DNA of 64,000 nt from Tenacibaculum lutimaris (GTDB taxonomy: Bacteria > Bacteroidota > Bacteroidia > Flavobacteriales > Flavobacteriaceae): assembly GCF_003610735.1 (NCBI RefSeq), contig NZ_RAQM01000010.1:124001-188000 (forward strand), read 5' to 3'. Position 1 is the stretch's first letter, and every line of letters starts with the position of its first letter. Under the pieces are notes generated by a model. The model searched no databases. It was not told the origin of the DNA and saw nothing but the letters and a program-made list of their open reading frames with translations. The translations under genes were made by a program, and so were the position numbers. Below, one piece after another: positions 1 to 64,000 of this stretch.

Positions 1-380
1 GCAAATAGATGCATCCATAAAAATTGTCCTGTAAAAAAGTTTTCTACTTTATTTGAAAAGATTACAAAATATTGAATGTAATGTATTCCTAAAACTGCTA
101 CAATTGTATAAATTACTGTTGCTATAATACCCCACCAAACTCGCTGATTGGTTTGCGTAACCCAATCCCACTTAGCACTTAAATAATCATTAATTACACC
201 ATTCCCTAGTCCGAGAATAAATGAATACATTCCTGAAAATAAAAACACCAACCCTGCTTCATTTAAACTAAATGCTTGATTTATTAATGTAAAAACTATA
301 CCGAAAACAATTGTAAGTTTTAAACAAAGCCAAACATCATTTTTAAAGCTCTTAAACATTTTTTTTGATGAGGGTTTCAT
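1..380 (-). CDS. N-terminal part of membrane sensor protein, probably LytS/YehU-type histidine kinase (partial)
   Basis: An open frame runs on the minus strand from an ATG at 378-380 to the window edge, so only about the first 126 residues are visible. The reading starts MKPSSKKMFKSFKNDVW and has hydrophobic stretches at about residues 18-34, 45-60 and 82-102. The second and third are joined by a basic, Trp-rich loop (TNQRVWWG). This layout resembles the membrane part of flavobacterial LytS-type histidine kinases, but the kinase domain lies outside the window, so the assignment is inference. A DUF2141 gene lies 6 nt upstream on the same strand, so the two are probably co-transcribed. Confidence 0.5.
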   Translation of the reverse strand, partial: MKPSSKKMFKSFKNDVWLCLKLTIVFGIVFTLINQAFSLNEAGLVFLFSGMYSFILGLGNGVINDYLSAKWDWVTQTNQRVWWGIIATVIYTIVAVLGIHYIQYFVIFSNKVENFFTGQFLWMHLF

Positions 381-386
381 ATAATT

Positions 387-803
387 TTAAAATTTTATTT
401 CGAAAGATACATCTTTATCTGTAACTAAAAACCTAGCCTCTTCATATCGTGGAGGGCCAAAACGAGATAAACTATTATTCGATGCTCCATAATCTTCTAA
501 AGGCATTCCACTAGGTTCAAAATCCATTCTGTTATTATTGTTTGCATCGTGAAAACAAATAATTGCATACTCACCTGCAGGTATATTTTTAAATACTACA
601 GTGCTTTTTCCTTCCTTGATTTTAGCTTCTTTTGCTTGCACTGGCTCTTTCCTAAAATTCTCTTTGGTATATAACGCATATTTAATACTCCCTGCATCAG
701 ATGTTGCGTTAATAACTGTAGCTGTGACGTTGTGTTTTTGAGCAGAAATTGTTTCGACTGTAAACAATATTATTGCTATTAAAATGTGTGTTAAAAATTT
801 CAT
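387..803 (-). CDS. DUF2141 domain-containing secreted protein
   Basis: The 138-residue protein has a signal peptide (residues 1-21, hydrophobic core LTHILIAIILFTVETISA followed by Q). The rest matches the DUF2141 pattern: a beta-rich domain with an internal IPAGEYAIICFHDANNNNRMD segment and a final VSFEIKF strand. DUF2141 proteins are small periplasmic or outer-membrane-associated proteins of unknown function, common in Bacteroidota. In this lineage they often sit next to two-component or membrane sensor genes, as here (6 nt before the partial kinase-like gene). Nothing in the sequence reveals a ligand or enzyme activity. Confidence 0.8.
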   Translation of the reverse strand: MKFLTHILIAIILFTVETISAQKHNVTATVINATSDAGSIKYALYTKENFRKEPVQAKEAKIKEGKSTVVFKNIPAGEYAIICFHDANNNNRMDFEPSGMPLEDYGASNNSLSRFGPPRYEEARFLVTDKDVSFEIKF

Positions 804-952
804 GTTATTATTTTATGGTTAATTCTTGTACAAATCTCTATTAGAAATCAGCTTTTAAAAACAAAAACAAGCTGAATTGTATTTTTTTTAGGATGAGTTG
901 TAACAATTTGTATTTTTAGGCTACCTATAACATATCAACTTTATCAAACTTT

Positions 953-1447
953 GTGGAAAAAGAACTAGAAAATAAATTTTTAGACGATTTCGAAGCCAAT
1001 CAAAACATTGTACATAAGGTATGTAGAATTTACACTACTAACCAAGATGCTCATAATGATTTGTTTCAAGAAATTACTATTCAACTATGGAAAAATTACA
1101 GCAAATTTAGAGGAGATGCAAAATTTAGTACATGGATGTATCGTGTAGCACTTAACACTGCAATTTCTTTATATCGTAAATCAACTAGAACAATACAAAC
1201 ACAAGATATCACAGAGTATTCATTTAAAATTAAAGCAGAGGATTATGATGACACAGAAGAGTTACAATTAAAAGCGCTGTACAGTGCAATACGTAAATTA
1301 AATGATATTGATAAAGCACTCATCTTTTTGTATTTGGAAGATAAATCTTACAGAGAAATTTCAGATACTTTAGGTATTAGTGAAGTAAATGCTCGAGTAA
1401 AAATGAATAGAGCAAAGGATAAATTAAAAAAAGTATTAAACCCATAA
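953..1447 (+). CDS. ECF-family RNA polymerase sigma-70 factor
   Basis: This 164-residue protein has sigma region 2 at about residues 20-80 (NIVHKVCRIYT, DLFQEITIQLWKN, FSTWMYRVALNTA). Region 4 is at about 108-160, with the helix-turn-helix YREISDTLGISEVNARVKMNRAK. Regions 1 and 3 are absent, as in ECF sigma factors, which redirect RNA polymerase to a small regulon. The start is GTG. The membrane-protein gene that follows begins 4 nt after the stop, so the two form an operon, and that protein is probably the partner that controls the sigma factor. The target promoter sequence is unknown. Confidence 0.9.
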   Translation: MEKELENKFLDDFEANQNIVHKVCRIYTTNQDAHNDLFQEITIQLWKNYSKFRGDAKFSTWMYRVALNTAISLYRKSTRTIQTQDITEYSFKIKAEDYDDTEELQLKALYSAIRKLNDIDKALIFLYLEDKSYREISDTLGISEVNARVKMNRAKDKLKKVLNP

Positions 1448-1451
1448 GTTA

Positions 1452-2060
1452 ATGGATTTAGATAAATATAAAAAAGCTTGGGAAAATCAACCAGAAGAAA
1501 CACGCAAAGTTTCTAAGGTTGATATATATAAGATGGCGCATTCCAAGTCATCATCAATTGTAAAATGGATTTTTATTATTGGAATTTTAGAATTTGTTTT
1601 ATTGAATTCTTTATATTTTGTTGTTGATATGGAAGAAGCATACAACGAATACCGACAACTTGGACTATACAACTTCATGTTTTATTCGCAATTTGTTCTT
1701 TATCCAATATTATTTTATTTTTTAATTAAGTTTTATTTGAACTATAAAAGTATATCTGTAGTCGACTCAACAAAGACTCTAATGGACAAGATTATTAAAA
1801 CAAGAAAAACTGTAAAGTACTATGTTTTATTTAACTTGTTGTATGTATTTATTTTTGGAGTTATTGTTTCTATTGCAACACTTAAAACTCATCCAGAATT
1901 TAACTCTAAACAAATTTTAGTTTCAATAATTGTTACTATAGTAGTATTAATTATTATGGTGATAATTTTATGGTGCTTTTACCAATTACTATATGGTATA
2001 TTATTACGTAAATTAAATAAAAACTACAAAGAATTAGCTAAACTTGAAGATTTAAATTAA
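1452..2060 (+). CDS. Four-helix membrane protein paired with ECF sigma factor (possible anti-sigma)
   Basis: This 202-residue protein has four clear membrane segments at about residues 36-57, 75-97, 117-138 and 151-178. A charged N-terminal cytoplasmic stretch of about 35 residues (DLDKYKKAWENQPEETRKVSKV) precedes the first. It starts 4 nt after the ECF sigma gene and must be co-transcribed. In flavobacteria a protein of this type follows many ECF sigma genes, and some relatives carry an unsupported carotene-oxygenase label in databases. No zinc anti-sigma motif (HxxxCxxC) is visible. An anti-sigma role is therefore inferred from position only. Confidence 0.6.
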   Translation: MDLDKYKKAWENQPEETRKVSKVDIYKMAHSKSSSIVKWIFIIGILEFVLLNSLYFVVDMEEAYNEYRQLGLYNFMFYSQFVLYPILFYFLIKFYLNYKSISVVDSTKTLMDKIIKTRKTVKYYVLFNLLYVFIFGVIVSIATLKTHPEFNSKQILVSIIVTIVVLIIMVIILWCFYQLLYGILLRKLNKNYKELAKLEDLN

Positions 2061-2141
2061 AAACTTACTAACTATTTTATAAACTTCTCTTAACATTTTG
2101 TGATGACTATTTCCTATATTAGCTGAGTTAACCTTTTATAT

Positions 2142-2624
2142 ATGAGAAAATTAATACTTTTTGGATTTTTAATTTGTTCTACTATTGCTTTTACTCAGGA
2201 AGATAATTTTTGGAACAATGTTCGCTTTGGAGGTAGCGCTGGTTTTGGTTTTGGTTCCAATAATACCACCCTTTCTATATCTCCTGCTGCTGTATATGAT
2301 TTTAACGATAGTTTTTCTCTAGGTGTGGGTATTGGGTATTCTTATAATAAAAAAGATTCTTTTAACTCAAATATTTTTAGTCCAAACATTTTTATACTAT
2401 ACAGGCCTATTAGAGAAATAGAGCTTTCTTCAGATTTACAACAAATGTATGTTCACAGAAAGTCTAATTCATTCTCTGAAAAGTACAGCTACCCTGCATT
2501 GAACTTAGGAATTTCATATAGAACAGGTAGTGTATCCTTGGGAATACAATACGATGTTCTATATGACGAAGATAAAAGTATTTATGCTTCAGGTTTTACT
2601 CCCGTAGTAAGAGTTTTCTTTTAA
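2142..2624 (+). CDS. Small outer-membrane beta-barrel protein
   Basis: A signal peptide (residues 1-19, ending IAFTQ) precedes about 140 residues of alternating polar and hydrophobic strands rich in Gly, Tyr and Phe, and the chain ends in VVRVFF. A terminal Phe is the classic outer-membrane insertion signal. The length and strand count suggest an eight-stranded OmpW/OmpX-like porin-type barrel. The function is unknown. Its stop codon overlaps the stop of the convergent threonine aldolase gene: the TTAA at 2621-2624 serves both. Confidence 0.65.
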   Translation: MRKLILFGFLICSTIAFTQEDNFWNNVRFGGSAGFGFGSNNTTLSISPAAVYDFNDSFSLGVGIGYSYNKKDSFNSNIFSPNIFILYRPIREIELSSDLQQMYVHRKSNSFSEKYSYPALNLGISYRTGSVSLGIQYDVLYDEDKSIYASGFTPVVRVFF

Positions 2625-3643
2625 AAAAACGCTTTCAATTCTTCTAGTAGCTTTTCATGCATTACATCAGTATAATCTAAATGAGTAACTATTCGTATTT
2701 TTCCTTCTCCCATAGAAATTAACAATACTCCTTTATCTGCCATTTTTTTCATAAAATCATCTGGATTTATTGAATCTTCCACATAAAAAATAACAATATT
2801 AGTTTCAATAGGTTCAACTTTTACTACGTAAGAACATTTTTCTAAAACAGCCCCTATTTCTTTTGCTTTTTGATGATCCTCAGCTAAACGTTCCACTTGA
2901 TTATCTAAAGCATAAATTCCCGCTGCTGCTAAAAAACCTGCTTGACGCATTCCTCCACCAAACAATTTACGCACACGCAATGCTTTTTCAATATACTTTT
3001 TACTACCTACCAAAACTGAACCTACAGGCGCCCCTAAACCTTTTGATAAACAAATTGAAATCGTATCAAACAATTCTCCATATTGCTTCGGAGTTTCATT
3101 TTTTGCTACTAACGCGTTAAACAAACGCGCTCCATCCAAATGATAAGCCAAATCATTTGCTTTAGCTACTTTTTGAATTCTCTGTAACTCTTCAAAATCC
3201 CAACAAGCACCACCTCCTTTATTCGTTGTATTTTCAACACAAACTAACCTACTATACGGAGTATGGATATCATTTCTTCCTCCAACTAAACTACCTAACT
3301 GTTCAGCTGTAAACATTCCTCTATCTCCATCAATCAAACAAGAAGTCACTCCAGCATTAAAAGCTGCTCCTCCACCTTCATAATTATACACATGTGCCCA
3401 TTTATCACAAAACATTCTATCACCTGGCTGTGTATGAATTTTTATCGCAGTTTGGTTTGCCATGGTACCCGAAGGAAAAAACAACGCATCTTCCATTCCA
3501 AACATGTCTGCAACTTTATCTTGGAGTAAATTTACTGTTGGGTCTGCTTTAAAAACATCGTCGCCTACTTTAGCACTCATCATTGCATCCAACATACCTT
3601 TGGTTGGTTTTGTTACCGTGTCACTTATTAAGTTTATTTCCAT
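2621..3643 (-). CDS. ltaE: Low-specificity L-threonine aldolase
   Basis: This 340-residue PLP enzyme cleaves L-threonine or L-allo-threonine to glycine and acetaldehyde. The fold-type I signature is visible: N-terminal SDTVTKPTKGML, the substrate-binding region MANQTAIK, the Asp that holds the PLP ring in YHLDGARLFNA (near residue 170), and the Schiff-base lysine in SICLSKGLGAPVGS (near residue 200). The following RKLFGGGMRQAG segment is typical of the family. The length is normal. The gene stands alone, divergent from prfB with only 36 nt between the starts. Confidence 0.93.
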   Translation of the reverse strand: MEINLISDTVTKPTKGMLDAMMSAKVGDDVFKADPTVNLLQDKVADMFGMEDALFFPSGTMANQTAIKIHTQPGDRMFCDKWAHVYNYEGGGAAFNAGVTSCLIDGDRGMFTAEQLGSLVGGRNDIHTPYSRLVCVENTTNKGGGACWDFEELQRIQKVAKANDLAYHLDGARLFNALVAKNETPKQYGELFDTISICLSKGLGAPVGSVLVGSKKYIEKALRVRKLFGGGMRQAGFLAAAGIYALDNQVERLAEDHQKAKEIGAVLEKCSYVVKVEPIETNIVIFYVEDSINPDDFMKKMADKGVLLISMGEGKIRIVTHLDYTDVMHEKLLEELKAFF

Positions 3644-3666
3644 TTCTAACTACGATTTATAAAATG

Positions 3667-3674
3667 TATTTTTG
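3667..3674 (+). promoter_or_regulatory. Probable -7 element (TAnnTTTG) of prfB
   Basis: TATTTTTG matches the Bacteroidota -7 consensus TAnnTTTG and lies only 5 nt before the prfB ATG. No convincing -33 TTG is visible. If the element is real, the transcript would start within a few bases of the start codon. Confidence 0.45.
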
Positions 3675-3679
3675 CATTT

Positions 3680-4774
3680 ATGATTACACACGAACAGCTT
3701 AAAAATATCGCTGAACGAATTGGCAAGTTAAAAGGATATTTAGAAATTGACAAGAAGTTAATTGAAATTTCAAATGAAGAAGAAAAAACAGCTAACCCTG
3801 ATTTTTGGAACAATCCAAAAGAGGCCGAAGCTGTAATGAAATCACTCCGTTTTAAAAAGAAATGGGTAGAAGATTACAATGCTGTTGTAAGCATGAATGA
3901 CGACTTAGCAGTATTGTATGACTTTTATAAGGAAGGAGATGTTGAGGATAGTGAAGTTGAAGAACAATATGAAAAAACAGCTACTTTTTTAGAAGATATT
4001 GAGTTTAAAAACATGCTTTCTGAAGAAGGTGACAGCTTAAGTGCTACTATTCAAATAACGGCAGGTGCTGGAGGAACAGAAAGTTGTGACTGGGCAGAAA
4101 TGCTTACTCGTATGTATACCATGTGGGCAGAAAAACAAGGATATAAAATAAAAACCTTAAACTACCAAGAAGGGGATGTTGCTGGTATAAAAACAGTTAC
4201 TTTAGAATTTGAAGGTGATTATGCCTTTGGATGGTTAAAAGGTGAAAATGGCGTGCATCGTTTGGTCCGTATTTCTCCTTTTGATAGTAATGCAAAACGT
4301 CACACTTCTTTTGCTTCTGTGTACGTGTACCCTGTAGCTGATGATTCTATCGAAATTGAGGTAAACCCAGCTGATATTGAAATTACCACAGCTCGTTCAA
4401 GTGGAGCTGGTGGGCAAAATGTAAACAAGGTTGAAACAAAAGTACAATTAGTACATAAGCCTACGGGAATTCAAATTCAGTGTTCAAATTCTCGTTCGCA
4501 ACACGATAACAGAGCTACAGCTTTACAGATGTTAAAATCTCAGTTATACGAAATTGAATTACAAAAACGATTGGCTGCCCGTGATGAAATTGAAGCAAAT
4601 AAGATGAAAAATGAATGGGGAAGCCAAATTCGTAATTACGTAATGCACCCATATAAGTTAGTTAAAGATGTACGTACCGCTCATGAAACAGGAAATGTAG
4701 ATGCGGTTATGGACGGAAATATCAATCCGTTTTTAAAAGCCTATTTAATGATGATGGGGCAAAAAGAAGATTAA
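3680..4774 (+). CDS. prfB: Peptide chain release factor 2 (RF2), without programmed frameshift
   Basis: This 364-residue protein terminates translation at UGA and UAA codons. It has the RF2 codon-recognition tripeptide SPF at residues 199-201 and the universal peptidyl-tRNA hydrolysis motif GGQ at 244-246 ([15 protein letters not shown]). The N-terminus reads straight through the region where many bacteria carry the autoregulatory in-frame UGA and +1 frameshift: [10 protein letters not shown] is encoded as GGA TAT TTA GAA ATT GAC with no stop. RF2 here is therefore made without that feedback. It is followed 20 nt downstream by the arsC-like gene. Confidence 0.96.
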
Positions 4775-4794
4775 AAATTTTAAAACTCTTAGAA

Positions 4795-5136
4795 ATGATA
4801 AAAATATACCACAATCCTCGTTGTTCTAAATCTCGTCAAGGTTTAGAAATCGTAGAGAACTCTGCAAAAGAATTTGAAGTTGTAAAATATTTAGACACTA
4901 TTCCTTCTGAAGGAGAATTAAAAGATATTATCAATTTATTAGGTATCCCTCCTATTCAGTTGGTTCGTAAAAATGAGCAAATTTGGAAAGATAACTTCAA
5001 GGGAAAAGAATTATCGGATACTGAAATTATAAAAGCTATGGTAGAAAATCCGAAATTAATAGAGCGACCAATTGTAATTAATGGTAACAAAGCTGTTATT
5101 GGACGTCCACCAGAAACTATTAAAGAAATCATCTAA
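4795..5136 (+). CDS. arsC: ArsC/Spx-family thioredoxin-fold protein (arsenate reductase-like)
   Basis: This 113-residue protein has the ArsC-family catalytic Cys in the N-terminal motif YHNPRCSKSRQ (Cys9) and the conserved C-terminal IERPIVINGNKAVIGRPPE, where Arg and Pro bind the oxyanion. Family members reduce arsenate with glutathione or glutaredoxin, but many housekeeping relatives (the YfgD group) have no proven arsenate role. No arsenite pump or ArsR gene is nearby, so a role in arsenic resistance is uncertain. The gene is probably co-transcribed with prfB and ends in a strong hairpin terminator. Confidence 0.85.
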   Translation: MIKIYHNPRCSKSRQGLEIVENSAKEFEVVKYLDTIPSEGELKDIINLLGIPPIQLVRKNEQIWKDNFKGKELSDTEIIKAMVENPKLIERPIVINGNKAVIGRPPETIKEII

Positions 5137-5143
5137 CTATTAT

Positions 5144-5174
5144 AAAAGCTCTCAAAAAATTGGGAGCTTTTTTA
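5144..5174 (+). terminator. Rho-independent terminator after arsC
   Basis: The arms AAAAGCTCTCAA and TTGGGAGCTTTT form a 12-bp stem with one G-U pair and a 4-nt A loop, followed by a T run. A near-copy ends the next gene, at 8109-8134. Confidence 0.9.
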
Positions 5175-5256
5175 TTTTAACACAATTTAAATAACTAATT
5201 CTTTAGTTTATTAATAATTCCTTGTAAATTGCTCTCAAATTAAAAATTCATTCACT

Positions 5257-8085
5257 ATGAAAAAAGTCGTATTAGGACTATCCCTGGCCTTCATTATATC
5301 CACGGGGTATAGTCAAGCTTTAAAAGAAACACAACAAAAGCTAAACAAAAAAGAAAAAGTAACTGCTATGAACATTCCGACTGATCCTTCAGTTAAGATA
5401 GGAAAACTATCAAATGGAATGACCTATTACATCAAACAAAACCCTAAACCAGCCAATAAAGTAGAGCTACGATTAGTTGTAAATGCAGGTTCAATCTTAG
5501 AAGATGATGACCAATTAGGGTTAGCTCACTTCATGGAACACATGAACTTTAATGGTACCAAAAACTTTAAAAAGAATGAGTTGGTAGATTACCTACAATC
5601 AATTGGGGTAAAATTTGGTGCACACTTAAACGCTTATACAGGTTTTGATGAAACTGTATACATTTTACCTATTCCAAGTGATGATAAGGAAAAACTTGAA
5701 AAAGGTTTTCAAATTCTTGAAGATTGGGCACACGGAGCCTTATTAGAAGGAAAAGACATTGATGAAGAACGTGGTGTTGTTTTAGAAGAATACCGTTCTC
5801 GTAGAGGAGCTGACAGCCGTATGTTAGAAAAATACTTACCAAAAGTAATGCATGGTTCTAAATATGCCGAAAGGTTACCTATCGGTACTAAAGAAAATAT
5901 AGAAAACTTTAAACATGAAAGTATTCGTCGCTTTCACAAAGATTGGTATCGCCCAGATTTAATGGCTGTGGTTGCTGTTGGTGATGTAAGTGTTGAGATA
6001 TTAGAAGAAAAAATCAAATCACATTTTAGTAAAATACCTGCAGTTAAAAATCCTCGTAAAAGAGAAGTTGCTCCATTAAAAAATCATAAAGAAACTTTTA
6101 TTGCTATTGAAGCTGATAAAGAAGCTCCTTTTGCAAGTGTACAGTTAATGTATAAAGATTACGATGAAGCAAAACCTGAAACAACTGTTGCTGATTACAG
6201 AAATTCAATTGTTCAGTCTCTATTTGCTCAAATGATTAATAATCGTTTAGATGAATTACGTAATAGTGAAAACCCTCCTTTTGTTTACGGATTCAGTTAT
6301 CATGGTGGAACCTGGGCTCGTGGTAAAGAAGCTTATCAATCAAGAGCAAGTGTAAGTGCCGATGGTCAATTAAAAGGATTACAAGCTTTATTAGATGAAA
6401 GTGAACGTGTTAAAAGATACGGTTTTCAACAAGGAGAATTAGATCGTGCAAAAATGAACGTTAGTGCTCGTATGGAAAAAGCTTTTAAGGATAAAGACAA
6501 AAGAGAATCTAACAGAATTATTAGTCAATATGTAAATAATTTCTTAGAGCAAGAGCCAATTCCTGGTATTGAATGGGAGTACCAAGCACACCAAATGTTA
6601 TTACCTTCTGTAAAATTAGAAGAAGTAAATAACCTTATTAAAAATTATTTGCATGACGATAACCGTGTTGTAGTAATTACTGGACCTAAAAAAGTAGTTA
6701 CCGAGCAACAAGTTTTAGACGCTTTAAACAACGTTAAAACTAAAGAATTAAAACCTTATGAAGATAAAGCTGTTGCTGCTTCTTTAATTACCAAGCAACC
6801 AATACCTGGTGCTATTACAAAGGTTACTGAAAATAAAGACTTAGGGACCAAAACCATGATTTTAAGCAATGGCGCTAAAGTTACTTATAAGAAAACTGAT
6901 TTTAAAAATGATGAAATCTTATTTGAAGCATTTAGTTTTGGTGGAACTTCGTTATATTCTGATGAAGAGTTAAAAGCTACTGCTTTTGCTAATAGCGGAC
7001 TTTCAGAAGCAGGTATTAACGGTTTCTCTAAGACAGATTTATCTAAAATGATGTCTGGTAAAATCGTTCGTGTTTCTCCTTACATTTCTAGTTTAAGTGA
7101 AGGATTTAGAGGTACTGCTACTCCTAAAGATTTAGAAGAGTTATTCCAAATGGTACACTTATACTTTACCTCTTTAAATAAAGATGAAAAAGCATTTGGT
7201 TCTTATGTAAACAAACAAAAAAGCTTCTTAGGAAACTTATTAGCTAGCCCTAATTTCTTCTTCCAAAAAGAAATGAGTGAATTTACTTATGGAAAAGATC
7301 CTCGTTATACTGGTTTTCCTTCTCCTGAAAAATATGAAGCTGCTGATTACAACTTAGCTTATCAAAAATACCAAGAGCGTTTTGCAGATGCAGGAGACTT
7401 CAACTTCTATTTTGTTGGAAACGTTGATGAAAAGAAACTTGCTGAATACGCTACTAAATATATTGCTGGTTTGCCAGGAAAAAATTCAAACGAAAAGTAT
7501 AAAGTTACTGATTTTAGACCTTTATCAGGTTCTCACACTAAGGTGGTAGAAAAAGGAAAAGATCCTAAAAGTAATGTTCGTATTACTTACCAAGGAGAAG
7601 CGAATTACAATAAAAAAGATGCCTTAGCCTTTAAAGTTTTAGGAGAAGTAGTAGGAATTAAGTTAATTGAGAAACTACGTGAGCAAGAAGGTGGTGTTTA
7701 TTCTGCTGGTGCTCGTGGTAGTTTAAACAAAATGCCTTACGGTTGGTATAACTTTACAATTTCATATCCTTGTGCTCCTGAAAATGTTGAAAAGTTAAAG
7801 AACATTTCTGTTGCTGAAGTTGCTTCTGTGGTTAAAAATGGGCCAACTAAAGAAGATTTAATGAAAGCTCAAAAAGGAATGATTGCTGACTACAAAGAAG
7901 ACCTTAAAAAGAATCGTTTTTGGTTAAGTACTATTAAAAATGTGGATTATCAAAATAATGATGCTTCAGAAGTAGCTTCTTTTGAAGAAAGTGTAAACTC
8001 TTTAACTACAAAAGATATTCAAAAAATAGCTAAAAAATATTTAACTAACGGATATATCTTAGGTATTTTAAATCCAGAGAAATAA
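5257..8085 (+). CDS. M16-family zinc metallopeptidase (insulinase/pitrilysin-like), periplasmic
   Basis: This 942-residue protein has a signal peptide (1-19, ending STGYSQ). The inverted zinc motif HxxEH is present as HFMEH at residues 91-95, and the third ligand Glu lies in the ERGVVLEEYRSR region near residue 175. Four M16 half-domains fit the length: an active N-terminal pair and an inactive C-terminal pair that closes the clam-shell chamber (RLREQEGGVYSAGARG near 810). M16 enzymes degrade unfolded peptides, and in Bacteroidota this type probably recycles peptides in the periplasm. The gene is monocistronic, isolated by near-identical terminators on both sides. Confidence 0.92.
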   Translation: MKKVVLGLSLAFIISTGYSQALKETQQKLNKKEKVTAMNIPTDPSVKIGKLSNGMTYYIKQNPKPANKVELRLVVNAGSILEDDDQLGLAHFMEHMNFNGTKNFKKNELVDYLQSIGVKFGAHLNAYTGFDETVYILPIPSDDKEKLEKGFQILEDWAHGALLEGKDIDEERGVVLEEYRSRRGADSRMLEKYLPKVMHGSKYAERLPIGTKENIENFKHESIRRFHKDWYRPDLMAVVAVGDVSVEILEEKIKSHFSKIPAVKNPRKREVAPLKNHKETFIAIEADKEAPFASVQLMYKDYDEAKPETTVADYRNSIVQSLFAQMINNRLDELRNSENPPFVYGFSYHGGTWARGKEAYQSRASVSADGQLKGLQALLDESERVKRYGFQQGELDRAKMNVSARMEKAFKDKDKRESNRIISQYVNNFLEQEPIPGIEWEYQAHQMLLPSVKLEEVNNLIKNYLHDDNRVVVITGPKKVVTEQQVLDALNNVKTKELKPYEDKAVAASLITKQPIPGAITKVTENKDLGTKTMILSNGAKVTYKKTDFKNDEILFEAFSFGGTSLYSDEELKATAFANSGLSEAGINGFSKTDLSKMMSGKIVRVSPYISSLSEGFRGTATPKDLEELFQMVHLYFTSLNKDEKAFGSYVNKQKSFLGNLLASPNFFFQKEMSEFTYGKDPRYTGFPSPEKYEAADYNLAYQKYQERFADAGDFNFYFVGNVDEKKLAEYATKYIAGLPGKNSNEKYKVTDFRPLSGSHTKVVEKGKDPKSNVRITYQGEANYNKKDALAFKVLGEVVGIKLIEKLREQEGGVYSAGARGSLNKMPYGWYNFTISYPCAPENVEKLKNISVAEVASVVKNGPTKEDLMKAQKGMIADYKEDLKKNRFWLSTIKNVDYQNNDASEVASFEESVNSLTTKDIQKIAKKYLTNGYILGILNPEK

Positions 8086-8108
8086 TTCTTAACATGTTAT
8101 AACTTATG

Positions 8109-8140
8109 AAAGCTCTCAAGAAATTGGGAGCTTTTATTTT
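8109..8140. terminator. Bidirectional terminator between M16 peptidase and glycosyltransferase
   Basis: The arms AAAGCTCTCAA and TTGGGAGCTTT flank a GAAA loop, with T-rich sequence after the hairpin on the plus strand. It overlaps the stop codon of the convergent glycosyltransferase (8134-8136). The hairpin nearly repeats the one at 5144-5171. Confidence 0.85.
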
Positions 8141-9087
8141 TTTAGAAACCTAGATTCTAAAAAACCTAACCCGTAACCATAAAATTGAGTTATCGTTGTA
8201 ACAACACTTAACAAAGCTACTTTTAGGTTTTTATTTTGTAGAAGAGAATCTAAAAAAATACAGGTAAAATAAAATCCATAAAAAATTAACAACTGCCAAC
8301 ACCCAAAAAATGCTACTATAATCGAAAAATCAATCCCGATAATAAACAAACTCGGAAACCAATAGGTTAATTTTGCCGTTTCAGGATATTTTTTGTTTAA
8401 AATAGGTCTTGCTGTACCAAAAGCAAAAGTTTGCTTAAAAAACTGTTTAACGGTACTTCTGCGTTTGTGATATACAAAAGCTTTATCTATTAGTTGCGTT
8501 TCAAAACCATTTTCCCACAAACGAAAAGTCAAGTCAATATCTTCTCCTGCCTTCATCTTTGAAAAACCTTTTGTTTTTTCAAAAGCAACTTTTGATAAAC
8601 CCAAATTAAAACTTCTAGGTTGAAATTTCCCTACCGACTTTTTCTTCCCTCTAATTCCTCCAGTTGTCAATACCGAAGTCATCGAATAATTAATGGCTTT
8701 TTGTAAAGAGGTGAAACTAGGGTGCGCTGCATCTGGACCACCAAAAGCATCAGCGTAATTTTCTTGTAAAGCTTTTTTTACTTCGGAAAGATATTGTGAT
8801 GGAACAATTACATCGGAATCGAGAATAATGAAGTAATTTCCAGATGCTCTCTGCATTCCATAATTACGACTTGCTCCTGCCCCACTATTCTCTTTATAAA
8901 AATAGTTTAAATTGAGTTGAGCCGTATATTTTTTTACAATTTCTTCAGATGAATTTTCTGAACCATCTTCAACAATTAATACCTCAAAATCGTCTTTCAA
9001 CTCTTGTTTTGTTAGACTATCTAACAACTCATCAATTTCTTGAGGACGATTGTAAACAGGTACTATTATTGAAAACTGTAAATTCAT
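8134..9087 (-). CDS. Family 2 glycosyltransferase, membrane-anchored
   Basis: This 317-residue protein begins with the GT-A nucleotide-sugar fold: SIIVPVYNRPQEIDELLDSL at about residues 6-25, then VLIVEDGS, the DxD-like metal site LDSDV near residue 94, and GEDIDLTFRLWENGF near 182, where the ED motif supplies the catalytic base. Two hydrophobic segments at about 240-285 anchor the C-terminus in the inner membrane. It is likely to transfer a sugar to a lipid or envelope glycan; acceptor and donor cannot be read from the sequence. Its start abuts the stop of the DUF3050 gene. Confidence 0.88.
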   Translation of the reverse strand: MNLQFSIIVPVYNRPQEIDELLDSLTKQELKDDFEVLIVEDGSENSSEEIVKKYTAQLNLNYFYKENSGAGASRNYGMQRASGNYFIILDSDVIVPSQYLSEVKKALQENYADAFGGPDAAHPSFTSLQKAINYSMTSVLTTGGIRGKKKSVGKFQPRSFNLGLSKVAFEKTKGFSKMKAGEDIDLTFRLWENGFETQLIDKAFVYHKRRSTVKQFFKQTFAFGTARPILNKKYPETAKLTYWFPSLFIIGIDFSIIVAFFGCWQLLIFYGFYFTCIFLDSLLQNKNLKVALLSVVTTITQFYGYGLGFLESRFLKK

Positions 9088-9866
9088 TATGCTAACACTG
9101 TTTGATTAATTTGTTTAGCAATTCCATCCCAAAGTTGTATTCTTTTTTGTAATGATTCTTTAGCATAATATAATACATCATCCCACTTTTGCTGATCTTC
9201 CCCGCACAACTCTTCTATCATTTGTAACGATAACGGTCCGTGTTCATCACCATCTAACTCTATATGTCTGTTCAGATAATACGTTAGTTTGCTATATGAA
9301 CTTCCTTCTTTCTCTTCTGTATTTTTTACAATTTCTAAAAACATATCAGGAATCACATCTTCTCTTCCAAAGGTAAAACTAGATGCAATAATATGTGGTT
9401 GTCCTGTTTTGATTACCTCAAAAGAGAAATTTACAAAGTCTTTAACTTCTTCAATAATAGAACAACCTTCTACTGCAAGTTCAACAGGCTTTCCGTCAAT
9501 GATCTCTGAAATAAAACTTGAAATTTGAACTGTACTAGCTCCTGCTTGACGCATCGCATCAATATACATTTCAAAGTGACTTTTAGGCTCTCCTAACTCA
9601 TTTATGTCTGTTTCCTCACCTAATACAATTTCATTGATAAAACGAGCTGTTTTGGTATTTACAGCAGGTAACCAAGGTAAGGTTACGCAAGTAAGCTCTC
9701 GTTGCAAAGCTTTTAACAACGACATAAAATCCCATACAGCAAATACATGTGATTCCATAAATAGTTTTACATCGTCAATATGTTGTAACGAATTGTACAA
9801 CTCGTGCTCTTTTAATTGTTGTCTTAACGGTGCTAACTCCTTTTCTATCTGTAAAATATTGTTCAT
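9087..9866 (-). CDS. DUF3050 family protein (heme-oxygenase-like fold suspected)
   Basis: The start is placed at the ATG at 9864-9866 (protein [14 protein letters not shown], about 259 residues). The longer frame, back to 9908, would run through the fabI terminator hairpin. The sequence is all-helical, with conserved candidate metal ligands: [16 protein letters not shown] near residues 38-53, HFEMY near 98-102, and [14 protein letters not shown] near 206-219. This spacing of Glu, Asp and His on helices is reminiscent of heme-oxygenase-like diiron proteins, which is inference. The gene precedes a glycosyltransferase gene and probably shares its transcript. The reaction is unknown. Confidence 0.75.
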
Positions 9867-9881
9867 TTTGTAGCTATCAAT

Positions 9882-9911
9882 AAAAAATGCAAATCTAACG
9901 ATTTGCATTTT
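9882..9911 (-). terminator. Terminator of fabI
   Basis: A perfect 12-bp stem (AAAATGCAAATC / GATTTGCATTTT, loop TAAC) is followed on the minus strand by a T run. It lies downstream of fabI and just upstream of the DUF3050 ATG. Confidence 0.88.
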
Positions 9912-9937
9912 ATCTATATTCTATTTCAATAAAGATC

Positions 9938-10750
9938 TTACTCTTCTATAAATCTTTCCATTACTGAATCACTAACTCCCATGTTAGAGAAACCTCCATC
10001 GTGGAATAAGTTTTGTAAGGTTACTTTCTTCGTTAAATCTGAGAATAACGAAATTGTGTAATCTGCACATTCTAACGCTGTCGCATTTCCTAATGGAGAC
10101 ATTTTTTCAGCATATGAAATAAATCCGTCAAAACCTTTTACTCCTTGACCTGCAGTAGTTGGTGTTGGTGATTGAGAAATGGTATTTACACGTACTTTAT
10201 GATCTCTTCCAAAGAAGTATCCGAAGCTACGAGCAATACTTTCTAAATACGCTTTGTTATCAGCCATATCGTTATAATCTGGGAATACACGTTGTGCTGC
10301 CATATAGGTTAACGCAACAATGCTTCCCCACTCGTTCATAGCTTGTTTGTTGTATAAAACATTCATTACTTTATGAAAAGATACTGCAGAAACGTCCCAT
10401 CCTTTTGTTGTAAAATCGTAGTTAGAATCTGTATAGTGTTTTCCTTTACGTACGTTTACTGACATTCCGATTGAATGTAAAACGAAATCAATTTTACCTC
10501 CTAAAATTTCCATAGACTTTTCAACTAAATTGTTTAAATCGTCCATAGAAGTAGCGTCAGCAGGAATAATTTCTGAACCGGTTTTTGCTGCTAAATCTTT
10601 GATTCCTCCCATACGCATTGCAATTGGCGCGTTGGTTAATACAAACTCTGCTCCTTCTTCGTGAGCGCGTTCAGCAACTTTCCATGCAATAGAATTTTCG
10701 TCTAATGCTCCAAAAATAATTCCTTTTTTTCCTTTTAATAAATTATACAT
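9938..10750 (-). CDS. fabI: Enoyl-[acyl-carrier-protein] reductase (NADH), FabI
   Basis: This 270-residue short-chain dehydrogenase performs the last step of fatty-acid elongation, reducing trans-2-enoyl-ACP. The N-terminal Rossmann motif is the FabI variant (GKKGIIFGALDENSIAWKVA). The catalytic pair Tyr-x6-Lys lies in DYNDMADNKAYLES near residues 158-166, preceded by the family motif LTYMAAQRVFPDYN. SQSPTPTTAGQGVKGF corresponds to the substrate-binding loop. The length is normal. It is transcribed alone, from a TATATTTG element 40 nt upstream to its own terminator. It is the expected target of triclosan-type inhibitors. Confidence 0.95.
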   Translation of the reverse strand: MYNLLKGKKGIIFGALDENSIAWKVAERAHEEGAEFVLTNAPIAMRMGGIKDLAAKTGSEIIPADATSMDDLNNLVEKSMEILGGKIDFVLHSIGMSVNVRKGKHYTDSNYDFTTKGWDVSAVSFHKVMNVLYNKQAMNEWGSIVALTYMAAQRVFPDYNDMADNKAYLESIARSFGYFFGRDHKVRVNTISQSPTPTTAGQGVKGFDGFISYAEKMSPLGNATALECADYTISLFSDLTKKVTLQNLFHDGGFSNMGVSDSVMERFIEE

Positions 10751-10789
10751 ATTTAAAATATTTTAGTCTATCGTTGTTCGTTTAGAAAG

Positions 10790-10797
10790 CAAATATA
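10790..10797 (-). promoter_or_regulatory. Probable -7 element of fabI
   Basis: On the minus strand this reads TATATTTG, matching TAnnTTTG, and gives a leader of about 35 nt before the fabI ATG. No clear TTG is present at the -33 position. Confidence 0.45.
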
Positions 10798-10801
10798 CTC
10801 T

Positions 10802-12454
10802 TTAATTTAATAATTCCTTTGCATGGGTCAAGGCACTTTCAGAAATGTCTTTCCCACTTAGCATTTCTGCAATCTCTCTAATTCGCTCACTTTCTGATAA
10901 CAGTTTTAAATTTGAAGTAGTTACACCTGCTTCTTCTCCTTTAAATACTTTGTAATGTTGTACTCCTTTAGAAGCTATCTGTGGTAAATGCGTAATAGTT
11001 ATTACCTGCATATTCATTCCCATATCCTGCATTATTTTTGCTATTTTATTAGAAACTTCACCTGAAACTCCCGTGTCAATTTCATCAAAAATAATGGTTG
11101 GTAATTGTATATTTTCTGATAATATTTTTTTGATAGATAACATTATTCGAGATAATTCTCCTCCTGATGCTACCTTTTTTAACTCTCCAAAATTTCCGCC
11201 TTTATTAGCAGAAAATAAAAACTCTAAATTGTCTTTTCCGTTAGATAGATAATCTTCTGAAGGCTGTAACTCAATCGCAAATCGAGCATTGGGCATTCCT
11301 AGTTCAGATAAAAGATATTCTACTTCTTTTTTTAACTTCGGAATTATCTTATTTCTCGATGTTGTAATCATGTTTGCTACTTCATCTAACTTTTGAGCAA
11401 CCTCTTTTATTTCTACTTCCTTTTTAGCAATCAATCCTCCAGCATCTTCAACCTGTGCTACTTTTTCCGATAACGACTCGTAAATTTCTTGCAACTCAAT
11501 TATTGTTGCAACAGAATGTTTCTTTTGAAGGTTATAAATTAACTGTAACCTATCGTTCAATTCTTCTATTTCATTAGGATTGAATTCTACTTCTTCATTA
11601 GCACTTTCCAATTCTGTAACTACATCATCTAACTCAATTTTAACACTCGTTACTCTATTAGCTAATTCTTCATATTCTTTTGAATATGAGCTTATTTTCT
11701 GTAGCTTATTTTCTAAGGAAAGTAATAAGGTTTGAATACCTATTTCTTCATTTACTGAGACTCCTAATGCCTCTGATAAATTCAATTTTATATCTTCAAT
11801 ATTGTTTAATTTATCTAGCTTCTCTTCTAAAACTTCTTGTTCTCCTACTTGTAATTTTACTTCTTCAAGCTCATTAAACAAATGTAAGTTATACTCGTAT
11901 TGCTCTTTTGATTTTTCTGTCTCTTCCTCAAGTTTTTTTAGCTCTTTTTTTAATTTACTGTAGGCTTTTAATCCTCTTTTGTAAGAAGCTATTTTTGCTT
12001 GATTCTTTGCCAGGGCATCAATTACTGAAAACTGAAAACTTACATCTGATAACTGTAAAGTTTGATGCTGTGAATGAATATCTATCAGTTTCGTTTTTAA
12101 AGCAGAAAGTACCGATAAGGTAACCGGTGTATCGTTAACAAAAGCACGTGATTTTCCTGAAGGTAAAATTTCTCTTCGAATGATTGTCTCTACTTCATAA
12201 TCTACATCTAACTCTTCAAACAGCTCTTGTAAGTCATGACCTTCTAATGAAAATTGTGCTTCTATTACACATTTTTTTTCAGTGTCTTTTAAAGATGATA
12301 AATCAGCGCGGTTACCCATCACTAAACCCAAAGCTCCTAATAGAATAGATTTTCCAGCTCCAGTTTCACCAGTAATGATAGATAAACCTTTTGTAAAATC
12401 AATCGATAACTGATTGATTAGCGCGTAGTTTTGTATGGATAAATGTGTTAACAA
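10802..12454 (-). CDS. recN: DNA repair protein RecN
   Basis: This 550-residue SMC-like ATPase acts early in double-strand break repair. Walker A is GETGAGKS at residues 29-36, and the region just before it (SIQNYALINQLSIDFTKGLSIIT) is the RecN signature. The middle (about 160-370) is a long Glu/Lys-rich coiled coil. The C-terminal half carries the ABC signature ASGGELSRIMLSIK, Walker B PTIIFDEIDTGVSGEV, and the His of ITHLPQIAS. Length and domain order are normal. It is the last gene of the minus-strand run bamD-rpoZ-coaBC-porD-recN, a widely conserved order in flavobacteria. Confidence 0.96.
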   Translation of the reverse strand: MLTHLSIQNYALINQLSIDFTKGLSIITGETGAGKSILLGALGLVMGNRADLSSLKDTEKKCVIEAQFSLEGHDLQELFEELDVDYEVETIIRREILPSGKSRAFVNDTPVTLSVLSALKTKLIDIHSQHQTLQLSDVSFQFSVIDALAKNQAKIASYKRGLKAYSKLKKELKKLEEETEKSKEQYEYNLHLFNELEEVKLQVGEQEVLEEKLDKLNNIEDIKLNLSEALGVSVNEEIGIQTLLLSLENKLQKISSYSKEYEELANRVTSVKIELDDVVTELESANEEVEFNPNEIEELNDRLQLIYNLQKKHSVATIIELQEIYESLSEKVAQVEDAGGLIAKKEVEIKEVAQKLDEVANMITTSRNKIIPKLKKEVEYLLSELGMPNARFAIELQPSEDYLSNGKDNLEFLFSANKGGNFGELKKVASGGELSRIMLSIKKILSENIQLPTIIFDEIDTGVSGEVSNKIAKIMQDMGMNMQVITITHLPQIASKGVQHYKVFKGEEAGVTTSNLKLLSESERIREIAEMLSGKDISESALTHAKELLN

Positions 12455-12523
12455 ATTTTATTCTTTAAAAGGAATAAAAGTAAGGATTTTGATTGAATTA
12501 TATCAACCAAAAACTAAGGAAGT

Positions 12524-12700
12524 CTAGCGAATTTTCAACAGCTTATAAACTTTCTCTTTAAATATTAAAAACAAGAAAATAATTAGTAGTAATACATGGT
12601 CAAACTTTGTTAAGTCTCCATCAAATACTATTCCTTTTACCGTAACAAATATTATAATCAAGATTAGAACTAAAAATAAAACTATTTTTCTAAACTTCAT
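12524..12700 (-). CDS. Small two-helix membrane protein
   Basis: The start is taken at the ATG at 12698-12700 (MKFRKIVLFLVLIL), one base past the porD stop codon; the longer frame upstream would overlap porD. The 58-residue product has two hydrophobic segments (about 5-24 and 33-50) and a basic tail (FKEKVYKLLKIR). It sits between porD and recN, tightly coupled to porD. The function is unknown, and I recognise no family. Confidence 0.55.
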   Translation of the reverse strand: MKFRKIVLFLVLILIIIFVTVKGIVFDGDLTKFDHVLLLIIFLFLIFKEKVYKLLKIR

Positions 12701-12701
12701 T

Positions 12702-13592
12702 TTACTTAATATTTTTCCATCTACTTTTATAGGTCGGGGCAATTCTATTAAGAACGGCTAACATTTGTGATTGATTTTTAGAAGGAATTCCGTCTGAAAA
12801 AACATTTACGATTTCATCTCCTTTTGCATCTAAAAAAACACGAATCATATAGTTTCCTACTGCAATATTAAATAGTTTATCCAAATCTAAAACACTTTTT
12901 TCTATAGCTTCTTTTGCTGAACTTTTATCGTCAGCTAAATTGTCAAACCCATTACGGTGATAGTTATAATAAATACTACGTAGCGTACTAAACTTTGAAG
13001 ATAACAAATTATCTATCAAAGCAAAACGGTTTTGTTTTCCTACTTCGTTTTGCCAACCTGATTCTCCACTAGATTGCGCTAATAGCATAATACTTTCTGC
13101 TTGCTTTAAATAAGTTTCTCCTCCTTTTAAGGCAAAAGTATCAGCATCTACTCCTATAATTGCATACGCATAAAAAGCTATCATAGAAATTAAATTAGAT
13201 TCGTAAACCGTTGGATTATAAATTAACGGATCAAATTCGTTGTAACGGAAATTAAAATTCGTATCGTTAATATTTAAAACTGGCGTTGCATAAGTTGAAT
13301 TATAAACTGGTCGTGTAGACTGCACTTGTAAAGTGCCTGAAAAGTTACTTCCATTTTGTTCGTTTATAATAATGTTAAATGCACAATTTATGCGCTCTTG
13401 CTGTTTAAAGTTTCGATTCGTCCATTGTTTATCGTTGATAAACTCTGTTAACGCCTTTTGCAAGGTTTGATACACTTGTTTATTACTACTTTGTACTTTA
13501 TCTGAATTGATAATTACAGTAGCATTCAATTCTTGCGAATGAGATGAAAAAACAATTGAAAAAAGAAAAACTATAAAGGCTAATTTACGCAT
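12702..13592 (-). CDS. porD: DUF4835 family protein, type IX secretion-associated PorD
   Basis: This 296-residue protein has a signal peptide (1-19, SIVFSSHSQ). The body matches DUF4835: N-terminal ELNATVIINSDKVQ, YNEFDPLIYNPTVYESNLIS near residues 113-132, and the C-terminal MLAVLNRIAPTYKSRWKNIK. Members of this family are annotated as the type IX secretion protein PorD in Bacteroidota. Its exact role in secretion is not resolved. Its position between coaBC and recN is a conserved flavobacterial arrangement. It overlaps the end of coaBC by 8 nt. Confidence 0.85.
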   Translation of the reverse strand: MRKLAFIVFLFSIVFSSHSQELNATVIINSDKVQSSNKQVYQTLQKALTEFINDKQWTNRNFKQQERINCAFNIIINEQNGSNFSGTLQVQSTRPVYNSTYATPVLNINDTNFNFRYNEFDPLIYNPTVYESNLISMIAFYAYAIIGVDADTFALKGGETYLKQAESIMLLAQSSGESGWQNEVGKQNRFALIDNLLSSKFSTLRSIYYNYHRNGFDNLADDKSSAKEAIEKSVLDLDKLFNIAVGNYMIRVFLDAKGDEIVNVFSDGIPSKNQSQMLAVLNRIAPTYKSRWKNIK

Positions 13593-14796
13593 CTAATTTT
13601 TGTATTATTTCGTTAACGATATCTTTTGACACTTCTTTTTTCGATTTTAAATCGAATGATTTTTCGTTCAAATCAGCATCAATAATTGTAATTTTATTAG
13701 TGTCGGTTGCAAAACCGGCACCTGCATCACGTAACGAATTTAATACAATAAAATCTAAATTTTTGCGTGTAAGCTTACTTTTTGCGTTTTGTACCTCATC
13801 GTTCGTTTCTAATGCAAACCCAACTAACAACTGTTTTTTCTTAATTTCTCCTAGAGATTTTAAAATATCTTTAGTTGGCTCTAACTCAATACTTAACGCT
13901 GCTTCCTTCTTTTTTATTTTTTGAGTTGCCACATTTTTTGGTCTGTAATCGGCAACTGCAGCAGATAATACTGCTACATCTACATCAGCATAATATTGAT
14001 GACAAGCGTCATACATATCTTGCGCCGACTTTACATCTACTCTATGAATAAATGAATGATTTACTTGTTGATGTGATGGACCTGCTATTAAAATCACCTC
14101 AGCTCCTAAATTAGCTGCTGTTTTTGCAATTTCAAATCCCATTTTACCAGAAGAATGATTTCCTATAAAACGTACAGGATCTATCGCTTCATAGGTTGGT
14201 CCTGCTGTAATTAATATTTTTTTTCCACGAAGTGGTAATTTAGATACTATATCATTTTCTATAAAGTCAACAATATCCTCTGGTTCAGCCATACGACCTT
14301 CACCAACTAATCCACTTGCTAATTCTCCTGAAGTAGCAGGAATTAATATATTTCCAAAACTTTGTAAACTTTCTAAACTAGTTTTTGTTGATGGATGCTG
14401 GTACATGTCTAAGTCCATCGCAGGTGCAAAATACACTGGACATTTTGCTGACAAATAGGTTGCTAATAATAAATTATCACATGTGCCATTTGTCATTTTA
14501 GACAAGGTATTTGCTGTTGCTGGAGCAATTAACATTAAATCTGCCCACAACCCTAAATCTACATGATTATTCCACAATTCATTTTCATCTTCTTTATCAT
14601 AAAAAGTAGAATGAACTGGATTTTTTGATAAGGTGGAAAGTGTAAGAGGTGTTATAAAATCTTTAGACGCAGGAGTCATAATTACTTTGACTTCTGCGCC
14701 TGATTTTATAAATAAGCGAACTAAGTTCGCTGTTTTGTATGCCGCTATACCGGCGGTAACACCAAGTAAAACTTTTTTACCGCTTAGTACAGACAT
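13585..14796 (-). CDS. coaBC: Bifunctional phosphopantothenoylcysteine decarboxylase / phosphopantothenate-cysteine ligase
   Basis: The protein has about 403 residues when started at the ATG at 14794-14796, one base after the rpoZ stop codon. The 13-residue upstream extension would run into rpoZ. The N-terminal flavoprotein CoaC domain (SGKKVLLGVTAGIAAYK; PATANTLSKMTNGTCDNLL; FAPAMDLDMY) decarboxylates phosphopantothenoylcysteine. The C-terminal CoaB domain (ILITAGPTYEAIDPVRFIGN; AAVADYRP; KKKQLLVGFALET) joins cysteine to phosphopantothenate with CTP. Together these are two consecutive steps of coenzyme A synthesis. All the expected motifs are present. Confidence 0.95.
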   Translation of the reverse strand: MSVLSGKKVLLGVTAGIAAYKTANLVRLFIKSGAEVKVIMTPASKDFITPLTLSTLSKNPVHSTFYDKEDENELWNNHVDLGLWADLMLIAPATANTLSKMTNGTCDNLLLATYLSAKCPVYFAPAMDLDMYQHPSTKTSLESLQSFGNILIPATSGELASGLVGEGRMAEPEDIVDFIENDIVSKLPLRGKKILITAGPTYEAIDPVRFIGNHSSGKMGFEIAKTAANLGAEVILIAGPSHQQVNHSFIHRVDVKSAQDMYDACHQYYADVDVAVLSAAVADYRPKNVATQKIKKKEAALSIELEPTKDILKSLGEIKKKQLLVGFALETNDEVQNAKSKLTRKNLDFIVLNSLRDAGAGFATDTNKITIIDADLNEKSFDLKSKKEVSKDIVNEIIQKLDA

Positions 14797-14797
14797 A

Positions 14798-15118
14798 TTA
14801 TTTTGTCTCTGGAGTTCTATAATAAACTTTACCATTTAACCACTCTTCTACTGCAATAGCATGTGGCTTTGGTAAACGCTCGTAAAATTTAGAAACCTCG
14901 ATTTGCTCTTTGTTTTCGAAAACTTCTTCTAAACTATCGTTATAAGTAGCAAACTCATCTAACTTATCTACTAATTCCTTTTTTAAATCAGAATTAATTT
15001 GTGTAGCTCTCTTAGCTATAATAGAAATAGCTTCATAGATATTATGCGTTGGAGCTTCGATAGCTTCTTTGTCATAAGTTATAGTACTTAACGGCGCTTT
15101 CGTTTCTTTATAATCCAT
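14798..15118 (-). CDS. rpoZ: DNA-directed RNA polymerase subunit omega (Bacteroidota type)
   Basis: This 106-residue protein carries the omega fold motif HNIYEAISIIAKRATQIN at about residues 25-42. A Bacteroidota-specific extension around it includes the C-terminal RLPKPHAIAVEEWLNGKVYY. Omega helps assemble the beta-prime subunit. The gene lies between bamD (3 nt away) and coaBC (1 nt away), the standard position in flavobacteria, and is clearly part of that operon. Confidence 0.92.
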   Translation of the reverse strand: MDYKETKAPLSTITYDKEAIEAPTHNIYEAISIIAKRATQINSDLKKELVDKLDEFATYNDSLEEVFENKEQIEVSKFYERLPKPHAIAVEEWLNGKVYYRTPETK

Positions 15119-15121
15119 TTT

Positions 15122-15934
15122 TTAACCTTTAACTAATTGTTCTTGTTCTTTGTTTAATGTTGCTAACATTTCGTTTGATTCTTCCATGAATTTTGATTCA
15201 GGGAAATTTCTTTTAAGCTTATCGTACGCTTTGACTGCTTCTTTTATTCTTTCTGCTTTTCTACGTTGCGTACTCTTCATTGCAAAATCATGGGCTGCTT
15301 TTAAACGATAGTATAAAGCTTCTTCTTTATACTTGGTTCCTAAATAATCTTCTAACAAATTATCAAATGCAACGATAGCCGCCTTGTAATTCCTAGAATC
15401 ATAATCTGCAGTTCTATAATATGTTTTTGCTATTTCGAAATATTTCTTTTCTAATTTAGAGCGTAACTCTGTGTAATATTTATTTGCTTCTTCTTGCTTG
15501 TCTGAATCAGGATAGGCATCAATAAACTTCTGAAAAGATTCTAACGCTTTGTTTGTATCTGTTGGATCTAAACTAAAGCTAGGAGCTGCTTTATAATAGC
15601 TTAATGCTGATAAAAAAGCGGCTTCTTCTTTCTTAGAACTTTTTGGGTAATTTCCCGTAAATCTATTAAAATAATAACCAGCAGAAATATAATCTTTTAC
15701 ATTGAAGCTAGACTGAGCTATCATAAATTGGATACGCTCCATTTGAGGTTTTCCTCTATATGAAGGTACAATTTTTTCAAACAATCGTAAGGCTTTTCCG
15801 TACTTTTGTGCTTCGTACATTTTCACAGCCATCTTGTATTGATCTTCTACAGTTCCTTTGTTTAATACTTTTTGGTACTCTCCACATGAAGTTAGTACTA
15901 AAAGCATCACGACAATATACGCTAGATTTTTCAT
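15122..15934 (-). CDS. bamD: Outer membrane assembly lipoprotein BamD
   Basis: The start is taken at MKNLAYIVV (ATG at 15932-15934); another ATG lies three codons upstream, right at the promoter. The lipobox LVLTSCG places a lipidated Cys at residue 17. The body (about 270 residues) consists of repeated TPR helices (FEKIVPSYRGKPQMERIQFM, FNRFTGNYPKSSKKEEA, FQKFIDAYPDSDKQEEA), as in BamD. With BamA, BamD inserts beta-barrels into the outer membrane. It heads the operon bamD-rpoZ-coaBC-porD-recN. Confidence 0.93.
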   Translation of the reverse strand: MKNLAYIVVMLLVLTSCGEYQKVLNKGTVEDQYKMAVKMYEAQKYGKALRLFEKIVPSYRGKPQMERIQFMIAQSSFNVKDYISAGYYFNRFTGNYPKSSKKEEAAFLSALSYYKAAPSFSLDPTDTNKALESFQKFIDAYPDSDKQEEANKYYTELRSKLEKKYFEIAKTYYRTADYDSRNYKAAIVAFDNLLEDYLGTKYKEEALYYRLKAAHDFAMKSTQRRKAERIKEAVKAYDKLKRNFPESKFMEESNEMLATLNKEQEQLVKG

Positions 15935-15947
15935 TTTTTGCATCTGG

Positions 15948-15955
15948 CAAAATTA
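15948..15955 (-). promoter_or_regulatory. Probable -7 element of the bamD operon
   Basis: The minus strand reads TAATTTTG, matching TAnnTTTG, 4 nt before the first bamD ATG. The predicted transcript start falls at or inside that ATG, which favours the second ATG at 15934. Confidence 0.45.
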
Positions 15956-16067
15956 GTGATTAAATATGGATTATTAAAACGATTTTTTTACTCTAAAAAT
16001 AGAGTTTTACAAGAAACTATAAAATCTGTTATAATTTTTCAAAAAAGTTACTAAATGTTTGTTAATC

Positions 16068-16583
16068 TTATTGCTGTGCTGCATCGGCTGATTGTGCTAC
16101 AATCTGCTTCACATCGTTATCAAACAAATACAAACCTCCTTTATCGTCTCCAATTAAGTTAATTTTATCTAATATATTACGTGCTAAAGCCTCTTCTTCT
16201 ATTTGCTCAGACACATACCACTGTAAGAAATTATGAGTTGCATAGTCTTTTTCCTGTAAAGTGATATGTACTAAATCGTTAATTGATTGTGATACCATTA
16301 CCTCATGATCAAATAATGTTTGAAACATATCTTTAAAAGATCCAAATTTTGCTGGTGGTTCTTTTAATTCTGAAACATGGGCATGCCCTCCTCGCTCGTT
16401 TACAAACTTTACTAATTTTAGCATATGCATACGCTCTTCATCTGAATGTGCATACATAAACTGTGCAACACCTTCAAAACCTTGAACTTCTGCCCAACAT
16501 GCCATTGCTAAATATATTTGTGAAGATTCTGCTTCTACTTTAATTTGATCGTTTAATGCTTTCTCTATTATTTTTGATAACAT
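16068..16583 (-). CDS. ftnA: Non-heme ferritin
   Basis: This 171-residue four-helix protein has the ferroxidase ligands Glu17, Glu50 and His53 (KVEAESSQIYLAMACWAE; YAHSDEERMHMLKLVKF) and a third helix with MVSQSINDLVHITLQEKDYATHNFL. The fourth helix has the WYVSEQIEEEALARNIL segment. It stores iron as a 24-subunit shell in the cytoplasm. Length and motifs are normal for the bacterial H-like ferritin class. The C-terminal tail (VAQSADAAQQ) is slightly extended. The gene is monocistronic. Confidence 0.95.
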   Translation of the reverse strand: MLSKIIEKALNDQIKVEAESSQIYLAMACWAEVQGFEGVAQFMYAHSDEERMHMLKLVKFVNERGGHAHVSELKEPPAKFGSFKDMFQTLFDHEVMVSQSINDLVHITLQEKDYATHNFLQWYVSEQIEEEALARNILDKINLIGDDKGGLYLFDNDVKQIVAQSADAAQQ

Positions 16584-16622
16584 ATTTTCTACTTTAAAAA
16601 TTACTCTTTATACAAAGATGCT

Positions 16623-16657
16623 AAAAAAAGACCACAATAACGAAATTGTAGTCTTTT
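16623..16657 (-). terminator. Terminator of dapA
   Basis: The arms AAAAGACCACAAT and ATTGTAGTCTTTT pair over 13 positions with one C-A mismatch. A T run follows on the minus strand, downstream of the dapA stop. Confidence 0.8.
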
Positions 16658-16683
16658 GTATTTTTAATTTTTATTTAGATAAA

Positions 16684-17559
16684 TTACATCTTGTCTATAA
16701 AATCTGAAATTTCAGTTTGTAATTCTTCTGATGCTTTTACTAAAGGTAAACGCACTTCATCTAAACAAATTCCTAATTTTTGTAATACTGCTTTGATTCC
16801 TGCTGGGTTGTTTTCAGCAAAAATTAAGTTTACGATATGCATTAATTTATAATGTATTTCATACGCTTCTTTAGCTTTTCCTTCTAATCCTAATTGAATC
16901 ATTTTAGAAAACTCTTTCGGCAACGCTTGTCCGATTACAGAAATAACTCCCGATCCTCCTGCTAAAGCTACACCCACTGCTAAATCATCATCACCAGAAA
17001 TTATTAAGAAATCTTCTGGTTTATCTTTTAACAGTTCATAATACTGCTGTTGATTATTTCCTGCTTCTTTTACTGCTACAATATTTTCAAAATCTCTCGC
17101 TAATCGTAAAGTAGTTGCTGGCTCCATATTTTTTGCAGTTCTACCAGGAACATTGTATAAAATAATTGGCAACGGACTTGCTAAAGAAACAGCTTTGTAA
17201 TGCTGATAAAAACCTTCTTGAGTTGGCTTGCTATAATATGGTGCTACCGATAAAACTCCATCGATACCAGTTAAATCTAACGTTTGTAATTCTTCAACAA
17301 CTGTTTGCGTGTTGTTTCCTCCAACTCCTAAAACTAAAGGTAAACGACCATTGTTTTCTTCTATTACAACCTTTATTATTTCTAATTTCTCCTCCTTAGT
17401 AATAGTTGCACTTTCTCCAGTAGTTCCATTTATTACTAAATAGTTTGTACCGTTTTCAATATTATAGTTTACTAACTTTCTAAGCGCATCAAAATCTACA
17501 CTTAAATCTTCGTTAAAAGGAGTTACCAAAGCTACTCCTGTTCCTACAAACTTTTGCAT
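16684..17559 (-). CDS. dapA: 4-hydroxy-tetrahydrodipicolinate synthase
   Basis: This 291-residue TIM-barrel lyase condenses pyruvate with aspartate semialdehyde, the first committed step of lysine and meso-diaminopimelate synthesis. Signature segments are [17 protein letters not shown] at the start, [10 protein letters not shown] near 45-54, the catalytic Tyr in ILYNVPGRT near 133, and the Schiff-base Lys in IVAVKEAG near 161. The length is normal. The start touches the stop of the DUF6913-like gene (overlap at 17559), so the two are translationally coupled. dapF, a later step, is also in this window. Confidence 0.96.
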
Positions 17560-18071
17560 TATATTTTATTTAAAATCGTTAGATATTTTTTTAATTCTTG
17601 ATTCAAAACCGCTTCATTAAAACCTTCATCAGACACAACAATATCGTATAATCTGTCATCAATTTCAGCAAAACCAGCTTTAAAATCTGCTTGCGACAAC
17701 AAAGTTATTACATTCGTTAATAAGTTGGTGGCTTTTGTATAGTTTATAAGTAAGTCGTAATCATTTTTAACGAAATCTTTCAAATTGTCGGATTTTAAAC
17801 TCGCTTTAAACCCTAAATCTTTTTCAGTAAAAAATTTTGGTGATGGCTCATCTTTTTTAGAATATTCTCTAAATACCAATACCGATACATCTTCTTTTTT
17901 AAACGGAAAATTGTTTGCTAAATTTGCTAACACAACATTAACCAAAGCTTCATTATCTAACAAAATCGCTACTTTTTTAACTTGAGAATTCTTATGTGTT
18001 TTTTTGCTTTGTTTAGCTACTAACTTATCGTATTCTTTTTGAATAGATTTACTTTTTAATGTACTTATCAT
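17559..18071 (-). CDS. DUF6913-like conserved flavobacterial protein
   Basis: This 170-residue soluble protein has a basic, Lys-rich N-terminal helix ([20 protein letters not shown]) and then an alpha/beta body containing [27 protein letters not shown] and the end piece [19 protein letters not shown] recognise it as the family that sits directly before dapA in flavobacteria (annotated DUF6913). No catalytic motif is visible. Coupling to dapA is tight (1-nt overlap), but a shared function is not established. Confidence 0.65.
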
Positions 18072-18099
18072 GTATGAAAATTAGGGGTAGCTAATTTAT

Positions 18100-19173
18100 T
18101 TATTTCTGTTCAATTTCTATCAATAAAAACTGATTCAATTGTTTACCATACACCTGAAAATTATCATCTGAAGCTAGAATTAACGATTTGTTTCCGTTTT
18201 GCAATATTGGACCAAAAGTAATTGCTTCAATATTGTCTATGATTCCGTCTGTTAGTTGATTTTCAACAGTGCTAAAATCTAGCAATAACTCTTTTTTTAA
18301 TGGTGTATATTTTTCTTCTTTCAATGATTCTATAACTAACGTATTTGTTGAAGTATCATCAATAGTAGCTTTAAAAATTCTGACTACATTTCCATGACTT
18401 CCATAACCACTTTGATAAATTCTTTCGATGATAAAAAAATGATCTTTTTTATATTCTAAAATTGCAGTTACTCCATTTAAATTCACATTTCCCTTTGCAG
18501 GTTTATCAATCTTTTCTAATTGATACGCAAATTGCTTAATTGCTTCATTTGTATTCTTATCGTAATAAGTGATTCTGACTGGTGATTGTGTTTCATGAAA
18601 TGTTGGTTCTTCCCCATCTGCTCCTAACGGAGCTTCCATTGCTACCCAAAAACCTTTATCGTCAATACTTTTTGATGAACCTTCAAAAACACCATTATGT
18701 TTAGGTTTTGCTTCTGAAGCAGCCTTAAAATAATTGGGTATAGCTACCTCATTAATAAAGCTTCCTTTTGTGTCTATGTGAAAAATACTCGGATCTTTTT
18801 TATACTGAATTGAGCCTTCACTTGTTAGATTAATGATTCCGTCTTGTATAAAAATAGATTCTAAATCTAACACATGACTTTTAGTAAACTGACTAACAGT
18901 ATCAACTACAATAACTTTTTCAAAACTTACTGATTGAATCGAGTCATTTTTAACAGTAATATCTCCTACTAAAATCCTCGGATTTGCAGCATCGTCAACA
19001 ACCATGTAATATTGATTATTGTAATAGTCGATTCCTGAAATCCCTCCTATTACGGTATTATCAATCTGTAAAGAATCTTTTACTACGTATTCATTTAAAA
19101 ACTTAAGTGAGGTTTGTTCTTGTTTACAAGCTAATAAACCCAAAACCGACAAGGCTAATACTATTTTTTTCAT
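18100..19173 (-). CDS. Phytase-like esterase-fold lipoprotein
   Basis: This 357-residue protein begins with a lipoprotein signal (LSVLGLLACKQE; lipidated Cys at residue 16). The rest resembles the 'esterase-like activity of phytase' family: repeated beta-propeller blades with GGISGIDYYNNQYYMVVDD, LDLESIFIQDGIINLTSEG, NHGVFEGSSKS-type segments (here HNGVFEGSSKSID near 165) and NIEAITFGPILQNG near the end. Homologues bind calcium and may cleave phosphate esters, but activity has rarely been shown. It is probably anchored on the outer membrane. The gene stands alone, 28 nt before the DUF6913-like gene. Confidence 0.75.
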   Translation of the reverse strand: MKKIVLALSVLGLLACKQEQTSLKFLNEYVVKDSLQIDNTVIGGISGIDYYNNQYYMVVDDAANPRILVGDITVKNDSIQSVSFEKVIVVDTVSQFTKSHVLDLESIFIQDGIINLTSEGSIQYKKDPSIFHIDTKGSFINEVAIPNYFKAASEAKPKHNGVFEGSSKSIDDKGFWVAMEAPLGADGEEPTFHETQSPVRITYYDKNTNEAIKQFAYQLEKIDKPAKGNVNLNGVTAILEYKKDHFFIIERIYQSGYGSHGNVVRIFKATIDDTSTNTLVIESLKEEKYTPLKKELLLDFSTVENQLTDGIIDNIEAITFGPILQNGNKSLILASDDNFQVYGKQLNQFLLIEIEQK

Positions 19174-19248
19174 ACCTACAAAAATATCGTTTTTAGTTTA
19201 TGTAAGCATTAAAATTTACAACGTCTAACATAATAGATTATATCAAAA

Positions 19249-19638
19249 ATGAAAAAATATATTCTTTTAATCTTAAAGTTAATAGCTGCTGTTATAATGC
19301 TTCAAACATTATTTTTCAAATTCACCGGAGCACAAGAAAGTATTGATTTATTTACTAAAATAGCTGGAAGCAACGAAGCTTACATGAGAATAAGCACAGG
19401 TGTTTTTGAACTAATTGCTTCTATACTTTTATTTATCCCTAAAAAGACATGGTTAGGTGCTTTACTAACTTTAGGTTTAATGTTTGGTGCAATCATGAGT
19501 CACTTAACTATTATTGGCATTGAACATAACGAAGATGGTGGCACTTTGTTTATAAGCGCTATAATAACTTTTATCTCTGGATTAATTTTATTGATTTCCT
19601 ATCGAAAAAACATCCCTTTAATTGGAAAGAACTTATAA
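19249..19638 (+). CDS. DoxX-like four-helix membrane protein
   Basis: This 129-residue protein has four membrane helices (about 5-22, 47-62, 68-87 and 98-116). The first contains the DoxX-type AAVIMLQTLFFKFTGAQESI segment. DoxX-like proteins are small redox-associated or organic-compound-related membrane proteins of poorly known function. The gene is monocistronic and ends in a perfect palindromic terminator. Substrate and partner are unknown. Confidence 0.75.
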   Translation: MKKYILLILKLIAAVIMLQTLFFKFTGAQESIDLFTKIAGSNEAYMRISTGVFELIASILLFIPKKTWLGALLTLGLMFGAIMSHLTIIGIEHNEDGGTLFISAIITFISGLILLISYRKNIPLIGKNL

Positions 19639-19648
19639 AATAACAACT

Positions 19649-19679
19649 AAAAAGGACAGTTTTAAAACTGTCCTTTTTT
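19649..19679. terminator. Bidirectional terminator
   Basis: A perfect palindrome (arms AAAAGGACAGTTTT and AAAACTGTCCTTTT) is flanked by A and T runs. It lies between the convergent DoxX-like and effector-binding genes and can serve both. Confidence 0.9.
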
Positions 19680-19680
19680 A

Positions 19681-20139
19681 TTAATTTACTCCTATAAATA
19701 TTTCTACCTCAGCATTTGTTGAATCTGCTGTTTTTGCCCCATACACCTCATAATCGGAAGTGTAAGCTCTATTTATATCTTCGCCCCAAATCTCTAACCA
19801 TTTATTGTAGACAATATTATCTGCTAAATCTCCTTTTGCTATATATCTTTTATAACTTGGAGCAGCTATTTTTTTACTCACCAAGCCTTCGGGGACATTA
19901 CTAATTTCATTCACTCTACAACCAATAATTGTTGTGTATGGCTTGGTGTAATCTGATTCATAATCTGTATACACAGCATATACTTCATTTGAAGATTTAT
20001 TCGGGATTTTATCTGCTATATTTTCAGCTATAAATCGTTGCCATAAAGCAGGTATATCTTTTGCTGCTTGTTGATTCTCATTTGTTGTTCTTACTGAAAT
20101 TCCTACTACATAAAACGGTTCTTTTTGTTCTGTGCTCAT
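19681..20139 (-). CDS. GyrI-like / AraC effector-binding domain protein
   Basis: This 152-residue stand-alone effector-binding domain contains FYVVGISVRTTNENQQAAKDI, IPALWQRF, YAVYTDYESDYTKPYTTIIG, and the usual end IWGEDINRAYTSDYEVYG followed by a VEIFIGV strand. This SOUL-like fold binds hydrophobic cations in transcription regulators such as BmrR and Rob, but here there is no DNA-binding domain. The neighbouring WYL regulator (49 nt upstream, same strand) is a common partner for this domain in Bacteroidota. The pair may sense or sequester a small drug-like ligand; this is inference. Confidence 0.85.
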   Translation of the reverse strand: MSTEQKEPFYVVGISVRTTNENQQAAKDIPALWQRFIAENIADKIPNKSSNEVYAVYTDYESDYTKPYTTIIGCRVNEISNVPEGLVSKKIAAPSYKRYIAKGDLADNIVYNKWLEIWGEDINRAYTSDYEVYGAKTADSTNAEVEIFIGVN

Positions 20140-20188
20140 CTTTTGTTTTTAAAATTTTCAACAAAAGTAAAGCCTCGTTATGTCAACC

Positions 20189-20896
20189 CTATGTCAGGGG
20201 TACACCATACTTTTCTTGACAAATTTTAAAGTATTCTTCCAAAGTCATTTTATGAGGAGTAAATGTATCATTTAAGACCTTCATATTCTGAATGCAATCT
20301 AGTCTAAACACTCTAAATTCATTTCTCAATCGGCAATACGCAATTAACAACCAATTTTCGTTGGTACTATATAAAGCAAAAGGTTCTACAACTCTATTCG
20401 TAAAATTATTTTCAAGAGATAAATACCCTAAGTCTAATAAATAGTAGTTTGTGATTGCTGATTGAATTTGAATGAGATAGTTGCTCGATTGTTCTTTTTC
20501 TGCATTGGCTCTAAAAGCAATTCTTTGGGAAAGTAAATCTGCCTTCCCTTTTTGTGAATGTCTTAAAACTGCTTTAATTTTCGTAATAGCTTCGCTATAA
20601 TTTTCAATTAGTGAAGCATCTTTGTTTTTCAGAATTAACTGTTCTGCTGTAATTAGTGCATTAGCCTCATCTTCTGAAAACATAATTGGCGGCAACTGAT
20701 ATCCTTCTTGTAAAAAATATCCTTTTCCTTCTTCAGTAACTACCGGAATTCCTGAATTTTCAAGCGTTCTAATATCTCTGTAAATTGTACGAACACTCAC
20801 TTGAAACTTTTTTGATAATTCGGTAGCTGTAACTAACCTTTTTGATTGTAGTAAAGTTACAATTTGAGTTAACCTTGTTAACCTCGGTTTTTCCAT
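20189..20896 (-). CDS. YafY-type transcriptional regulator (HTH_11 plus WYL domain)
   Basis: This 235-residue protein has an N-terminal winged helix-turn-helix (TRLTQIVTLLQSKRLVTATELSKKFQVSVRTIYRDIRTLE, residues 6-46, described here by its ends and the core VSVRTIYRD). A WYL ligand-sensing domain follows at about 140-215 (VEPFALYSTNENWLLIAYCRLRNEFRVFRLD). WYL regulators respond to nucleic-acid or other negatively charged ligands in several stress and defence settings. Here the neighbours are an effector-binding protein and a lysoplasmalogenase, so the target is probably the adjacent genes. The gene starts 7 nt before the end of the lysoplasmalogenase gene region. Confidence 0.88.
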   Translation of the reverse strand: MEKPRLTRLTQIVTLLQSKRLVTATELSKKFQVSVRTIYRDIRTLENSGIPVVTEEGKGYFLQEGYQLPPIMFSEDEANALITAEQLILKNKDASLIENYSEAITKIKAVLRHSQKGKADLLSQRIAFRANAEKEQSSNYLIQIQSAITNYYLLDLGYLSLENNFTNRVVEPFALYSTNENWLLIAYCRLRNEFRVFRLDCIQNMKVLNDTFTPHKMTLEEYFKICQEKYGVPLT

Positions 20897-20903
20897 TAGA
20901 AAA

Positions 20904-21560
20904 TTACTTTTCTTTAACTATTATTGACTTAACAATTAAGTATTGAGAAACGATATATAACACTATTATAGCAATATCAAATAATCGTTTTGGTGTGTAA
21001 AAATTGTTTAACGCTATAAGACTATCAGAAGCTATAAACAAAATAGCTCCTAACAACAACCATGAATTCGCTGTTGTTTTTTGCTGACGATAGTTTAGTA
21101 ATGCTGCCGTACCAAAAGTTGAAATTGTAATTCCGTATACGATTACTGGCAATAACATATCACCTAAATTACCATAGATTAAACCTAATAACCCTACAAA
21201 TAATAAGACAAACGGAATTGCCGATGTTATAATTTTTACTGTTAAATCTTTAAATAATAAATCAGTTGTTATTTTAATATAAACAAGATGAGCTACTAAA
21301 AAAGATCCTAAACCAAAAACAAAAAACTTTTCCTTATCTAACAGAAATACATCGCCCCAAAAAGAGAAAAATAGAGCTGATAACAACCAAAAACTTGGCT
21401 TTTTTACCGATACTAAATACACTACAGCAAGTGTCGTCATTAGCAATGGTTTAAAAATCATTTCTATGGTTTTGTTTTGTGTAATCACTGCATATACGTC
21501 AGCAATAGCTACCAATAAAAAAACAATAGATGCTAGGGTTATTTTAGTTTGTTTAGTCAT
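20904..21560 (-). CDS. Lysoplasmalogenase (YhhN family) membrane protein
   Basis: This 218-residue protein has about eight hydrophobic helices over its whole length. It has the YhhN/TMEM86 features FFSFWGDVFLLDKEKFFVFGLGSFLVAHLVY (key residues GDVFLL and FLVAHLVY, near 65-92) and ASDSLIALNNF near 178. The family hydrolyses the vinyl-ether bond of lysoplasmalogens, but in most bacteria the true substrate is unproven. It lies between ligA and the WYL regulator, 7 nt from the latter, probably on one transcript. Confidence 0.82.
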   Translation of the reverse strand: MTKQTKITLASIVFLLVAIADVYAVITQNKTIEMIFKPLLMTTLAVVYLVSVKKPSFWLLSALFFSFWGDVFLLDKEKFFVFGLGSFLVAHLVYIKITTDLLFKDLTVKIITSAIPFVLLFVGLLGLIYGNLGDMLLPVIVYGITISTFGTAALLNYRQQKTTANSWLLLGAILFIASDSLIALNNFYTPKRLFDIAIIVLYIVSQYLIVKSIIVKEK

Positions 21561-21581
21561 GTTTCTCTTTTTAATTAAAAA

Positions 21582-24147
<2,566 letters not shown>

Positions 24148-24221
24148 TAAATTTATTTTTAGATGCTAATTTAAGGAAAAGATTTATGAGTATTAGAAGT
24201 AAACTCTTATCAATTAAAAAT

Positions 24222-24250
24222 AAAAAAACCGAGGTAATCCCTTACCTCGG
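24222..24250 (-). terminator. Terminator of the lipocalin-like gene
   Basis: A 9-bp perfect stem CCGAGGTAA / TTACCTCGG with loop TCCC is followed by a T run on the minus strand, 27 nt past the stop codon. Confidence 0.88.
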
Positions 24251-24276
24251 CTGTTAAAAAAACAAACTATTATTGT

Positions 24277-24639
24277 TTACCTTTTTAACGACATAGTATA
24301 GATAATATCTTCGTCTTTTGCTGAAACCAATAATTCAGTTTCAGTTATTTTTTCAATTTTTAAGTTTTCATCAAAGCTTGTTTTATCAAACTCTAACTCA
24401 TTTTTTTCTTTTATTAACTTCCAAGTTCCTGCTTCTTTTTGATCATTCATCATTACTTCATATTTTCCTTCAGAAGAAAACTCTAACCAGCTTGATCCTT
24501 CTGAAAATTCACAAACTTCATTGCCAACTTTCATTGAATCTACAAACCACTTACCTGAAATTAATGTTTTTAATTCTTGAGAATAACTTAGTGAAGTAGT
24601 ACCAAGCATTAGAAATAGTAATACAACTATCTTTTTCAT
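24277..24639 (-). CDS. Small secreted lipocalin-like protein
   Basis: The start is set at MKKIVVLLFLML (ATG at 24637-24639), which gives a clean signal peptide; the longer frame adds only MSPK. The mature part (about 100 residues) has the lipocalin-like GKWFVDSMKVGNE opening and an alternating strand pattern (WLEFSSEGKYEVMMND; GTWKLIKEKNELEFD; LLVSAKDEDIIYTMSLKR). Such small barrels are widespread in Bacteroidota and their ligands are unknown. The gene is monocistronic, between terminators. Confidence 0.7.
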   Translation of the reverse strand: MKKIVVLLFLMLGTTSLSYSQELKTLISGKWFVDSMKVGNEVCEFSEGSSWLEFSSEGKYEVMMNDQKEAGTWKLIKEKNELEFDKTSFDENLKIEKITETELLVSAKDEDIIYTMSLKR

Positions 24640-24682
24640 TTTAGGGGACATTTTAAGGGGTTACTCTTATTTCAAATATAAT

Positions 24683-24719
24683 AAAAAAAGTCGAAGCTTT
24701 AAAAGCTCCGACTTTTTTT
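24683..24719 (-). terminator. Terminator of gapdh
   Basis: A long near-palindrome (AAAAAAGTCG, then AAGCTTT / AAAGCTC, then CGACTTTTTT) has one mismatched pair. It lies 21 nt past the GAPDH stop codon and has T runs on both strands. Confidence 0.85.
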
Positions 24720-24739
24720 ATCTATTTATTTACTTTCTA

Positions 24740-26182
24740 TTAATAGTAAGTATAACGACGTACTTTAGCAATGTGCTTTGCTAAACGCATTACTTGGTGA
24801 GAGTATCCATACTCATTATCATACCATACGTAAATTACAATCGTATCACCATCTGCAATAGTTGCTTTACTATCAAAGATAGATGGAGCTGTTGTTCCTA
24901 CAATATCAGAAGAAACTAATTCGTTACTTAATGAGTATTGAATTTGCTCTACTAAATCTCCTTCTAACGCATATTGCTTCATAATAGCGTTAACAGATTC
25001 AACTGTTGCTGGAGTTTTTAATTGTAAGTTTAAGATTGCTAATGACCCGTTAGGTACTGGTACACGAATAGCACTTGAAGTTAACTTACCTGCTAATGCT
25101 GGTAATGCTTTTGCTACTGCTTTACCTGCCCCAGTTTCGGTAATTACCATATTTAAAGCAGCTGCTCTACCTCTACGGTACTTACTATGCATGTTATCAA
25201 CCAAGTTTTGGTCGTTTGTATATGCGTGAATCGTTTCTAAGTGTCCTTTTTTAATTCCGAAGTTATCCTCTAATACTTTTAATACTGGAGTAATAGCGTT
25301 CGTAGTACAAGAGGCTGCAGAGAAAATATCGATATTATCAGGATTGTTCTCTTCGTGGTTTACACCGTGAACGATGTTTGGTACACCTCCACCTGGAGCA
25401 GTTAATAATACTTTGCTAGCTCCTTTAGCTTTTAAGTGACGACTTAGTGCTTCCTCATCTCTAAAAGCACCTGTATTATCAATAATTAATGCATCATTAA
25501 TTCCGTATTCAGTATAATCTATATCTTCAGGTTGATTTGCAGAAATCATATATACGGTAGTTCCATTGATGATTAACGCATTGTTATCAACATCTACTTG
25601 AACAGTACCTAAGAAATCTCCGTGAACTGAATCTACGCTTAATAATGAAGCTCTTTTTTCTAAAACTGTTTGATCTATTTTACCACGAGTAACTACAGCT
25701 CTTAAACGTAATTGAGAACCTTTACCCATTTTGCTACTTAGTTCGCGAGCTAATAAACGACCAATACGACCAAAACCGTATAATACTACATCTTTTGGTT
25801 TAATATCTTCTGCCTCTGTGGCATCTTTTAATTGCTCTTTTACAAAAGCAACTTTGTCTGCAGAAGCATCATCTTGTAAGTGAAATTCATAGGCTAATTT
25901 ACCGATATCTAATTTTGATGGTGGTAAATCGATTGATTGAATAGCTTTCGCAATTTCTAAAGCATCTTCAATAGTGATTGGTTTAGCGACAAACTCTTTA
26001 GCATAGTTGATTAAGTTTAAAACCTCACTAGCTCTTTTATCTACTAACGGGTTTCTAAATAATACTAACTCGATAGATTTATCGTACCATAAATCGTTAA
26101 CGATGTTAATAAATTCAACAGTAGCTCTTCTAACCTGCGCTTGATTTACTACTTCTTTTTCGTAATTTGTTATTGTTGACAT
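24740..26182 (-). CDS. gap: Glyceraldehyde-3-phosphate dehydrogenase, long Bacteroidota form
   Basis: This 480-residue protein oxidises glyceraldehyde-3-phosphate with NAD(P)+ in glycolysis or the reverse. The nucleotide-binding motif is GFGRIG at residues 136-141, and the catalytic Cys292 is in SAASCTTNAITP, followed by HAYTNDQN and RRGRAAALNM. Typical GAPDH has 330-340 residues. This one carries an extra helical N-terminal domain of about 130 residues (IELVLFRNPLVDKRASEVLN; AKAIQSIDLPPSKLDIGKLA), a form known in Bacteroidota. It is transcribed alone from a TATTTTTG element to its own terminator. Confidence 0.94.
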   Translation of the reverse strand: MSTITNYEKEVVNQAQVRRATVEFINIVNDLWYDKSIELVLFRNPLVDKRASEVLNLINYAKEFVAKPITIEDALEIAKAIQSIDLPPSKLDIGKLAYEFHLQDDASADKVAFVKEQLKDATEAEDIKPKDVVLYGFGRIGRLLARELSSKMGKGSQLRLRAVVTRGKIDQTVLEKRASLLSVDSVHGDFLGTVQVDVDNNALIINGTTVYMISANQPEDIDYTEYGINDALIIDNTGAFRDEEALSRHLKAKGASKVLLTAPGGGVPNIVHGVNHEENNPDNIDIFSAASCTTNAITPVLKVLEDNFGIKKGHLETIHAYTNDQNLVDNMHSKYRRGRAAALNMVITETGAGKAVAKALPALAGKLTSSAIRVPVPNGSLAILNLQLKTPATVESVNAIMKQYALEGDLVEQIQYSLSNELVSSDIVGTTAPSIFDSKATIADGDTIVIYVWYDNEYGYSHQVMRLAKHIAKVRRYTYY

Positions 26183-26215
26183 AGTTGTGTGTTAACTAAA
26201 ATTAAAAAATTTTTG

Positions 26216-26223
26216 CAAAAATA
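26216..26223 (-). promoter_or_regulatory. Probable -7 element of gap
   Basis: The minus strand reads TATTTTTG (TAnnTTTG), 33 nt before the ATG. No TTG is visible at the expected upstream distance. Confidence 0.4.
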
Positions 26224-26255
26224 GGTATTTCTTCTTGATTTTATCTCTGTTTTTT

Positions 26256-26294
26256 AAAAGAAAAATCCTGTTGATTTTTATCTCAACAGGATTT
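26256..26294 (-). terminator. Terminator of the HtrA gene
   Basis: A perfect 12-bp stem AAATCCTGTTGA / TCAACAGGATTT with an 8-nt loop is followed by a T-rich stretch on the minus strand, 21 nt past the stop. Confidence 0.9.
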
Positions 26295-26315
26295 ATTTCT
26301 TCATATACTTTACTT

Positions 26316-27698
26316 TTAAAATTTATATCTTTCTACTTCTCCTTTAGGGCTAATTAATTCTAGGTACATTCTTTGGTTACCTGAGTATCTATCTAAAATA
26401 TCAACTGCTTCAGAAGCACTAGCTACTTCCTTTCCGTTAATCTTAGAAACTACATATCCTTCCCCTACATTATAATATTTAAATCCTTCGTTATTTGTGG
26501 CTGTGATTTTTGCACCTCCTTTAATACCTATCTTTTTCCTTTCTTTTTCAGTTAAATCTTTTAACTGTACTCCAAAAGTAAATGAGGTATACGTACTTCT
26601 CTTACTCAACTTAACTGTTTTAATTAAATCTTCACCATCTCTATTTACAGTAACATTTACATATTCACCAGGTCTTTTTGCTGTTAACTGACCTTTTAAA
26701 TCAGAGAATTTAGAAATTTTAACGTTGTTAACTTTTACAATAACATCTCCTTCTTTTAAGCCCGCCTTAATTGCATCACTTTCAGCATCAATAGCTCCAA
26801 TTTTCACTCCTTCAACACTTTTAGTTTCTGGATCAATATTAATTCCTAGAATAGCTTCCTGTACAGCTCCAAACTCTAATAAATCATCTACAATTTTTTT
26901 AGCAATGTTTGATGGTACTGCAAACGAATATCCAATAAAAGAACCTGTTCTTGAGGAAATAGCTGTATTTATTCCAATCAACTCACCTCTTGTGTTTACC
27001 AATGCTCCACCACTATTTCCCGGATTTACCGCTGCATCAGTTTGAATAAACGAATCTATATTTGTGTTACCATCTAAATCACGCCCTTTTGCGCTTATAA
27101 TACCTGCAGTAACCGTAGATGTTAAATTATATGGATTTCCTACTGCTAAGACCCATTCTCCTACTTTAATATTATCTGAGTTTCCAAAAGGTAAATTAGG
27201 CAATTCAAAATCTGCTTCTACTTTTAACAAAGCAATATCATTTGCCTTATCTGCACCTACTAAAGTAGCTTTTAATTTCTTTTGATTGTTTAAGGTAATC
27301 TCTAAATCACTTGCCCCTTCAATAACATGGTTATTCGTAACAATGTAACCATCAGGAGAAATAATTACTCCACTTCCTGTTCCTACTTGTTGATATTTTC
27401 TTGTTCCACTACCACTTCCATAAAACAATTCAGCTAACGGGTTTTGCTGAGTTCTTATTGATGTATTCTTAACATGTACTACTGCATGCACCGTTTTATC
27501 TGCTGCCTCTGTAAAATCAGTTGGCGTTGATGTAGAGTTTATTACTGTTGGCGTATAACTAGCCTTAACAGTTTGCATTGTTGGCTCTACAGTTTTCTCT
27601 ACAACCACTTGCTGCTCTTCTATCAATGTTTTATATCCTGCAAGTGCTATTGCTCCTCCTAAGATTGCAATTCCTAAAGTTCCAAATATTTTCTTCAT
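26316..27698 (-). CDS. HtrA/DegQ-type periplasmic serine protease
   Basis: This 460-residue protein has an N-terminal membrane anchor or signal (residues 4-21) and the trypsin-like triad His124 (VTNNHVIEG), Asp154 (ANDIALLKV) and Ser229 (NPGNSGGAL). A first PDZ domain follows at about 285-370 (AGLKEGDVIVKVNNVKISKFSDL), and a shorter second PDZ-like domain ends the chain (YVVSKINGKEVASASEA). DegQ-type enzymes degrade or hold misfolded envelope proteins as trimers or cages. The gene is monocistronic, with its own promoter element and terminator. Confidence 0.94.
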   Translation of the reverse strand: MKKIFGTLGIAILGGAIALAGYKTLIEEQQVVVEKTVEPTMQTVKASYTPTVINSTSTPTDFTEAADKTVHAVVHVKNTSIRTQQNPLAELFYGSGSGTRKYQQVGTGSGVIISPDGYIVTNNHVIEGASDLEITLNNQKKLKATLVGADKANDIALLKVEADFELPNLPFGNSDNIKVGEWVLAVGNPYNLTSTVTAGIISAKGRDLDGNTNIDSFIQTDAAVNPGNSGGALVNTRGELIGINTAISSRTGSFIGYSFAVPSNIAKKIVDDLLEFGAVQEAILGINIDPETKSVEGVKIGAIDAESDAIKAGLKEGDVIVKVNNVKISKFSDLKGQLTAKRPGEYVNVTVNRDGEDLIKTVKLSKRSTYTSFTFGVQLKDLTEKERKKIGIKGGAKITATNNEGFKYYNVGEGYVVSKINGKEVASASEAVDILDRYSGNQRMYLELISPKGEVERYKF

Positions 27699-27720
27699 AT
27701 GCTTACAAAATTTTATATTT

Positions 27721-27728
27721 CAAATATA
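27721..27728 (-). promoter_or_regulatory. Probable -7 element of the HtrA gene
   Basis: The minus strand reads TATATTTG, matching TAnnTTTG, 22 nt before the ATG at 27698. Confidence 0.4.
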
Positions 27729-27818
27729 TCAATTTTAACATTTTAAGTAAATGTGTTTAACTTCTATTTAACGGACTTTAACCGCTATTTAACAGTCCAT
27801 CCTCCTTGATAAAATATG

Positions 27819-27826
27819 TATCTTTG
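27819..27826 (+). promoter_or_regulatory. Probable -7 element of dapF
   Basis: TATCTTTG (TAnnTTTG) lies 9 nt before the dapF ATG at 27836. It sits inside the longer frame starting at 27806, which argues that the downstream ATG is the real start. Confidence 0.5.
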
Positions 27827-27835
27827 TCTACTATT

Positions 27836-28612
27836 ATGGATTTAGAATTTTACAAATATCAAGGAACTGGGAACGATTTTATAATGGTAGATAACCGTTC
27901 AAAAACCTTTCCAAAAAATAAAACTGACATTATTGCAAAATTGTGTAATAGAAATTTTGGAATTGGTGCTGATGGTTTAATCTTACTCGAAGAAGATACT
28001 GATACCGATTTTAAAATGGTATACTATAATTCTGATGGTAACGAAAGTACTATGTGTGGTAACGGCGGACGATGTATTGTTGCTTTTGCTCATAAATTAG
28101 GGCTTTTTGAAACCAACACAACTTTCATAGCTATTGATGGACTTCATCATGCCTCTATTACTAATGATATTGTATCACTTCAAATGATTGACGTTGATGA
28201 TGTAAAAATATTTGATAATTATGTTTTTACTAACACAGGTTCTCCTCATCATGTACAATTAGTAAATGAACTAAATGAATATGATGTTTTTTCAAACGGA
28301 AGGAAAATCAGAAATAACGTTTATGGAACAGAGGGAAGTAACGTGAATTTTGTAGAACAAATTACCCCTAACACTTTCAGAGTTCGTACTTACGAACGCG
28401 GTGTTGAAGATGAAACTTTGGCTTGTGGAACAGGTGTTACCGCTGTAGCTATTGCAATGCATGCTACCAAAAAAACCAACAATACTTCAATCATTTTACC
28501 TGTTGAAGGAGGAGAATTAGAAGTTTCTTTTGAAGAAAAAAACAATACTTATACTAATGTATTTTTAAAAGGACCTGCTACATTTGTATTTAAAGGTAAA
28601 ATAAATATTTAG
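27836..28612 (+). CDS. dapF: Diaminopimelate epimerase
   Basis: The start is the ATG at 27836; an upstream ATG at 27806 would put the promoter element inside the gene. The 258-residue enzyme interconverts LL- and meso-diaminopimelate for peptidoglycan and lysine. The two catalytic cysteines are Cys74 (STMCGNGGR) and Cys197 (LACGTGVTA), and the N-terminal FYKYQGTGNDFIMVDNR is typical. It begins an operon with GNAT and mltG: its TAG stop overlaps the next GTG start by one base. That suggests a cell-wall transcription unit. Confidence 0.96.
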   Translation: MDLEFYKYQGTGNDFIMVDNRSKTFPKNKTDIIAKLCNRNFGIGADGLILLEEDTDTDFKMVYYNSDGNESTMCGNGGRCIVAFAHKLGLFETNTTFIAIDGLHHASITNDIVSLQMIDVDDVKIFDNYVFTNTGSPHHVQLVNELNEYDVFSNGRKIRNNVYGTEGSNVNFVEQITPNTFRVRTYERGVEDETLACGTGVTAVAIAMHATKKTNNTSIILPVEGGELEVSFEEKNNTYTNVFLKGPATFVFKGKINI

Positions 28613-29136
28613 TGCATACGTTAACTGGAACATATATCAACTTAAGGGCTTTAGAACCTGAGGATTTAGAGTTTTTATTTCAAATAGAAAATAACGAACT
28701 CTTTTGGGAAGTTAGTCATACACAAGCTCCGTTTTCTAAATTTTTATTAAAACAATATTTAGAAAATTCACATTTAGATATATATGAAGCGAAGCAATTA
28801 CGTTTAGTTATTGAAGAAAAATCTACTAATAAATCCGTTGGAATGATTGATTTGTTTGATTTTAACCCTCAACATAAAAGAGCTGGGATTGGAATTTTAG
28901 TCCACCCAAATTCTCAACATAAAGGACTTGCTTCAGAAGCATTACAATTATTAATAAAGTATTGTTTTACGCATTTACAATTACATCAATTGTATGCAAA
29001 TATTACAGACGATAACCACAACAGTTTGCATCTTTTTCAAAAACATAACTTTAAACAAATCGGTATTAAAAAAGATTGGACATACCACAAAGGAGTATAT
29101 AAAAACGAACTACTATTTCAATTAATCAATGAATAA
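28612..29136 (+). CDS. GNAT-family N-acetyltransferase (RimJ/RimL-like)
   Basis: This 174-residue protein starts at a GTG that overlaps the dapF stop by one base. The acetyl-CoA-binding signature is IGILVHPNSQHKGLASEALQ at about residues 100-119, in the RimJ/RimL style with N-terminal LRALEPEDLEFLFQIENNE. Members acetylate protein N-termini, antibiotics or small amines; the substrate here cannot be told. It sits between dapF and mltG, overlapping mltG by 8 nt, so it is made with the cell-wall genes. Confidence 0.88.
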   Translation: MHTLTGTYINLRALEPEDLEFLFQIENNELFWEVSHTQAPFSKFLLKQYLENSHLDIYEAKQLRLVIEEKSTNKSVGMIDLFDFNPQHKRAGIGILVHPNSQHKGLASEALQLLIKYCFTHLQLHQLYANITDDNHNSLHLFQKHNFKQIGIKKDWTYHKGVYKNELLFQLINE

Positions 29137-30157
29137 GAAAATTATTTTAGGAAGTATTGTAATTATTTTTTTAATTGGCGGAATTATTGGCTTTAATTAC
29201 TATCAAAAAATATTTGGAAAAGCAGTTACCAAAGACGGTGCTGTTTTTATTGGCTCAAACGCTTCTTTTACAGATGTTCAAAAACAACTTACTGATTTTG
29301 TAAAACATCCCGAAAATTTTGTTTGGGTGGCAGAAAAGAAAAAATTCACCCAACCTAAAGGAGGAAAATACTTATTAAAAAAAGGAATGAGCATGAATGA
29401 CGTGGTAAACCTTTTACGTAGCGGAAATCAAACTCCAATCACTTTATCATTTAATAATCAAGATACCTTAGAAAAGCTCGCAGGAAGAATTGCTGAACAA
29501 ATTGAAGCTGATTCTACAGCCTTATTACAGGCAATGACCAATACTAACTTTTTATCTACTAATAATTTCACAGAAAAATCAGCTCTAGGAATGTACATTC
29601 CAAATAGCTATGAGTTTTACTGGAATACTTCTGCTGAAAATTTCCGTGATAAAATGTTGCGTGAATACAATCGTTTTTGGACTTCTGCTAGATTAGAAAA
29701 AGCTAAAAAACTAAACCTTTCAAAAGAAGAGGTAATAACATTAGCTTCAATTGTTCAAAAAGAAACAGCTAAAAAAATAGAGCGTCCTATTGTTGCTGGT
29801 TTATACTTAAATAGATTAAAAGATAATTGGCCTTTACAAGCAGACCCTACCGTTATTTATGCTATTAAAGAAATTAAAGGTCATGATTTTGTTGTAAAAA
29901 GGGTTTTAAACAAAGATTTAGTTATAGACTCTCCTTACAATACTTATAAAAACACAGGACTTCCTCCTACTCTAATTGCAATGCCAGATATTTCATCTAT
30001 TGATGCTGTTTTAAACCATCAAAAACACAATTATTACTATATGTGTGCAAGTGTTGACAAGATTGGTTTTCATGAATTTGCTAACTCTTTAGCGCAGCAT
30101 AATAGAAATGCAGTAAAATATCAACAATGGATAAATCAACAAGGAATAAAGAGATAA
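29129..30157 (+). CDS. mltG: Endolytic transglycosylase MltG
   Basis: This 342-residue protein has an N-terminal inner-membrane helix (residues 5-22) and the YceG/MltG domain, with the catalytic Glu212 in SIVQKETAKK and the motif LQADPTVIYAI near 256. MltG cuts nascent glycan strands inside the chain and is thought to set their length by ending polymerisation. The product lies in the periplasm, anchored in the inner membrane. It ends the dapF-GNAT-mltG operon in a hairpin that overlaps its stop codon. Confidence 0.94.
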   Translation: MNKKIILGSIVIIFLIGGIIGFNYYQKIFGKAVTKDGAVFIGSNASFTDVQKQLTDFVKHPENFVWVAEKKKFTQPKGGKYLLKKGMSMNDVVNLLRSGNQTPITLSFNNQDTLEKLAGRIAEQIEADSTALLQAMTNTNFLSTNNFTEKSALGMYIPNSYEFYWNTSAENFRDKMLREYNRFWTSARLEKAKKLNLSKEEVITLASIVQKETAKKIERPIVAGLYLNRLKDNWPLQADPTVIYAIKEIKGHDFVVKRVLNKDLVIDSPYNTYKNTGLPPTLIAMPDISSIDAVLNHQKHNYYYMCASVDKIGFHEFANSLAQHNRNAVKYQQWINQQGIKR

Positions 30158-30170
30158 ACTCTTTATTCTT
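30142..30170. terminator. Hairpin between convergent mltG and thioredoxin-like gene
   Basis: A 10-bp stem GAATAAAGAG / CTCTTTATTC with loop ATAAA overlaps the mltG stop. The T tail is weak, so termination efficiency is uncertain. Confidence 0.55.
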
Positions 30171-30684
30171 CATAAAAGTGTTTGTAAGGTTTACCCGATA
30201 TTATTTTTAGAACATCTTTTTCTAAAGATTCAACAGGGAATTCTACAAATCTACCTAACTCTTTATTTCTTTTATAGAAAATAAAAGTAGGTACCCTAAA
30301 AACACCATAACCTTTTTCTATACCTTTTGCTTTTTTCTTGTGATCTACTGCTATTATTTCTATATTTTCCTCTGAAAAACTCGCTTGTTTTAACATTTTC
30401 AAAAGTAAAGGAATTTCACGTTTACTATCTCCACACCATAACCCAATAAATGCTTTTATTTTTACATTCTTGAGATTTTTTTGAAATGTAGAAATTAAAG
30501 TATCTTCTATTTCATATGCTTCATAACGAGGTTTAAACCAGGTACTATTGTTTGTTTCTAACAAATTATCTTGAGTAATTACTCCTGTGAATTCCCTCCC
30601 AACTTCTTGTATTTTCACAGCTCTTTTATTGGAAGAGCAAGAGAAAAACAGAGAGAATAATATTATATATATTTTTCTTCTCAT
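30163..30684 (-). CDS. Thioredoxin-fold lipoprotein with a single-Cys WCGDS site
   Basis: The start is taken at MRRKIYIILFSLFF (ATG at 30682-30684), 7 nt after the upstream receptor gene. The lipobox SLFFSCSS lipidates Cys16. The thioredoxin-like fold is seen in VKIKAFIGLWCGDSKREIPLLLKML and the cis-Pro strand YGVFRVPTFIFYKRNKELGRF. The usual CxxC is reduced to WCGDS, so the second redox Cys is missing; this variant also occurs in bacterial thioredoxin-family proteins of unknown function. It is the last gene of the receptor operon and probably acts in the periplasm, perhaps on the small Cys peptide encoded at 34119-34325. Confidence 0.75.
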   Translation of the reverse strand: MRRKIYIILFSLFFSCSSNKRAVKIQEVGREFTGVITQDNLLETNNSTWFKPRYEAYEIEDTLISTFQKNLKNVKIKAFIGLWCGDSKREIPLLLKMLKQASFSEENIEIIAVDHKKKAKGIEKGYGVFRVPTFIFYKRNKELGRFVEFPVESLEKDVLKIISGKPYKHFYEE

Positions 30685-30691
30685 TTTTACA

Positions 30692-33337
30692 CTAAATTTT
30701 GTAAACAATTTTAAACACTATGGTTCTTGGAAAAACCAACTCTGTACGCTCTCTGAATAATATATCTGAAAGACTCGAGGTTACACGTTCTTTATTATCT
30801 AACAAGTTATTCGCTTTTATTTCAAAACCCCAAGGACTATCTTCTTTTTGATAAAAAACAGAGGCATTCATTTGATTAAAAGAGTTTTTTGTTTTTGAAG
30901 TTTCATTTTGATAATAAGAGTACATGTTTTCTCCTATAAAAATCCAGTCTCCTATCTCATAATCCACCTGAAAGTCAAACTTAGTTCTATAGGAAGTATT
31001 ATTGCTAATAAAGCTATTCTTATTTACATTATAGTTTTGACTCAAAGAAACATCAAAATTAGGTCCATTAATATACACTGACTTAAACTTTAATCTTGCC
31101 GAATAACTGTCGTCATTTGCTTTTTCCTCTTGCTGATTAAATAACGTTATATAACTTCTATTTCCATAGTTAACCCCTAAAGAGGCTCTCCAGTATTTAT
31201 AATTATAAATAGTTTTAAAATCAAGAGAAAGACCTTTTTCAGGAGTTGCAATATTTATAGGGCTGTTATAAAAATAGATATTATCTGAAATAAAAGTATT
31301 CTGAATTTTATTGGTTCTTAACCTGTAACTTACTGTTGGGTAAAAACTCCATCCATAAGTTTTGAACCTTCTATAAGATAAACGAAAATAGTGATAATTG
31401 CTCTCTGTTAAGTTACTATTTCCTTGATAAATACTATTAAAGTTGATTAACTTTTTATTCCTGTTTAGTTGATTGTAGCCAGGAAAATCATTTGTTTTTC
31501 TATAATAAAAAACAAGCTTCTTATTTGCATCAAAATCCCATTCCAAATTAACACTAGGTAAAAGCTTTTGTAATGTTCTGTTTTTTTCTAATTCGAATTG
31601 CTTATTAAACCTATTATAGTTTAAATACTCTAGTTTAAATGTTAGAAAAGCATCTCCGATTAATTTTTTGTACTCTGCAAAAAAAGAAGAAAATACCTCT
31701 TTATTAGAGTTTTCACTATCAAAATCATCAAACTTATCTAACTCATCGCTTCCTATCAATTGCCCAAGGTTTGAATTATAGGTATTGAAGTATAACTCAT
31801 TTTTAACTCCAAAATACAAATGGTTTCTTGGATTCACTATCCAAAAATGTTTTAATAAAGTTTTAGCTTGATAATTCTCTGAATTTATTTTTTGTCTGAC
31901 TAAAATATGTTCTTCAGCCTGATCTATAGGTAAACTGTTTGAAAAAATATTTTGAGTACTGAACCAATTTTGACTTTCATTATTTTTTGAAAAAACAAGA
32001 TTTATCTTAGCTTGAGAAGTATGGTCTCTTGAAAACTTCTTTTCTATCTTTAAATTAGATTTTAATGATACATTATCTACCTTATCACTCAAGTTATATA
32101 GTAAATCTTCAGAATTAAAATTACTTTCAGTTTCTGACTTATTATTAGCTGAAGATATTTCTACTTTATTTTCAAACTTAATACGAACATCTTCATTTGG
32201 TTTTGATTTTAATTCTATTTTACCTAACAACATATTCTGTTTTTTATCATCAGAAACACGTCTCGTTTCCTCAATAGTATCGACTAAATAATTTTGGTAT
32301 GAACCCTCAAACGAATGCGTATTATCTTTAAGAGCTATTACGAATGCACTCCAATCATTCTTTTCACTTGTACTGAACTGTAAATTCAGCCCTCCAAATA
32401 AATGTTTATTTTCATTATACTTTTTTTCCTTTAACAATCTAACAATAGGTGAATTGTACAAAGATGAAAAGGAGTTTATATCAAAACCTCCTTCATAAGT
32501 GATATAATCTTTTACAGTAAAAGACTTATCTCCTACATTATTAAAATCTCCAATAAAGCTATAATTTATTTTTTCTGAATACCTAAACAAGGTTGGGTGT
32601 ACTACATATCTCTCTTTTACTCCTCCGCCTACTTCGATATCTCCAAAGGCAAACTTCTTTTTATCTTCTTTTAAATTAATATTTAAGGCGACATCTTCTG
32701 ACGTTTCTAAACCTTTTAATAAATCACTTTCATGATAATCTTCTATAACCTGAATCTCATCAATTACATCAGCAGGTATATTATTAACAGCTAGTTTACT
32801 ATCACCTGTAAAAAACTTTTTATTTTCAACCAATACAGTGGTTACCTTTTTACCTTTAACAGTTACATTTCCTTTTCTATCCACCTCTACTCCAGGTAAT
32901 TTTTTAAGCACTTGACGTAGCTTACGTTCTTTACCATTAACAAATGCATCTGCTCTATAGGTAGTAGTATCTTTTCTAATTTTTATCGGTTCTCTGTAAT
33001 TAATAATAACTTCTTGTAGCTCGTTTGGATCCTCTTTTAAAATAAAATCTTTAGTTATAGGCATGTTTGCAACCAAAACATCTTCTTTTAACGTGATATA
33101 GCCAATAAAACTTACCGTTATTTTATATGTTGCATTTTTCGTTAAACTTAACTTATAATTCCCTTTATCATCTGTTACTGTATAGGTAAAGCGAGCCCCC
33201 TCTGTTAAAGGTTTTGCTATAATGTTAGCATTCCCTAACATTTCATTTTCTCCTTTTACAACCCCAGAAACTATAACTTGTGCAAATATATTTTTTGTAA
33301 ACAAACAAGCCAGTACTAATAACAAACTACATCTCAT
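30692..33337 (-). CDS. TonB-dependent-receptor-like outer membrane protein with carboxypeptidase-like domain
   Basis: This 881-residue protein has a signal peptide (1-19, ending KNIFAQ). A carboxypeptidase-regulatory-like beta-sandwich lies at about 20-110 (VIVSGVVKGENEMLGNANIIAKP; YKITVSFIGYITLKEDVLV). A plug-like region follows at about 112-220 (LRQVLKKLPGVEVDRKGNVTVKGKKV; VIDEIQVIEDYHES), then a large beta-barrel ending in FKIVYKI. No TonB box can be recognised with certainty. Relatives import or export large ligands, and many pair with a GLPGLI gene, as here (GLPGLI ends 6 nt before). Ligand unknown. Confidence 0.85.
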   Translation of the reverse strand: MRCSLLLVLACLFTKNIFAQVIVSGVVKGENEMLGNANIIAKPLTEGARFTYTVTDDKGNYKLSLTKNATYKITVSFIGYITLKEDVLVANMPITKDFILKEDPNELQEVIINYREPIKIRKDTTTYRADAFVNGKERKLRQVLKKLPGVEVDRKGNVTVKGKKVTTVLVENKKFFTGDSKLAVNNIPADVIDEIQVIEDYHESDLLKGLETSEDVALNINLKEDKKKFAFGDIEVGGGVKERYVVHPTLFRYSEKINYSFIGDFNNVGDKSFTVKDYITYEGGFDINSFSSLYNSPIVRLLKEKKYNENKHLFGGLNLQFSTSEKNDWSAFVIALKDNTHSFEGSYQNYLVDTIEETRRVSDDKKQNMLLGKIELKSKPNEDVRIKFENKVEISSANNKSETESNFNSEDLLYNLSDKVDNVSLKSNLKIEKKFSRDHTSQAKINLVFSKNNESQNWFSTQNIFSNSLPIDQAEEHILVRQKINSENYQAKTLLKHFWIVNPRNHLYFGVKNELYFNTYNSNLGQLIGSDELDKFDDFDSENSNKEVFSSFFAEYKKLIGDAFLTFKLEYLNYNRFNKQFELEKNRTLQKLLPSVNLEWDFDANKKLVFYYRKTNDFPGYNQLNRNKKLINFNSIYQGNSNLTESNYHYFRLSYRRFKTYGWSFYPTVSYRLRTNKIQNTFISDNIYFYNSPINIATPEKGLSLDFKTIYNYKYWRASLGVNYGNRSYITLFNQQEEKANDDSYSARLKFKSVYINGPNFDVSLSQNYNVNKNSFISNNTSYRTKFDFQVDYEIGDWIFIGENMYSYYQNETSKTKNSFNQMNASVFYQKEDSPWGFEIKANNLLDNKERVTSSLSDILFRERTELVFPRTIVFKIVYKI

Positions 33338-33343
33338 ATAAAT

Positions 33344-34051
33344 TTAATCAACAGTTACTTTCCTTGCTTTTCTCATTAATACGACCATTCTTTCTGGTGT
33401 TATTTTTGTTGCTTCTTTCAGCTTAGGTATTTTAATATTCTTTTTGTGATTGAGTTTAATTTTTGTTGCAGTATACCTAGCAACATTTACTTTGTCTAAT
33501 TGCAATATTAACCCTGGTAATCCGCCATTTCCAGCAGGCCCAAAAGAGGCAGGAATTTCTGGTGTATACCATGCAATATAAACTATATATCTTTTATCTT
33601 TTCCTACACTAGTTCTTTTATTTAGTTGTTTTCTTATTGCCTTGTAACAAGTATAACCTTCTATTACTTTAGTATCCTCATTTAGCTCCCAACCTACCAT
33701 ATTTGGAAAACTTACTGTATATATTTTACCACCAATATCTTGAGTAACTAAAGCTTCTTTAGTAAATGAATTTTGATACCAAGTATAGTTTCCACCTATT
33801 AAGACGTCTGCTAAACGACTATACCTTTTGTTTATTGGTATGTTTTTATTTTTTTTGAAAATAGATTCACCCTTATTGTACTTTAGTGTAAATGTCTTTT
33901 GTTGCAATTCATTACCTACTCCCATTACTAAAGGGTTGTCTAAATTATTTTGCTTTATAGACTCTACATTATACGTCACCTCTCCAGTTTGGGTATAAGC
34001 TTTTATTAAAAATAAAAACCATAAGAATATAGGAAATATTTTATTTTTCAT
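33344..34051 (-). CDS. GLPGLI family protein
   Basis: This 235-residue protein has a signal peptide (1-20, KAYTQ). It contains the family name-giving motif, here slightly varied as GPAGNGGLPGLILQLDKVN near residues 178-196. It also has the core VIEGYTCYKAI (near 128), where the Cys is conserved, and YIVYIAWYTPEIPASFGP. GLPGLI proteins are periplasmic or outer-membrane-associated, restricted to Bacteroidota, and of unknown function. They often sit beside a TonB-type receptor, as here. Confidence 0.92.
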   Translation of the reverse strand: MKNKIFPIFLWFLFLIKAYTQTGEVTYNVESIKQNNLDNPLVMGVGNELQQKTFTLKYNKGESIFKKNKNIPINKRYSRLADVLIGGNYTWYQNSFTKEALVTQDIGGKIYTVSFPNMVGWELNEDTKVIEGYTCYKAIRKQLNKRTSVGKDKRYIVYIAWYTPEIPASFGPAGNGGLPGLILQLDKVNVARYTATKIKLNHKKNIKIPKLKEATKITPERMVVLMRKARKVTVD

Positions 34052-34118
34052 TCTATTTTTTTTTTAAATGACTAACGGAACTCAAAACAAGCTCCATTAA
34101 TCATTTAATATTTACCAA

Positions 34119-34325
34119 TTATCCTTTACAGTTTTGAAACTCTATATCATAAAGTACATCATACTCTGCGGCTGATAATTCATCTCCAAAAACTGCCTCT
34201 GCATCTCCTACTGCTTCACAAGCTTGTTCATGACACTTGTCACTAAAATACTGATAATCTACACTCACAGCATTAGCAGTTGTAAAAGCACCTAAAAAAA
34301 GTGCTGATAAAATTACTTTTTTCAT
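34119..34325 (-). CDS. Small secreted Cys-containing peptide, first gene of the GLPGLI-receptor operon
   Basis: This 68-residue product has a signal peptide (1-19, GAFTTANA). The mature peptide of about 48 residues is acidic and carries three cysteines (Cys31, Cys36 and Cys66) in SDKCHEQACEAVGDAEAVF and EFQNCKG. I recognise no family. Its promoter and position make it the first gene of the operon that continues with GLPGLI (67 nt gap), receptor and thioredoxin-like lipoprotein. It could be a ligand, a bacteriocin-like peptide or a metal-binding factor. The odd Cys number would leave one free thiol or permit a dimer. Confidence 0.6.
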   Translation of the reverse strand: MKKVILSALFLGAFTTANAVSVDYQYFSDKCHEQACEAVGDAEAVFGDELSAAEYDVLYDIEFQNCKG

Positions 34326-34362
34326 AATAAAAATTGTTTTTAAAATTATTTAATAAAAAAAA

Positions 34363-34388
34363 CTATGGTTTGTTATAGTCAGCCATAG
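34363..34388. promoter_or_regulatory. Small inverted repeat in the leader of the peptide operon
   Basis: CTATGG (34363-34368) and CCATAG (34383-34388) are a 6-bp inverted repeat with a 14-nt spacer. They lie in the leader between the operon promoter and the peptide gene. This could be a hairpin or an operator; evidence is weak. Confidence 0.35.
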
Positions 34389-34416
34389 CACTACCGACTA
34401 CATTGCAATGTTCTCC

Positions 34417-34446
34417 CAAAAATATAATTCCCAAACACTTACACAA
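34417..34446 (-). promoter_or_regulatory. Bacteroidota promoter of the peptide-GLPGLI-receptor operon
   Basis: On the minus strand TTG (34446-34444), 19 nt, then TATTTTTG (34424-34417) matches the -33/-7 consensus exactly in sequence and spacing. It gives a leader of about 85 nt before the small peptide gene, long enough for post-transcriptional control. Confidence 0.7.
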
Positions 34447-34543
34447 AAAAACACAACCCCTTTTGCAACTAAGGGTTTTCCCTTAACCCCAAAAGTTATA
34501 ACTTATTTTTTATATTAGCACTGAAAATTAGAAAAAGTAAACT

Positions 34544-34744
34544 ATGGAAAGAGTAAGTATTATTTTAGAGAAAATTAAGAAAGAAAGAGAAAAAGAAGGC
34601 TTATCTCAATATGAGTTTGGCAAAAAAATAGGATTGAGTCAAAATGCTTATTTTAAATTAGAAACAGGGAAAACTAGACTTGACATGTATCGATTTCTAA
34701 CTATATGTAAAGTTTTAAACATATCTCCAGAAGAATTCCTTTAA
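34544..34744 (+). CDS. Small XRE-family helix-turn-helix regulator
   Basis: This 66-residue protein is essentially one Cro/CI-type HTH domain: KIKKEREKEGLSQYEFGKKIGLSQNAYFKLETGKTRLDMYR (residues 8-48; the HTH core is SQYEFGKKIGLSQNAYFKLE), then NISPEEFL. There is no sensor domain, so it probably acts alone or as an operator-bound repressor. It is divergent from the peptide-GLPGLI-receptor operon, 218 nt from it, and may regulate it. Evidence for that is position only. Confidence 0.85.
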   Translation: MERVSIILEKIKKEREKEGLSQYEFGKKIGLSQNAYFKLETGKTRLDMYRFLTICKVLNISPEEFL

Positions 34745-34864
34745 CAAAAATTTATTTTTATTAATTTTAATAAAACATTATTAAAAAGATAACAAAACCT
34801 TGTTTTTTTTGTGTTTTAACTAAATAAAACACCAGAAAACAACTTTATACCTAATAGTTAATAA

Positions 34865-34907
34865 ACGGTAATTTATTGATTTATAATCTGTTATAAAAAA
34901 TTACCGT
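34865..34907. promoter_or_regulatory. Inverted repeat overlapping a promoter
   Basis: ACGGTAATTT (34865-34874) and AAATTACCGT (34898-34907) are a perfect 10-bp inverted repeat separated by 23 nt. The right arm abuts the -7 element at 34907. It could be a protein-binding operator or a leader structure for the secreted muramidase-like gene. Confidence 0.45.
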
Positions 34908-34914
34908 ATCTTTG
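34907..34914 (+). promoter_or_regulatory. Probable -7 element of the secreted muramidase-like gene
   Basis: TATCTTTG matches TAnnTTTG. The transcript would start near 34917, about 20 nt before the proposed ATT start. Confidence 0.5.
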
Positions 34915-34937
34915 CACCGCTAAACAGAAAGTATTTA

Positions 34938-35525
34938 ATTATCAGACATTTAGTATTAGTTATTGTAGTATTCGCATTCTTAACTAGTTTTACGGAAGCT
35001 ACAACTAAACACGAAAAAGCTGCTACTACCCCAGTGCCAGCGAACAAAATCGAAAAAGTGAATGTTCCTTTTTTATTAAATGATTTTGTTGGATTTAAAG
35101 AAGCTCTAGCTTTTAAAGAATCTCAAGGTAGATATAGGGTTATTAATGAGCTTGGCTACTTAGGGAAATACCAATTTGGTAAAGAAACTTTAAAAAGATT
35201 CCGAATTTACAACACCGACCACTTCTTAAAAACTCCTGAATTACAAGAACGTACATTTATAGCTTATTGTAAGCTAAATAAATGGATTTTACGTAAGGAT
35301 ATTAAAAGAAGCGTTGGGAAAACCATTAACGGAATAAAGATAACCGAATCTGGTATTTTAGCTGCCGCCCACTTAAGTGGTGCTGGAAATGTAAAAAAGT
35401 TTTTACGATCAAACGGAGCTATTCAATTTAACGATGCTTTTGGAACATCAATAGAATCGTATTTGAAAAAATTTGCTGACTATGATGTATCTAATATCAA
35501 AGCAAACAAAAAGCCCGTAGTTTAA
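34938..35525 (+). CDS. Secreted muramidase/transglycosylase-like protein, with a non-canonical start
   Basis: The mature part contains GFKEALAFKESQGRYRVINELGYLGKYQFGKETLKRF, as in flavobacterial peptidoglycan-hydrolase-like proteins; the Glu of FKESQGRY is a candidate catalytic acid. The first ATG, GTG or TTG in this frame is the GTG at 35034. Translated upstream without a stop, however, the frame encodes RHLVLVIVVFAFLTSFTEA, a good signal peptide ending near 35000. I therefore start at ATT 34938 (IIRHLVLV), about 195 residues. This is inferred; a base change from ATG or an error in the sequence is the alternative. The gene ends in a strong bidirectional terminator. Confidence 0.55.
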   Translation: MIRHLVLVIVVFAFLTSFTEATTKHEKAATTPVPANKIEKVNVPFLLNDFVGFKEALAFKESQGRYRVINELGYLGKYQFGKETLKRFRIYNTDHFLKTPELQERTFIAYCKLNKWILRKDIKRSVGKTINGIKITESGILAAAHLSGAGNVKKFLRSNGAIQFNDAFGTSIESYLKKFADYDVSNIKANKKPVV

Positions 35526-35544
35526 TTAAAACACACAGAAACAA

Positions 35545-35577
35545 CAAAAAAGCATCGATATTATCGATGCTTTTTTT
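35545..35577. terminator. Bidirectional terminator
   Basis: The palindrome AAAAAAGCATCGATA / TATCGATGCTTTTTT with A and T runs separates the muramidase-like gene from the convergent methyltransferase gene. Confidence 0.9.
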
Positions 35578-36280
35578 ATTTATGAATAATGAAAATTGCG
35601 GGACGCTTGTGTAAATCTGGTTTAGCGTTTTTCCACTCTTTTATCGTCAATGTTTTAATATACTCTGAAGGAAGTGTAATATCACATGCAACACAAACCC
35701 TTGTATCAGGAGATAAAGTAGCTCGTAAATCGTCTAACATTTTCTCATTCCTATAAGGTGTTTCAATAAATATTTGTGATTGATTTTTATCTTTTGATAA
35801 CTTCTCCAGATCTTTAATCGCTTTTTTTCTTTCCGATTTGTCAATCGGTAAATAACCATTAAAAGCAAAACTTTGTCCATTCATTCCTGACGCCATAATT
35901 GCCAACAAAATTGACGATGGGCCAACTAATGGTACCACTTGAATTCCTTTTTGATGTGCTAACTTCACTATACTTGCTCCTGGATCAGCTACCGCGGGCA
36001 CACCTGCTTCAGAAAGCAAGCCTACAGATATTCCTTTTTCACAAGCATCCAAATAATTCTTAGTTTCTAAATCATCAGAATACTTATCTAACAACATCAA
36101 TTGTAAAGAAGGTTGAGATTTAGTAGGAGTAATTCTTTTTATGAATCTTCGAGCCGATTTTTCATTTTCAACAATAAAATAATCTAATTGCTCTACCACT
36201 TTTTTTACCGATAATGGCATCACCTCTAAGGGTTCAGTATCTCCTAAGGTAGTAGGAATCAAGTATAATTTACCTTTCAT
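35576..36280 (-). CDS. SAM-dependent methyltransferase of the tetrapyrrole-methylase fold (RsmI-like)
   Basis: The start is the ATG at 36278-36280, overlapping the phosphatase stop by one base; the longer frame extends into that gene. The 234-residue protein has the TP-methylase SAM-binding region LVGPSSILLAIMASGMNG near 120-137 and GVPAVADPGASIVKLAHQ near 92-109. It also has LIPTTLGDTEPLEVMP at the start and FIETPYRNEKMLDDL. The bacterial relative RsmI methylates 16S rRNA C1402, but this shorter Bacteroidota form lacks the usual N-terminal motif and its target is not proven. It is coupled to the tyrosine phosphatase gene. Confidence 0.85.
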   Translation of the reverse strand: MKGKLYLIPTTLGDTEPLEVMPLSVKKVVEQLDYFIVENEKSARRFIKRITPTKSQPSLQLMLLDKYSDDLETKNYLDACEKGISVGLLSEAGVPAVADPGASIVKLAHQKGIQVVPLVGPSSILLAIMASGMNGQSFAFNGYLPIDKSERKKAIKDLEKLSKDKNQSQIFIETPYRNEKMLDDLRATLSPDTRVCVACDITLPSEYIKTLTIKEWKNAKPDLHKRPAIFIIHK

Positions 36281-36738
36281 TATTTGTTTTCTAATTTTGA
36301 AGCGATAATCGTACACACTTCGTCTAACATTTTATACACATTTTCAAAACCTTGATCTCCTCCATAATACGGATCTGGAACATTGACTGCTTCATCAGGA
36401 AACTGTTCACTTAAAATCATTTTTACTTTTTCTCGTTGCATACTGTTTTTAGACATCGCTACAATATCATCGTAATTACTTTTATCCATAGCAAAAATCA
36501 TGTCAAACTTGTCAAAATCTGCTTTTTCAAACTTTCTTGAACGTTGATTCGTAATATCTATACCATATTTATTTGCTACTTGAATAGAACGTTTATCTGG
36601 TAATTCACCTACATGATACCCAGCAGTTCCAGCTGAATCTACCTTATAAAACTCTGAAGATAACTTTGCTTGTAAAATTCCTTCTGCCAGTGGTGAACGA
36701 CAAATATTACCCAAACAAACCATTAATATTTTTTTCAT
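36280..36738 (-). CDS. Low-molecular-weight protein tyrosine phosphatase
   Basis: The start is at MKKILMVCLGNICRSPLAEG (ATG at 36736-36738). The longer frame upstream reaches into the dnaA terminator. The P-loop CLGNICRS has the nucleophile Cys8 and Arg14, and the catalytic Asp lies in VPDPYYGG near residue 120. The 152-residue protein dephosphorylates phosphotyrosine or related substrates, and in some bacteria controls exopolysaccharide kinases. No such kinase is nearby. It is the first gene of a pair with the RsmI-like gene, downstream of dnaA, an order common in flavobacteria. Confidence 0.93.
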   Translation of the reverse strand: MKKILMVCLGNICRSPLAEGILQAKLSSEFYKVDSAGTAGYHVGELPDKRSIQVANKYGIDITNQRSRKFEKADFDKFDMIFAMDKSNYDDIVAMSKNSMQREKVKMILSEQFPDEAVNVPDPYYGGDQGFENVYKMLDEVCTIIASKLENK

Positions 36739-36749
36739 CTCTATAAAAT

Positions 36750-36771
36750 AAAAAAACCTCACTTAGTGAGG
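36750..36771 (-). terminator. Terminator of dnaA
   Basis: The stem CCTCAC / GTGAGG with loop TTA (36757-36771) is followed by a T run on the minus strand, just past the dnaA stop. Confidence 0.85.
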
Positions 36772-36778
36772 CTATTCT

Positions 36779-38203
36779 TTAAAGCGTTAATTTCTTCGTT
36801 AAATCTTCAACGTACTTTTTAAATTGCTTATCAGTTTCCGTTAAATTATCTACAGTCTTACATGCATGTAACACAGTAGCGTGGTCTCTTTTACCAATTT
36901 GACTTCCAATACTTGCTAAAGATGATTTTGTCATACGTTTAGCAAAATACATAGCTAACTGACGTGCTTGTACTATATGACGTTTACGAGTTTTTGATTG
37001 TAAAGTTGCTACATCCATATCAAAATACTTTGACACCACTTTTTGAATATAATCAACTGACAACTCTTTTTTCGTGTTCTTAACAAACTTATCTACAATT
37101 TGTTTTGCTAACTCAATTGTAAACTCTTTTCTATTAAAAGAAGCTTGTGCAATCATCGAAATAATCACCCCTTCTAACTCACGAACATTCGATTTGATAT
37201 TTTTAGCAATATACTCTACAATTTCTTCTGGCATTTCAACACCATCTCTGTACAGCTTGTTTTGTAAGATAGAAATTCTTGTTTCGTAATCTGGCGCTTG
37301 CAATTCAGCAGACAATCCCCATTTAAAACGAGACAATAATCGTTGCTCAATATCTTGCATATCAACAGGTGCTTTATCTGAAGTTAAAATTACCTGTTTT
37401 CCATTTTGATGTAAATGATTAAATATATGGAAAAACACATCTTGTGTTCCTGTTTTTCCTGATAAGAACTGTACATCATCAATAATCAACACATCAATCA
37501 TTTGATAGAAATGAATAAAATCATTTCTAGTATTCGACTTTACCGAATCAATAAACTGTTGTGTAAATTTTTCCGAAGAAATATATAAAACTGTCTTATC
37601 TGGGTATTTATCTTTTATCTCAACACCAATAGCGTGTGCTAAATGTGTTTTACCTAAACCTACTCCACCATAAACTAATAACGGATTGAAAGAGGTTCCT
37701 CCTGGTTTGTTTGCTACTGCCATACCAGCAGAACGCGCTAATCGGTTTGAATCTCCTTCTACAAAATTCACAAAATTGTAGTTCGGGTTTAACTGAGACT
37801 CAATCTTCACCTTTTGTAAACCTGGAATAATAAAAGGATTTTTCAACTCACGTTTTGACTCTAACGGAACAGTTACCTTTTGAGGTTTTAACGGGTTACG
37901 ATTTGAACTTGGTATTTTTACAGTTTGCGGACTATTACTGCTATACGTATTTTCCATACGTACATCGTAAATTAATTTAGCATCACTTCCTAACTGACGA
38001 ACTAAAGCCACTCTTAGCAATTTGATATAATGCTCCTCTAACCATTCGTAAAAAAATTTACTTGGAACTTGTACTGTTAAAGCCTCCCCTGCTAATTTAA
38101 TTGGCTTAATTGGCTCGAACCAAGTTTTGTATGCTTGAGGTTTAATATTGTCTTTTATAAAAGACAAGCATTCCATCCAAACTGAATCGGCTGTTTTAGT
38201 CAT
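36779..38203 (-). CDS. dnaA: Chromosomal replication initiator DnaA
   Basis: This 474-residue protein has domain I at 1-85 (ECLSFIKDNIKPQAYKTWFEPI), the AAA+ core with Walker A GGVGLGKTHLAHA near 179-191, and Walker B LIIDDVQFL. It also has the arginine-finger region RLLSRFKWGL and, at the C-terminus, the DnaA-box-binding helix-turn-helix IGSQIGKRDHATVLHACKT near 428-446. It melts the replication origin. The upstream intergenic region carries two DnaA-box-like sequences. The stop is followed by a terminator, so the gene is monocistronic. Confidence 0.97.
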   Translation of the reverse strand: MTKTADSVWMECLSFIKDNIKPQAYKTWFEPIKPIKLAGEALTVQVPSKFFYEWLEEHYIKLLRVALVRQLGSDAKLIYDVRMENTYSSNSPQTVKIPSSNRNPLKPQKVTVPLESKRELKNPFIIPGLQKVKIESQLNPNYNFVNFVEGDSNRLARSAGMAVANKPGGTSFNPLLVYGGVGLGKTHLAHAIGVEIKDKYPDKTVLYISSEKFTQQFIDSVKSNTRNDFIHFYQMIDVLIIDDVQFLSGKTGTQDVFFHIFNHLHQNGKQVILTSDKAPVDMQDIEQRLLSRFKWGLSAELQAPDYETRISILQNKLYRDGVEMPEEIVEYIAKNIKSNVRELEGVIISMIAQASFNRKEFTIELAKQIVDKFVKNTKKELSVDYIQKVVSKYFDMDVATLQSKTRKRHIVQARQLAMYFAKRMTKSSLASIGSQIGKRDHATVLHACKTVDNLTETDKQFKKYVEDLTKKLTL

Positions 38204-38235
38204 ATTTGGTAAAAATCAATTTTAGTTGTTAATTT

Positions 38236-38293
38236 TTATTCAGATTTAGGGGACACCAAACACCTACGTCTGGGCGAACAAAAGTGTGAATAA
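38236..38293. promoter_or_regulatory. Candidate DnaA boxes upstream of dnaA
   Basis: TGTGAATAA at 38285-38293 is TTATTCACA on the minus strand, matching the DnaA box TTATNCACA. TTATTCAGA at 38236-38244 on the plus strand has one mismatch. The two face each other between dnaA and the thioesterase gene. They may autoregulate dnaA or mark part of an origin. Confidence 0.4.
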
Positions 38294-38375
38294 ATTTTAG
38301 TATAAAAAAATTAAATCGCTCTTGACTTTTATTTTTTTTTTGCGTATTGTTTGTGCTAATTAAAAAAATAATCTT

Positions 38376-38783
38376 TTGCAAAAACATAACACATCTATAC
38401 GTGTTCGGTATGCTGAAACTGATCAAATGGGGGTAGTTTATCATGGAAACTACGCGCAATTTTTTGAAATTGGTCGTACCGAATGGCTACGTTCTTTGGG
38501 CATTACATACAAATATATGGAAAAAACAGGAATCATGCTACCTGTAATTTCTTTATCTTGTAATTTTAAAAAATCGGCTTTATATGACGACGAATTAACT
38601 ATTAGCACTACTTTAAAAAAAACACCAACTGTTAAGATTGAATTTGACTACGAAATTACTAATCAAAACAACGAACTAATTTGTACAGGTAACACTATTT
38701 TAGCATTTATTAACACTGAAACAAAAAAACCTATGCGTTGTCCTGATTATATTTTGGATAAATTAGCTGTCTTAAAAAAATAA
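38376..38783 (+). CDS. Acyl-CoA thioesterase (YbgC-type hotdog fold)
   Basis: This 135-residue hotdog-fold thioesterase has the 4HBT active site YAETDQMGVVYHGNYAQFFE at about residues 12-31; the Asp of AETD is the catalytic residue. The start is TTG: MQKHNTSIRVRY is the normal family N-terminus, and no upstream ATG exists. YbgC-type enzymes hydrolyse acyl-CoA or acyl-ACP thioesters. It precedes the cobalamin adenosyltransferase gene with a 19-nt gap, so they are probably co-transcribed. Confidence 0.92.
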   Translation: MQKHNTSIRVRYAETDQMGVVYHGNYAQFFEIGRTEWLRSLGITYKYMEKTGIMLPVISLSCNFKKSALYDDELTISTTLKKTPTVKIEFDYEITNQNNELICTGNTILAFINTETKKPMRCPDYILDKLAVLKK

Positions 38784-38802
38784 TCAAACTAGTAAAAAAC
38801 AT

Positions 38803-39375
38803 ATGAAAATATACACAAAAACAGGTGACAAAGGTACCACTGCCCTATTTGGTGGTGCTCGAGTACCAAAATATCACTTACGAATAGAAAGTTACGGAAC
38901 TGTTGACGAGTTAAACTCTTATGTTGGTTTAATCAGAGATCAAGAAATAGGTAGCTCTTTAAAAGAAGCCTTAACTAAAATTCAAAGTGATTTATTCACG
39001 CTTGGAGCAATGTTAGCTACACCTCCAGAAAAAGAAACTTTAAAAAGTGGAAAAGAACGCTTAAACATTCCTAAAATTAATGAAGAGTCAATTCAGTTTT
39101 TAGAAGACGAAATTGATTTCATGAATAAAAGCTTACCTCAAATGACTCACTTTATTCTACCTGGCGGACATCAGACCGTGTCATTTTGTCACATAGCACG
39201 CTGCGTATGCCGTAGATCGGAACGATTGGCTGTCGCTTTAAACGAAGAAGAAACTCTTAACGATACCGTTTTAAAGTATTTAAACCGACTTTCTGACTAC
39301 CTTTTTGTGTTGGCACGAAAGTTGACCCAAGACTTACAAGCTGAGGAAATTAAATGGATTCCTGAAAAGCTTTAA
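38803..39375 (+). CDS. Cob(I)yrinic acid a,c-diamide adenosyltransferase (PduO type)
   Basis: This 190-residue protein has the ATP-binding N-terminal motif TKTGDKGTTALFGGARVPK and the signature RCVCRRSERLAVAL, with FLPGGHQT-like sequence FILPGGHQTVSF near 124. The family transfers the adenosyl group from ATP to cob(I)alamin, making the coenzyme form of B12. No cobalamin synthesis or mutase gene is in the window. Flavobacteria usually need this enzyme to feed methylmalonyl-CoA mutase or ribonucleotide reductase with B12 taken from outside. Confidence 0.93.
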   Translation: MKIYTKTGDKGTTALFGGARVPKYHLRIESYGTVDELNSYVGLIRDQEIGSSLKEALTKIQSDLFTLGAMLATPPEKETLKSGKERLNIPKINEESIQFLEDEIDFMNKSLPQMTHFILPGGHQTVSFCHIARCVCRRSERLAVALNEEETLNDTVLKYLNRLSDYLFVLARKLTQDLQAEEIKWIPEKL

Positions 39376-39417
39376 CTAAGTTCTTTAATTATTGATTTCA
39401 CATTTTTTAAAAAAAAC

Positions 39418-39447
39418 TTGACTTTTTACAAAAAAAAATTATTTTTG
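39418..39447 (+). promoter_or_regulatory. Bacteroidota promoter of the DUF2795 gene
   Basis: TTG (39418-39420), 19 nt, then TATTTTTG (39440-39447) matches the consensus in sequence and spacing. It gives a leader of about 22 nt. Confidence 0.75.
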
Positions 39448-39475
39448 CGGAAAATCTTATTAAACCGATAAAGAA

Positions 39476-39697
39476 ATGTATTGGACACTTGAATTAGCAT
39501 CTTATTTAGCAGATGCACCTTGGCCTGCAACTAAAGACGAATTAATCGATTACGCTATTCGTACTGGAGCACCCCTAGAAGTGGTTGAAAACTTACAAGA
39601 TATCGAAGATGAAGGTGATGCGTACGATTCTATTATTGAAATCTGGCCAGATTATCCTACTGAAGAAGATTATCTTTGGAACGAAGATGAATACTAG
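39476..39697 (+). CDS. DUF2795 family small acidic protein
   Basis: This 73-residue protein matches the DUF2795 family, with MYWTLELASYLADAPWPATKDELIDYAIRTGAPLEV at the start (core AYLADAPWP-like LADAPWPATKDELIDYA) and a very acidic tail EEDYLWNEDEY. The function is unknown. Its promoter is one of the two best in the window, so it is probably well expressed. It ends in its own terminator and is not linked to its neighbours by transcription. Confidence 0.85.
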   Translation: MYWTLELASYLADAPWPATKDELIDYAIRTGAPLEVVENLQDIEDEGDAYDSIIEIWPDYPTEEDYLWNEDEY

Positions 39698-39711
39698 AAA
39701 AAATAAATACC

Positions 39712-39742
39712 AAAAAGTCTCTTTTACAGAGGCTTTTTTTTT
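39712..39742 (+). terminator. Terminator of the DUF2795 gene
   Basis: The stem AAAAGTCTCT / AGAGGCTTTT (one G-U pair) is followed by eight T. Confidence 0.85.
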
Positions 39743-39824
39743 GCTTACTTTTAAGCACTTAAAATAAAAACAAAAAAAGCGTTAGTTAAAACAATCTAAC
39801 CAACTAAAAAACAATATTTTACAA

Positions 39825-42800
39825 ATGAGCGTTTTAAATTCGATTATAAAACTATTTGTTGGTGACAAACAACAAAAAGACCTAAAATCATTACAACCGA
39901 TTGTTGAAAAAGTACGATCTTATGAAAATTCATTAAACAATTTATCTAATGATGAATTACGGGCTAAAACCATCGAATTTAAGACTAAAATTAAAGAAGC
40001 TACTCAGTCTTTTACTGATAGAATAACTGAACTTGAAGAAGAAGCTAAAAGTGCAGATATCGATCGTCAAGAAGACATTTATACAGAAATTGATAAATTG
40101 AAAGACGAAGCTTATGAAGCATCTGAAGCTGTCTTATTAGACATCATGCCCGAAGCTTTTGCTACTGTAAAAGAAACAGCTAAACGTTTTGCTAACAATA
40201 CTGAATTAGAAGTAACCGCTACTCCTTTCGATAGGGAATTGTCAGCTACTAGAGAACACATTACTCTAGAAGACGACAAAGCTTTTTGGGCTAATTCATG
40301 GGATGCTGCTGGTAAAGAGGTTCTTTGGGACATGATTCATTACGATGTTCAGTTAATCGGTGGATCTGTATTACACCAAGGTAAAATTGCCGAAATGATG
40401 ACAGGGGAAGGTAAAACATTAGTTTCTACATTACCTGTATACCTAAACGCTTTAACTGGTAACGGAGTACATGTTGTTACTGTAAACGACTACTTAGCAA
40501 AACGTGACCGCGCGTGGATGGCTCCTATTTTTGAATTCCACGGGTTATCTACTGACTGTATTGATTTCCACCAACCAAACTCAGAAGCACGTAGAGAAGC
40601 TTATAACGCAGATATTACCTACGGAACCAATAACGAATTTGGATTCGACTACTTACGTGATAACATGGCAAACTCTAAGAAAGACTTAGTACAACGTGCG
40701 CCAAACTATGCTATTATTGATGAGGTGGATTCTGTTTTGATTGATGATGCTCGTACACCGTTAATTATTTCTGGACCAGTACCACAAGGAGATAATCATG
40801 AATTTAATGAGTTAAAGCCTCTAGTTGCCGATTTAGTTTCTCTTCAAAATAAATATCTAGTAGGTGTTTTAGCTGAAGCTAAACGTTTAATTAAAGAAGG
40901 AGACACTAAAGAAGGTGGTTTCTTATTATTAAGAGTTTATAGAGGTCTTCCTAAAAATAAAGCCTTAATTAAATTTTTATCTCAAGAAGGAGTTAAACAA
41001 ATCCTTCAAAAAACTGAAAACTTCTACATGCAAGACAACAACAAGCTAATGCCTGAAGTTGATGCAGAATTATGGTTTACTATTGAAGAAAAAAACAATC
41101 AAATTGACTTAACAGATAAAGGTATCGCACACCTTTCTGATATCACAAAAAATGAAACGTTCTTCGTTTTACCAGATATTAGTGTAAAAGTTGGTCAAAT
41201 AGATAATAGCGACGTTACTCCAGAAGAAAAAGCTGATCAAAAAGAAGAACTATACCGCGAGTTTAGCATAAAGAGTGAGCGTATTCATACCATGAATCAA
41301 CTTTTAAAAGCATACACTGTTTTTGAAAAAGATGTAGAGTATGTGGTAATGGATAATAAGGTAATGATTGTAGACGAGCAAACAGGTCGTATTATGGACG
41401 GTCGTCGTTACTCTGACGGATTACACCAAGCAATTGAAGCTAAAGAAAATGTGAAGATTGAAGACGCTACGCAAACGTTTGCTACTGTTACTTTACAGAA
41501 CTACTTTAGAATGTACCGTAAGCTATCTGGTATGACAGGTACTGCAATTACAGAAGCTGGTGAATTCTGGGAAATCTACAAATTAGATGTTGTTGAAATT
41601 CCAACAAACAAACCAATTCAAAGAGACGACAAACAAGATTTAGTTTATAAAACTACTCGTGAAAAGTACAACGCTGTAATTGAAGATATCGTAAAATTAG
41701 TTGGAGAAGGAAGACCAGTACTAGTAGGTACTACTTCTGTTGAAATCTCTGAATTATTAGGAAGAATGTTACAAATCCGTAAGATTCCTCACAATATCTT
41801 AAATGCAAAATTACACAAGAAAGAAGCTGATGTAGTTGCTGAAGCTGGTAAACCAGGAGTGGTAACCATTGCAACAAACATGGCTGGTCGTGGTACCGAT
41901 ATTAAATTATCTGAGGAAGTAAAAGCTGCAGGTGGTTTAGCTATTATTGGTACAGAGCGTCATGATTCTCGTCGTGTAGACCGTCAGTTACGTGGTCGTG
42001 CAGGACGTCAAGGAGATGTAGGTTCTTCTCAATTCTATGTAGCTTTAGACGACAACTTAATGCGTTTATTTGGTTCAGAAAGAATTGCGAAGATGATGGA
42101 TAGAATGGGATTAAAAGAAGGCGAAGTAATTCAGCACTCTATGATTTCAAAATCTATTGAAAGAGCTCAGAAAAAAGTAGAAGAAAACAACTTTGGTATT
42201 CGTAAGCGTTTATTAGAGTATGATGATATTATGAATGCACAACGTGAGTTTGTATACAAGCGTCGTCGTCATGCTTTAGATGGAAAGCGTTTACAGATTG
42301 ATATCGCAAACATGATTTACGATACTTGTGATTCAATTGTAAGACAAAATAAAGAAGCAAAAGATTTCCAAAACTTTGAATTCGAATTAATTCGTTTCTC
42401 TGCAATGACTTCTCCTTTTTCTGAAGAAGAATTCAATAAAACATCAGAGCAAGATTTAATTGACAAGCTATACAAAATAGTAACAGAACACTACAAAAAC
42501 GATGCGGAAAGAAATGCTGAAAATGCATTCCCAGTAATTAAAAACGTTTTTGAAAACGAAGGTGATCGTTACGAGCGTATCGTAGTTCCTTTTACTGACG
42601 GAACTAAAACGTTACAAGTAGTTACCAACTTAAAAGAAGCTTACGAAAGTGAAGGTAAATCATTAGTAAACGATTTTGAGAAAAACATCACTTTAGCGAT
42701 TATTGATGAAAACTGGAAGGACCACTTACGTAAAATGGATGAGTTGAAACAAACCGTTCAAAATGCTACGTACGAGCAAAAAGACCCTTTATTAGTTTAT

Positions 42801-43175
42801 AAATTTGAAGCTTTCGAATTGTTCCAAGAAACAATTGATAAAATTAACAAAGAAGTTTTATCATTCTTATTTAAAGGTCAATTACCTAGCCAAGAAGCAT
42901 CACAAGTTTCTGAAGCTCGTGAGCAACAAAGAGAGAAATTAGACTTACGTAAAGACGAAGTTCAAAACTCTACTCAGCAAGCTATTAACAGCGCACGTAA
43001 TCAACAAACACAAGAACAACAAATAGTTGAAACAATTGTACGCGAACAACCAAAAATTGGTCGTAACGAAAAAGTGACTATTAAAAATGTGATGACTGGC
43101 GAAGAAAAAGATGTTAAATTCAAGCAAGCCATCCCTTTATTAGAACAAGGAACTTGGGTATTACATAACAAATAA
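39825..43175 (+). CDS. secA: Protein translocase ATPase SecA, long Bacteroidota form
   Basis: This 1116-residue motor pushes preproteins through SecYEG. Walker A is MMTGEGKT at residues 191-198, the DEAD-type box is IDEVDSVLIDD near 299-309, and the second nucleotide domain has TNMAGRGTDI and ERHDSRRVDRQLRGRAGRQGD. A large insertion of about 130 residues lies in the first nucleotide domain at about 330-460 (LVADLVSLQNKYLVGVL; KNETFFVLPDI), which explains the length against about 840-900 usually. The C-terminus lacks the Cys-rich SecB/lipid-binding zinc motif and ends in a different, Gln-rich region. It is monocistronic. Confidence 0.96.
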   Translation: MSVLNSIIKLFVGDKQQKDLKSLQPIVEKVRSYENSLNNLSNDELRAKTIEFKTKIKEATQSFTDRITELEEEAKSADIDRQEDIYTEIDKLKDEAYEASEAVLLDIMPEAFATVKETAKRFANNTELEVTATPFDRELSATREHITLEDDKAFWANSWDAAGKEVLWDMIHYDVQLIGGSVLHQGKIAEMMTGEGKTLVSTLPVYLNALTGNGVHVVTVNDYLAKRDRAWMAPIFEFHGLSTDCIDFHQPNSEARREAYNADITYGTNNEFGFDYLRDNMANSKKDLVQRAPNYAIIDEVDSVLIDDARTPLIISGPVPQGDNHEFNELKPLVADLVSLQNKYLVGVLAEAKRLIKEGDTKEGGFLLLRVYRGLPKNKALIKFLSQEGVKQILQKTENFYMQDNNKLMPEVDAELWFTIEEKNNQIDLTDKGIAHLSDITKNETFFVLPDISVKVGQIDNSDVTPEEKADQKEELYREFSIKSERIHTMNQLLKAYTVFEKDVEYVVMDNKVMIVDEQTGRIMDGRRYSDGLHQAIEAKENVKIEDATQTFATVTLQNYFRMYRKLSGMTGTAITEAGEFWEIYKLDVVEIPTNKPIQRDDKQDLVYKTTREKYNAVIEDIVKLVGEGRPVLVGTTSVEISELLGRMLQIRKIPHNILNAKLHKKEADVVAEAGKPGVVTIATNMAGRGTDIKLSEEVKAAGGLAIIGTERHDSRRVDRQLRGRAGRQGDVGSSQFYVALDDNLMRLFGSERIAKMMDRMGLKEGEVIQHSMISKSIERAQKKVEENNFGIRKRLLEYDDIMNAQREFVYKRRRHALDGKRLQIDIANMIYDTCDSIVRQNKEAKDFQNFEFELIRFSAMTSPFSEEEFNKTSEQDLIDKLYKIVTEHYKNDAERNAENAFPVIKNVFENEGDRYERIVVPFTDGTKTLQVVTNLKEAYESEGKSLVNDFEKNITLAIIDENWKDHLRKMDELKQTVQNATYEQKDPLLVYKFEAFELFQETIDKINKEVLSFLFKGQLPSQEASQVSEAREQQREKLDLRKDEVQNSTQQAINSARNQQTQEQQIVETIVREQPKIGRNEKVTIKNVMTGEEKDVKFKQAIPLLEQGTWVLHNK

Positions 43176-43194
43176 TTCCTAAAGAATTTCATAA

Positions 43195-43224
43195 AAAAAA
43201 GCTCGGTTAATACCGAGCTTTTTA
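43195..43224 (+). terminator. Terminator of secA
   Basis: The stem GCTCGGT / ACCGAGC (43201-43218) is flanked by A and T runs, extending the pairing to AAAA/TTTT. Confidence 0.9.
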
Positions 43225-43312
43225 CTTTTACATAACTTTTATAATACTTTTTAATAAAGATTTTATTACCAAGAATTTATAATTACTTCATCTTTTAAAA
43301 ACATTCGAGAGA

Positions 43313-43320
43313 TAACTTTG
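43313..43320 (+). promoter_or_regulatory. Probable -7 element of the metallophosphoesterase gene
   Basis: TAACTTTG matches TAnnTTTG, 23 nt before the ATG. No clear -33 TTG is seen. Confidence 0.4.
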
Positions 43321-43343
43321 AGAAACATCGAAGTATACTCAGA

Positions 43344-44216
43344 ATGAAAAAACACAAAAAACGTAAATTAGATATTGCTGTAATATCAGATGTCCATTTA
43401 GGAACTTTTGGTTGCAGAGCCACAGAGCTTCATAATTACCTAAAAACCATCAATCCGAAAATTTTAATTTTAAATGGTGATATTATTGATATTTGGCAAT
43501 TTAACAAACGTTATTTCCCTAAACCACATATGAAAATCATCAAGCAACTGATGAATTTTATCACTTCTGGAACAAAGGTATACTACATCACAGGAAATCA
43601 TGATGAGATGTTACGTAGGTTTAAAGGTTTTCGCTTAGGAAGCTTTGAAATCGTAAATAAAGTAGTGTTAGATATTGACGGTAAAAAAGGATGGTTTTTT
43701 CACGGAGATGTTTTTGATGTGACCATGCAACATTCAAAATGGCTTGCCAAACTAGGCGGAATGGGCTATGACTTTTTAATCCTTATCAATACAATTGTAA
43801 ACTGGGTTAGCCATAAAATGGGATTTGGAAGGTTATCTTTCTCTAAAAAAATAAAAAATAGTGTAAAAAGCGCTATAAAATTCATTAATGATTTTGAAAC
43901 TACCGCAGCAGACATTGCTATAAACGAAGGCTACGATTACGTAGTATGCGGTCATATTCATCAACCAGAAATAAGAGTTATTGAAACTGACAAAGGAACT
44001 ACTACTTACTTAAATTCTGGTGATTGGATAGAGAACTTAACTGCTTTAGAATACAAAAACAATAATTGGTCTTTATATGAATATGAAAAAGACGAAATAG
44101 CTAAAAACATCCATTTGAATTATAGTGTAAAAGATTTAGAACTTGTAAGTTCTGAACATAATAGCAGTGAACTTTTTTCAGAATTACTTAAAGAATTTAA
44201 CATTAAAACCCAATAA
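43344..44216 (+). CDS. Metallophosphoesterase, LpxH-like UDP-2,3-diacylglucosamine diphosphatase family
   Basis: This 290-residue protein has all the calcineurin-like metal motifs: ISDVHLG near 14-20, NGDIIDIW near 44-51, ITGNHDEML near 78-86, FHGDVFD near 117 and GHIHQPEIR near 208. Metal-bound Asp, His and Asn residues are intact. Relatives hydrolyse UDP-diacylglucosamine in lipid A synthesis, and this larger form in Bacteroidota may serve the same step or related phospholipid work. It is followed by a glycosyltransferase that could act on envelope lipids. The assignment is to family only. Confidence 0.82.
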   Translation: MKKHKKRKLDIAVISDVHLGTFGCRATELHNYLKTINPKILILNGDIIDIWQFNKRYFPKPHMKIIKQLMNFITSGTKVYYITGNHDEMLRRFKGFRLGSFEIVNKVVLDIDGKKGWFFHGDVFDVTMQHSKWLAKLGGMGYDFLILINTIVNWVSHKMGFGRLSFSKKIKNSVKSAIKFINDFETTAADIAINEGYDYVVCGHIHQPEIRVIETDKGTTTYLNSGDWIENLTALEYKNNNWSLYEYEKDEIAKNIHLNYSVKDLELVSSEHNSSELFSELLKEFNIKTQ

Positions 44217-44314
44217 TCGTGAAGCCATAATGGGCATTTAATCAGGAAATAGCGAACACTTATTCACCTTGTTAAACTCCTAAAAAAAACAAACAATTAA
44301 AAAAACTTAAAAAG

Positions 44315-45331
44315 ATGAAAATACTATATGCTTTTCAAGGAACAGGAAATGGGCACGCAAGCAGAGCCCTAGAAATTATTCCGCATTTACAAAGACGTGG
44401 GGATGTAGATGTATTGGTTAGTGGATCACAATACGAAATAGGACTTCCTTTTGATATAAAATATAAATTACACGGTTTAGGATTCGTTTTTGGTAAAAAG
44501 GGAGGAATCGACCTAGTTAACACTTTAAACAGCTTAAACTTAAAAAAAGTTTACCAAGAAATTAAAACACTTCCTGTAAAAGAATACGATTTAGTAATTA
44601 ATGATTTTGAACCAATTTCAGCTTGGGCCTGCTTATTTAGAAATGTTCCTATTATTTCTTTAAGTAATCAAAACGCATTGTTAAATGAAAAAAATTCAGC
44701 TTATCAAAAATTTAGATTAGAACGACTAATAATCAAATATTACGCTCCTGCTAAGAATAAATTTGGGTTTCATTTTAAAACACACTCATCTTCTACCTTT
44801 TTGCCTATTATTCGTAAAGAAATTCGTTATCGAAACACTACCAATAAAGGGCATTACACTGTATATCTCCCTTCTTATAGTGATGAAAAAATTGTAAAAA
44901 CGCTTTCTAGCATAAAAGATATTAAATGGCAGGTGTTTTCAAAGAAAAGTAAAGAACATCAATTTTTTCATAACATCACAATTCTTCCTATAAACGATGA
45001 TGCTTTTATTCGAAGTATAGCTTCATCTAAAGGAGTTATTTGCGGTGCAGGTTTTGCTACACCTACCGAAGCTTTGTATCTGCGTAAAAAACTGTTGGTA
45101 ATTCCAATGAAAAATCAATATGAACAACAGTGTAACGCTATCACTTTAAAAGAAATGGGGGTTACTGTTGTTAAAAAATTAAGTAAAAAACAATTACCAA
45201 AAATTGAAAAGTGGATCAACTCAAATAAAATAGTTGAAGTTCATTATCCTGATGTTACTGAAGATATGCTAGATGCTATCATCTTACCATATTACAACAA
45301 AACAATACTACCTGAAATTACCATTGAATAG
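44315..45331 (+). CDS. Glycosyltransferase-like protein (MJ1255/MurG-related family)
   Basis: This 338-residue protein begins with the MurG-like glycine-rich loop ILYAFQGTGNGHASRALEIIPHLQ. In its C-terminal half it has a GT-B type donor-binding region (CGAGFATPTEALYLRKKLLVIPMKNQYEQQCNAITLKEMG; key motif GAGFATPTEAL and PMKNQYEQ near 250-275). It resembles proteins annotated as UDP-GlcNAc:LPS N-acetylglucosamine transferases. It lies 98 nt after the metallophosphoesterase, perhaps in one envelope-lipid unit. Its 3' end overlaps the convergent ung gene by 14 nt. Confidence 0.78.
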   Translation: MKILYAFQGTGNGHASRALEIIPHLQRRGDVDVLVSGSQYEIGLPFDIKYKLHGLGFVFGKKGGIDLVNTLNSLNLKKVYQEIKTLPVKEYDLVINDFEPISAWACLFRNVPIISLSNQNALLNEKNSAYQKFRLERLIIKYYAPAKNKFGFHFKTHSSSTFLPIIRKEIRYRNTTNKGHYTVYLPSYSDEKIVKTLSSIKDIKWQVFSKKSKEHQFFHNITILPINDDAFIRSIASSKGVICGAGFATPTEALYLRKKLLVIPMKNQYEQQCNAITLKEMGVTVVKKLSKKQLPKIEKWINSNKIVEVHYPDVTEDMLDAIILPYYNKTILPEITIE

Positions 45332-45983
45332 TAGCTAAACCAACATCTTGTAAAAAGTTGTTGGTTTTAGAAAAGTGCTTGTTCCCAAACCAATAACCTC
45401 GATTAGCACTTAAAGGAGAAGGATGTCCAGAAGTTAAAATGTGATGCTTTTTGCTATCTATTAATTTTGCTTTTTTCTTAGCAAAACCACCCCAAAGTAA
45501 AAACACTATATCTTTTTTTTCTTCTGAAATTTTCTGAATCACCGCATCAGTAAACTGTTCCCAACCTTGCTTTTGGTGACTTCCAGCCTCCCCTGCCCTT
45601 ACAGTCAGTGTTGCGTTTAACAATAACACTCCTTGTTTTGCCCAACGAGATAAATCGCCACTTTTTGGATATGGAATATTTACGTCCTTTTCAATCTCTT
45701 TAAAAATGTTAATTAATGATGGTGGATGTGTAATACCATCATGTACAGAAAAACACAAGCCATTTGCCTGCCCTACCCCATGGTATGGATCTTGCCCCAA
45801 AATCACCACTTTTAAATCATCTAACGCACAAAAATCAAACGCGGCAAAAACATCTGTTCCTTTTGGATAACATGTGTGTTTTGAATATTCATTTTTAACA
45901 AAACTAGTAAGGTTTTCAAAATACGGTTTCTCAAATTCTGATTGTAAAATATTTTTCCAGCTATCTTTAATTTTTACTTGCAT
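45318..45983 (-). CDS. ung: Uracil-DNA glycosylase
   Basis: This 221-residue family-1 UDG has the water-activating motif GQDPYHG (residues 63-69, Asp65) and the His-containing motif SGHPSPLSA near 185-193. LLLNATLTVRAGEAGSH also matches. It removes uracil from DNA after cytosine deamination or dUTP misincorporation. Length and motifs are normal. The gene is convergent with the glycosyltransferase (ends overlap 14 nt) and divergent from mutS2 across 87 nt. Confidence 0.97.
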   Translation of the reverse strand: MQVKIKDSWKNILQSEFEKPYFENLTSFVKNEYSKHTCYPKGTDVFAAFDFCALDDLKVVILGQDPYHGVGQANGLCFSVHDGITHPPSLINIFKEIEKDVNIPYPKSGDLSRWAKQGVLLLNATLTVRAGEAGSHQKQGWEQFTDAVIQKISEEKKDIVFLLWGGFAKKKAKLIDSKKHHILTSGHPSPLSANRGYWFGNKHFSKTNNFLQDVGLATIQW

Positions 45984-46070
45984 TGTTTGTTATTTTTGTG
46001 ATTCTCAAAAAATTTCTGTCATTTCAAGTAATTTTACTCGATGTGACATTAAAAAAACAAAAATAGAAAT

Positions 46071-48278
46071 TTGAAAACGAGTATTTCAGAAAAAACACTT
46101 CAAGATTTAGAGTTCACAACAGTTTTAGAACAAGTTGCTACACACTGTATCTCCTCTTTAGGGAAAGACAAAACCATGCTAATTCAGCCTATATTAAATA
46201 AGAAAAAATTATTTTTCGAATTAAACATGGTCAACGAATACTTAGCTTCTTTTGAAAACGAAAACAGAATTCCTAATCATTATTTTGAAAATATTTCTGA
46301 AGAAATTAAACGACTTGCTATTGAAAATAGTTTTTTAGAAACTGACGGATTTTTAAAATTAGCTGCAGTTTCTGAAACAGTAAACGAGCTAAAAAAGTTT
46401 CTAAAGAAATTTGAGACCTACTACCCTTCTCTATTCATTTTGAGTGATGAAATTGAGTTCACCTCGTTTATTGTTGACAATATTAAAAAAATTATTACTC
46501 CATACGGAGAAGTTGCTGACAATGCTTCTGCTACTTTAAAACAAATACGTAAGGATATTGGTGCTGTTAGAGGAAAAATATCAGAAAGTTTTTCGCGTGC
46601 TTTAAGTAAAAACTTATCAAGTGGATATTTAGACGATATTAAAGAAACTGTTATCGACAACCAACGTGTATTAGCTGTTTTGGCAATGCACCGACGTAAA
46701 GTTAAAGGTAGTTTATTAGGTTCATCTAAATCTGGTAATATTGTATACATAGCTCCACAAGCTACGCTAGCTTATAGTAGAGAATTACAAAACTTATTAT
46801 ACGAAGAAAAACAAGAAGTTGTTCGTATTTTAAGAGCCTTAGCTACTGAAATACGACCTTATACACCACTTTTAAACGAGTATATTAACTTTTTAACACA
46901 TATAGATGTTGTAGGTGCTAAAGCTAAGTATGCAAAAAGTATCAACGGTTTATTACCAAAAATCACTAAAGAAAAAAAGGTGTTTTTAAAGGATGCTTTC
47001 CACCCTATTTTATGGCAAAAAAACAAGGCTAAAAATATTGAAACCATACCGCAAACCCTTGAACTAAACGAAAAACAACAAATCATTGTTATTTCTGGTC
47101 CAAACGCTGGAGGAAAAAGTATTACATTAAAAACAATAGGTTTACTACAACTAATGTTACAAAGCGGATTATTGATTCCTGTTCATGAACGTAGTGAAAC
47201 AACATTATTCAATACGATTTTAACAGATATCGGAGACAATCAATCTATAGAAAATCAATTGAGCACCTATAGCTATCGATTAAAAAACATGCGTTATTTC
47301 TTAAGAAAATGTAATGACAACACCTTATTTTTAATTGATGAATTTGGTACGGGTTCCGATCCTGAATTAGGAGGTGCTTTAGCTGAAATTTTCTTAGAAG
47401 AATTTTACGAGAAAAAAGCCTTCGGAATTATAACCACGCACTATGCTAACCTAAAGGTATTAGCAGATGAACTAGAAAATGTTACCAATGCCAACATGCA
47501 GTTTGATGAACGTACTTTAGAACCTTTATACAGATTATATATCGGACAGGCAGGAAGTTCTTTTACGTTTGAGGTAGCACAAAAAAACGGAATTCCATAT
47601 AGCTTAATTAACAGAGCTAAAAAACGTGTAGAAACTGAAAAAGTACGTTTAGACAAAACTATTTCTAAACTTCAAAAAGAACGAAACCGTTTGCAAAAAA
47701 CTTCTGAAAGTTTAAACAAACAAAAATCGAAAGGGCAAGAACATATTGAAAATCTTCAAGAAAAAGAATTAAGAATTCGTGAAAAACTAGAAGGTTTTCA
47801 AGAGTTATACGATAACAATCAACGTATGCTTACTTTAGGTAGAAAGATAAACGAATTGTTGAATAAATATTTCCAAACCAACAATAAAAAGGAATTATCT
47901 ACCAACTTTTTTAAATGGGTTACTGCTGAAAAAACAAAACACTTAAAAAAGAATCCTCCTAAAAAGAAAACTAAAACAGAAAAACAACAAGAAAAAGTAG
48001 CTGCACAAAAGCAACAAGAAGCCATTAAAGAAGTAGAGAAAGAAGTACTTCAAAAAGTAGTAAAAGTACGAGAAGAAAAGAAAAAAGAAGCGGAAAAAAT
48101 AGCACAAGAAAAAGCTGCTTATATTTTTAAAGTAAATGATAGGGTACGTTTGATTGATGGTAATGCCGTGGGTACGATTGACAAAATAGAAAAGAAAAAA
48201 GCATTTATCAATTACGGTTTATTCACGACTGAAGCCAAAATAGAACAGTTAGAATTGGTAGAAAGAGCTAAAAAATAG
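46071..48278 (+). CDS. mutS2: MutS2-type endonuclease-like ATPase, no Smr domain
   Basis: This 735-residue protein starts at TTG (no upstream ATG fits). It has the MutS2 clamp/lever helices, Walker A ISGPNAGGKSITLKT near 341-355, STYSYRLKNMRYFL and FLIDEFGTGSDPELG (Walker B) near 420-434, then a long coiled coil at 520-640 and a KOW-like segment at the end (FKVNDRVRLIDGNAVGTI). Typical MutS2 carries a C-terminal Smr nuclease domain with LDLRG-type residues; none is present, and the protein ends right after KOW. It may bind DNA junctions or stalled ribosomes without cutting. Confidence 0.9.
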   Translation: MKTSISEKTLQDLEFTTVLEQVATHCISSLGKDKTMLIQPILNKKKLFFELNMVNEYLASFENENRIPNHYFENISEEIKRLAIENSFLETDGFLKLAAVSETVNELKKFLKKFETYYPSLFILSDEIEFTSFIVDNIKKIITPYGEVADNASATLKQIRKDIGAVRGKISESFSRALSKNLSSGYLDDIKETVIDNQRVLAVLAMHRRKVKGSLLGSSKSGNIVYIAPQATLAYSRELQNLLYEEKQEVVRILRALATEIRPYTPLLNEYINFLTHIDVVGAKAKYAKSINGLLPKITKEKKVFLKDAFHPILWQKNKAKNIETIPQTLELNEKQQIIVISGPNAGGKSITLKTIGLLQLMLQSGLLIPVHERSETTLFNTILTDIGDNQSIENQLSTYSYRLKNMRYFLRKCNDNTLFLIDEFGTGSDPELGGALAEIFLEEFYEKKAFGIITTHYANLKVLADELENVTNANMQFDERTLEPLYRLYIGQAGSSFTFEVAQKNGIPYSLINRAKKRVETEKVRLDKTISKLQKERNRLQKTSESLNKQKSKGQEHIENLQEKELRIREKLEGFQELYDNNQRMLTLGRKINELLNKYFQTNNKKELSTNFFKWVTAEKTKHLKKNPPKKKTKTEKQQEKVAAQKQQEAIKEVEKEVLQKVVKVREEKKKEAEKIAQEKAAYIFKVNDRVRLIDGNAVGTIDKIEKKKAFINYGLFTTEAKIEQLELVERAKK

Positions 48279-48297
48279 TTTTCAATTAAAAAAAAAC

Positions 48298-48867
48298 ATG
48301 AAAAAACTAATTGCTTTTGTACTGTTATTTAACTTACTCTCGTGTACAATTTCAAAAAAAGAGAACTTTGACAAAACTGAAACTGAAAAAGAAATAATTA
48401 CGAGTAAACCTAAAAAGATAAATCAAAATCCTATTGACTCTACTTTAATTATGTTGGACACTACAACAAACTTAATTTGGATGAAAAAAGACTTTAGCTC
48501 GATCGAAAAAAGGTTTTTAAGTAATTGGAATGAAATTTTTGAATGGCAACAAAAGATGAACTCTACCAACTATGCGGGGTTCAACGACTGGAGAGTGCCA
48601 ACTATAAAAGAGTATCGGTCTATTAATAAAAACACAAAAGATCGAGAATATTATAAGAAACATTACATTGAAGTAGATTCCACTTCCTTCTGGGGTAAAG
48701 GAGTTTATGCTTTTTGGAGTTCAACAACACCAAATAAAAATACAGCTAGTTACATGAGTTTTAAAAAAGGGTTTGCTGTGTCTGGAAACAGAGAAAAAAT
48801 TATAACTTACACTAAAGAACATAAAGGAAAATCATTTGGCATGAGTGTTCGATTAGTTAGAAACTAA
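48298..48867 (+). CDS. DUF1566 (Lcl) domain lipoprotein
   Basis: This 189-residue protein has a lipoprotein signal (LLFNLLSCTIS, Cys16). A DUF1566/Lcl-type domain follows: LIWMKKDFSS near 60, NYAGFNDWRVPTIKEY near 98 (the conserved WRxP), YAFWSSTTPNKNTASYMSF and SVRLVRN at the end. Such domains are extracellular C-type-lectin-like folds found on surfaces. The function is unknown. It starts 20 nt after mutS2, so expression with it is possible. No adhesin repeats are visible. Confidence 0.82.
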   Translation: MKKLIAFVLLFNLLSCTISKKENFDKTETEKEIITSKPKKINQNPIDSTLIMLDTTTNLIWMKKDFSSIEKRFLSNWNEIFEWQQKMNSTNYAGFNDWRVPTIKEYRSINKNTKDREYYKKHYIEVDSTSFWGKGVYAFWSSTTPNKNTASYMSFKKGFAVSGNREKIITYTKEHKGKSFGMSVRLVRN

Positions 48868-48927
48868 TTCATTTGTTAAAAATTTCCTATTCTTTTGTTT
48901 CTTCTCTAGTCTATTATTCTTTATGAA

Positions 48928-48935
48928 TACCTTTG
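48928..48935 (+). promoter_or_regulatory. Probable -7 element before the GNAT gene
   Basis: TACCTTTG matches TAnnTTTG and lies 14 nt before the ATG at 48950. It is inside the longer open frame from 48923, which supports the later start. Confidence 0.4.
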
Positions 48936-48949
48936 CTAAAAAAACTAAG

Positions 48950-49504
48950 ATGATTATTAGAAAGGCTACTCCACAAGACTCTAAAGAAATTGCTATTTAT
49001 ATGATGTTGGCTATGGAAGATATTGTGTACGAGTTCATAGGAGAAAAGTCTACAGAAAAAGCTCTTGATTTCCTAAGGAAATTAATTACTCAAAAAAACA
49101 ATCAATACTCTTATGAAAACTGCTATGTAATTGAAGATAACAGCAACGTTATTGCTATGGCAAATGTTTATAATGGTGCTAATTTGGAAGATTTAAGACA
49201 CCCTGTAGCTTCTTTAATAAAAACTATGTTTAACAAATCTTTTCAATGTGAAGATGAAACTCAAAAAGGTGAATTTTACATAGATTGTATTGGTGTAAAC
49301 CCTAATTATCAAGGTAAAGGACTTGGATCTAAAATGCTTTACTTTTTAATTGATGAATATGTTTACAAACAAAATGAAACGCTAGGACTTCTTGTGGATA
49401 AAGATAACCCTAATGCTAAAAAACTCTATTTAAAACTAGGTTTTGACATTGTTGGAGAGAAAACTTTAACAGGAAAAAAAATGGAGCACTTACAAATACA
49501 ATAA
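48950..49504 (+). CDS. GNAT-family N-acetyltransferase
   Basis: The start is taken at MIIRKATPQD (ATG at 48950), because a promoter element lies inside the longer frame. The 184-residue protein has the acetyl-CoA motif IDCIGVNPNYQGKGLGSKML near 112-131, with QGKGLG as the pyrophosphate loop. It ends with KKLYLKLGFDIVGEKTL, typical of the fold. The substrate is unknown; nothing in the neighbourhood suggests one. Confidence 0.87.
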   Translation: MIIRKATPQDSKEIAIYMMLAMEDIVYEFIGEKSTEKALDFLRKLITQKNNQYSYENCYVIEDNSNVIAMANVYNGANLEDLRHPVASLIKTMFNKSFQCEDETQKGEFYIDCIGVNPNYQGKGLGSKMLYFLIDEYVYKQNETLGLLVDKDNPNAKKLYLKLGFDIVGEKTLTGKKMEHLQIQ

Positions 49505-49559
49505 CTTTATTAAGAAAACTATAACAAATACTACTTAGTTTATTTTATAAGTTTACAAC

Positions 49560-49940
49560 GTGAGAAAGCTTACTAAAATATCAAATACATCAACTCTATT
49601 TCCTATAATAGGGTTGATTTTTTTATTACTATTTTCTCCTTGTAAGGTTAGAAACTTTGTACAAGCAGAACTTAACGTTCCGCAAACAGAGGTTTCTAAT
49701 AAAAGTCAAACAACATACAACCAAATAAGTTGTTATGATAGTAAAATTACAGATGCTTCATTAATACAAGTAGCATCTTCTATCAAAATTTTACCAGTTT
49801 TTCTAACTAGAGCTTTTAACTTCTCTTTTTATTTTATTGAAAGCTTACCGAGTAAACAAACTAATTATCAAAAAAAGAGATTTAGATCATCTTCTATCCC
49901 TCTTTATATTTTGTTTAAAAACTTTAAAGTCTCTCTTTAA
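49560..49940 (+). CDS. Small conserved protein next to the DoxD/DoxA quinone reductase
   Basis: This 126-residue protein starts at GTG. It has an N-terminal hydrophobic helix (14-28) ending FSPCKVRNF, then a conserved-looking stretch AELNVPQTEVSNKSQTT and a second Cys in YNQISCYDS. The C-terminal third is basic and aromatic. I recall this kind of protein directly before TQO/DoxD genes in Bacteroidota, and here it ends 114 nt before one. The two cysteines could carry a redox or metal function, which is speculation. No known domain is recognised. Confidence 0.6.
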   Translation: MRKLTKISNTSTLFPIIGLIFLLLFSPCKVRNFVQAELNVPQTEVSNKSQTTYNQISCYDSKITDASLIQVASSIKILPVFLTRAFNFSFYFIESLPSKQTNYQKKRFRSSSIPLYILFKNFKVSL

Positions 49941-50054
49941 ACCTTCCCTCCCTAACAATTAAAAATAATAATCTACATAATACTATTTTATGTAGTTCAT
50001 CAGCTATGCTTCAAATTTAAAATAGCATCAGCTTTAATTCCAAAACAAAATATT

Positions 50055-51071
50055 ATGATAAGCAACAATATAAAAAATGATTCAGGGCTTTTGGCGCTGG
50101 CAATACGATTAGTTATTGGGTGGACCTACTTCTCTGCCTTTTGGAGAAGAACTATTTTAGCAAACAAACTAGATCCTGAAGTAGCAGGATACATCGGAGA
50201 GAAGTTCAACCATTTTCTTCCAAATGCATTAGGTATTAAGCCTCTAATTCAATATTTAGTAGAAAATCCAGACATCCTATGGTTAAATATGGTAATATTT
50301 ACCATAATTGAAGGTATTGTAGGACTCTTCATCATCTTTGGTTTATTTACACGGATAATGAGTATTGGTGTATTTGGTTTAGCAATGGGAATTCTTTTGG
50401 GTTCTGGTTGGATTGGAACAACCTGCCTTGACGAATGGCAAATTGGTGTCCTTGGAATCGCAACAGGATATGTACTATTTTTAACAGGAAGCGGTAAGTA
50501 CTCGCTAGATAACTACTTTATGAAGAATAATTTTTCCTTCACTAATAAAAAATGGTTTGCATGGTTAGGGTCAGGAATTTTACCAATTAAAAACAATATT
50601 TTTCCAAGGTTTGTTTTAATAGGTTCCTTAGCAATTTTAGGAATGACGTTATTTACCAATCAAGTGTTTCATGGTGGAGTTTGGGGGACGCTTCATAACA
50701 AGTCAGTTAAACCTAAATTAGAAATAACAGAAGGTAAAATTAACAACGATACACTTTCTTTTGACGTTTTTAGAACAGAAGGTGTTGATGTATACGGATC
50801 GTGGGTTATCGCTATTGAAGTATTGGATCAAAATAATAAATCTATTGTTCAGTACACTCAAAAAGAGTTAGCTTCGTTAGCTGATCAAAACATATCAAAC
50901 TATTATGTTGCTAAAATTAAACCAGGCAAACATAGCTTGGTCGTTCCTTTAGGAGCCAAAGCTAAAATGACTTTCAGTAATCAAGTTTTTTCACAGCTTT
51001 CTAACGGAACATATACCGTAAAAATAACAGACATTAGTGGTGCTTTTTGGACACATCAAATAACTAAATAA
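50055..51071 (+). CDS. Thiosulfate:quinone oxidoreductase-like DoxD/DoxA fusion
   Basis: This 338-residue membrane protein joins a DoxD-like four-helix part (about 15-160: LALAIRLVIGWTYFSAFWRR, GIVGLFIIFGLFTRIMSIGVF, GSGWIGTTCLDEWQIGVLG) to a DoxA-like soluble beta domain at about 205-338 (GGVWGTLHNKSVKPKLEITEG). In archaea the two are separate subunits that oxidise thiosulfate and pass electrons to quinone. No sox genes are visible, so the donor is uncertain. It is followed by a 14-bp perfect hairpin terminator. Confidence 0.82.
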   Translation: MISNNIKNDSGLLALAIRLVIGWTYFSAFWRRTILANKLDPEVAGYIGEKFNHFLPNALGIKPLIQYLVENPDILWLNMVIFTIIEGIVGLFIIFGLFTRIMSIGVFGLAMGILLGSGWIGTTCLDEWQIGVLGIATGYVLFLTGSGKYSLDNYFMKNNFSFTNKKWFAWLGSGILPIKNNIFPRFVLIGSLAILGMTLFTNQVFHGGVWGTLHNKSVKPKLEITEGKINNDTLSFDVFRTEGVDVYGSWVIAIEVLDQNNKSIVQYTQKELASLADQNISNYYVAKIKPGKHSLVVPLGAKAKMTFSNQVFSQLSNGTYTVKITDISGAFWTHQITK

Positions 51072-51076
51072 ACCTA

Positions 51077-51115
51077 AAACGCAATAGTGAAAAACAATCA
51101 CTATTGCGTTTCTTT
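51077..51115 (+). terminator. Terminator of the DoxD/DoxA gene
   Basis: A perfect 14-bp stem AAACGCAATAGTGA / TCACTATTGCGTTT with a 7-nt loop is followed by CTTTT. Confidence 0.92.
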
Positions 51116-51257
51116 TACAACTTCAACTTCTCACCAACCAAACTTATATTTTTTTTAACAAATTTCATATCAATTACTTTTTCTTTTATAAATAATTTCA
51201 CCCCAAAAGCTATCAAGTGTTTTCTACACTTCTCCCTTACTAATAAAAAAGCAGACT

Positions 51258-51701
51258 ATGAGCAATCAATTAAATTTTAAAGAATTAAACTTTAAACTGG
51301 CGGTAATTAACGAGTTAATGTACGTTCAAGAGGTATTACAACCTAAATTAGACGTATATGAATTTATTGAAAAGAAACGAAACTTAACTTCTTCAAAAGC
51401 TTATAATATTATTGAAGAAGAAGGCTATGAAGTAATTCCCGAGGTATTAGAATATTTTAAAACCTTAGAAATCACTTCTGAAATGGTTAAAAACATTGAA
51501 GAGCTACACATGGATGGTGGTGAAGAAATCTATGGTCAAATTATCCCTTTTTGGGACGGTGAAGATGATGTATTTAGTGTGAATTCTGCTGTTGACTCTA
51601 CATTACTACCCAACCTAAAAAGTGTTTCTCTTCTTTATAGCGAAAATGATTCTTTATTAGAAGAATTTCAAGAAAAAGGAATTGAAGCTGACTGGCTTTA
51701 A
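51258..51701 (+). CDS. DUF6892-like protein
   Basis: This 147-residue soluble protein opens with LNFKELNFKLAVINELMYVQ and has an acidic centre (MDGGEEIYGQIIPFWDGEDDVFSVNSAVD, core FWDGEDD). It resembles DUF6892, a family often found next to immunity-like or leucine-rich proteins in toxin-rich regions. It opens a three-gene run with a propeller-like gene (29 nt on) and an M23 peptidase pseudogene. Function unknown. Confidence 0.65.
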   Translation: MSNQLNFKELNFKLAVINELMYVQEVLQPKLDVYEFIEKKRNLTSSKAYNIIEEEGYEVIPEVLEYFKTLEITSEMVKNIEELHMDGGEEIYGQIIPFWDGEDDVFSVNSAVDSTLLPNLKSVSLLYSENDSLLEEFQEKGIEADWL

Positions 51702-51730
51702 GAAAGTAAAAAACATATTAAAAGTATATA

Positions 51731-52993
51731 ATGGAAACTAGTAAAACAAACGATAAAGAAATACAACAAGAATGGTGCAACATTGGCGAAACATATGCTA
51801 CTGAGGTTAACAAAATGGTTGCTTTTGGGGAGGAACATGGTTGGGAAAATTGGAAAGGTAAAGAACCAGAAGACAACCGTGACCATTTAGCTGATGTCGT
51901 GGTACAAAAGTTAAGAGAAGCCAATAAAACTGGGCATATTGAAGAGTTCAGAAAACAATATCCACCCGCTCATACTCCGTTAATAAAATATTTTAAAGAG
52001 AAAGGACAAAGCATTGAACAACTATGTTTTATTGAAAACGAAAAAATTGTTTTCATTGTTGGTAGCTCATATCAAAAGAGACAAGCATATATTCTAAACA
52101 ATAAAACACTAATCAAATTAGACGATACTATTGAAGCTATTGGAAAATCTCATCAAAATAATATTTTTGCAATTAAAACATCTAATGTATTAATTACTCG
52201 TAAAGAATGGGATGGAGAGATTATCGAAACATTTGAATTAGGTGACATAAATAAATTAGGCATTTCAAATATGACGCCTTTTAATGATGGTAAAAAAGTA
52301 CTTGTCACTACTTCTGAAGGGATATATCTTGTTTCTAAAAACACAATAAACATGATACATCCTGAGCCTGATTTAGAAGATGAAGAATGGGACTCATACA
52401 TAGCTATGGAAAACGCTACTTTATCAAATAACAATCAATATATTGTAGTAGGCGATCAATCTTTTGACCATCGAGTAATGGACAGCGAAGGAAATCAAAT
52501 TGGAGAAATAGGTCCACAGTCTTCTTATCCTCATTTTTGTCTTTTTTCTAAAGACGACAAGCAACTTATTACAAATTCTTGCCATTTTTACAATGGAATC
52601 ACTATTGGCGTAGACGCTGATAACTTAAATGGAATAGAAGTTGAATCTTATGTAAATGAAGCCGATAACTTTAAAGTTATTGATGATGAAATGAGAGTTT
52701 ATGTTGGTACAACAACTAAAGATTACTATATCTTAGGAGATGCATACGGGTATATTAAAGCGTTTGACAAAAATGGAAACTGTATTTGGAGGCATTTTTT
52801 AGGGTCTACCATAAGTGGTATCGCTATTTCTGATGATGAACAAACTTTATGGGTAGGTTCTTACACTGGGTTTGTTCACAAATTAAAGCTAGGTAAAGGA
52901 CATAGGGATACGCACACAATAGGTAATGGAAATCATCACGAAGATTTCAGATTAATTCTTTGGAAAGAAGAAGAAAAAGAACTCTGGTGGTAA
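51731..52993 (+). CDS. WD40/quinoprotein-like beta-propeller protein
   Basis: This 420-residue soluble protein starts with a helical domain (QEWCNIGETYATEVNKMVAF; GWENWKGKEPEDNRDHLADV) of about 110 residues. Repeated beta blades follow, seen as KLDDTIEAIGKSHQNNIFAIK, GISNMTPFNDGKKVLVTTSEGIYLV, CLFSKDDKQLITNSC and TISGIAISDDEQTLWVGSY. I do not recognise the family. The tandem blade pattern suggests a seven-bladed propeller. It lies between a DUF6892-like gene and the M23 pseudogene, whose start overlaps its end. A role with these neighbours is inferred. Confidence 0.6.
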   Translation: METSKTNDKEIQQEWCNIGETYATEVNKMVAFGEEHGWENWKGKEPEDNRDHLADVVVQKLREANKTGHIEEFRKQYPPAHTPLIKYFKEKGQSIEQLCFIENEKIVFIVGSSYQKRQAYILNNKTLIKLDDTIEAIGKSHQNNIFAIKTSNVLITRKEWDGEIIETFELGDINKLGISNMTPFNDGKKVLVTTSEGIYLVSKNTINMIHPEPDLEDEEWDSYIAMENATLSNNNQYIVVGDQSFDHRVMDSEGNQIGEIGPQSSYPHFCLFSKDDKQLITNSCHFYNGITIGVDADNLNGIEVESYVNEADNFKVIDDEMRVYVGTTTKDYYILGDAYGYIKAFDKNGNCIWRHFLGSTISGIAISDDEQTLWVGSYTGFVHKLKLGKGHRDTHTIGNGNHHEDFRLILWKEEEKELWW

Positions 52994-53508
52994 GAGCAAT
53001 TAAAATAAAAAAAAGAACACTTATTCTTTTTATAATTCTATTAACAGGCTTTTTAATTCCTCAAAACTTAAAAATGCCTGTTGATGGAGCTATCAAATCT
53101 GATTATAATCAAAAGTCATTTTGGTATTACCCATGGGGAAAATCAGTTACCCACAAAGGAATTGATATTTTTGCTAAGAAAAATACTAAAATTACATCTT
53201 CAACTAATGGACTCGTTTTATTTTCTGGAAAAATAAGTATGGGAGGAAATATTGTAGTTATTCTAGGTCCAAAATGAAGATTACACTACTACGCACATTT
53301 AGAAGAAGTGAAAACATCTATATTAACTTTTGTAAATAATAGTTCGGAAATTGGAACAGTGGGAACTAGTGGAAATGCTGTGGGGAAATCTCCCCACCTA
53401 CACTATTCTATAATCACTTTAATTCCTTATGTATGGAAGATTGATTCAGACAGACAAGGATGGAAAAAAATGTTTTATCTAAATCCTATTGATTTCCTAG
53501 AAGAATAG
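52987..53508 (+). pseudogene. M23 zinc endopeptidase broken by an in-frame TGA
   Basis: The frame runs from a GTG near 52987 (overlapping the propeller gene) to 53508, with a single TGA at 53275-53277. Upstream are a membrane anchor (RTLILFIILLTGFLIP) and the M23 zinc motif HKGIDIF; downstream are HYYAHLEE and the second metal motif HLHYS. The break falls at GPK-stop-RLHYYAH, where relatives usually have Trp (TGG), so TGG to TGA is the likely change. Everything else is intact, which suggests recent decay or a sequence error. M23 enzymes cut peptidoglycan cross-links. Confidence 0.8.
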
Positions 53509-53511
53509 CTT

Positions 53512-53736
53512 TTATTCCAGTCCTTCCATTTCAGCATCATAAAATAAACCTGCTGCTTCAATAAGTCCTTCAAGTTCATTCGCTAAATCTTGTTCGTTTT
53601 CATCAGACAAGTCTTCAAACCACTCTATTTCATCATCTTTTAAATTGATTAAAAAACGAGGATACTCAGTATGTAAAACAAAAATATCTTCTGGATGATT
53701 GCTATTATCTGCTAATAAAAATTTAGGTAAGTTCAT
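53512..53736 (-). CDS. Small acidic conserved flavobacterial protein
   Basis: This 74-residue acidic protein (NHPEDIFVLHTEYPRFLINLKDDEIEWFED) overlaps the MATE gene by 14 nt, its start lying inside the end of that gene, so it is translationally coupled to it. I recognise it as a short protein often found after MATE genes in flavobacteria, but have no function for it. No motif or membrane segment is seen. Confidence 0.6.
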   Translation of the reverse strand: MNLPKFLLADNSNHPEDIFVLHTEYPRFLINLKDDEIEWFEDLSDENEQDLANELEGLIEAAGLFYDAEMEGLE

Positions 53737-55111
53737 TATGTTTGGTTTTAATCAATTGTAAAGTTAATTTATTAAATCGTATAAAAAGTAAAATTGAAGC
53801 GGTAGTTAGTCCTGCTAACAATCCTAGCCATATTCCAAAACTACCATACCTTTCTGCTGCTCCGAAATAAAAACTAATAGGAAAACCTACAACCCAATAC
53901 GATATAAACGTAATTAATGTAGGAATTTTAACGTCTTGTAAACCACGTAAAGCCCCTAACACCATTACTTGTATACTATCACTAATTTGAAAAATAGCTG
54001 CTGCAATTAATAAATTAGCTGCAATACTCATTACTTCCATATTATCTACATAGTTTTCAGCATCGCTTAAATCCATATATAAATTTGGTAATGATTTATG
54101 AAAAACAAAGAAGAAAGTAGCAAAAATAACGGCTAAAATAGTTCCTAAGAAAAATATAGAAAATGCTATTCTTCTTAACTCTTTATAATCTTGTAACCCT
54201 TTCTGATTTCCTACTCTAATCATTGAAGCTACACTCAAACCTGTTGCTACCATAAATGTCATAGAAGATAAGTTCAATGCTATTTGATTTGCTGCTTGCG
54301 GATTCTTTCCTAACAATCCACTTAACCAAACAGCTGCAGTAAAAATAGCTACCTCAAAAAACATTTGCATGGCGCTCGGTGTACCTAAACTTATAATTTT
54401 TCTCAGCATTAACGTATCTAAAACAAAAAATTTAATATTGGTTACTAAGCGTTTTGAACGTTCTTTTTTACTTAACAGCCACCATAAATAAGTTACCATT
54501 ACAAATCTTGATAGTAGGGTTCCGTAAGCAGCACCTACGATTCCTAACTCAGGAAAACCAAATTTTCCGTAGATTAATAAATAATTCAACAATACATTTA
54601 ACACATTGGCAATTAATGTTGCATACATTGGGTAACGCGTCATCGACATACCATCACTGAATTGTTTAAATGCTTGAAAAACAATCATAGGGATTAATGA
54701 AAAAGCTACCAAATCTAAATATGGTATTGCCAACTCAACCACTTCTACAGGTTGTTTCATTAAATACATTAAAGGTTTGGAAAAGAATACTGCTAAAAAC
54801 AGCATAATTCCCATCATCGTACATAAAAAAAGCCCATGCTTAAAAGCTGATTTTGCTTGATCAAAATTATTTGATGAATCTGCTTCTGCTATTAAAGGGG
54901 TTATAGCGGTAGAAAAACCAATACCTAACGACATTGCTATAAACATAAAGCTATTTCCTAATGAAACTGCTGCTAATTCAGCTGTTCCAAGTTGCCCCAC
55001 CATAATATTATCTATAAAACTTACAAACGTATGTCCTAGCATTCCCAACATTACTGGCGCTGCAAGTTTCAAGTTATATTTAAACTCCGAAGTATATTGT
55101 TGTAAATTCAA
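53723..55111 (-). CDS. MATE-family multidrug efflux transporter
   Basis: This 462-residue protein has twelve hydrophobic helices in two MATE halves. Typical segments are NLKLAAPVMLGMLGHTFVSFIDNIMVGQLGTAELAAVSLG near the N-terminus, and SLGTPSAMQMFFEVAIFTAAVWLSGLLG near 245 in the second half. NorM-type pumps expel cationic drugs in exchange for Na+ or H+. Substrates cannot be predicted from sequence. It is followed by a coupled 74-residue gene. Confidence 0.92.
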   Translation of the reverse strand: MNLQQYTSEFKYNLKLAAPVMLGMLGHTFVSFIDNIMVGQLGTAELAAVSLGNSFMFIAMSLGIGFSTAITPLIAEADSSNNFDQAKSAFKHGLFLCTMMGIMLFLAVFFSKPLMYLMKQPVEVVELAIPYLDLVAFSLIPMIVFQAFKQFSDGMSMTRYPMYATLIANVLNVLLNYLLIYGKFGFPELGIVGAAYGTLLSRFVMVTYLWWLLSKKERSKRLVTNIKFFVLDTLMLRKIISLGTPSAMQMFFEVAIFTAAVWLSGLLGKNPQAANQIALNLSSMTFMVATGLSVASMIRVGNQKGLQDYKELRRIAFSIFFLGTILAVIFATFFFVFHKSLPNLYMDLSDAENYVDNMEVMSIAANLLIAAAIFQISDSIQVMVLGALRGLQDVKIPTLITFISYWVVGFPISFYFGAAERYGSFGIWLGLLAGLTTASILLFIRFNKLTLQLIKTKHNELT

Positions 55112-55195
55112 TTTCTATCCTTTTTTTCAAGCTGCGAAGATAAGTTTTTTAAAGGTGCTCCAACTTTATCTTCTTCATTTTTTAATTTATTTAAC

Positions 55196-55203
55196 TACCT
55201 TTG
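55196..55203 (+). promoter_or_regulatory. Probable -7 element of tpx
   Basis: TACCTTTG matches TAnnTTTG and gives a leader of about 20 nt. No clear -33 TTG is visible. Confidence 0.45.
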
Positions 55204-55226
55204 ATTTTTATTAAAATTGGAATAAA

Positions 55227-55724
55227 ATGGCATCAATAACACTAAAAGGAAATCCTATTGAAACAATAGGTAATCTACCTAAAACCGGAACTAAAGCAGT
55301 TGATTTTTCATTAGTTGCAACTGATTTATCTGTTAAAAACTTAAGTGATTTTAATGGGCAACGTTTAATTCTTAATATTTTTCCTAGTGTTGATACAGGA
55401 ACGTGTGCTACCTCAGTAAGAGAATTTAATAAAAAGGCTGCTAACCTAGAAAACACTAAAGTTTTATGTATTTCTAGAGATTTACCTTTTGCTCAAGGGC
55501 GTTTTTGCGGTGCCGAAGGCATTGAAAATGTAGTTATGCTATCTGATTTTGCAGCTGGTCGATTTGGTAAAGACTATGGTTTAGAAATTGTCACAGGACC
55601 TTTAGCAGGTTTACACTCTCGTTCTGTTATTATTATTGATGAAAATGGAAATATTACTTACACAGAACAAGTAAATGAAACTGTTGACGAGCCTAATTAT
55701 GAAGCTGCATTAAACGTACTTTAA
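55227..55724 (+). CDS. tpx: Thiol peroxidase Tpx
   Basis: This 165-residue peroxiredoxin reduces alkyl and hydrogen peroxides. The peroxidatic Cys60 is in FPSVDTGTCATSVREFN and the resolving Cys94 in QGRFCGAEG, the spacing of atypical 2-Cys Tpx. TLKGNPIETIGNLPKTGTKA at the start is typical. It leads an operon with dgkA (6 nt on) and probably ftsK, lolA-like, lptF and ribB, an order conserved in flavobacteria. Confidence 0.96.
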   Translation: MASITLKGNPIETIGNLPKTGTKAVDFSLVATDLSVKNLSDFNGQRLILNIFPSVDTGTCATSVREFNKKAANLENTKVLCISRDLPFAQGRFCGAEGIENVVMLSDFAAGRFGKDYGLEIVTGPLAGLHSRSVIIIDENGNITYTEQVNETVDEPNYEAALNVL

Positions 55725-55730
55725 AAACTT

Positions 55731-56111
55731 ATGAAGAACCCTAATGACGGCTTTTTAAAAGGACGCATACGTAGTATTAAATTTGCTTTAAAAGGAATGT
55801 GGTTATTAATAACTACAGAAGATAGTATAAAAGCTCAGCTCACATTTGCTTTGATTGCTACTATCTTCGGGTTTTATTTTAACATATCTGCTACCGAATG
55901 GATGTTTCAATCCTTAGCCATAGGTATTGTTTTAGTAGCCGAAGCTTTAAATACTGCTGTTGAAAAAGTAGCTGACTTTGTGCATCCAAATTATCATAAG
56001 AAAATAGGTTTTATAAAAGATATTGCAGCTGGAGCTCCTGCTTTTGCAGCAACAGCATCTTTAATTATAGCAGGGATAATTTACCTTCCTAAAATAATAG
56101 CTATATTGTAG
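55731..56111 (+). CDS. dgkA: Diacylglycerol/undecaprenol kinase
   Basis: This 126-residue membrane enzyme has three helices (about 41-60, 62-78 and 101-122). It has the active site AEALNTAVEKVADFVHPNYHKKIGFIKDIAAGAPAF (core EALNTAVEK), where the Glu and Asp bind MgATP. The N-terminal amphipathic segment GRIRSIKFALKGMWLL is typical. In Gram-negatives it recycles diacylglycerol or phosphorylates undecaprenol. It starts 6 nt after tpx. Confidence 0.92.
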   Translation: MKNPNDGFLKGRIRSIKFALKGMWLLITTEDSIKAQLTFALIATIFGFYFNISATEWMFQSLAIGIVLVAEALNTAVEKVADFVHPNYHKKIGFIKDIAAGAPAFAATASLIIAGIIYLPKIIAIL

Positions 56112-56138
56112 CGTTCAATTTATTTCTAACAAAAATAC

Positions 56139-58583
56139 ATGGCAAAAAAAAAGACAACTGTTCAAAAAAAACAACCTAAAATATCTATTTTTAAAAGAAT
56201 AGATTCCTTTTTTTCTAATAGACAAAATCAAACTATTCTAGGTTTTTTTCTATTACTGTTTTCTATCTTTTTAACTGTTGCTTTTATCTCTTTTTTCTTT
56301 TCGTGGCAAGAAGATCAAAGTACTTTAACCCAGTTTGCAGACAGAACTGTTCAAACTAAAAATTTATTAGGCAAAATAGGCGCTAAACTAAGTAACTTTT
56401 TTGTATATAAAGGTTTTGGTTTAGGTGCTTTTCTTATTCCCATAACCTTATTTTTAACAGGTGCTCGTATTTTATTACAAACAAATTTAAAGCGTATTAT
56501 CACCTCTTGGAACTGGGGGATTTTAATTATGCTCTGGTTTTCTACTTCACTAGGATTTGTAGAAAAAGAAAATGCTTTACTATCTGGAGTTATTGGTTTT
56601 GAATTGAATGAATATTTACAAACATTTTTAGGCAAAACAGGTTTAACTATTTTATTGTTATTCTTTTTTGTTGCTTATTTAATCATCCGTTTTAGTATCA
56701 CACCTGAAGCGATTAGCGAAAAAGTAAAAAGTCAAAAAGAGAAGAGTAAAGCTATTTTTAATGAAAAAACCACCACAACTCAAGATGACTCTACTATAGT
56801 AGAAGAAGACTATTCTGAGACTATAGAACCAAAAACAGATAAATCTAACTTCGAATTATCTGTAGAAAATTTACAACCTACTATTTCAAATTATTCTGAT
56901 GTAAACAATACAGAAAAAAAAGAAACAGAAGAAATTTCTTTAGACATAAACCAAACAAAAGAACCTACTCTTAAAGTTTCTGAAGAAAGTAAAAACGAAG
57001 TTGAAGTAGCTATTGAAAAAATTGCAGAAGAAAAAAGTGTCACCGAAAATTTATCGGATCAACTAATAAAAGATTTTGGAGAATTTGATCCTACTTTAGA
57101 GCTAGGTAACTTCAAATTCCCAACCTTTAACTTACTTAAAGAATACAATGAAAGTATTTCAGTTGACCCTAACGAATTAGAAGCTAATAAAAACCAAATT
57201 GTAGAAACCTTAAAAAACTACAAAATTGGCATAGCTCAAATTAAAGCTACGGTGGGTCCAACAATTACGTTATATGAAATTGTACCAGAAGCTGGTGTTC
57301 GTATTTCAAAAATTAAGAATTTAGAAGATGACATTGCCCTTTCACTGTCTGCTTTAGGAATTCGTATTGTTGCCCCAATTCCTGGAAAAGGAACTATTGG
57401 TATTGAAGTACCCAACAAGAAAGCAACCACCGTTTCTATGCACTCGGTAATTTCATCAAAGAAATTCCAAGAATCACCAATGCAACTTCCTATTGCTTTA
57501 GGAAAAACCATTTCTAACGAAACCTTTATTGTCGATTTAGCTAAAATGCCTCACTTATTAATGGCAGGTGCTACAGGGCAAGGTAAATCAGTTGGATTGA
57601 ATGCTATTCTTACATCACTTTTATACAAAAAGCATCCTGCAGAAGTAAAATTTGTATTGGTCGATCCTAAAAAAGTAGAATTAACATTATTCAACAAAAT
57701 AGAACGTCATTATTTAGCAAAGCTACCTGATGAATCTGATGCTATTATTACCGACACTACGAAAGTTGTTAATACCCTAAATTCGTTATGTATTGAAATG
57801 GACAACCGTTACGACTTATTAAAAGAAGCAATGGTTCGAAACATAAAAGAATACAATGCTAAATTCAAAGCTCGTAAATTAAATCCTGAAAACGGACATC
57901 GATTTTTACCTTATATCGTGTTAGTTATTGATGAATTTGCCGATTTAATTATGACCGCTGGTAAAGAAGTAGAAACTCCTATTGCTCGATTAGCTCAATT
58001 AGCCCGTGCCATTGGTATTCATTTAATTGTAGCTACACAGCGTCCGTCGGTCAATGTTATTACAGGTATTATCAAAGCCAACTTCCCTTCTAGGATTGCC
58101 TTTAGAGTAACTTCAAAAATTGATTCTAGAACAATTTTAGATGCTCCTGGAGCTGATCAATTAATTGGACGAGGAGACTTATTATATTCAGGAGGAAATG
58201 ACATTACACGTATACAATGTGCCTTTGTTGACACCCCTGAAGTAGAAAAAATCACTGACTTCATAGGTTCTCAACGTGCTTATCCTGAAGCCTATTTATT
58301 ACCAGAATACGTAGGTGAAGAAGGTGGCACAAATCTTGATATTGATATAGCAGACAGAGATAAATTATTTAATGACGCTGCTGAAATAATTGTAACTGCA
58401 CAACAAGGTTCGGCATCTTTATTGCAACGTAAATTGAAATTGGGATACAACAGAGCAGGTAGATTAATAGATCAATTAGAAGCTGCTGGTATTGTGGGAC
58501 CTTTTGAAGGTAGTAAAGCAAGACAAGTTTTAGTAACCGATTTAATTGCTCTAGAGCAATTACTAGAAAACGAAAAGAATTAA
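56139..58583 (+). CDS. ftsK: DNA translocase FtsK
   Basis: This 814-residue motor helps segregate chromosomes at division. The N-terminus has four membrane helices (about 32-55, 86-110, 120-135 and 165-182), then an acidic, low-complexity linker at 200-310. The ATPase domain has Walker A GATGQGKSVGLNAI near 475-488 and Walker B PYIVLVIDEFADLIM near 598. A winged-helix gamma domain ends the protein (LLQRKLKLGYNRAGRLIDQLEAAGIVGP), which reads KOPS sites. All parts are present. It lies 27 nt after dgkA. Confidence 0.96.
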   Translation: MAKKKTTVQKKQPKISIFKRIDSFFSNRQNQTILGFFLLLFSIFLTVAFISFFFSWQEDQSTLTQFADRTVQTKNLLGKIGAKLSNFFVYKGFGLGAFLIPITLFLTGARILLQTNLKRIITSWNWGILIMLWFSTSLGFVEKENALLSGVIGFELNEYLQTFLGKTGLTILLLFFFVAYLIIRFSITPEAISEKVKSQKEKSKAIFNEKTTTTQDDSTIVEEDYSETIEPKTDKSNFELSVENLQPTISNYSDVNNTEKKETEEISLDINQTKEPTLKVSEESKNEVEVAIEKIAEEKSVTENLSDQLIKDFGEFDPTLELGNFKFPTFNLLKEYNESISVDPNELEANKNQIVETLKNYKIGIAQIKATVGPTITLYEIVPEAGVRISKIKNLEDDIALSLSALGIRIVAPIPGKGTIGIEVPNKKATTVSMHSVISSKKFQESPMQLPIALGKTISNETFIVDLAKMPHLLMAGATGQGKSVGLNAILTSLLYKKHPAEVKFVLVDPKKVELTLFNKIERHYLAKLPDESDAIITDTTKVVNTLNSLCIEMDNRYDLLKEAMVRNIKEYNAKFKARKLNPENGHRFLPYIVLVIDEFADLIMTAGKEVETPIARLAQLARAIGIHLIVATQRPSVNVITGIIKANFPSRIAFRVTSKIDSRTILDAPGADQLIGRGDLLYSGGNDITRIQCAFVDTPEVEKITDFIGSQRAYPEAYLLPEYVGEEGGTNLDIDIADRDKLFNDAAEIIVTAQQGSASLLQRKLKLGYNRAGRLIDQLEAAGIVGPFEGSKARQVLVTDLIALEQLLENEKN

Positions 58584-58622
58584 TAATTATAAACTATTCC
58601 GAAAGTGGAAATTAGAAAGACG

Positions 58623-59276
58623 ATGAAAAAAATAGGATTATTATTTATTGGATTATGTATTAGCATAAGTGCTATGGGACAATCGAAATCTTCTGAAGCA
58701 AAAAAATTGCTTGATGAAGTATCTTCTAAAATGGGAGCTTATAAAAACATGGTGATAGGTTTTAACTCATCGCTAGTAAACAAAGCTGCAGGTATTACTA
58801 ACGACCCACCTATTAGAGGAGAAATAACCTTATCTGGAGAAAAATATAATTTAGACTACTTAGGAAACACTTTTATTTTTGACGGAAAAAAATTAGTTGT
58901 AATCAATCAAGACGAAAAAGAAGTAACCATTACCAATGGTAATATTGAAGAAGAAGATGGGTTTATTTATCCTTCTAAGTTATTGACTTTTTACAAGGAA
59001 GGTTACAATTACACCATGGGTGCACTAAAAAACAGTAATGGACGCAATGTTCAGTACATTAACTTAACTCCTATTGATAGCAATTCTGATATTGTAAAAG
59101 TACAGCTAGGTATTGATGCTAAAACAAAGCACATTTACAAACTTACTCAAATAGGTTCTAACGGTGCTGAAACTACGTTTACTATTACCAAGTTTAAAAG
59201 TAACCAACCTATTTCAGAAAAACTTTTTTCTTTTGATAGAACTAAATACACTAAACAAGGTTACTATATCGATTAA
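58623..59276 (+). CDS. lolA: LolA-like outer-membrane lipoprotein carrier family protein
   Basis: The start is taken at MKKIGLLFIGLC (ATG at 58623), giving a signal peptide ending SAMGQ; the GTG start 18 nt upstream would add a charged six-residue extension. The mature protein of about 198 residues has LLDEVSSKMGAYKNMVIGFNSS and a beta-rich body with KYNLDYLGNTFIFDGKKLVVIN. LolA carries lipoproteins across the periplasm; the Bacteroidota form is diverged. It lies 39 nt after ftsK and 92 nt before lptF, in the same cluster. Confidence 0.85.
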   Translation: MKKIGLLFIGLCISISAMGQSKSSEAKKLLDEVSSKMGAYKNMVIGFNSSLVNKAAGITNDPPIRGEITLSGEKYNLDYLGNTFIFDGKKLVVINQDEKEVTITNGNIEEEDGFIYPSKLLTFYKEGYNYTMGALKNSNGRNVQYINLTPIDSNSDIVKVQLGIDAKTKHIYKLTQIGSNGAETTFTITKFKSNQPISEKLFSFDRTKYTKQGYYID

Positions 59277-59355
59277 AAAATTACACAAAGTTTTGTCAAT
59301 GATTTGCTATTAAAATCATTAACAAAACTTTTGTGTTTATATGCCACTAACCTAC

Positions 59356-59363
59356 TACCTTTG
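59356..59363 (+). promoter_or_regulatory. Probable -7 element of the lptF-ribB unit
   Basis: TACCTTTG matches TAnnTTTG and lies 5 nt before the GTG start of the LptF/G gene, so the transcript would be nearly leaderless. Confidence 0.5.
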
Positions 59364-59368
59364 CATCT

Positions 59369-60820
59369 GTGAAAACACTAGACAGATATATACTAAAAAG
59401 CTTTTTAATACCTTTCTTAGCAACCTTCTTTATCATCTTATTTGTGTTGGTAATGCAGGCATTATGGTTAGTTTTTGACAACCTTGCTGGTAAAGGTATT
59501 AGCGTTGAAATAGTCTTAAAATTTTTGTGGTACACTACGCTAATAGTAACTCCACAAGCCTTACCTATTGGAGTATTACTTTCTTCTATTATGACACTAG
59601 GTAGTTTATCTGAAAACTACGAGTTTGCTGCAGCAAAATCTGCTGGTGTTTCTTTACAGCGAATGGTACGTCCAATTGTTTTTCTTGCTATTTTTTTAAG
59701 TGGAATTAACTTCTTATTTCTCAATTACGTATACCCTTATGCTATGCTTAAACAGCTTAACATGAAGGTTAATATAAAAAAGAAACAACCTGCTATTGCT
59801 TTAGTTGCAGGAAGTTTTAATACCGAACTTCCTAACTTTCAAATAAAGTTTAAAGAAAAATACGGAGAAGAAGACAACCTTTTAAAAGAAGTAATGATTT
59901 ACGATTTATCCTCTAAAAGAGGAAACAATAAAATCATTACAGCCAAAAGAGGAGAAATTCTTTCAGAAGAAGGTAGCCGCTATATGACTTTGATTTTGAA
60001 AGATGGTCATTTTTTTGAACACCATATAAAAAATGGTGCTTCTTTTAAAGAACGAGAAAAAATGCCTGCATCCTATGCTAATTTTGATGAATACACTATC
60101 AATATTGATATTTCTTCTTTTAGTGATGACGATCTTGAGGAAGAAAAATACAAAACGCAATACAATATGCTAAGTTTGGCTCAGTTAAAAGATACCTTGC
60201 CAACCATGAAACAAAATTATGATGAGTATATTACTAGTAGAGCTAAAAATCTATTTTTAGGTATTGATGTAGAAGACTTATACAAATATCCAGATTCATT
60301 AATTAACAAAAAACTTTCAGTAGATATTCTCGATAATTTTGACTTAAGAGAAAAACAAAATGTTCTTATCACTGCAACCTCTAAATTAGAGCGCACAATA
60401 AACAATAATACAGATTACAAAGAAACCTTAAAGAATAGACGAAAATATTTAAACTTATACGATATTGAATTTTACAATAGAGTCGCATTTTCTTTATCTT
60501 GTTTATTACTTTTCTTTATCGGAGCTCCACTAGGATCTATTATTAGAAAAGGTGGTATGGGATTACCTATGATTTTAGCAATTGCTATTTATGTTCTCTA
60601 CTTTTTCTCAAATACCTTTGGAAGAAATTTAGCAGAAGAAAGCTCACTAACAGCAATTATTGGAGCTTGGTTAAGTGTATTTTTAATGCTACCTTTGGCT
60701 ATTACTTTAACTATTAGAGCTACTAAAGACAAAGGATTATTCGACATTAATAGTTTTTTAGCCCCAATACGAAACTTTGTAAAAAACATATTCTCTAAAA
60801 AAGAGAAAACAACAAAATAA
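59369..60820 (+). CDS. LptF/LptG-family lipopolysaccharide export permease
   Basis: This 483-residue protein starts at GTG and has LptF/G features: an N-terminal helix bundle (SFLIPFLATFFIILFVLVMQALWLV; TPQALPIGVLLSSIMTLGSLSENYEF), then a periplasmic beta-jellyroll domain at about 130-340, then C-terminal helices (VAFSLSCLLLFFIGAPLGSIIRKGGMG). LptFG with the LptB ATPase pulls LPS from the inner membrane. Whether it is LptF or LptG cannot be decided. Its TAA overlaps the ribB ATG by one base. Confidence 0.9.
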   Translation: MKTLDRYILKSFLIPFLATFFIILFVLVMQALWLVFDNLAGKGISVEIVLKFLWYTTLIVTPQALPIGVLLSSIMTLGSLSENYEFAAAKSAGVSLQRMVRPIVFLAIFLSGINFLFLNYVYPYAMLKQLNMKVNIKKKQPAIALVAGSFNTELPNFQIKFKEKYGEEDNLLKEVMIYDLSSKRGNNKIITAKRGEILSEEGSRYMTLILKDGHFFEHHIKNGASFKEREKMPASYANFDEYTINIDISSFSDDDLEEEKYKTQYNMLSLAQLKDTLPTMKQNYDEYITSRAKNLFLGIDVEDLYKYPDSLINKKLSVDILDNFDLREKQNVLITATSKLERTINNNTDYKETLKNRRKYLNLYDIEFYNRVAFSLSCLLLFFIGAPLGSIIRKGGMGLPMILAIAIYVLYFFSNTFGRNLAEESSLTAIIGAWLSVFLMLPLAITLTIRATKDKGLFDINSFLAPIRNFVKNIFSKKEKTTK

Positions 60821-61962
60821 TGACAACACAAGCATCAACAAATATTCAATTAAATACAATTGAAGAAGCTATAGAAGACATCAAAAACGGGAAAGTTATT
60901 ATCGTTGTTGATGATGAAGATCGTGAAAATGAAGGTGACTTTTTAGCAGCGGCTGAAAAAATTACTCCTGAAATGATCAACTTTATGGCAACCCATGGTC
61001 GTGGATTAATTTGTACGCCACTTACCGAAACTCGCTGTAAAGAATTAGAACTAGGTATGATGGTTAGCAACAATACCGATCCTATGGAAACTGCTTTTAC
61101 CGTTTCTGTTGATTTACGCGGAAATGGAGTTACTACTGGTATCTCTGCTTCAGATAGAGCTAAAACTATTGAAGCCTTAATAAATCCAGATACCAAACCT
61201 TTTGATTTAGCTAGGCCAGGGCATATTTTTCCGCTAAAAGCTAAAAACGGCGGTGTATTGCGTAGAACAGGACATACCGAAGCTGCTATTGATTTTGCTC
61301 GTTTAGCTGGTTTACAACCTGCCGGAGTTATCGTTGAAATTATGAATGAAGACGGTACTATGGCGCGCTTACCTCAACTATTAGAGGTTGCTAAAAAATT
61401 CGATTTAAAAATCGTTTCTATTGAAGATTTAGTAGCCTATCGTATGGAGCACGATTCTTTAATTGAAAAGAAAGAAGATTTTAATATTCAAACGCGTTTT
61501 GGTGATTTCCGCTTACGTGCATACCAACAAACGACTAACAACCAAGTTCATATTGCTTTAACCAAAGGAACTTGGAGTAAAAACGAACCTATTTTAACTC
61601 GTGTAAACTCAACTTTAGTTAACAACGATATTTTAGGTACACTTACCAATAATGCTGATAAAAAGCTAGACCAAATGTTTAAGGTTATTAATGATGAAGG
61701 TAGAGGTGCTATCTTATTCATTAACCAACAAATGCAAGCATTAAACTTATTAAACAGACTTCGTGTGTTGAAAGAAAACCAAGCGAAAGGAGAAATGAAA
61801 GCTCCGAATGTGGTAATGGATAACAAAGATTTTGGTATTGGTGCTCAAATTTTACACGATTTACACATTCATAAACTACGCTTAGTTTCTAACACCAAAC
61901 AAACCAAACGTGTGGGTATGATTGGTTACGGATTAGAAATTGTTGATTACGTAAGTTACTAA
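60820..61962 (+). CDS. ribB: 3,4-dihydroxy-2-butanone-4-phosphate synthase with a degenerate GTP cyclohydrolase II half
   Basis: This 380-residue protein has a full DHBP-synthase domain at 1-205: VVDDEDRENEGDF with the acidic metal ligands, THGRGLICTPLT, and RPGHIFPLKA...RRTGHTEAA. The C-terminal half aligns with GTP cyclohydrolase II (HIALTKGTWSKNEPILTRVNSTLVNNDILGTL; DFGIGAQILHDLHIHKLRLVSN; GYGLEIVDYV). The three zinc cysteines of the usual HSECLTGDVFGSLRCDC segment are gone, as is the RQEGRGIGL segment (here INQQMQALNLL). The cyclohydrolase step must be done by another enzyme. Confidence 0.93.
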   Translation: MTTQASTNIQLNTIEEAIEDIKNGKVIIVVDDEDRENEGDFLAAAEKITPEMINFMATHGRGLICTPLTETRCKELELGMMVSNNTDPMETAFTVSVDLRGNGVTTGISASDRAKTIEALINPDTKPFDLARPGHIFPLKAKNGGVLRRTGHTEAAIDFARLAGLQPAGVIVEIMNEDGTMARLPQLLEVAKKFDLKIVSIEDLVAYRMEHDSLIEKKEDFNIQTRFGDFRLRAYQQTTNNQVHIALTKGTWSKNEPILTRVNSTLVNNDILGTLTNNADKKLDQMFKVINDEGRGAILFINQQMQALNLLNRLRVLKENQAKGEMKAPNVVMDNKDFGIGAQILHDLHIHKLRLVSNTKQTKRVGMIGYGLEIVDYVSY

Positions 61963-61983
61963 ATCACAAACAGCATAAAATCA

Positions 61984-62017
61984 AAAAAATCCTGAGTTAA
62001 TTAACTCGGGATTTTTT
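61984..62017 (+). terminator. Terminator of ribB
   Basis: The stem AATCCTGAGTT / AACTCGGGATT (one G-U pair) is followed by six T, 22 nt past the ribB stop. Confidence 0.88.
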
Positions 62018-62135
62018 GTATATATTTGAGAAAACAATAAAATTGCTAAACTTCATTATATCCCATGCTATTGTCGGGATAAAAGAACTAAAGTTTGACA
62101 TATAACAAGTTTGTAATAAAACAAAAAATGGATCT

Positions 62136-62867
62136 ATGATTAAAAATTTAATAATTCTAATTCACTTCTTATTATTGATTAATTCCTTTGGACAGGAAAG
62201 AATGTATTTTGATAATGAATGGAATAAGATGACTGATTCGATTAATGCAGTTTATTATAAAGATATTATCCATCAACCTGAAAATAAAATTATTGAAAGA
62301 GTTTATTTCATCAATGGACAGATCAAATCAGAAATTGAGTTTGTTCTTAATAGTGAAGAAAAGAAAGAAAGAGATGGAAAAAGCTTATTTTGGTATGAAA
62401 GTGGAGAATTAAAAAATGAAATGTTTTTAAAAAATGGTAAAAAAGAAGGATTATTATTAAGTTTTTGGAAAGATGGTACAATAAAAAGAAAAGATCTTTA
62501 TAAAAATAATAAACTTAAAAAGGGGAGTTGTTTTAATGAAAAAGGCGAAAAGATTAAATATTATAAATTTGAAATAATGCCAGAGTTTCCCGGAGGAAAA
62601 CGTGAATTAATAAGTTTCATAAAGAAAAACTTAAGATATCCTTCAATATCAAATCAATATAAAATTGGCGGAAAAGTAATTTTAGAGTTTAAAGTTGATA
62701 AATTAGGATTCGTACAAAACATTATTGTTAAAACTGGAGTAAATGTAGAGATTGACAACGAGGCTATAAGAATTATAAAAGCGATGCCGAGATGGAAACC
62801 AGGATTACAAGATGGAAACCCTGTAAGTGTGAAATATCGACTTCCTATTTTATTTCAACCAAATTAA
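62136..62867 (+). CDS. MORN/YwqK-like repeat protein with TonB C-terminal domain
   Basis: This 243-residue protein has a signal peptide or anchor (1-20, LLLINSFGQ). Two or three MORN-variant repeats follow at 75-130 (GKSLFWYESGELKNEMFLKNGKKEG; FWKDGTIKRKDLYKNNK). A TonB C-terminal domain lies at about 148-243 (MPEFPGGKRELISFIKKNLRYP; IGGKVILEFKVDKLGFVQNIIVKTG; RWKPGLQDGNPVSVKYRLPILF). In Bacteroidota this domain pairing occurs in many secreted proteins of unknown function. No ExbB/D genes are nearby, so it is unlikely to be the main energiser. Confidence 0.78.
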   Translation: MIKNLIILIHFLLLINSFGQERMYFDNEWNKMTDSINAVYYKDIIHQPENKIIERVYFINGQIKSEIEFVLNSEEKKERDGKSLFWYESGELKNEMFLKNGKKEGLLLSFWKDGTIKRKDLYKNNKLKKGSCFNEKGEKIKYYKFEIMPEFPGGKRELISFIKKNLRYPSISNQYKIGGKVILEFKVDKLGFVQNIIVKTGVNVEIDNEAIRIIKAMPRWKPGLQDGNPVSVKYRLPILFQPN

Positions 62868-63001
62868 TTACTACAGCTAACTTAAGCCCCGTATAATTAA
62901 TGGTTTGTTCTCGCGGACTTTCTATTGAGTTTGTATTTGCAAATTAGTTGCTGAAACACGCAACGAAATCATACACAAACACGTTATACACAATTTGAGA
63001 A
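62868..63001. other. Non-coding stretch before the gene remnant; possible cassette-type flank
   Basis: No open frame is seen. The text holds GTTGCTGAAACACGCAACG near 62949-62967 (GTTGC and GCAAC inverted) and CACGTTATACACA near 62981-62993. I recall similar flanks scattered through flavobacterial genomes around small accessory genes, but cannot confirm it without a search. Confidence 0.35.
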
Positions 63002-63311
63002 ATGAACAAGTTTGATAAAATTGGAATTGGATTAATAGCAATAGGGTTTTTACTAAGCAAAAAAATGGAGATTTAAAGAGAATCTTGTTAAGTTCAAAAA
63101 GTCCTGACAAAACACAACTTCTCGGTTATGGAAAAGTAGTTTTGAAATAAAAAATGATTTTACTAGAAAATACATTCCATATAATTTTTTAGTTATCGGA
63201 AATGATTCCATTAAGCATTTTGAGTCAAAAGAAAAACGTGAACTGATTGAATTAATTAAAAAAGGAGAAATAAAAACTGCGTACAACACCGTGCCCTATG
63301 AAAAGCTCTAG
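63002..63311 (+). pseudogene. Frameshifted small gene remnant
   Basis: ATG at 63002 opens MNKFDKIGIGLIAIGFLLSKK, a membrane-anchor-like N-terminus, but this frame stops at 63074-63076. The next frame continues as NGDLKRILLSSKSPDKTQLLGYGKVVLK (63064-63150). The third frame continues EIKNDFTRKYIPYNFLVIGN and on to a stop at 63309-63311, ending AYNTVPYEKL. The shifts fall in A runs near 63059-63065 and around 63145-63155. The whole would give a protein of about 100 residues. I recognise no family. Confidence 0.6.
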
Positions 63312-63682
63312 TTTACATTTTCAATATTACTATCATTCTTCTGAAGAAAATAAAAAACTACACCGCTTATAAAATATAAGAATACATCAATGAAATCAGC
63401 AGTGTATCTTGGGTGAAATTTAGGTAGTAAATACTCAAAAAAAACTCCGTAGAAAACACAGATATAAATAATTACGCCAATTGGTATTGTATAACTTTTA
63501 TTTCTCCTACTCCACCGTAAAATAAAAAGGCAAACCGTTAGTACAATAGGGAGTATTAAAAAATCATTTATATAATTATTAACGATTTTAGGTAACGCTA
63601 TTTTTAATTGCTGAGCAGTATAAATAAAACTTCCTAAAGCAACTGAAATAAAGAAATAATATAAAAGTATCCTTTTTTGCAT
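63308..63682 (-). CDS. Four-helix membrane protein of unknown function
   Basis: This 124-residue protein has four hydrophobic segments (about 4-22, 42-60, 67-85 and 99-115) with a short charged loop WSRRNKSYT. It resembles short Bacteroidota proteins carrying a 'magnesium citrate secondary transporter' label, but is far too short for a transporter and that name is unsupported. It starts 6 nt after the zinc-ribbon membrane gene, so they are co-transcribed. Confidence 0.65.
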   Translation of the reverse strand: MQKRILLYYFFISVALGSFIYTAQQLKIALPKIVNNYINDFLILPIVLTVCLFILRWSRRNKSYTIPIGVIIYICVFYGVFFEYLLPKFHPRYTADFIDVFLYFISGVVFYFLQKNDSNIENVN

Positions 63683-63688
63683 ATGCTC

Positions 63689-63997
63689 CTACCCTGCTGC
63701 TACCATTGCTATAAACCATGCAATTAAAGCTCCTATAGCACTTACTAATAAATATGCTGAATATAAAATCCAACCGACAACACGGCACAACCAAAACGGA
63801 TGCTTTTTTAAGCGTTCTGCTAAGTTCGGATTTGCTATTTCATGCTTTACTTTTTTAAGCTCTTCTTCTTTATATGCTGCTACTTTTTGTTCTTGTTTTT
63901 TTTCAAAAGAAATTAGCGTATTACAATTTTTACAGTAATCGCTATTCTTATTAAAAACCCCACAATTTGGGCATTTAACGTTTCTAGTAATTGCCAT
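63689..63997 (-). CDS. Zinc-ribbon single-helix membrane protein
   Basis: This 102-residue protein has an N-terminal four-Cys zinc ribbon (CPNC at 9-12 and CKNC at 22-25), a charged helix EKKQEQKVAAYKEEELKKVKHE, and a C-terminal membrane region (about 75-100, VGWILYSAYLLVSAIGALIAWF). Zinc-ribbon-plus-anchor proteins are common in Bacteroidota and unknown in function. It ends 6 nt before the four-helix gene. Confidence 0.7.
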   Translation of the reverse strand: MAITRNVKCPNCGVFNKNSDYCKNCNTLISFEKKQEQKVAAYKEEELKKVKHEIANPNLAERLKKHPFWLCRVVGWILYSAYLLVSAIGALIAWFIAMVAAG

Positions 63998-64000
63998 TTT

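What the first reader, a model, noticed from the sequence alone, without database searches (positions are those of the whole stretch)
30163..34744. Secreted Cys peptide plus GLPGLI plus receptor plus thioredoxin-fold lipoprotein, with divergent XRE gene
One operon, from a consensus promoter at 34417-34446, encodes a 68-residue secreted peptide with three cysteines, a GLPGLI protein, a TonB-type outer-membrane protein with a carboxypeptidase-like domain, and a WCGDS thioredoxin-fold lipoprotein. Gaps are 67, 6 and 7 nt. A single-domain XRE regulator is divergent. GLPGLI-receptor pairs are known; a secreted Cys peptide as first gene plus a dedicated redox-like lipoprotein suggests a system that makes, folds, senses or moves a small thiol or metal-binding peptide. 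The function is inference.
Basis: partly seen in the sequence, partly recalled or inferred. Interest (0 to 1): 0.58.

Follow-up and report, generated by a model that had tools for sequence, protein, structure and literature searches.

The report
Variable secreted-peptide and GLPGLI-partner cassettes
A small exported cysteine peptide, a partner protein of unknown function and an outer-membrane transporter form an operon that turns out to belong to a widespread, apparently undescribed family in flavobacteria, in which the peptide's export signal changes little while its active part and its partner vary strongly, as expected of a competition or self-recognition system.

Summary
In detail: a four-gene operon (exported 3-Cys peptide, GLPGLI protein, TonB-dependent-type outer-membrane protein, WCGDS thioredoxin-fold lipoprotein) with a divergent XRE gene. 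It goes well beyond one operon. Paralogous GLPGLI-OMP operons in 27 genus labels of the family also begin with small exported peptides whose mature parts are hypervariable but share two cysteines (C-x3-A ... Y-x2-C); up to five peptide+GLPGLI units precede one OMP gene. Mature-peptide similarity tracks the adjacent GLPGLI, not the OMP; nearly every peptide has a GLPGLI, while about half of the GLPGLI genes have no peptide directly before them. Best reading: a polymorphic exported-peptide system with GLPGLI as cognate periplasmic partner (immunity- or adaptor-like) and the OMP as outer-membrane gate; antagonism or kin recognition is inferred, not shown. The thioredoxin-like gene belongs only to the CHxxAC branch and is CxxS. 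No paper found describes the system.

The parts
34119..34325 (-). exported 68-aa peptide, CHxxAC...Y...C; first gene of the operon
   Evidence: helical-hairpin model, mature part pLDDT about 90
33344..34051 (-). GLPGLI (Porph_ging) protein with Sec-like signal; probable cognate partner of the peptide
   Evidence: co-variation with the mature peptide
30692..33337 (-). outer-membrane protein: CarboxypepD_reg-like domain, weak Plug, OMP_b-brl_3 barrel
30163..30684 (-). thioredoxin-fold lipoprotein with WCGDS (CxxS); accessory of the CHxxAC branch, paralogue of a gene found in most genomes of the genus
34544..34744 (+). single-domain XRE regulator, divergent
   Evidence: 19 XRE-profile genes found divergent to a peptide gene in the fetched loci
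34417..34446 (-). promoter TTG-N19-TATTTTTG; a TAnnTTTG box is also present in G465, G018, G468
34400..34411 (.). perfect palindrome ACATTGCAATGT just downstream of the -7 box, also in five related loci (L108, L109, L113, L114, L115); operator candidate
34458..34475 (.). CCCTT-N8-AAGGG inverted repeat between XRE and promoter, only partly conserved; weaker operator candidate
30144..30168 (-). terminator-like hairpin at the operon end
   Evidence: 3 found in the region, 1.6 expected

Best explanation
This is one member of a polymorphic exported-peptide system. The peptide leaves the cytoplasm by a Sec signal and folds in the periplasm into a short helical hairpin stapled by a disulfide (first to last cysteine). 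The GLPGLI protein beside it is its cognate periplasmic partner: it binds that particular mature peptide and either protects the producer from it (immunity) or presents it to the outer membrane, or both. The TonB-dependent-type protein, shared by the units of an array and not matched to the mature peptide, is the outer-membrane gate. Signal sequence, and in some arrays the promoter region, stay similar while mature peptide and GLPGLI diversify together, so units can be swapped and stacked; the most likely purpose is antagonism or self/non-self recognition between related strains. In the CHxxAC branch a CxxS thioredoxin-fold lipoprotein probably handles the third cysteine by mixed disulfide. 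Shown by sequence: gene order, signals, cysteines, hypervariability, co-variation, asymmetry of orphans, empty site. Inferred: hairpin disulfide, binding, immunity/adaptor role, direction of transport, biological purpose.
For: Seven of seven peptide relatives first examined are followed by GLPGLI. Strong peptide matches and the close OMP (49% identity or more) occur in the same 13 of 166 same-genus genomes. By one criterion, a peptide directly precedes the first GLPGLI gene in 42 of 49 (batch 1, partly chosen for peptide hits) and 25 of 41 (batch 2) runs with an OMP downstream, against 1 of 187 control genes (3 of 262 with unfiltered ORFs). By a looser criterion, 44 of 51 operons with an OMP of 850 bits or more have one, against 5 of 162 control genes. 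In 30 non-redundant second-tier units mean identity is OMP 63%, signal 50%, GLPGLI 34%, mature peptide 24% (shuffled 20%). Mature-peptide similarity correlates with the adjacent GLPGLI (Mantel r 0.22, 62 units, 0 of 1000 permutations; 0.30 in one OMP clade of 27 units, 0 of 2000) but not with the OMP (r -0.02 and 0.02). Of 84 motif peptides 73 are directly followed by GLPGLI and 3 by a second peptide; of 174 GLPGLI genes only 83 directly follow a peptide (81, two more). Five units in one genome share 81% of upstream sequence and 76% of the signal but are near shuffled level in the rest of the peptide (49 vs 46%). One unit has a double-glycine-type leader instead of the Sec signal. Oar, a TBDT with the same type of N-terminal domain, is required for export of a protein (PMC6434023, abstract and section 15).
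Against: No killing, binding or export is shown. Mature parts are mostly acidic (mean net charge -6.9), unlike most membrane-active bacteriocins (recalled). The peptide-GLPGLI correlation is modest, and neighbours that move together would give some of it; signal-peptide similarity also tracks GLPGLI (r 0.16, reached by 14 of 1000 permutations). In units with two GLPGLI genes the second tracked the peptide no worse than the first (14 units; r 0.20 reached by 55 of 1000, vs 0.13 reached by 145 of 1000). Four operons of the OMP class have no peptide by my criteria (L190, L192, L200, L225; L225 has a truncated candidate). Close orthologues show purifying, not positive, selection. The constant-leader contrast is clear in L124, L123 and L258, weaker in L105 (rest of peptide 62 vs 52% shuffled) and absent in L256 (5 of 13 multi-unit regions compared).
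Confidence: 0.45

Rival explanations
1. GLPGLI is only a periplasmic chaperone/adaptor that hands a Sec-exported peptide to an Oar-like TBDT for release; the peptides serve a surface, matrix or public-goods role rather than antagonism.
For: GLPGLI similarity tracks the mature peptide and, separately, the OMP (r 0.39), as an adaptor should; Oar precedent.
Against: About half of the GLPGLI genes stand without a peptide directly before them, which immunity arrays explain better; hypervariability needs a driver.
Confidence: 0.25
2. Acquisition system: the peptide is a shuttle for a metal, thiol or other ligand, bound outside and taken back in through the TBDT with GLPGLI as periplasmic binder.
For: TBDTs usually import (recalled); CHxxAC offers Cys/His ligands in the window's branch; Trx-fold protein in that branch.
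Against: Most units lack CHxxAC, and 40 of 73 have only two cysteines after residue 18; a shuttle should conserve its binding site, yet the mature part is near shuffled level.
Confidence: 0.1
3. Peptide signalling: a pheromone sensed through GLPGLI and the TBDT, with the XRE protein as output regulator.
For: XRE-profile genes are divergent to peptide genes in 19 cases; polymorphic pheromone-receptor pairs diversify together (recalled).
Against: The XRE protein of the window is a bare HTH domain and many units have no XRE gene called beside them. Transducer genes were not searched for beyond the gene lists.
Confidence: 0.12
4. The neighbourhood is coincidence or a gene-calling artefact of small ORFs.
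For: Small ORFs are easily over-called (a few artefacts appear); the export-signal test here is a crude hydrophobicity count.
Against: 1 of 187 and 3 of 262 control genes have such an ORF upstream; invariant cysteines in 37 aligned peptides; purifying selection.
Confidence: 0.02

Closest known systems
Bacteroidetocins (class IIa-like peptide bacteriocins of Bacteroidetes)
   Same: Small exported peptide with conserved cysteines, mature length 42-53 residues (PMC8546649, passages seen); here the part from four residues before the first cysteine to the end is 41-50 residues in the middle half of 73 units; one unit (L096) has a leader ending in GG.
   Different: Here nearly all units have a Sec-like signal, the partner is a GLPGLI protein, a TBDT-type gene is in the operon, and units form arrays. 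No killing shown.
Oar-PopC TonB-dependent export of Myxococcus
   Same: Outer-membrane protein with an N-terminal carboxypeptidase-regulatory-like domain; [quoted passage not shown]
   Different: The cargo is a protease, not a small peptide; no GLPGLI partner (recalled). The same section says this domain layout dominates in Bacteroidetes, so resemblance is not proof of export.
GLPGLI / Porph_ging family (TIGR01200, PF09697)
   Same: The window's protein is a member (126 bits vs cut-off 50).
   Different: Function unknown. Among top hits of the general model in 118 genomes of the phylum, 2 of 21 loci with a readable gene have an exported Cys peptide before it, one being the window itself. The only solved relative by profile is a PNGase (7zgn, E 1.9e-4); such PNGases can carry a bowl-like accessory module of unknown role (PMC12381499, passages seen).
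Alpha-hairpinin-like peptides (recalled)
   Same: Helical hairpin stapled by disulfides; in the four-Cys branch some read C-x3-C ... C-x3-C, e.g. L095.
   Different: No sequence relation found; Foldseek of the window's peptide model against PDB gave nothing significant. Resemblance only.

Membership tests
GLPGLI family (TIGR01200) | score above the curated cut-off; GLPGLI motif | tested here: met
   126.2 bits, cut-off 50; GGLPGLILQL in the translation
TonB-dependent transporter with Oar-type N-terminus | CarboxypepD_reg-like N-terminal domain plus beta-barrel | tested here: met
   CarbopepD_reg_2 1.2e-13 and OMP_b-brl_3 1.2e-9
TonB-dependent transporter with Oar-type N-terminus | Plug domain (PF07715) | tested here: inconclusive
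   E 0.15 in the window; found in 4 of 7 relatives, best 0.0027, all below the gathering score
Bacteroidetocin-type bacteriocin | leader cleaved at a GG site | tested here: not met
   window peptide has a Sec-like signal; only L096 has a convincing GG-type leader
Bacteriocin with immunity protein | partner gene directly downstream and co-varying with the mature peptide; partner orphans but few toxin orphans | tested here: met
   (compatible with, not proof of, immunity)
Bacteriocin with immunity protein | kills relatives; partner protects | not testable with these tools
   needs bench work
Thiol-disulfide oxidoreductase (CxxC thioredoxin) | CxxC active site | tested here: not met
   WC-x-D-S in 10 of 10 operon copies aligned and in 5 of 5 paralogues read

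The most novel reading that the evidence does not exclude
A family-wide, undescribed class of polymorphic peptide systems in Flavobacteriaceae: a conserved block (export signal and, in some arrays, promoter region) joined to a variable block (mature hairpin peptide plus its cognate GLPGLI protein), stacked in exchangeable units in front of one outer-membrane transporter and used for antagonism or self-recognition between strains, with GLPGLI (a protein family of unknown function) acting as the specificity and immunity partner.
Probability: 0.42. Interest if true: 0.85.

Novelty: categorically new. Interest (0 to 1): 0.7.

Why it matters
GLPGLI proteins are a named family for which I found no stated function; tying a subset of them to a hypervariable exported peptide and a transporter turns an old annotation into testable hypotheses. 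If the antagonism reading holds, flavobacteria carry a large untapped repertoire of disulfide-stapled peptides with matched immunity genes, and perhaps a route by which a TonB-dependent-type protein exports peptides. Even if the purpose is different, the conserved-leader/variable-core layout shows that something drives diversification of these peptides.

Tried and rejected
Peptide as a member of a known family: rejected; 37 peptides scanned one by one against NCBIfam and Pfam gave only weak hits (best AimP_fam, 4 members, 3e-4; DUF6520, 2 members, 1e-3), which I take, without checking their positions, to be signal-region similarity. Structure of GLPGLI: only three sequences were allowed, pLDDT 41, not used. 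Fold match of the peptide: none significant. 'All GLPGLI genes have a peptide': rejected. In one search, 21 of 30 loci had a readable GLPGLI gene and 2 of these (window, L142) an exported Cys peptide before it, 8 of the 29 loci that showed a GLPGLI gene; those without are mostly 270-300 aa proteins. Trx as a core partner: rejected. G479 as a producer without partners (which would speak against immunity): rejected, because the start of its peptide gene is disrupted as well as both GLPGLI genes, with the OMP intact. Weak peptide hits: only L016, L017 and L018 were opened; L018 is a different small protein, and at least one weaker hit (G256) later proved a real unit; the other weak rows were not examined, so one search is not a census. 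My gene caller missed one peptide in L112 (found); it is not in the correlation tests. Literature: GLPGLI 3 papers, passages of all three seen: gene lists or annotation remarks only; NVEALA 0; Porph_ging/PF09697/TIGR01200 0; broader searches, listings only, showed no title or abstract start on such a system; two searches were for Oar and PNGase. bioRxiv and most subscription papers are not held.
Full report
What is there. Family scans confirm GLPGLI (TIGR01200, 126 bits), an outer-membrane protein with a CarboxypepD_reg-like N-terminus and OMP_b-brl_3 barrel, a thioredoxin fold and an HTH_3 regulator. The peptide has no credible family.

Peptide relatives in L002, L003, L004, L016 and L017 (other genera), L045 and L046 are all followed by a GLPGLI gene; C-H-x-x-A-C, a Tyr and the last Cys are invariant in eight aligned sequences. 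In 166 same-genus genomes, 13 have a peptide match of E 2e-10 or better, and the same 13 have an OMP of 49% identity or more; the next full-length OMPs are at 35% or less (one partial match, G506, 47% over residues 6-286; the list of matches is cut). Fourteen further genomes have weaker peptide matches (E 3.9e-6 to 0.01); some of these are units beside paralogous OMPs (L120, L122, L123), others are short signal-region matches.

The wider system. I fetched 40 regions around OMP homologues (L107 and L127 come from peptide hits in other genera), 40 around GLPGLI hits from a 397-genome family search, picked by me for high score and mostly short frames, and 10 from an order search, and called ORFs mechanically. 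Of these 90 regions 62 hold at least one peptide+GLPGLI unit by one criterion, 81 units in all, and 13 regions hold two to five units (one more unit in L112 was missed). By my count of handles they fall in 27 genus labels of the family: 23 in the second batch plus g1, g50, g220 and g147. L107-L127 were chosen for strong or weak peptide hits, so rates from them are inflated. Regions chosen by OMP similarity alone (L088-L106): 16 of 19 operons; by GLPGLI hits (L188-L227): 23 of 33; OMPs of 850 bits or more: 44 of 51; below 850: 4 of 11 (the OMP profile was built from the first batch). Of the seven misses in the 850-bit class, L096 has the GG-leader peptide, L118 a disrupted one and L198 ends with its contig. 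Controls: 1 of 187 other genes of 200 aa or more by the strict rule, 3 of 262 with unfiltered ORFs, 5 of 162 by a loose operon walk.

Conserved leader, variable core. Aligned peptides (37) share only K2, the first and the last cysteine as invariant columns. In 73 units the residue four after the first cysteine is Ala in 51, the residue three before the last is Tyr in 29, median first-to-last Cys spacing is 34, and 94.5% have negative net charge. In 30 non-redundant second-tier units, mean identity is OMP 63%, signal 50%, GLPGLI 34%, mature 24% against 20% for shuffled. I compared units within 5 of the 13 multi-unit regions (global alignment): L124 (five units) upstream 81%, signal 76%, rest of peptide 49% against 46% shuffled, GLPGLI 56% against 51%; L123 81, 82, 53 against 48; L258, which has a different conserved signal, 59, 91, 50 against 49; L105 52, 88, 62 against 52; L256 48, 58, 48 against 47, i.e. 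no contrast. An earlier run with free end gaps gave 87, 80, 2 and 3% for L124; the global figures are the fair ones. A conserved upstream block of roughly 140 nt is visible in most of 16 upstream regions that I selected for sharing its words, out of 74 in the set.

Pairing. Mature-peptide similarity follows the neighbouring GLPGLI (r 0.22; 0.30 within one OMP clade) and not the OMP (r about 0) by permutation. Signal-peptide similarity also follows GLPGLI weakly (r 0.16, reached by 14 of 1000). Joint inheritance of neighbours may account for part of this. Of 84 peptides with the motif, 73 are directly followed by GLPGLI and 3 by a second peptide; of the other 7, three look like ORF artefacts (L100, L203, L215) and four (L103, L104, L126, L207) have a GLPGLI gene a little further on. 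Of 174 GLPGLI genes 83 directly follow a peptide (four lie at a region edge). This asymmetry is what immunity genes show, and also what a partner with other uses would show.

Mechanism. The peptide model (three sequences) is a helical hairpin, residues 21-49 and 52-67, with pLDDT near 90 in the mature part; from the residue numbers C31 and C66 should face each other, but I had no coordinates. GLPGLI could not be modelled; its profile reaches one solved protein, PNGase 7zgn, weakly (1.9e-4). The OMP resembles Oar-type TBDTs in its N-terminal domain; Oar is required for export of PopC. The Plug match is weak, so TonB dependence is likely, not certain. The CxxS lipoprotein occurs in 9 of 11 fetched loci with CHxxAC or YHxxAC peptides (not in L112 or L116), in two gene orders (after the OMP, or upstream of the peptide in L127 and L107). 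Related lipoproteins are in most genomes of the genus (156 of 166 hold a match; in G018, G465 and G468 the only match is the operon copy), and five paralogues read carry WC-x-D-S. CxxS proteins can hold clients by mixed disulfide (recalled).

Regulation. A 12-base palindrome at the promoter is shared by the window and five related loci with an XRE gene; an upstream inverted repeat is partly conserved. In the 64-kb window the palindrome is the only match with up to one mismatch; 0.24 are expected and 20 of 100 shuffles hold at least one, so the weight lies on conservation. XRE binding is inferred.

Mobility. In 12 of 22 genus loci around MltG (the window's included in the 22) the MltG gene is followed within about 450 nt by the gene that flanks the other side of the cassette here, among them G017 and G022, whose MltG proteins are 96% and 94% identical to the window's: the site is empty. 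The window and G018 hold the cassette; the other eight were not resolved. Between the window and T. larymnensis the GLPGLI gene has dS 0.33 against 0.06 for the OMP and 0.03 for the peptide, which suggests local allele replacement.

Verdict. The finding is real and larger than described. That it is a diversifying exported-peptide/partner system is well supported by sequence; what it is for remains inference.

Noticed in passing
L096:6659-6856: A peptide with a double-glycine-type leader (NITGG) stands in the usual place before GLPGLI and OMP, replacing the Sec signal.
   Followed up: partly
L118 (G479): Peptide start and both GLPGLI genes are disrupted while the OMP gene is intact.
   Followed up: yes
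L279, L280 (G017, G022): Empty site between MltG and the next gene in very close relatives; the cassette is a presence/absence island.
   Followed up: yes
L107 / L017 (G258): Two ORFs that look like an IS21-type transposase and helper (recalled) sit between the Trx gene and the peptide gene.
   Followed up: no
L088-L106 flanks: Many paralogous cassettes sit beside the same sizes of flanking genes (821+80 aa, or 190+211 aa), suggesting fixed chromosomal sites.
   Followed up: no
L142 (G657): In another family of the class a 111-aa exported Cys protein of different type precedes two GLPGLI genes.
   Followed up: no
L090, L091, L092, L126: Two peptide genes in tandem before one GLPGLI gene.
   Followed up: no
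L112:5746-5949 (G458): A second CHxxAC peptide, missed by the filtered gene caller, lies before a second GLPGLI gene in a locus without the Trx gene.
   Followed up: partly
window 34326-34415: The 5' leader holds a TAGTC...GACTA stretch, conserved in related loci, that could form a hairpin; not folded.
   Followed up: no
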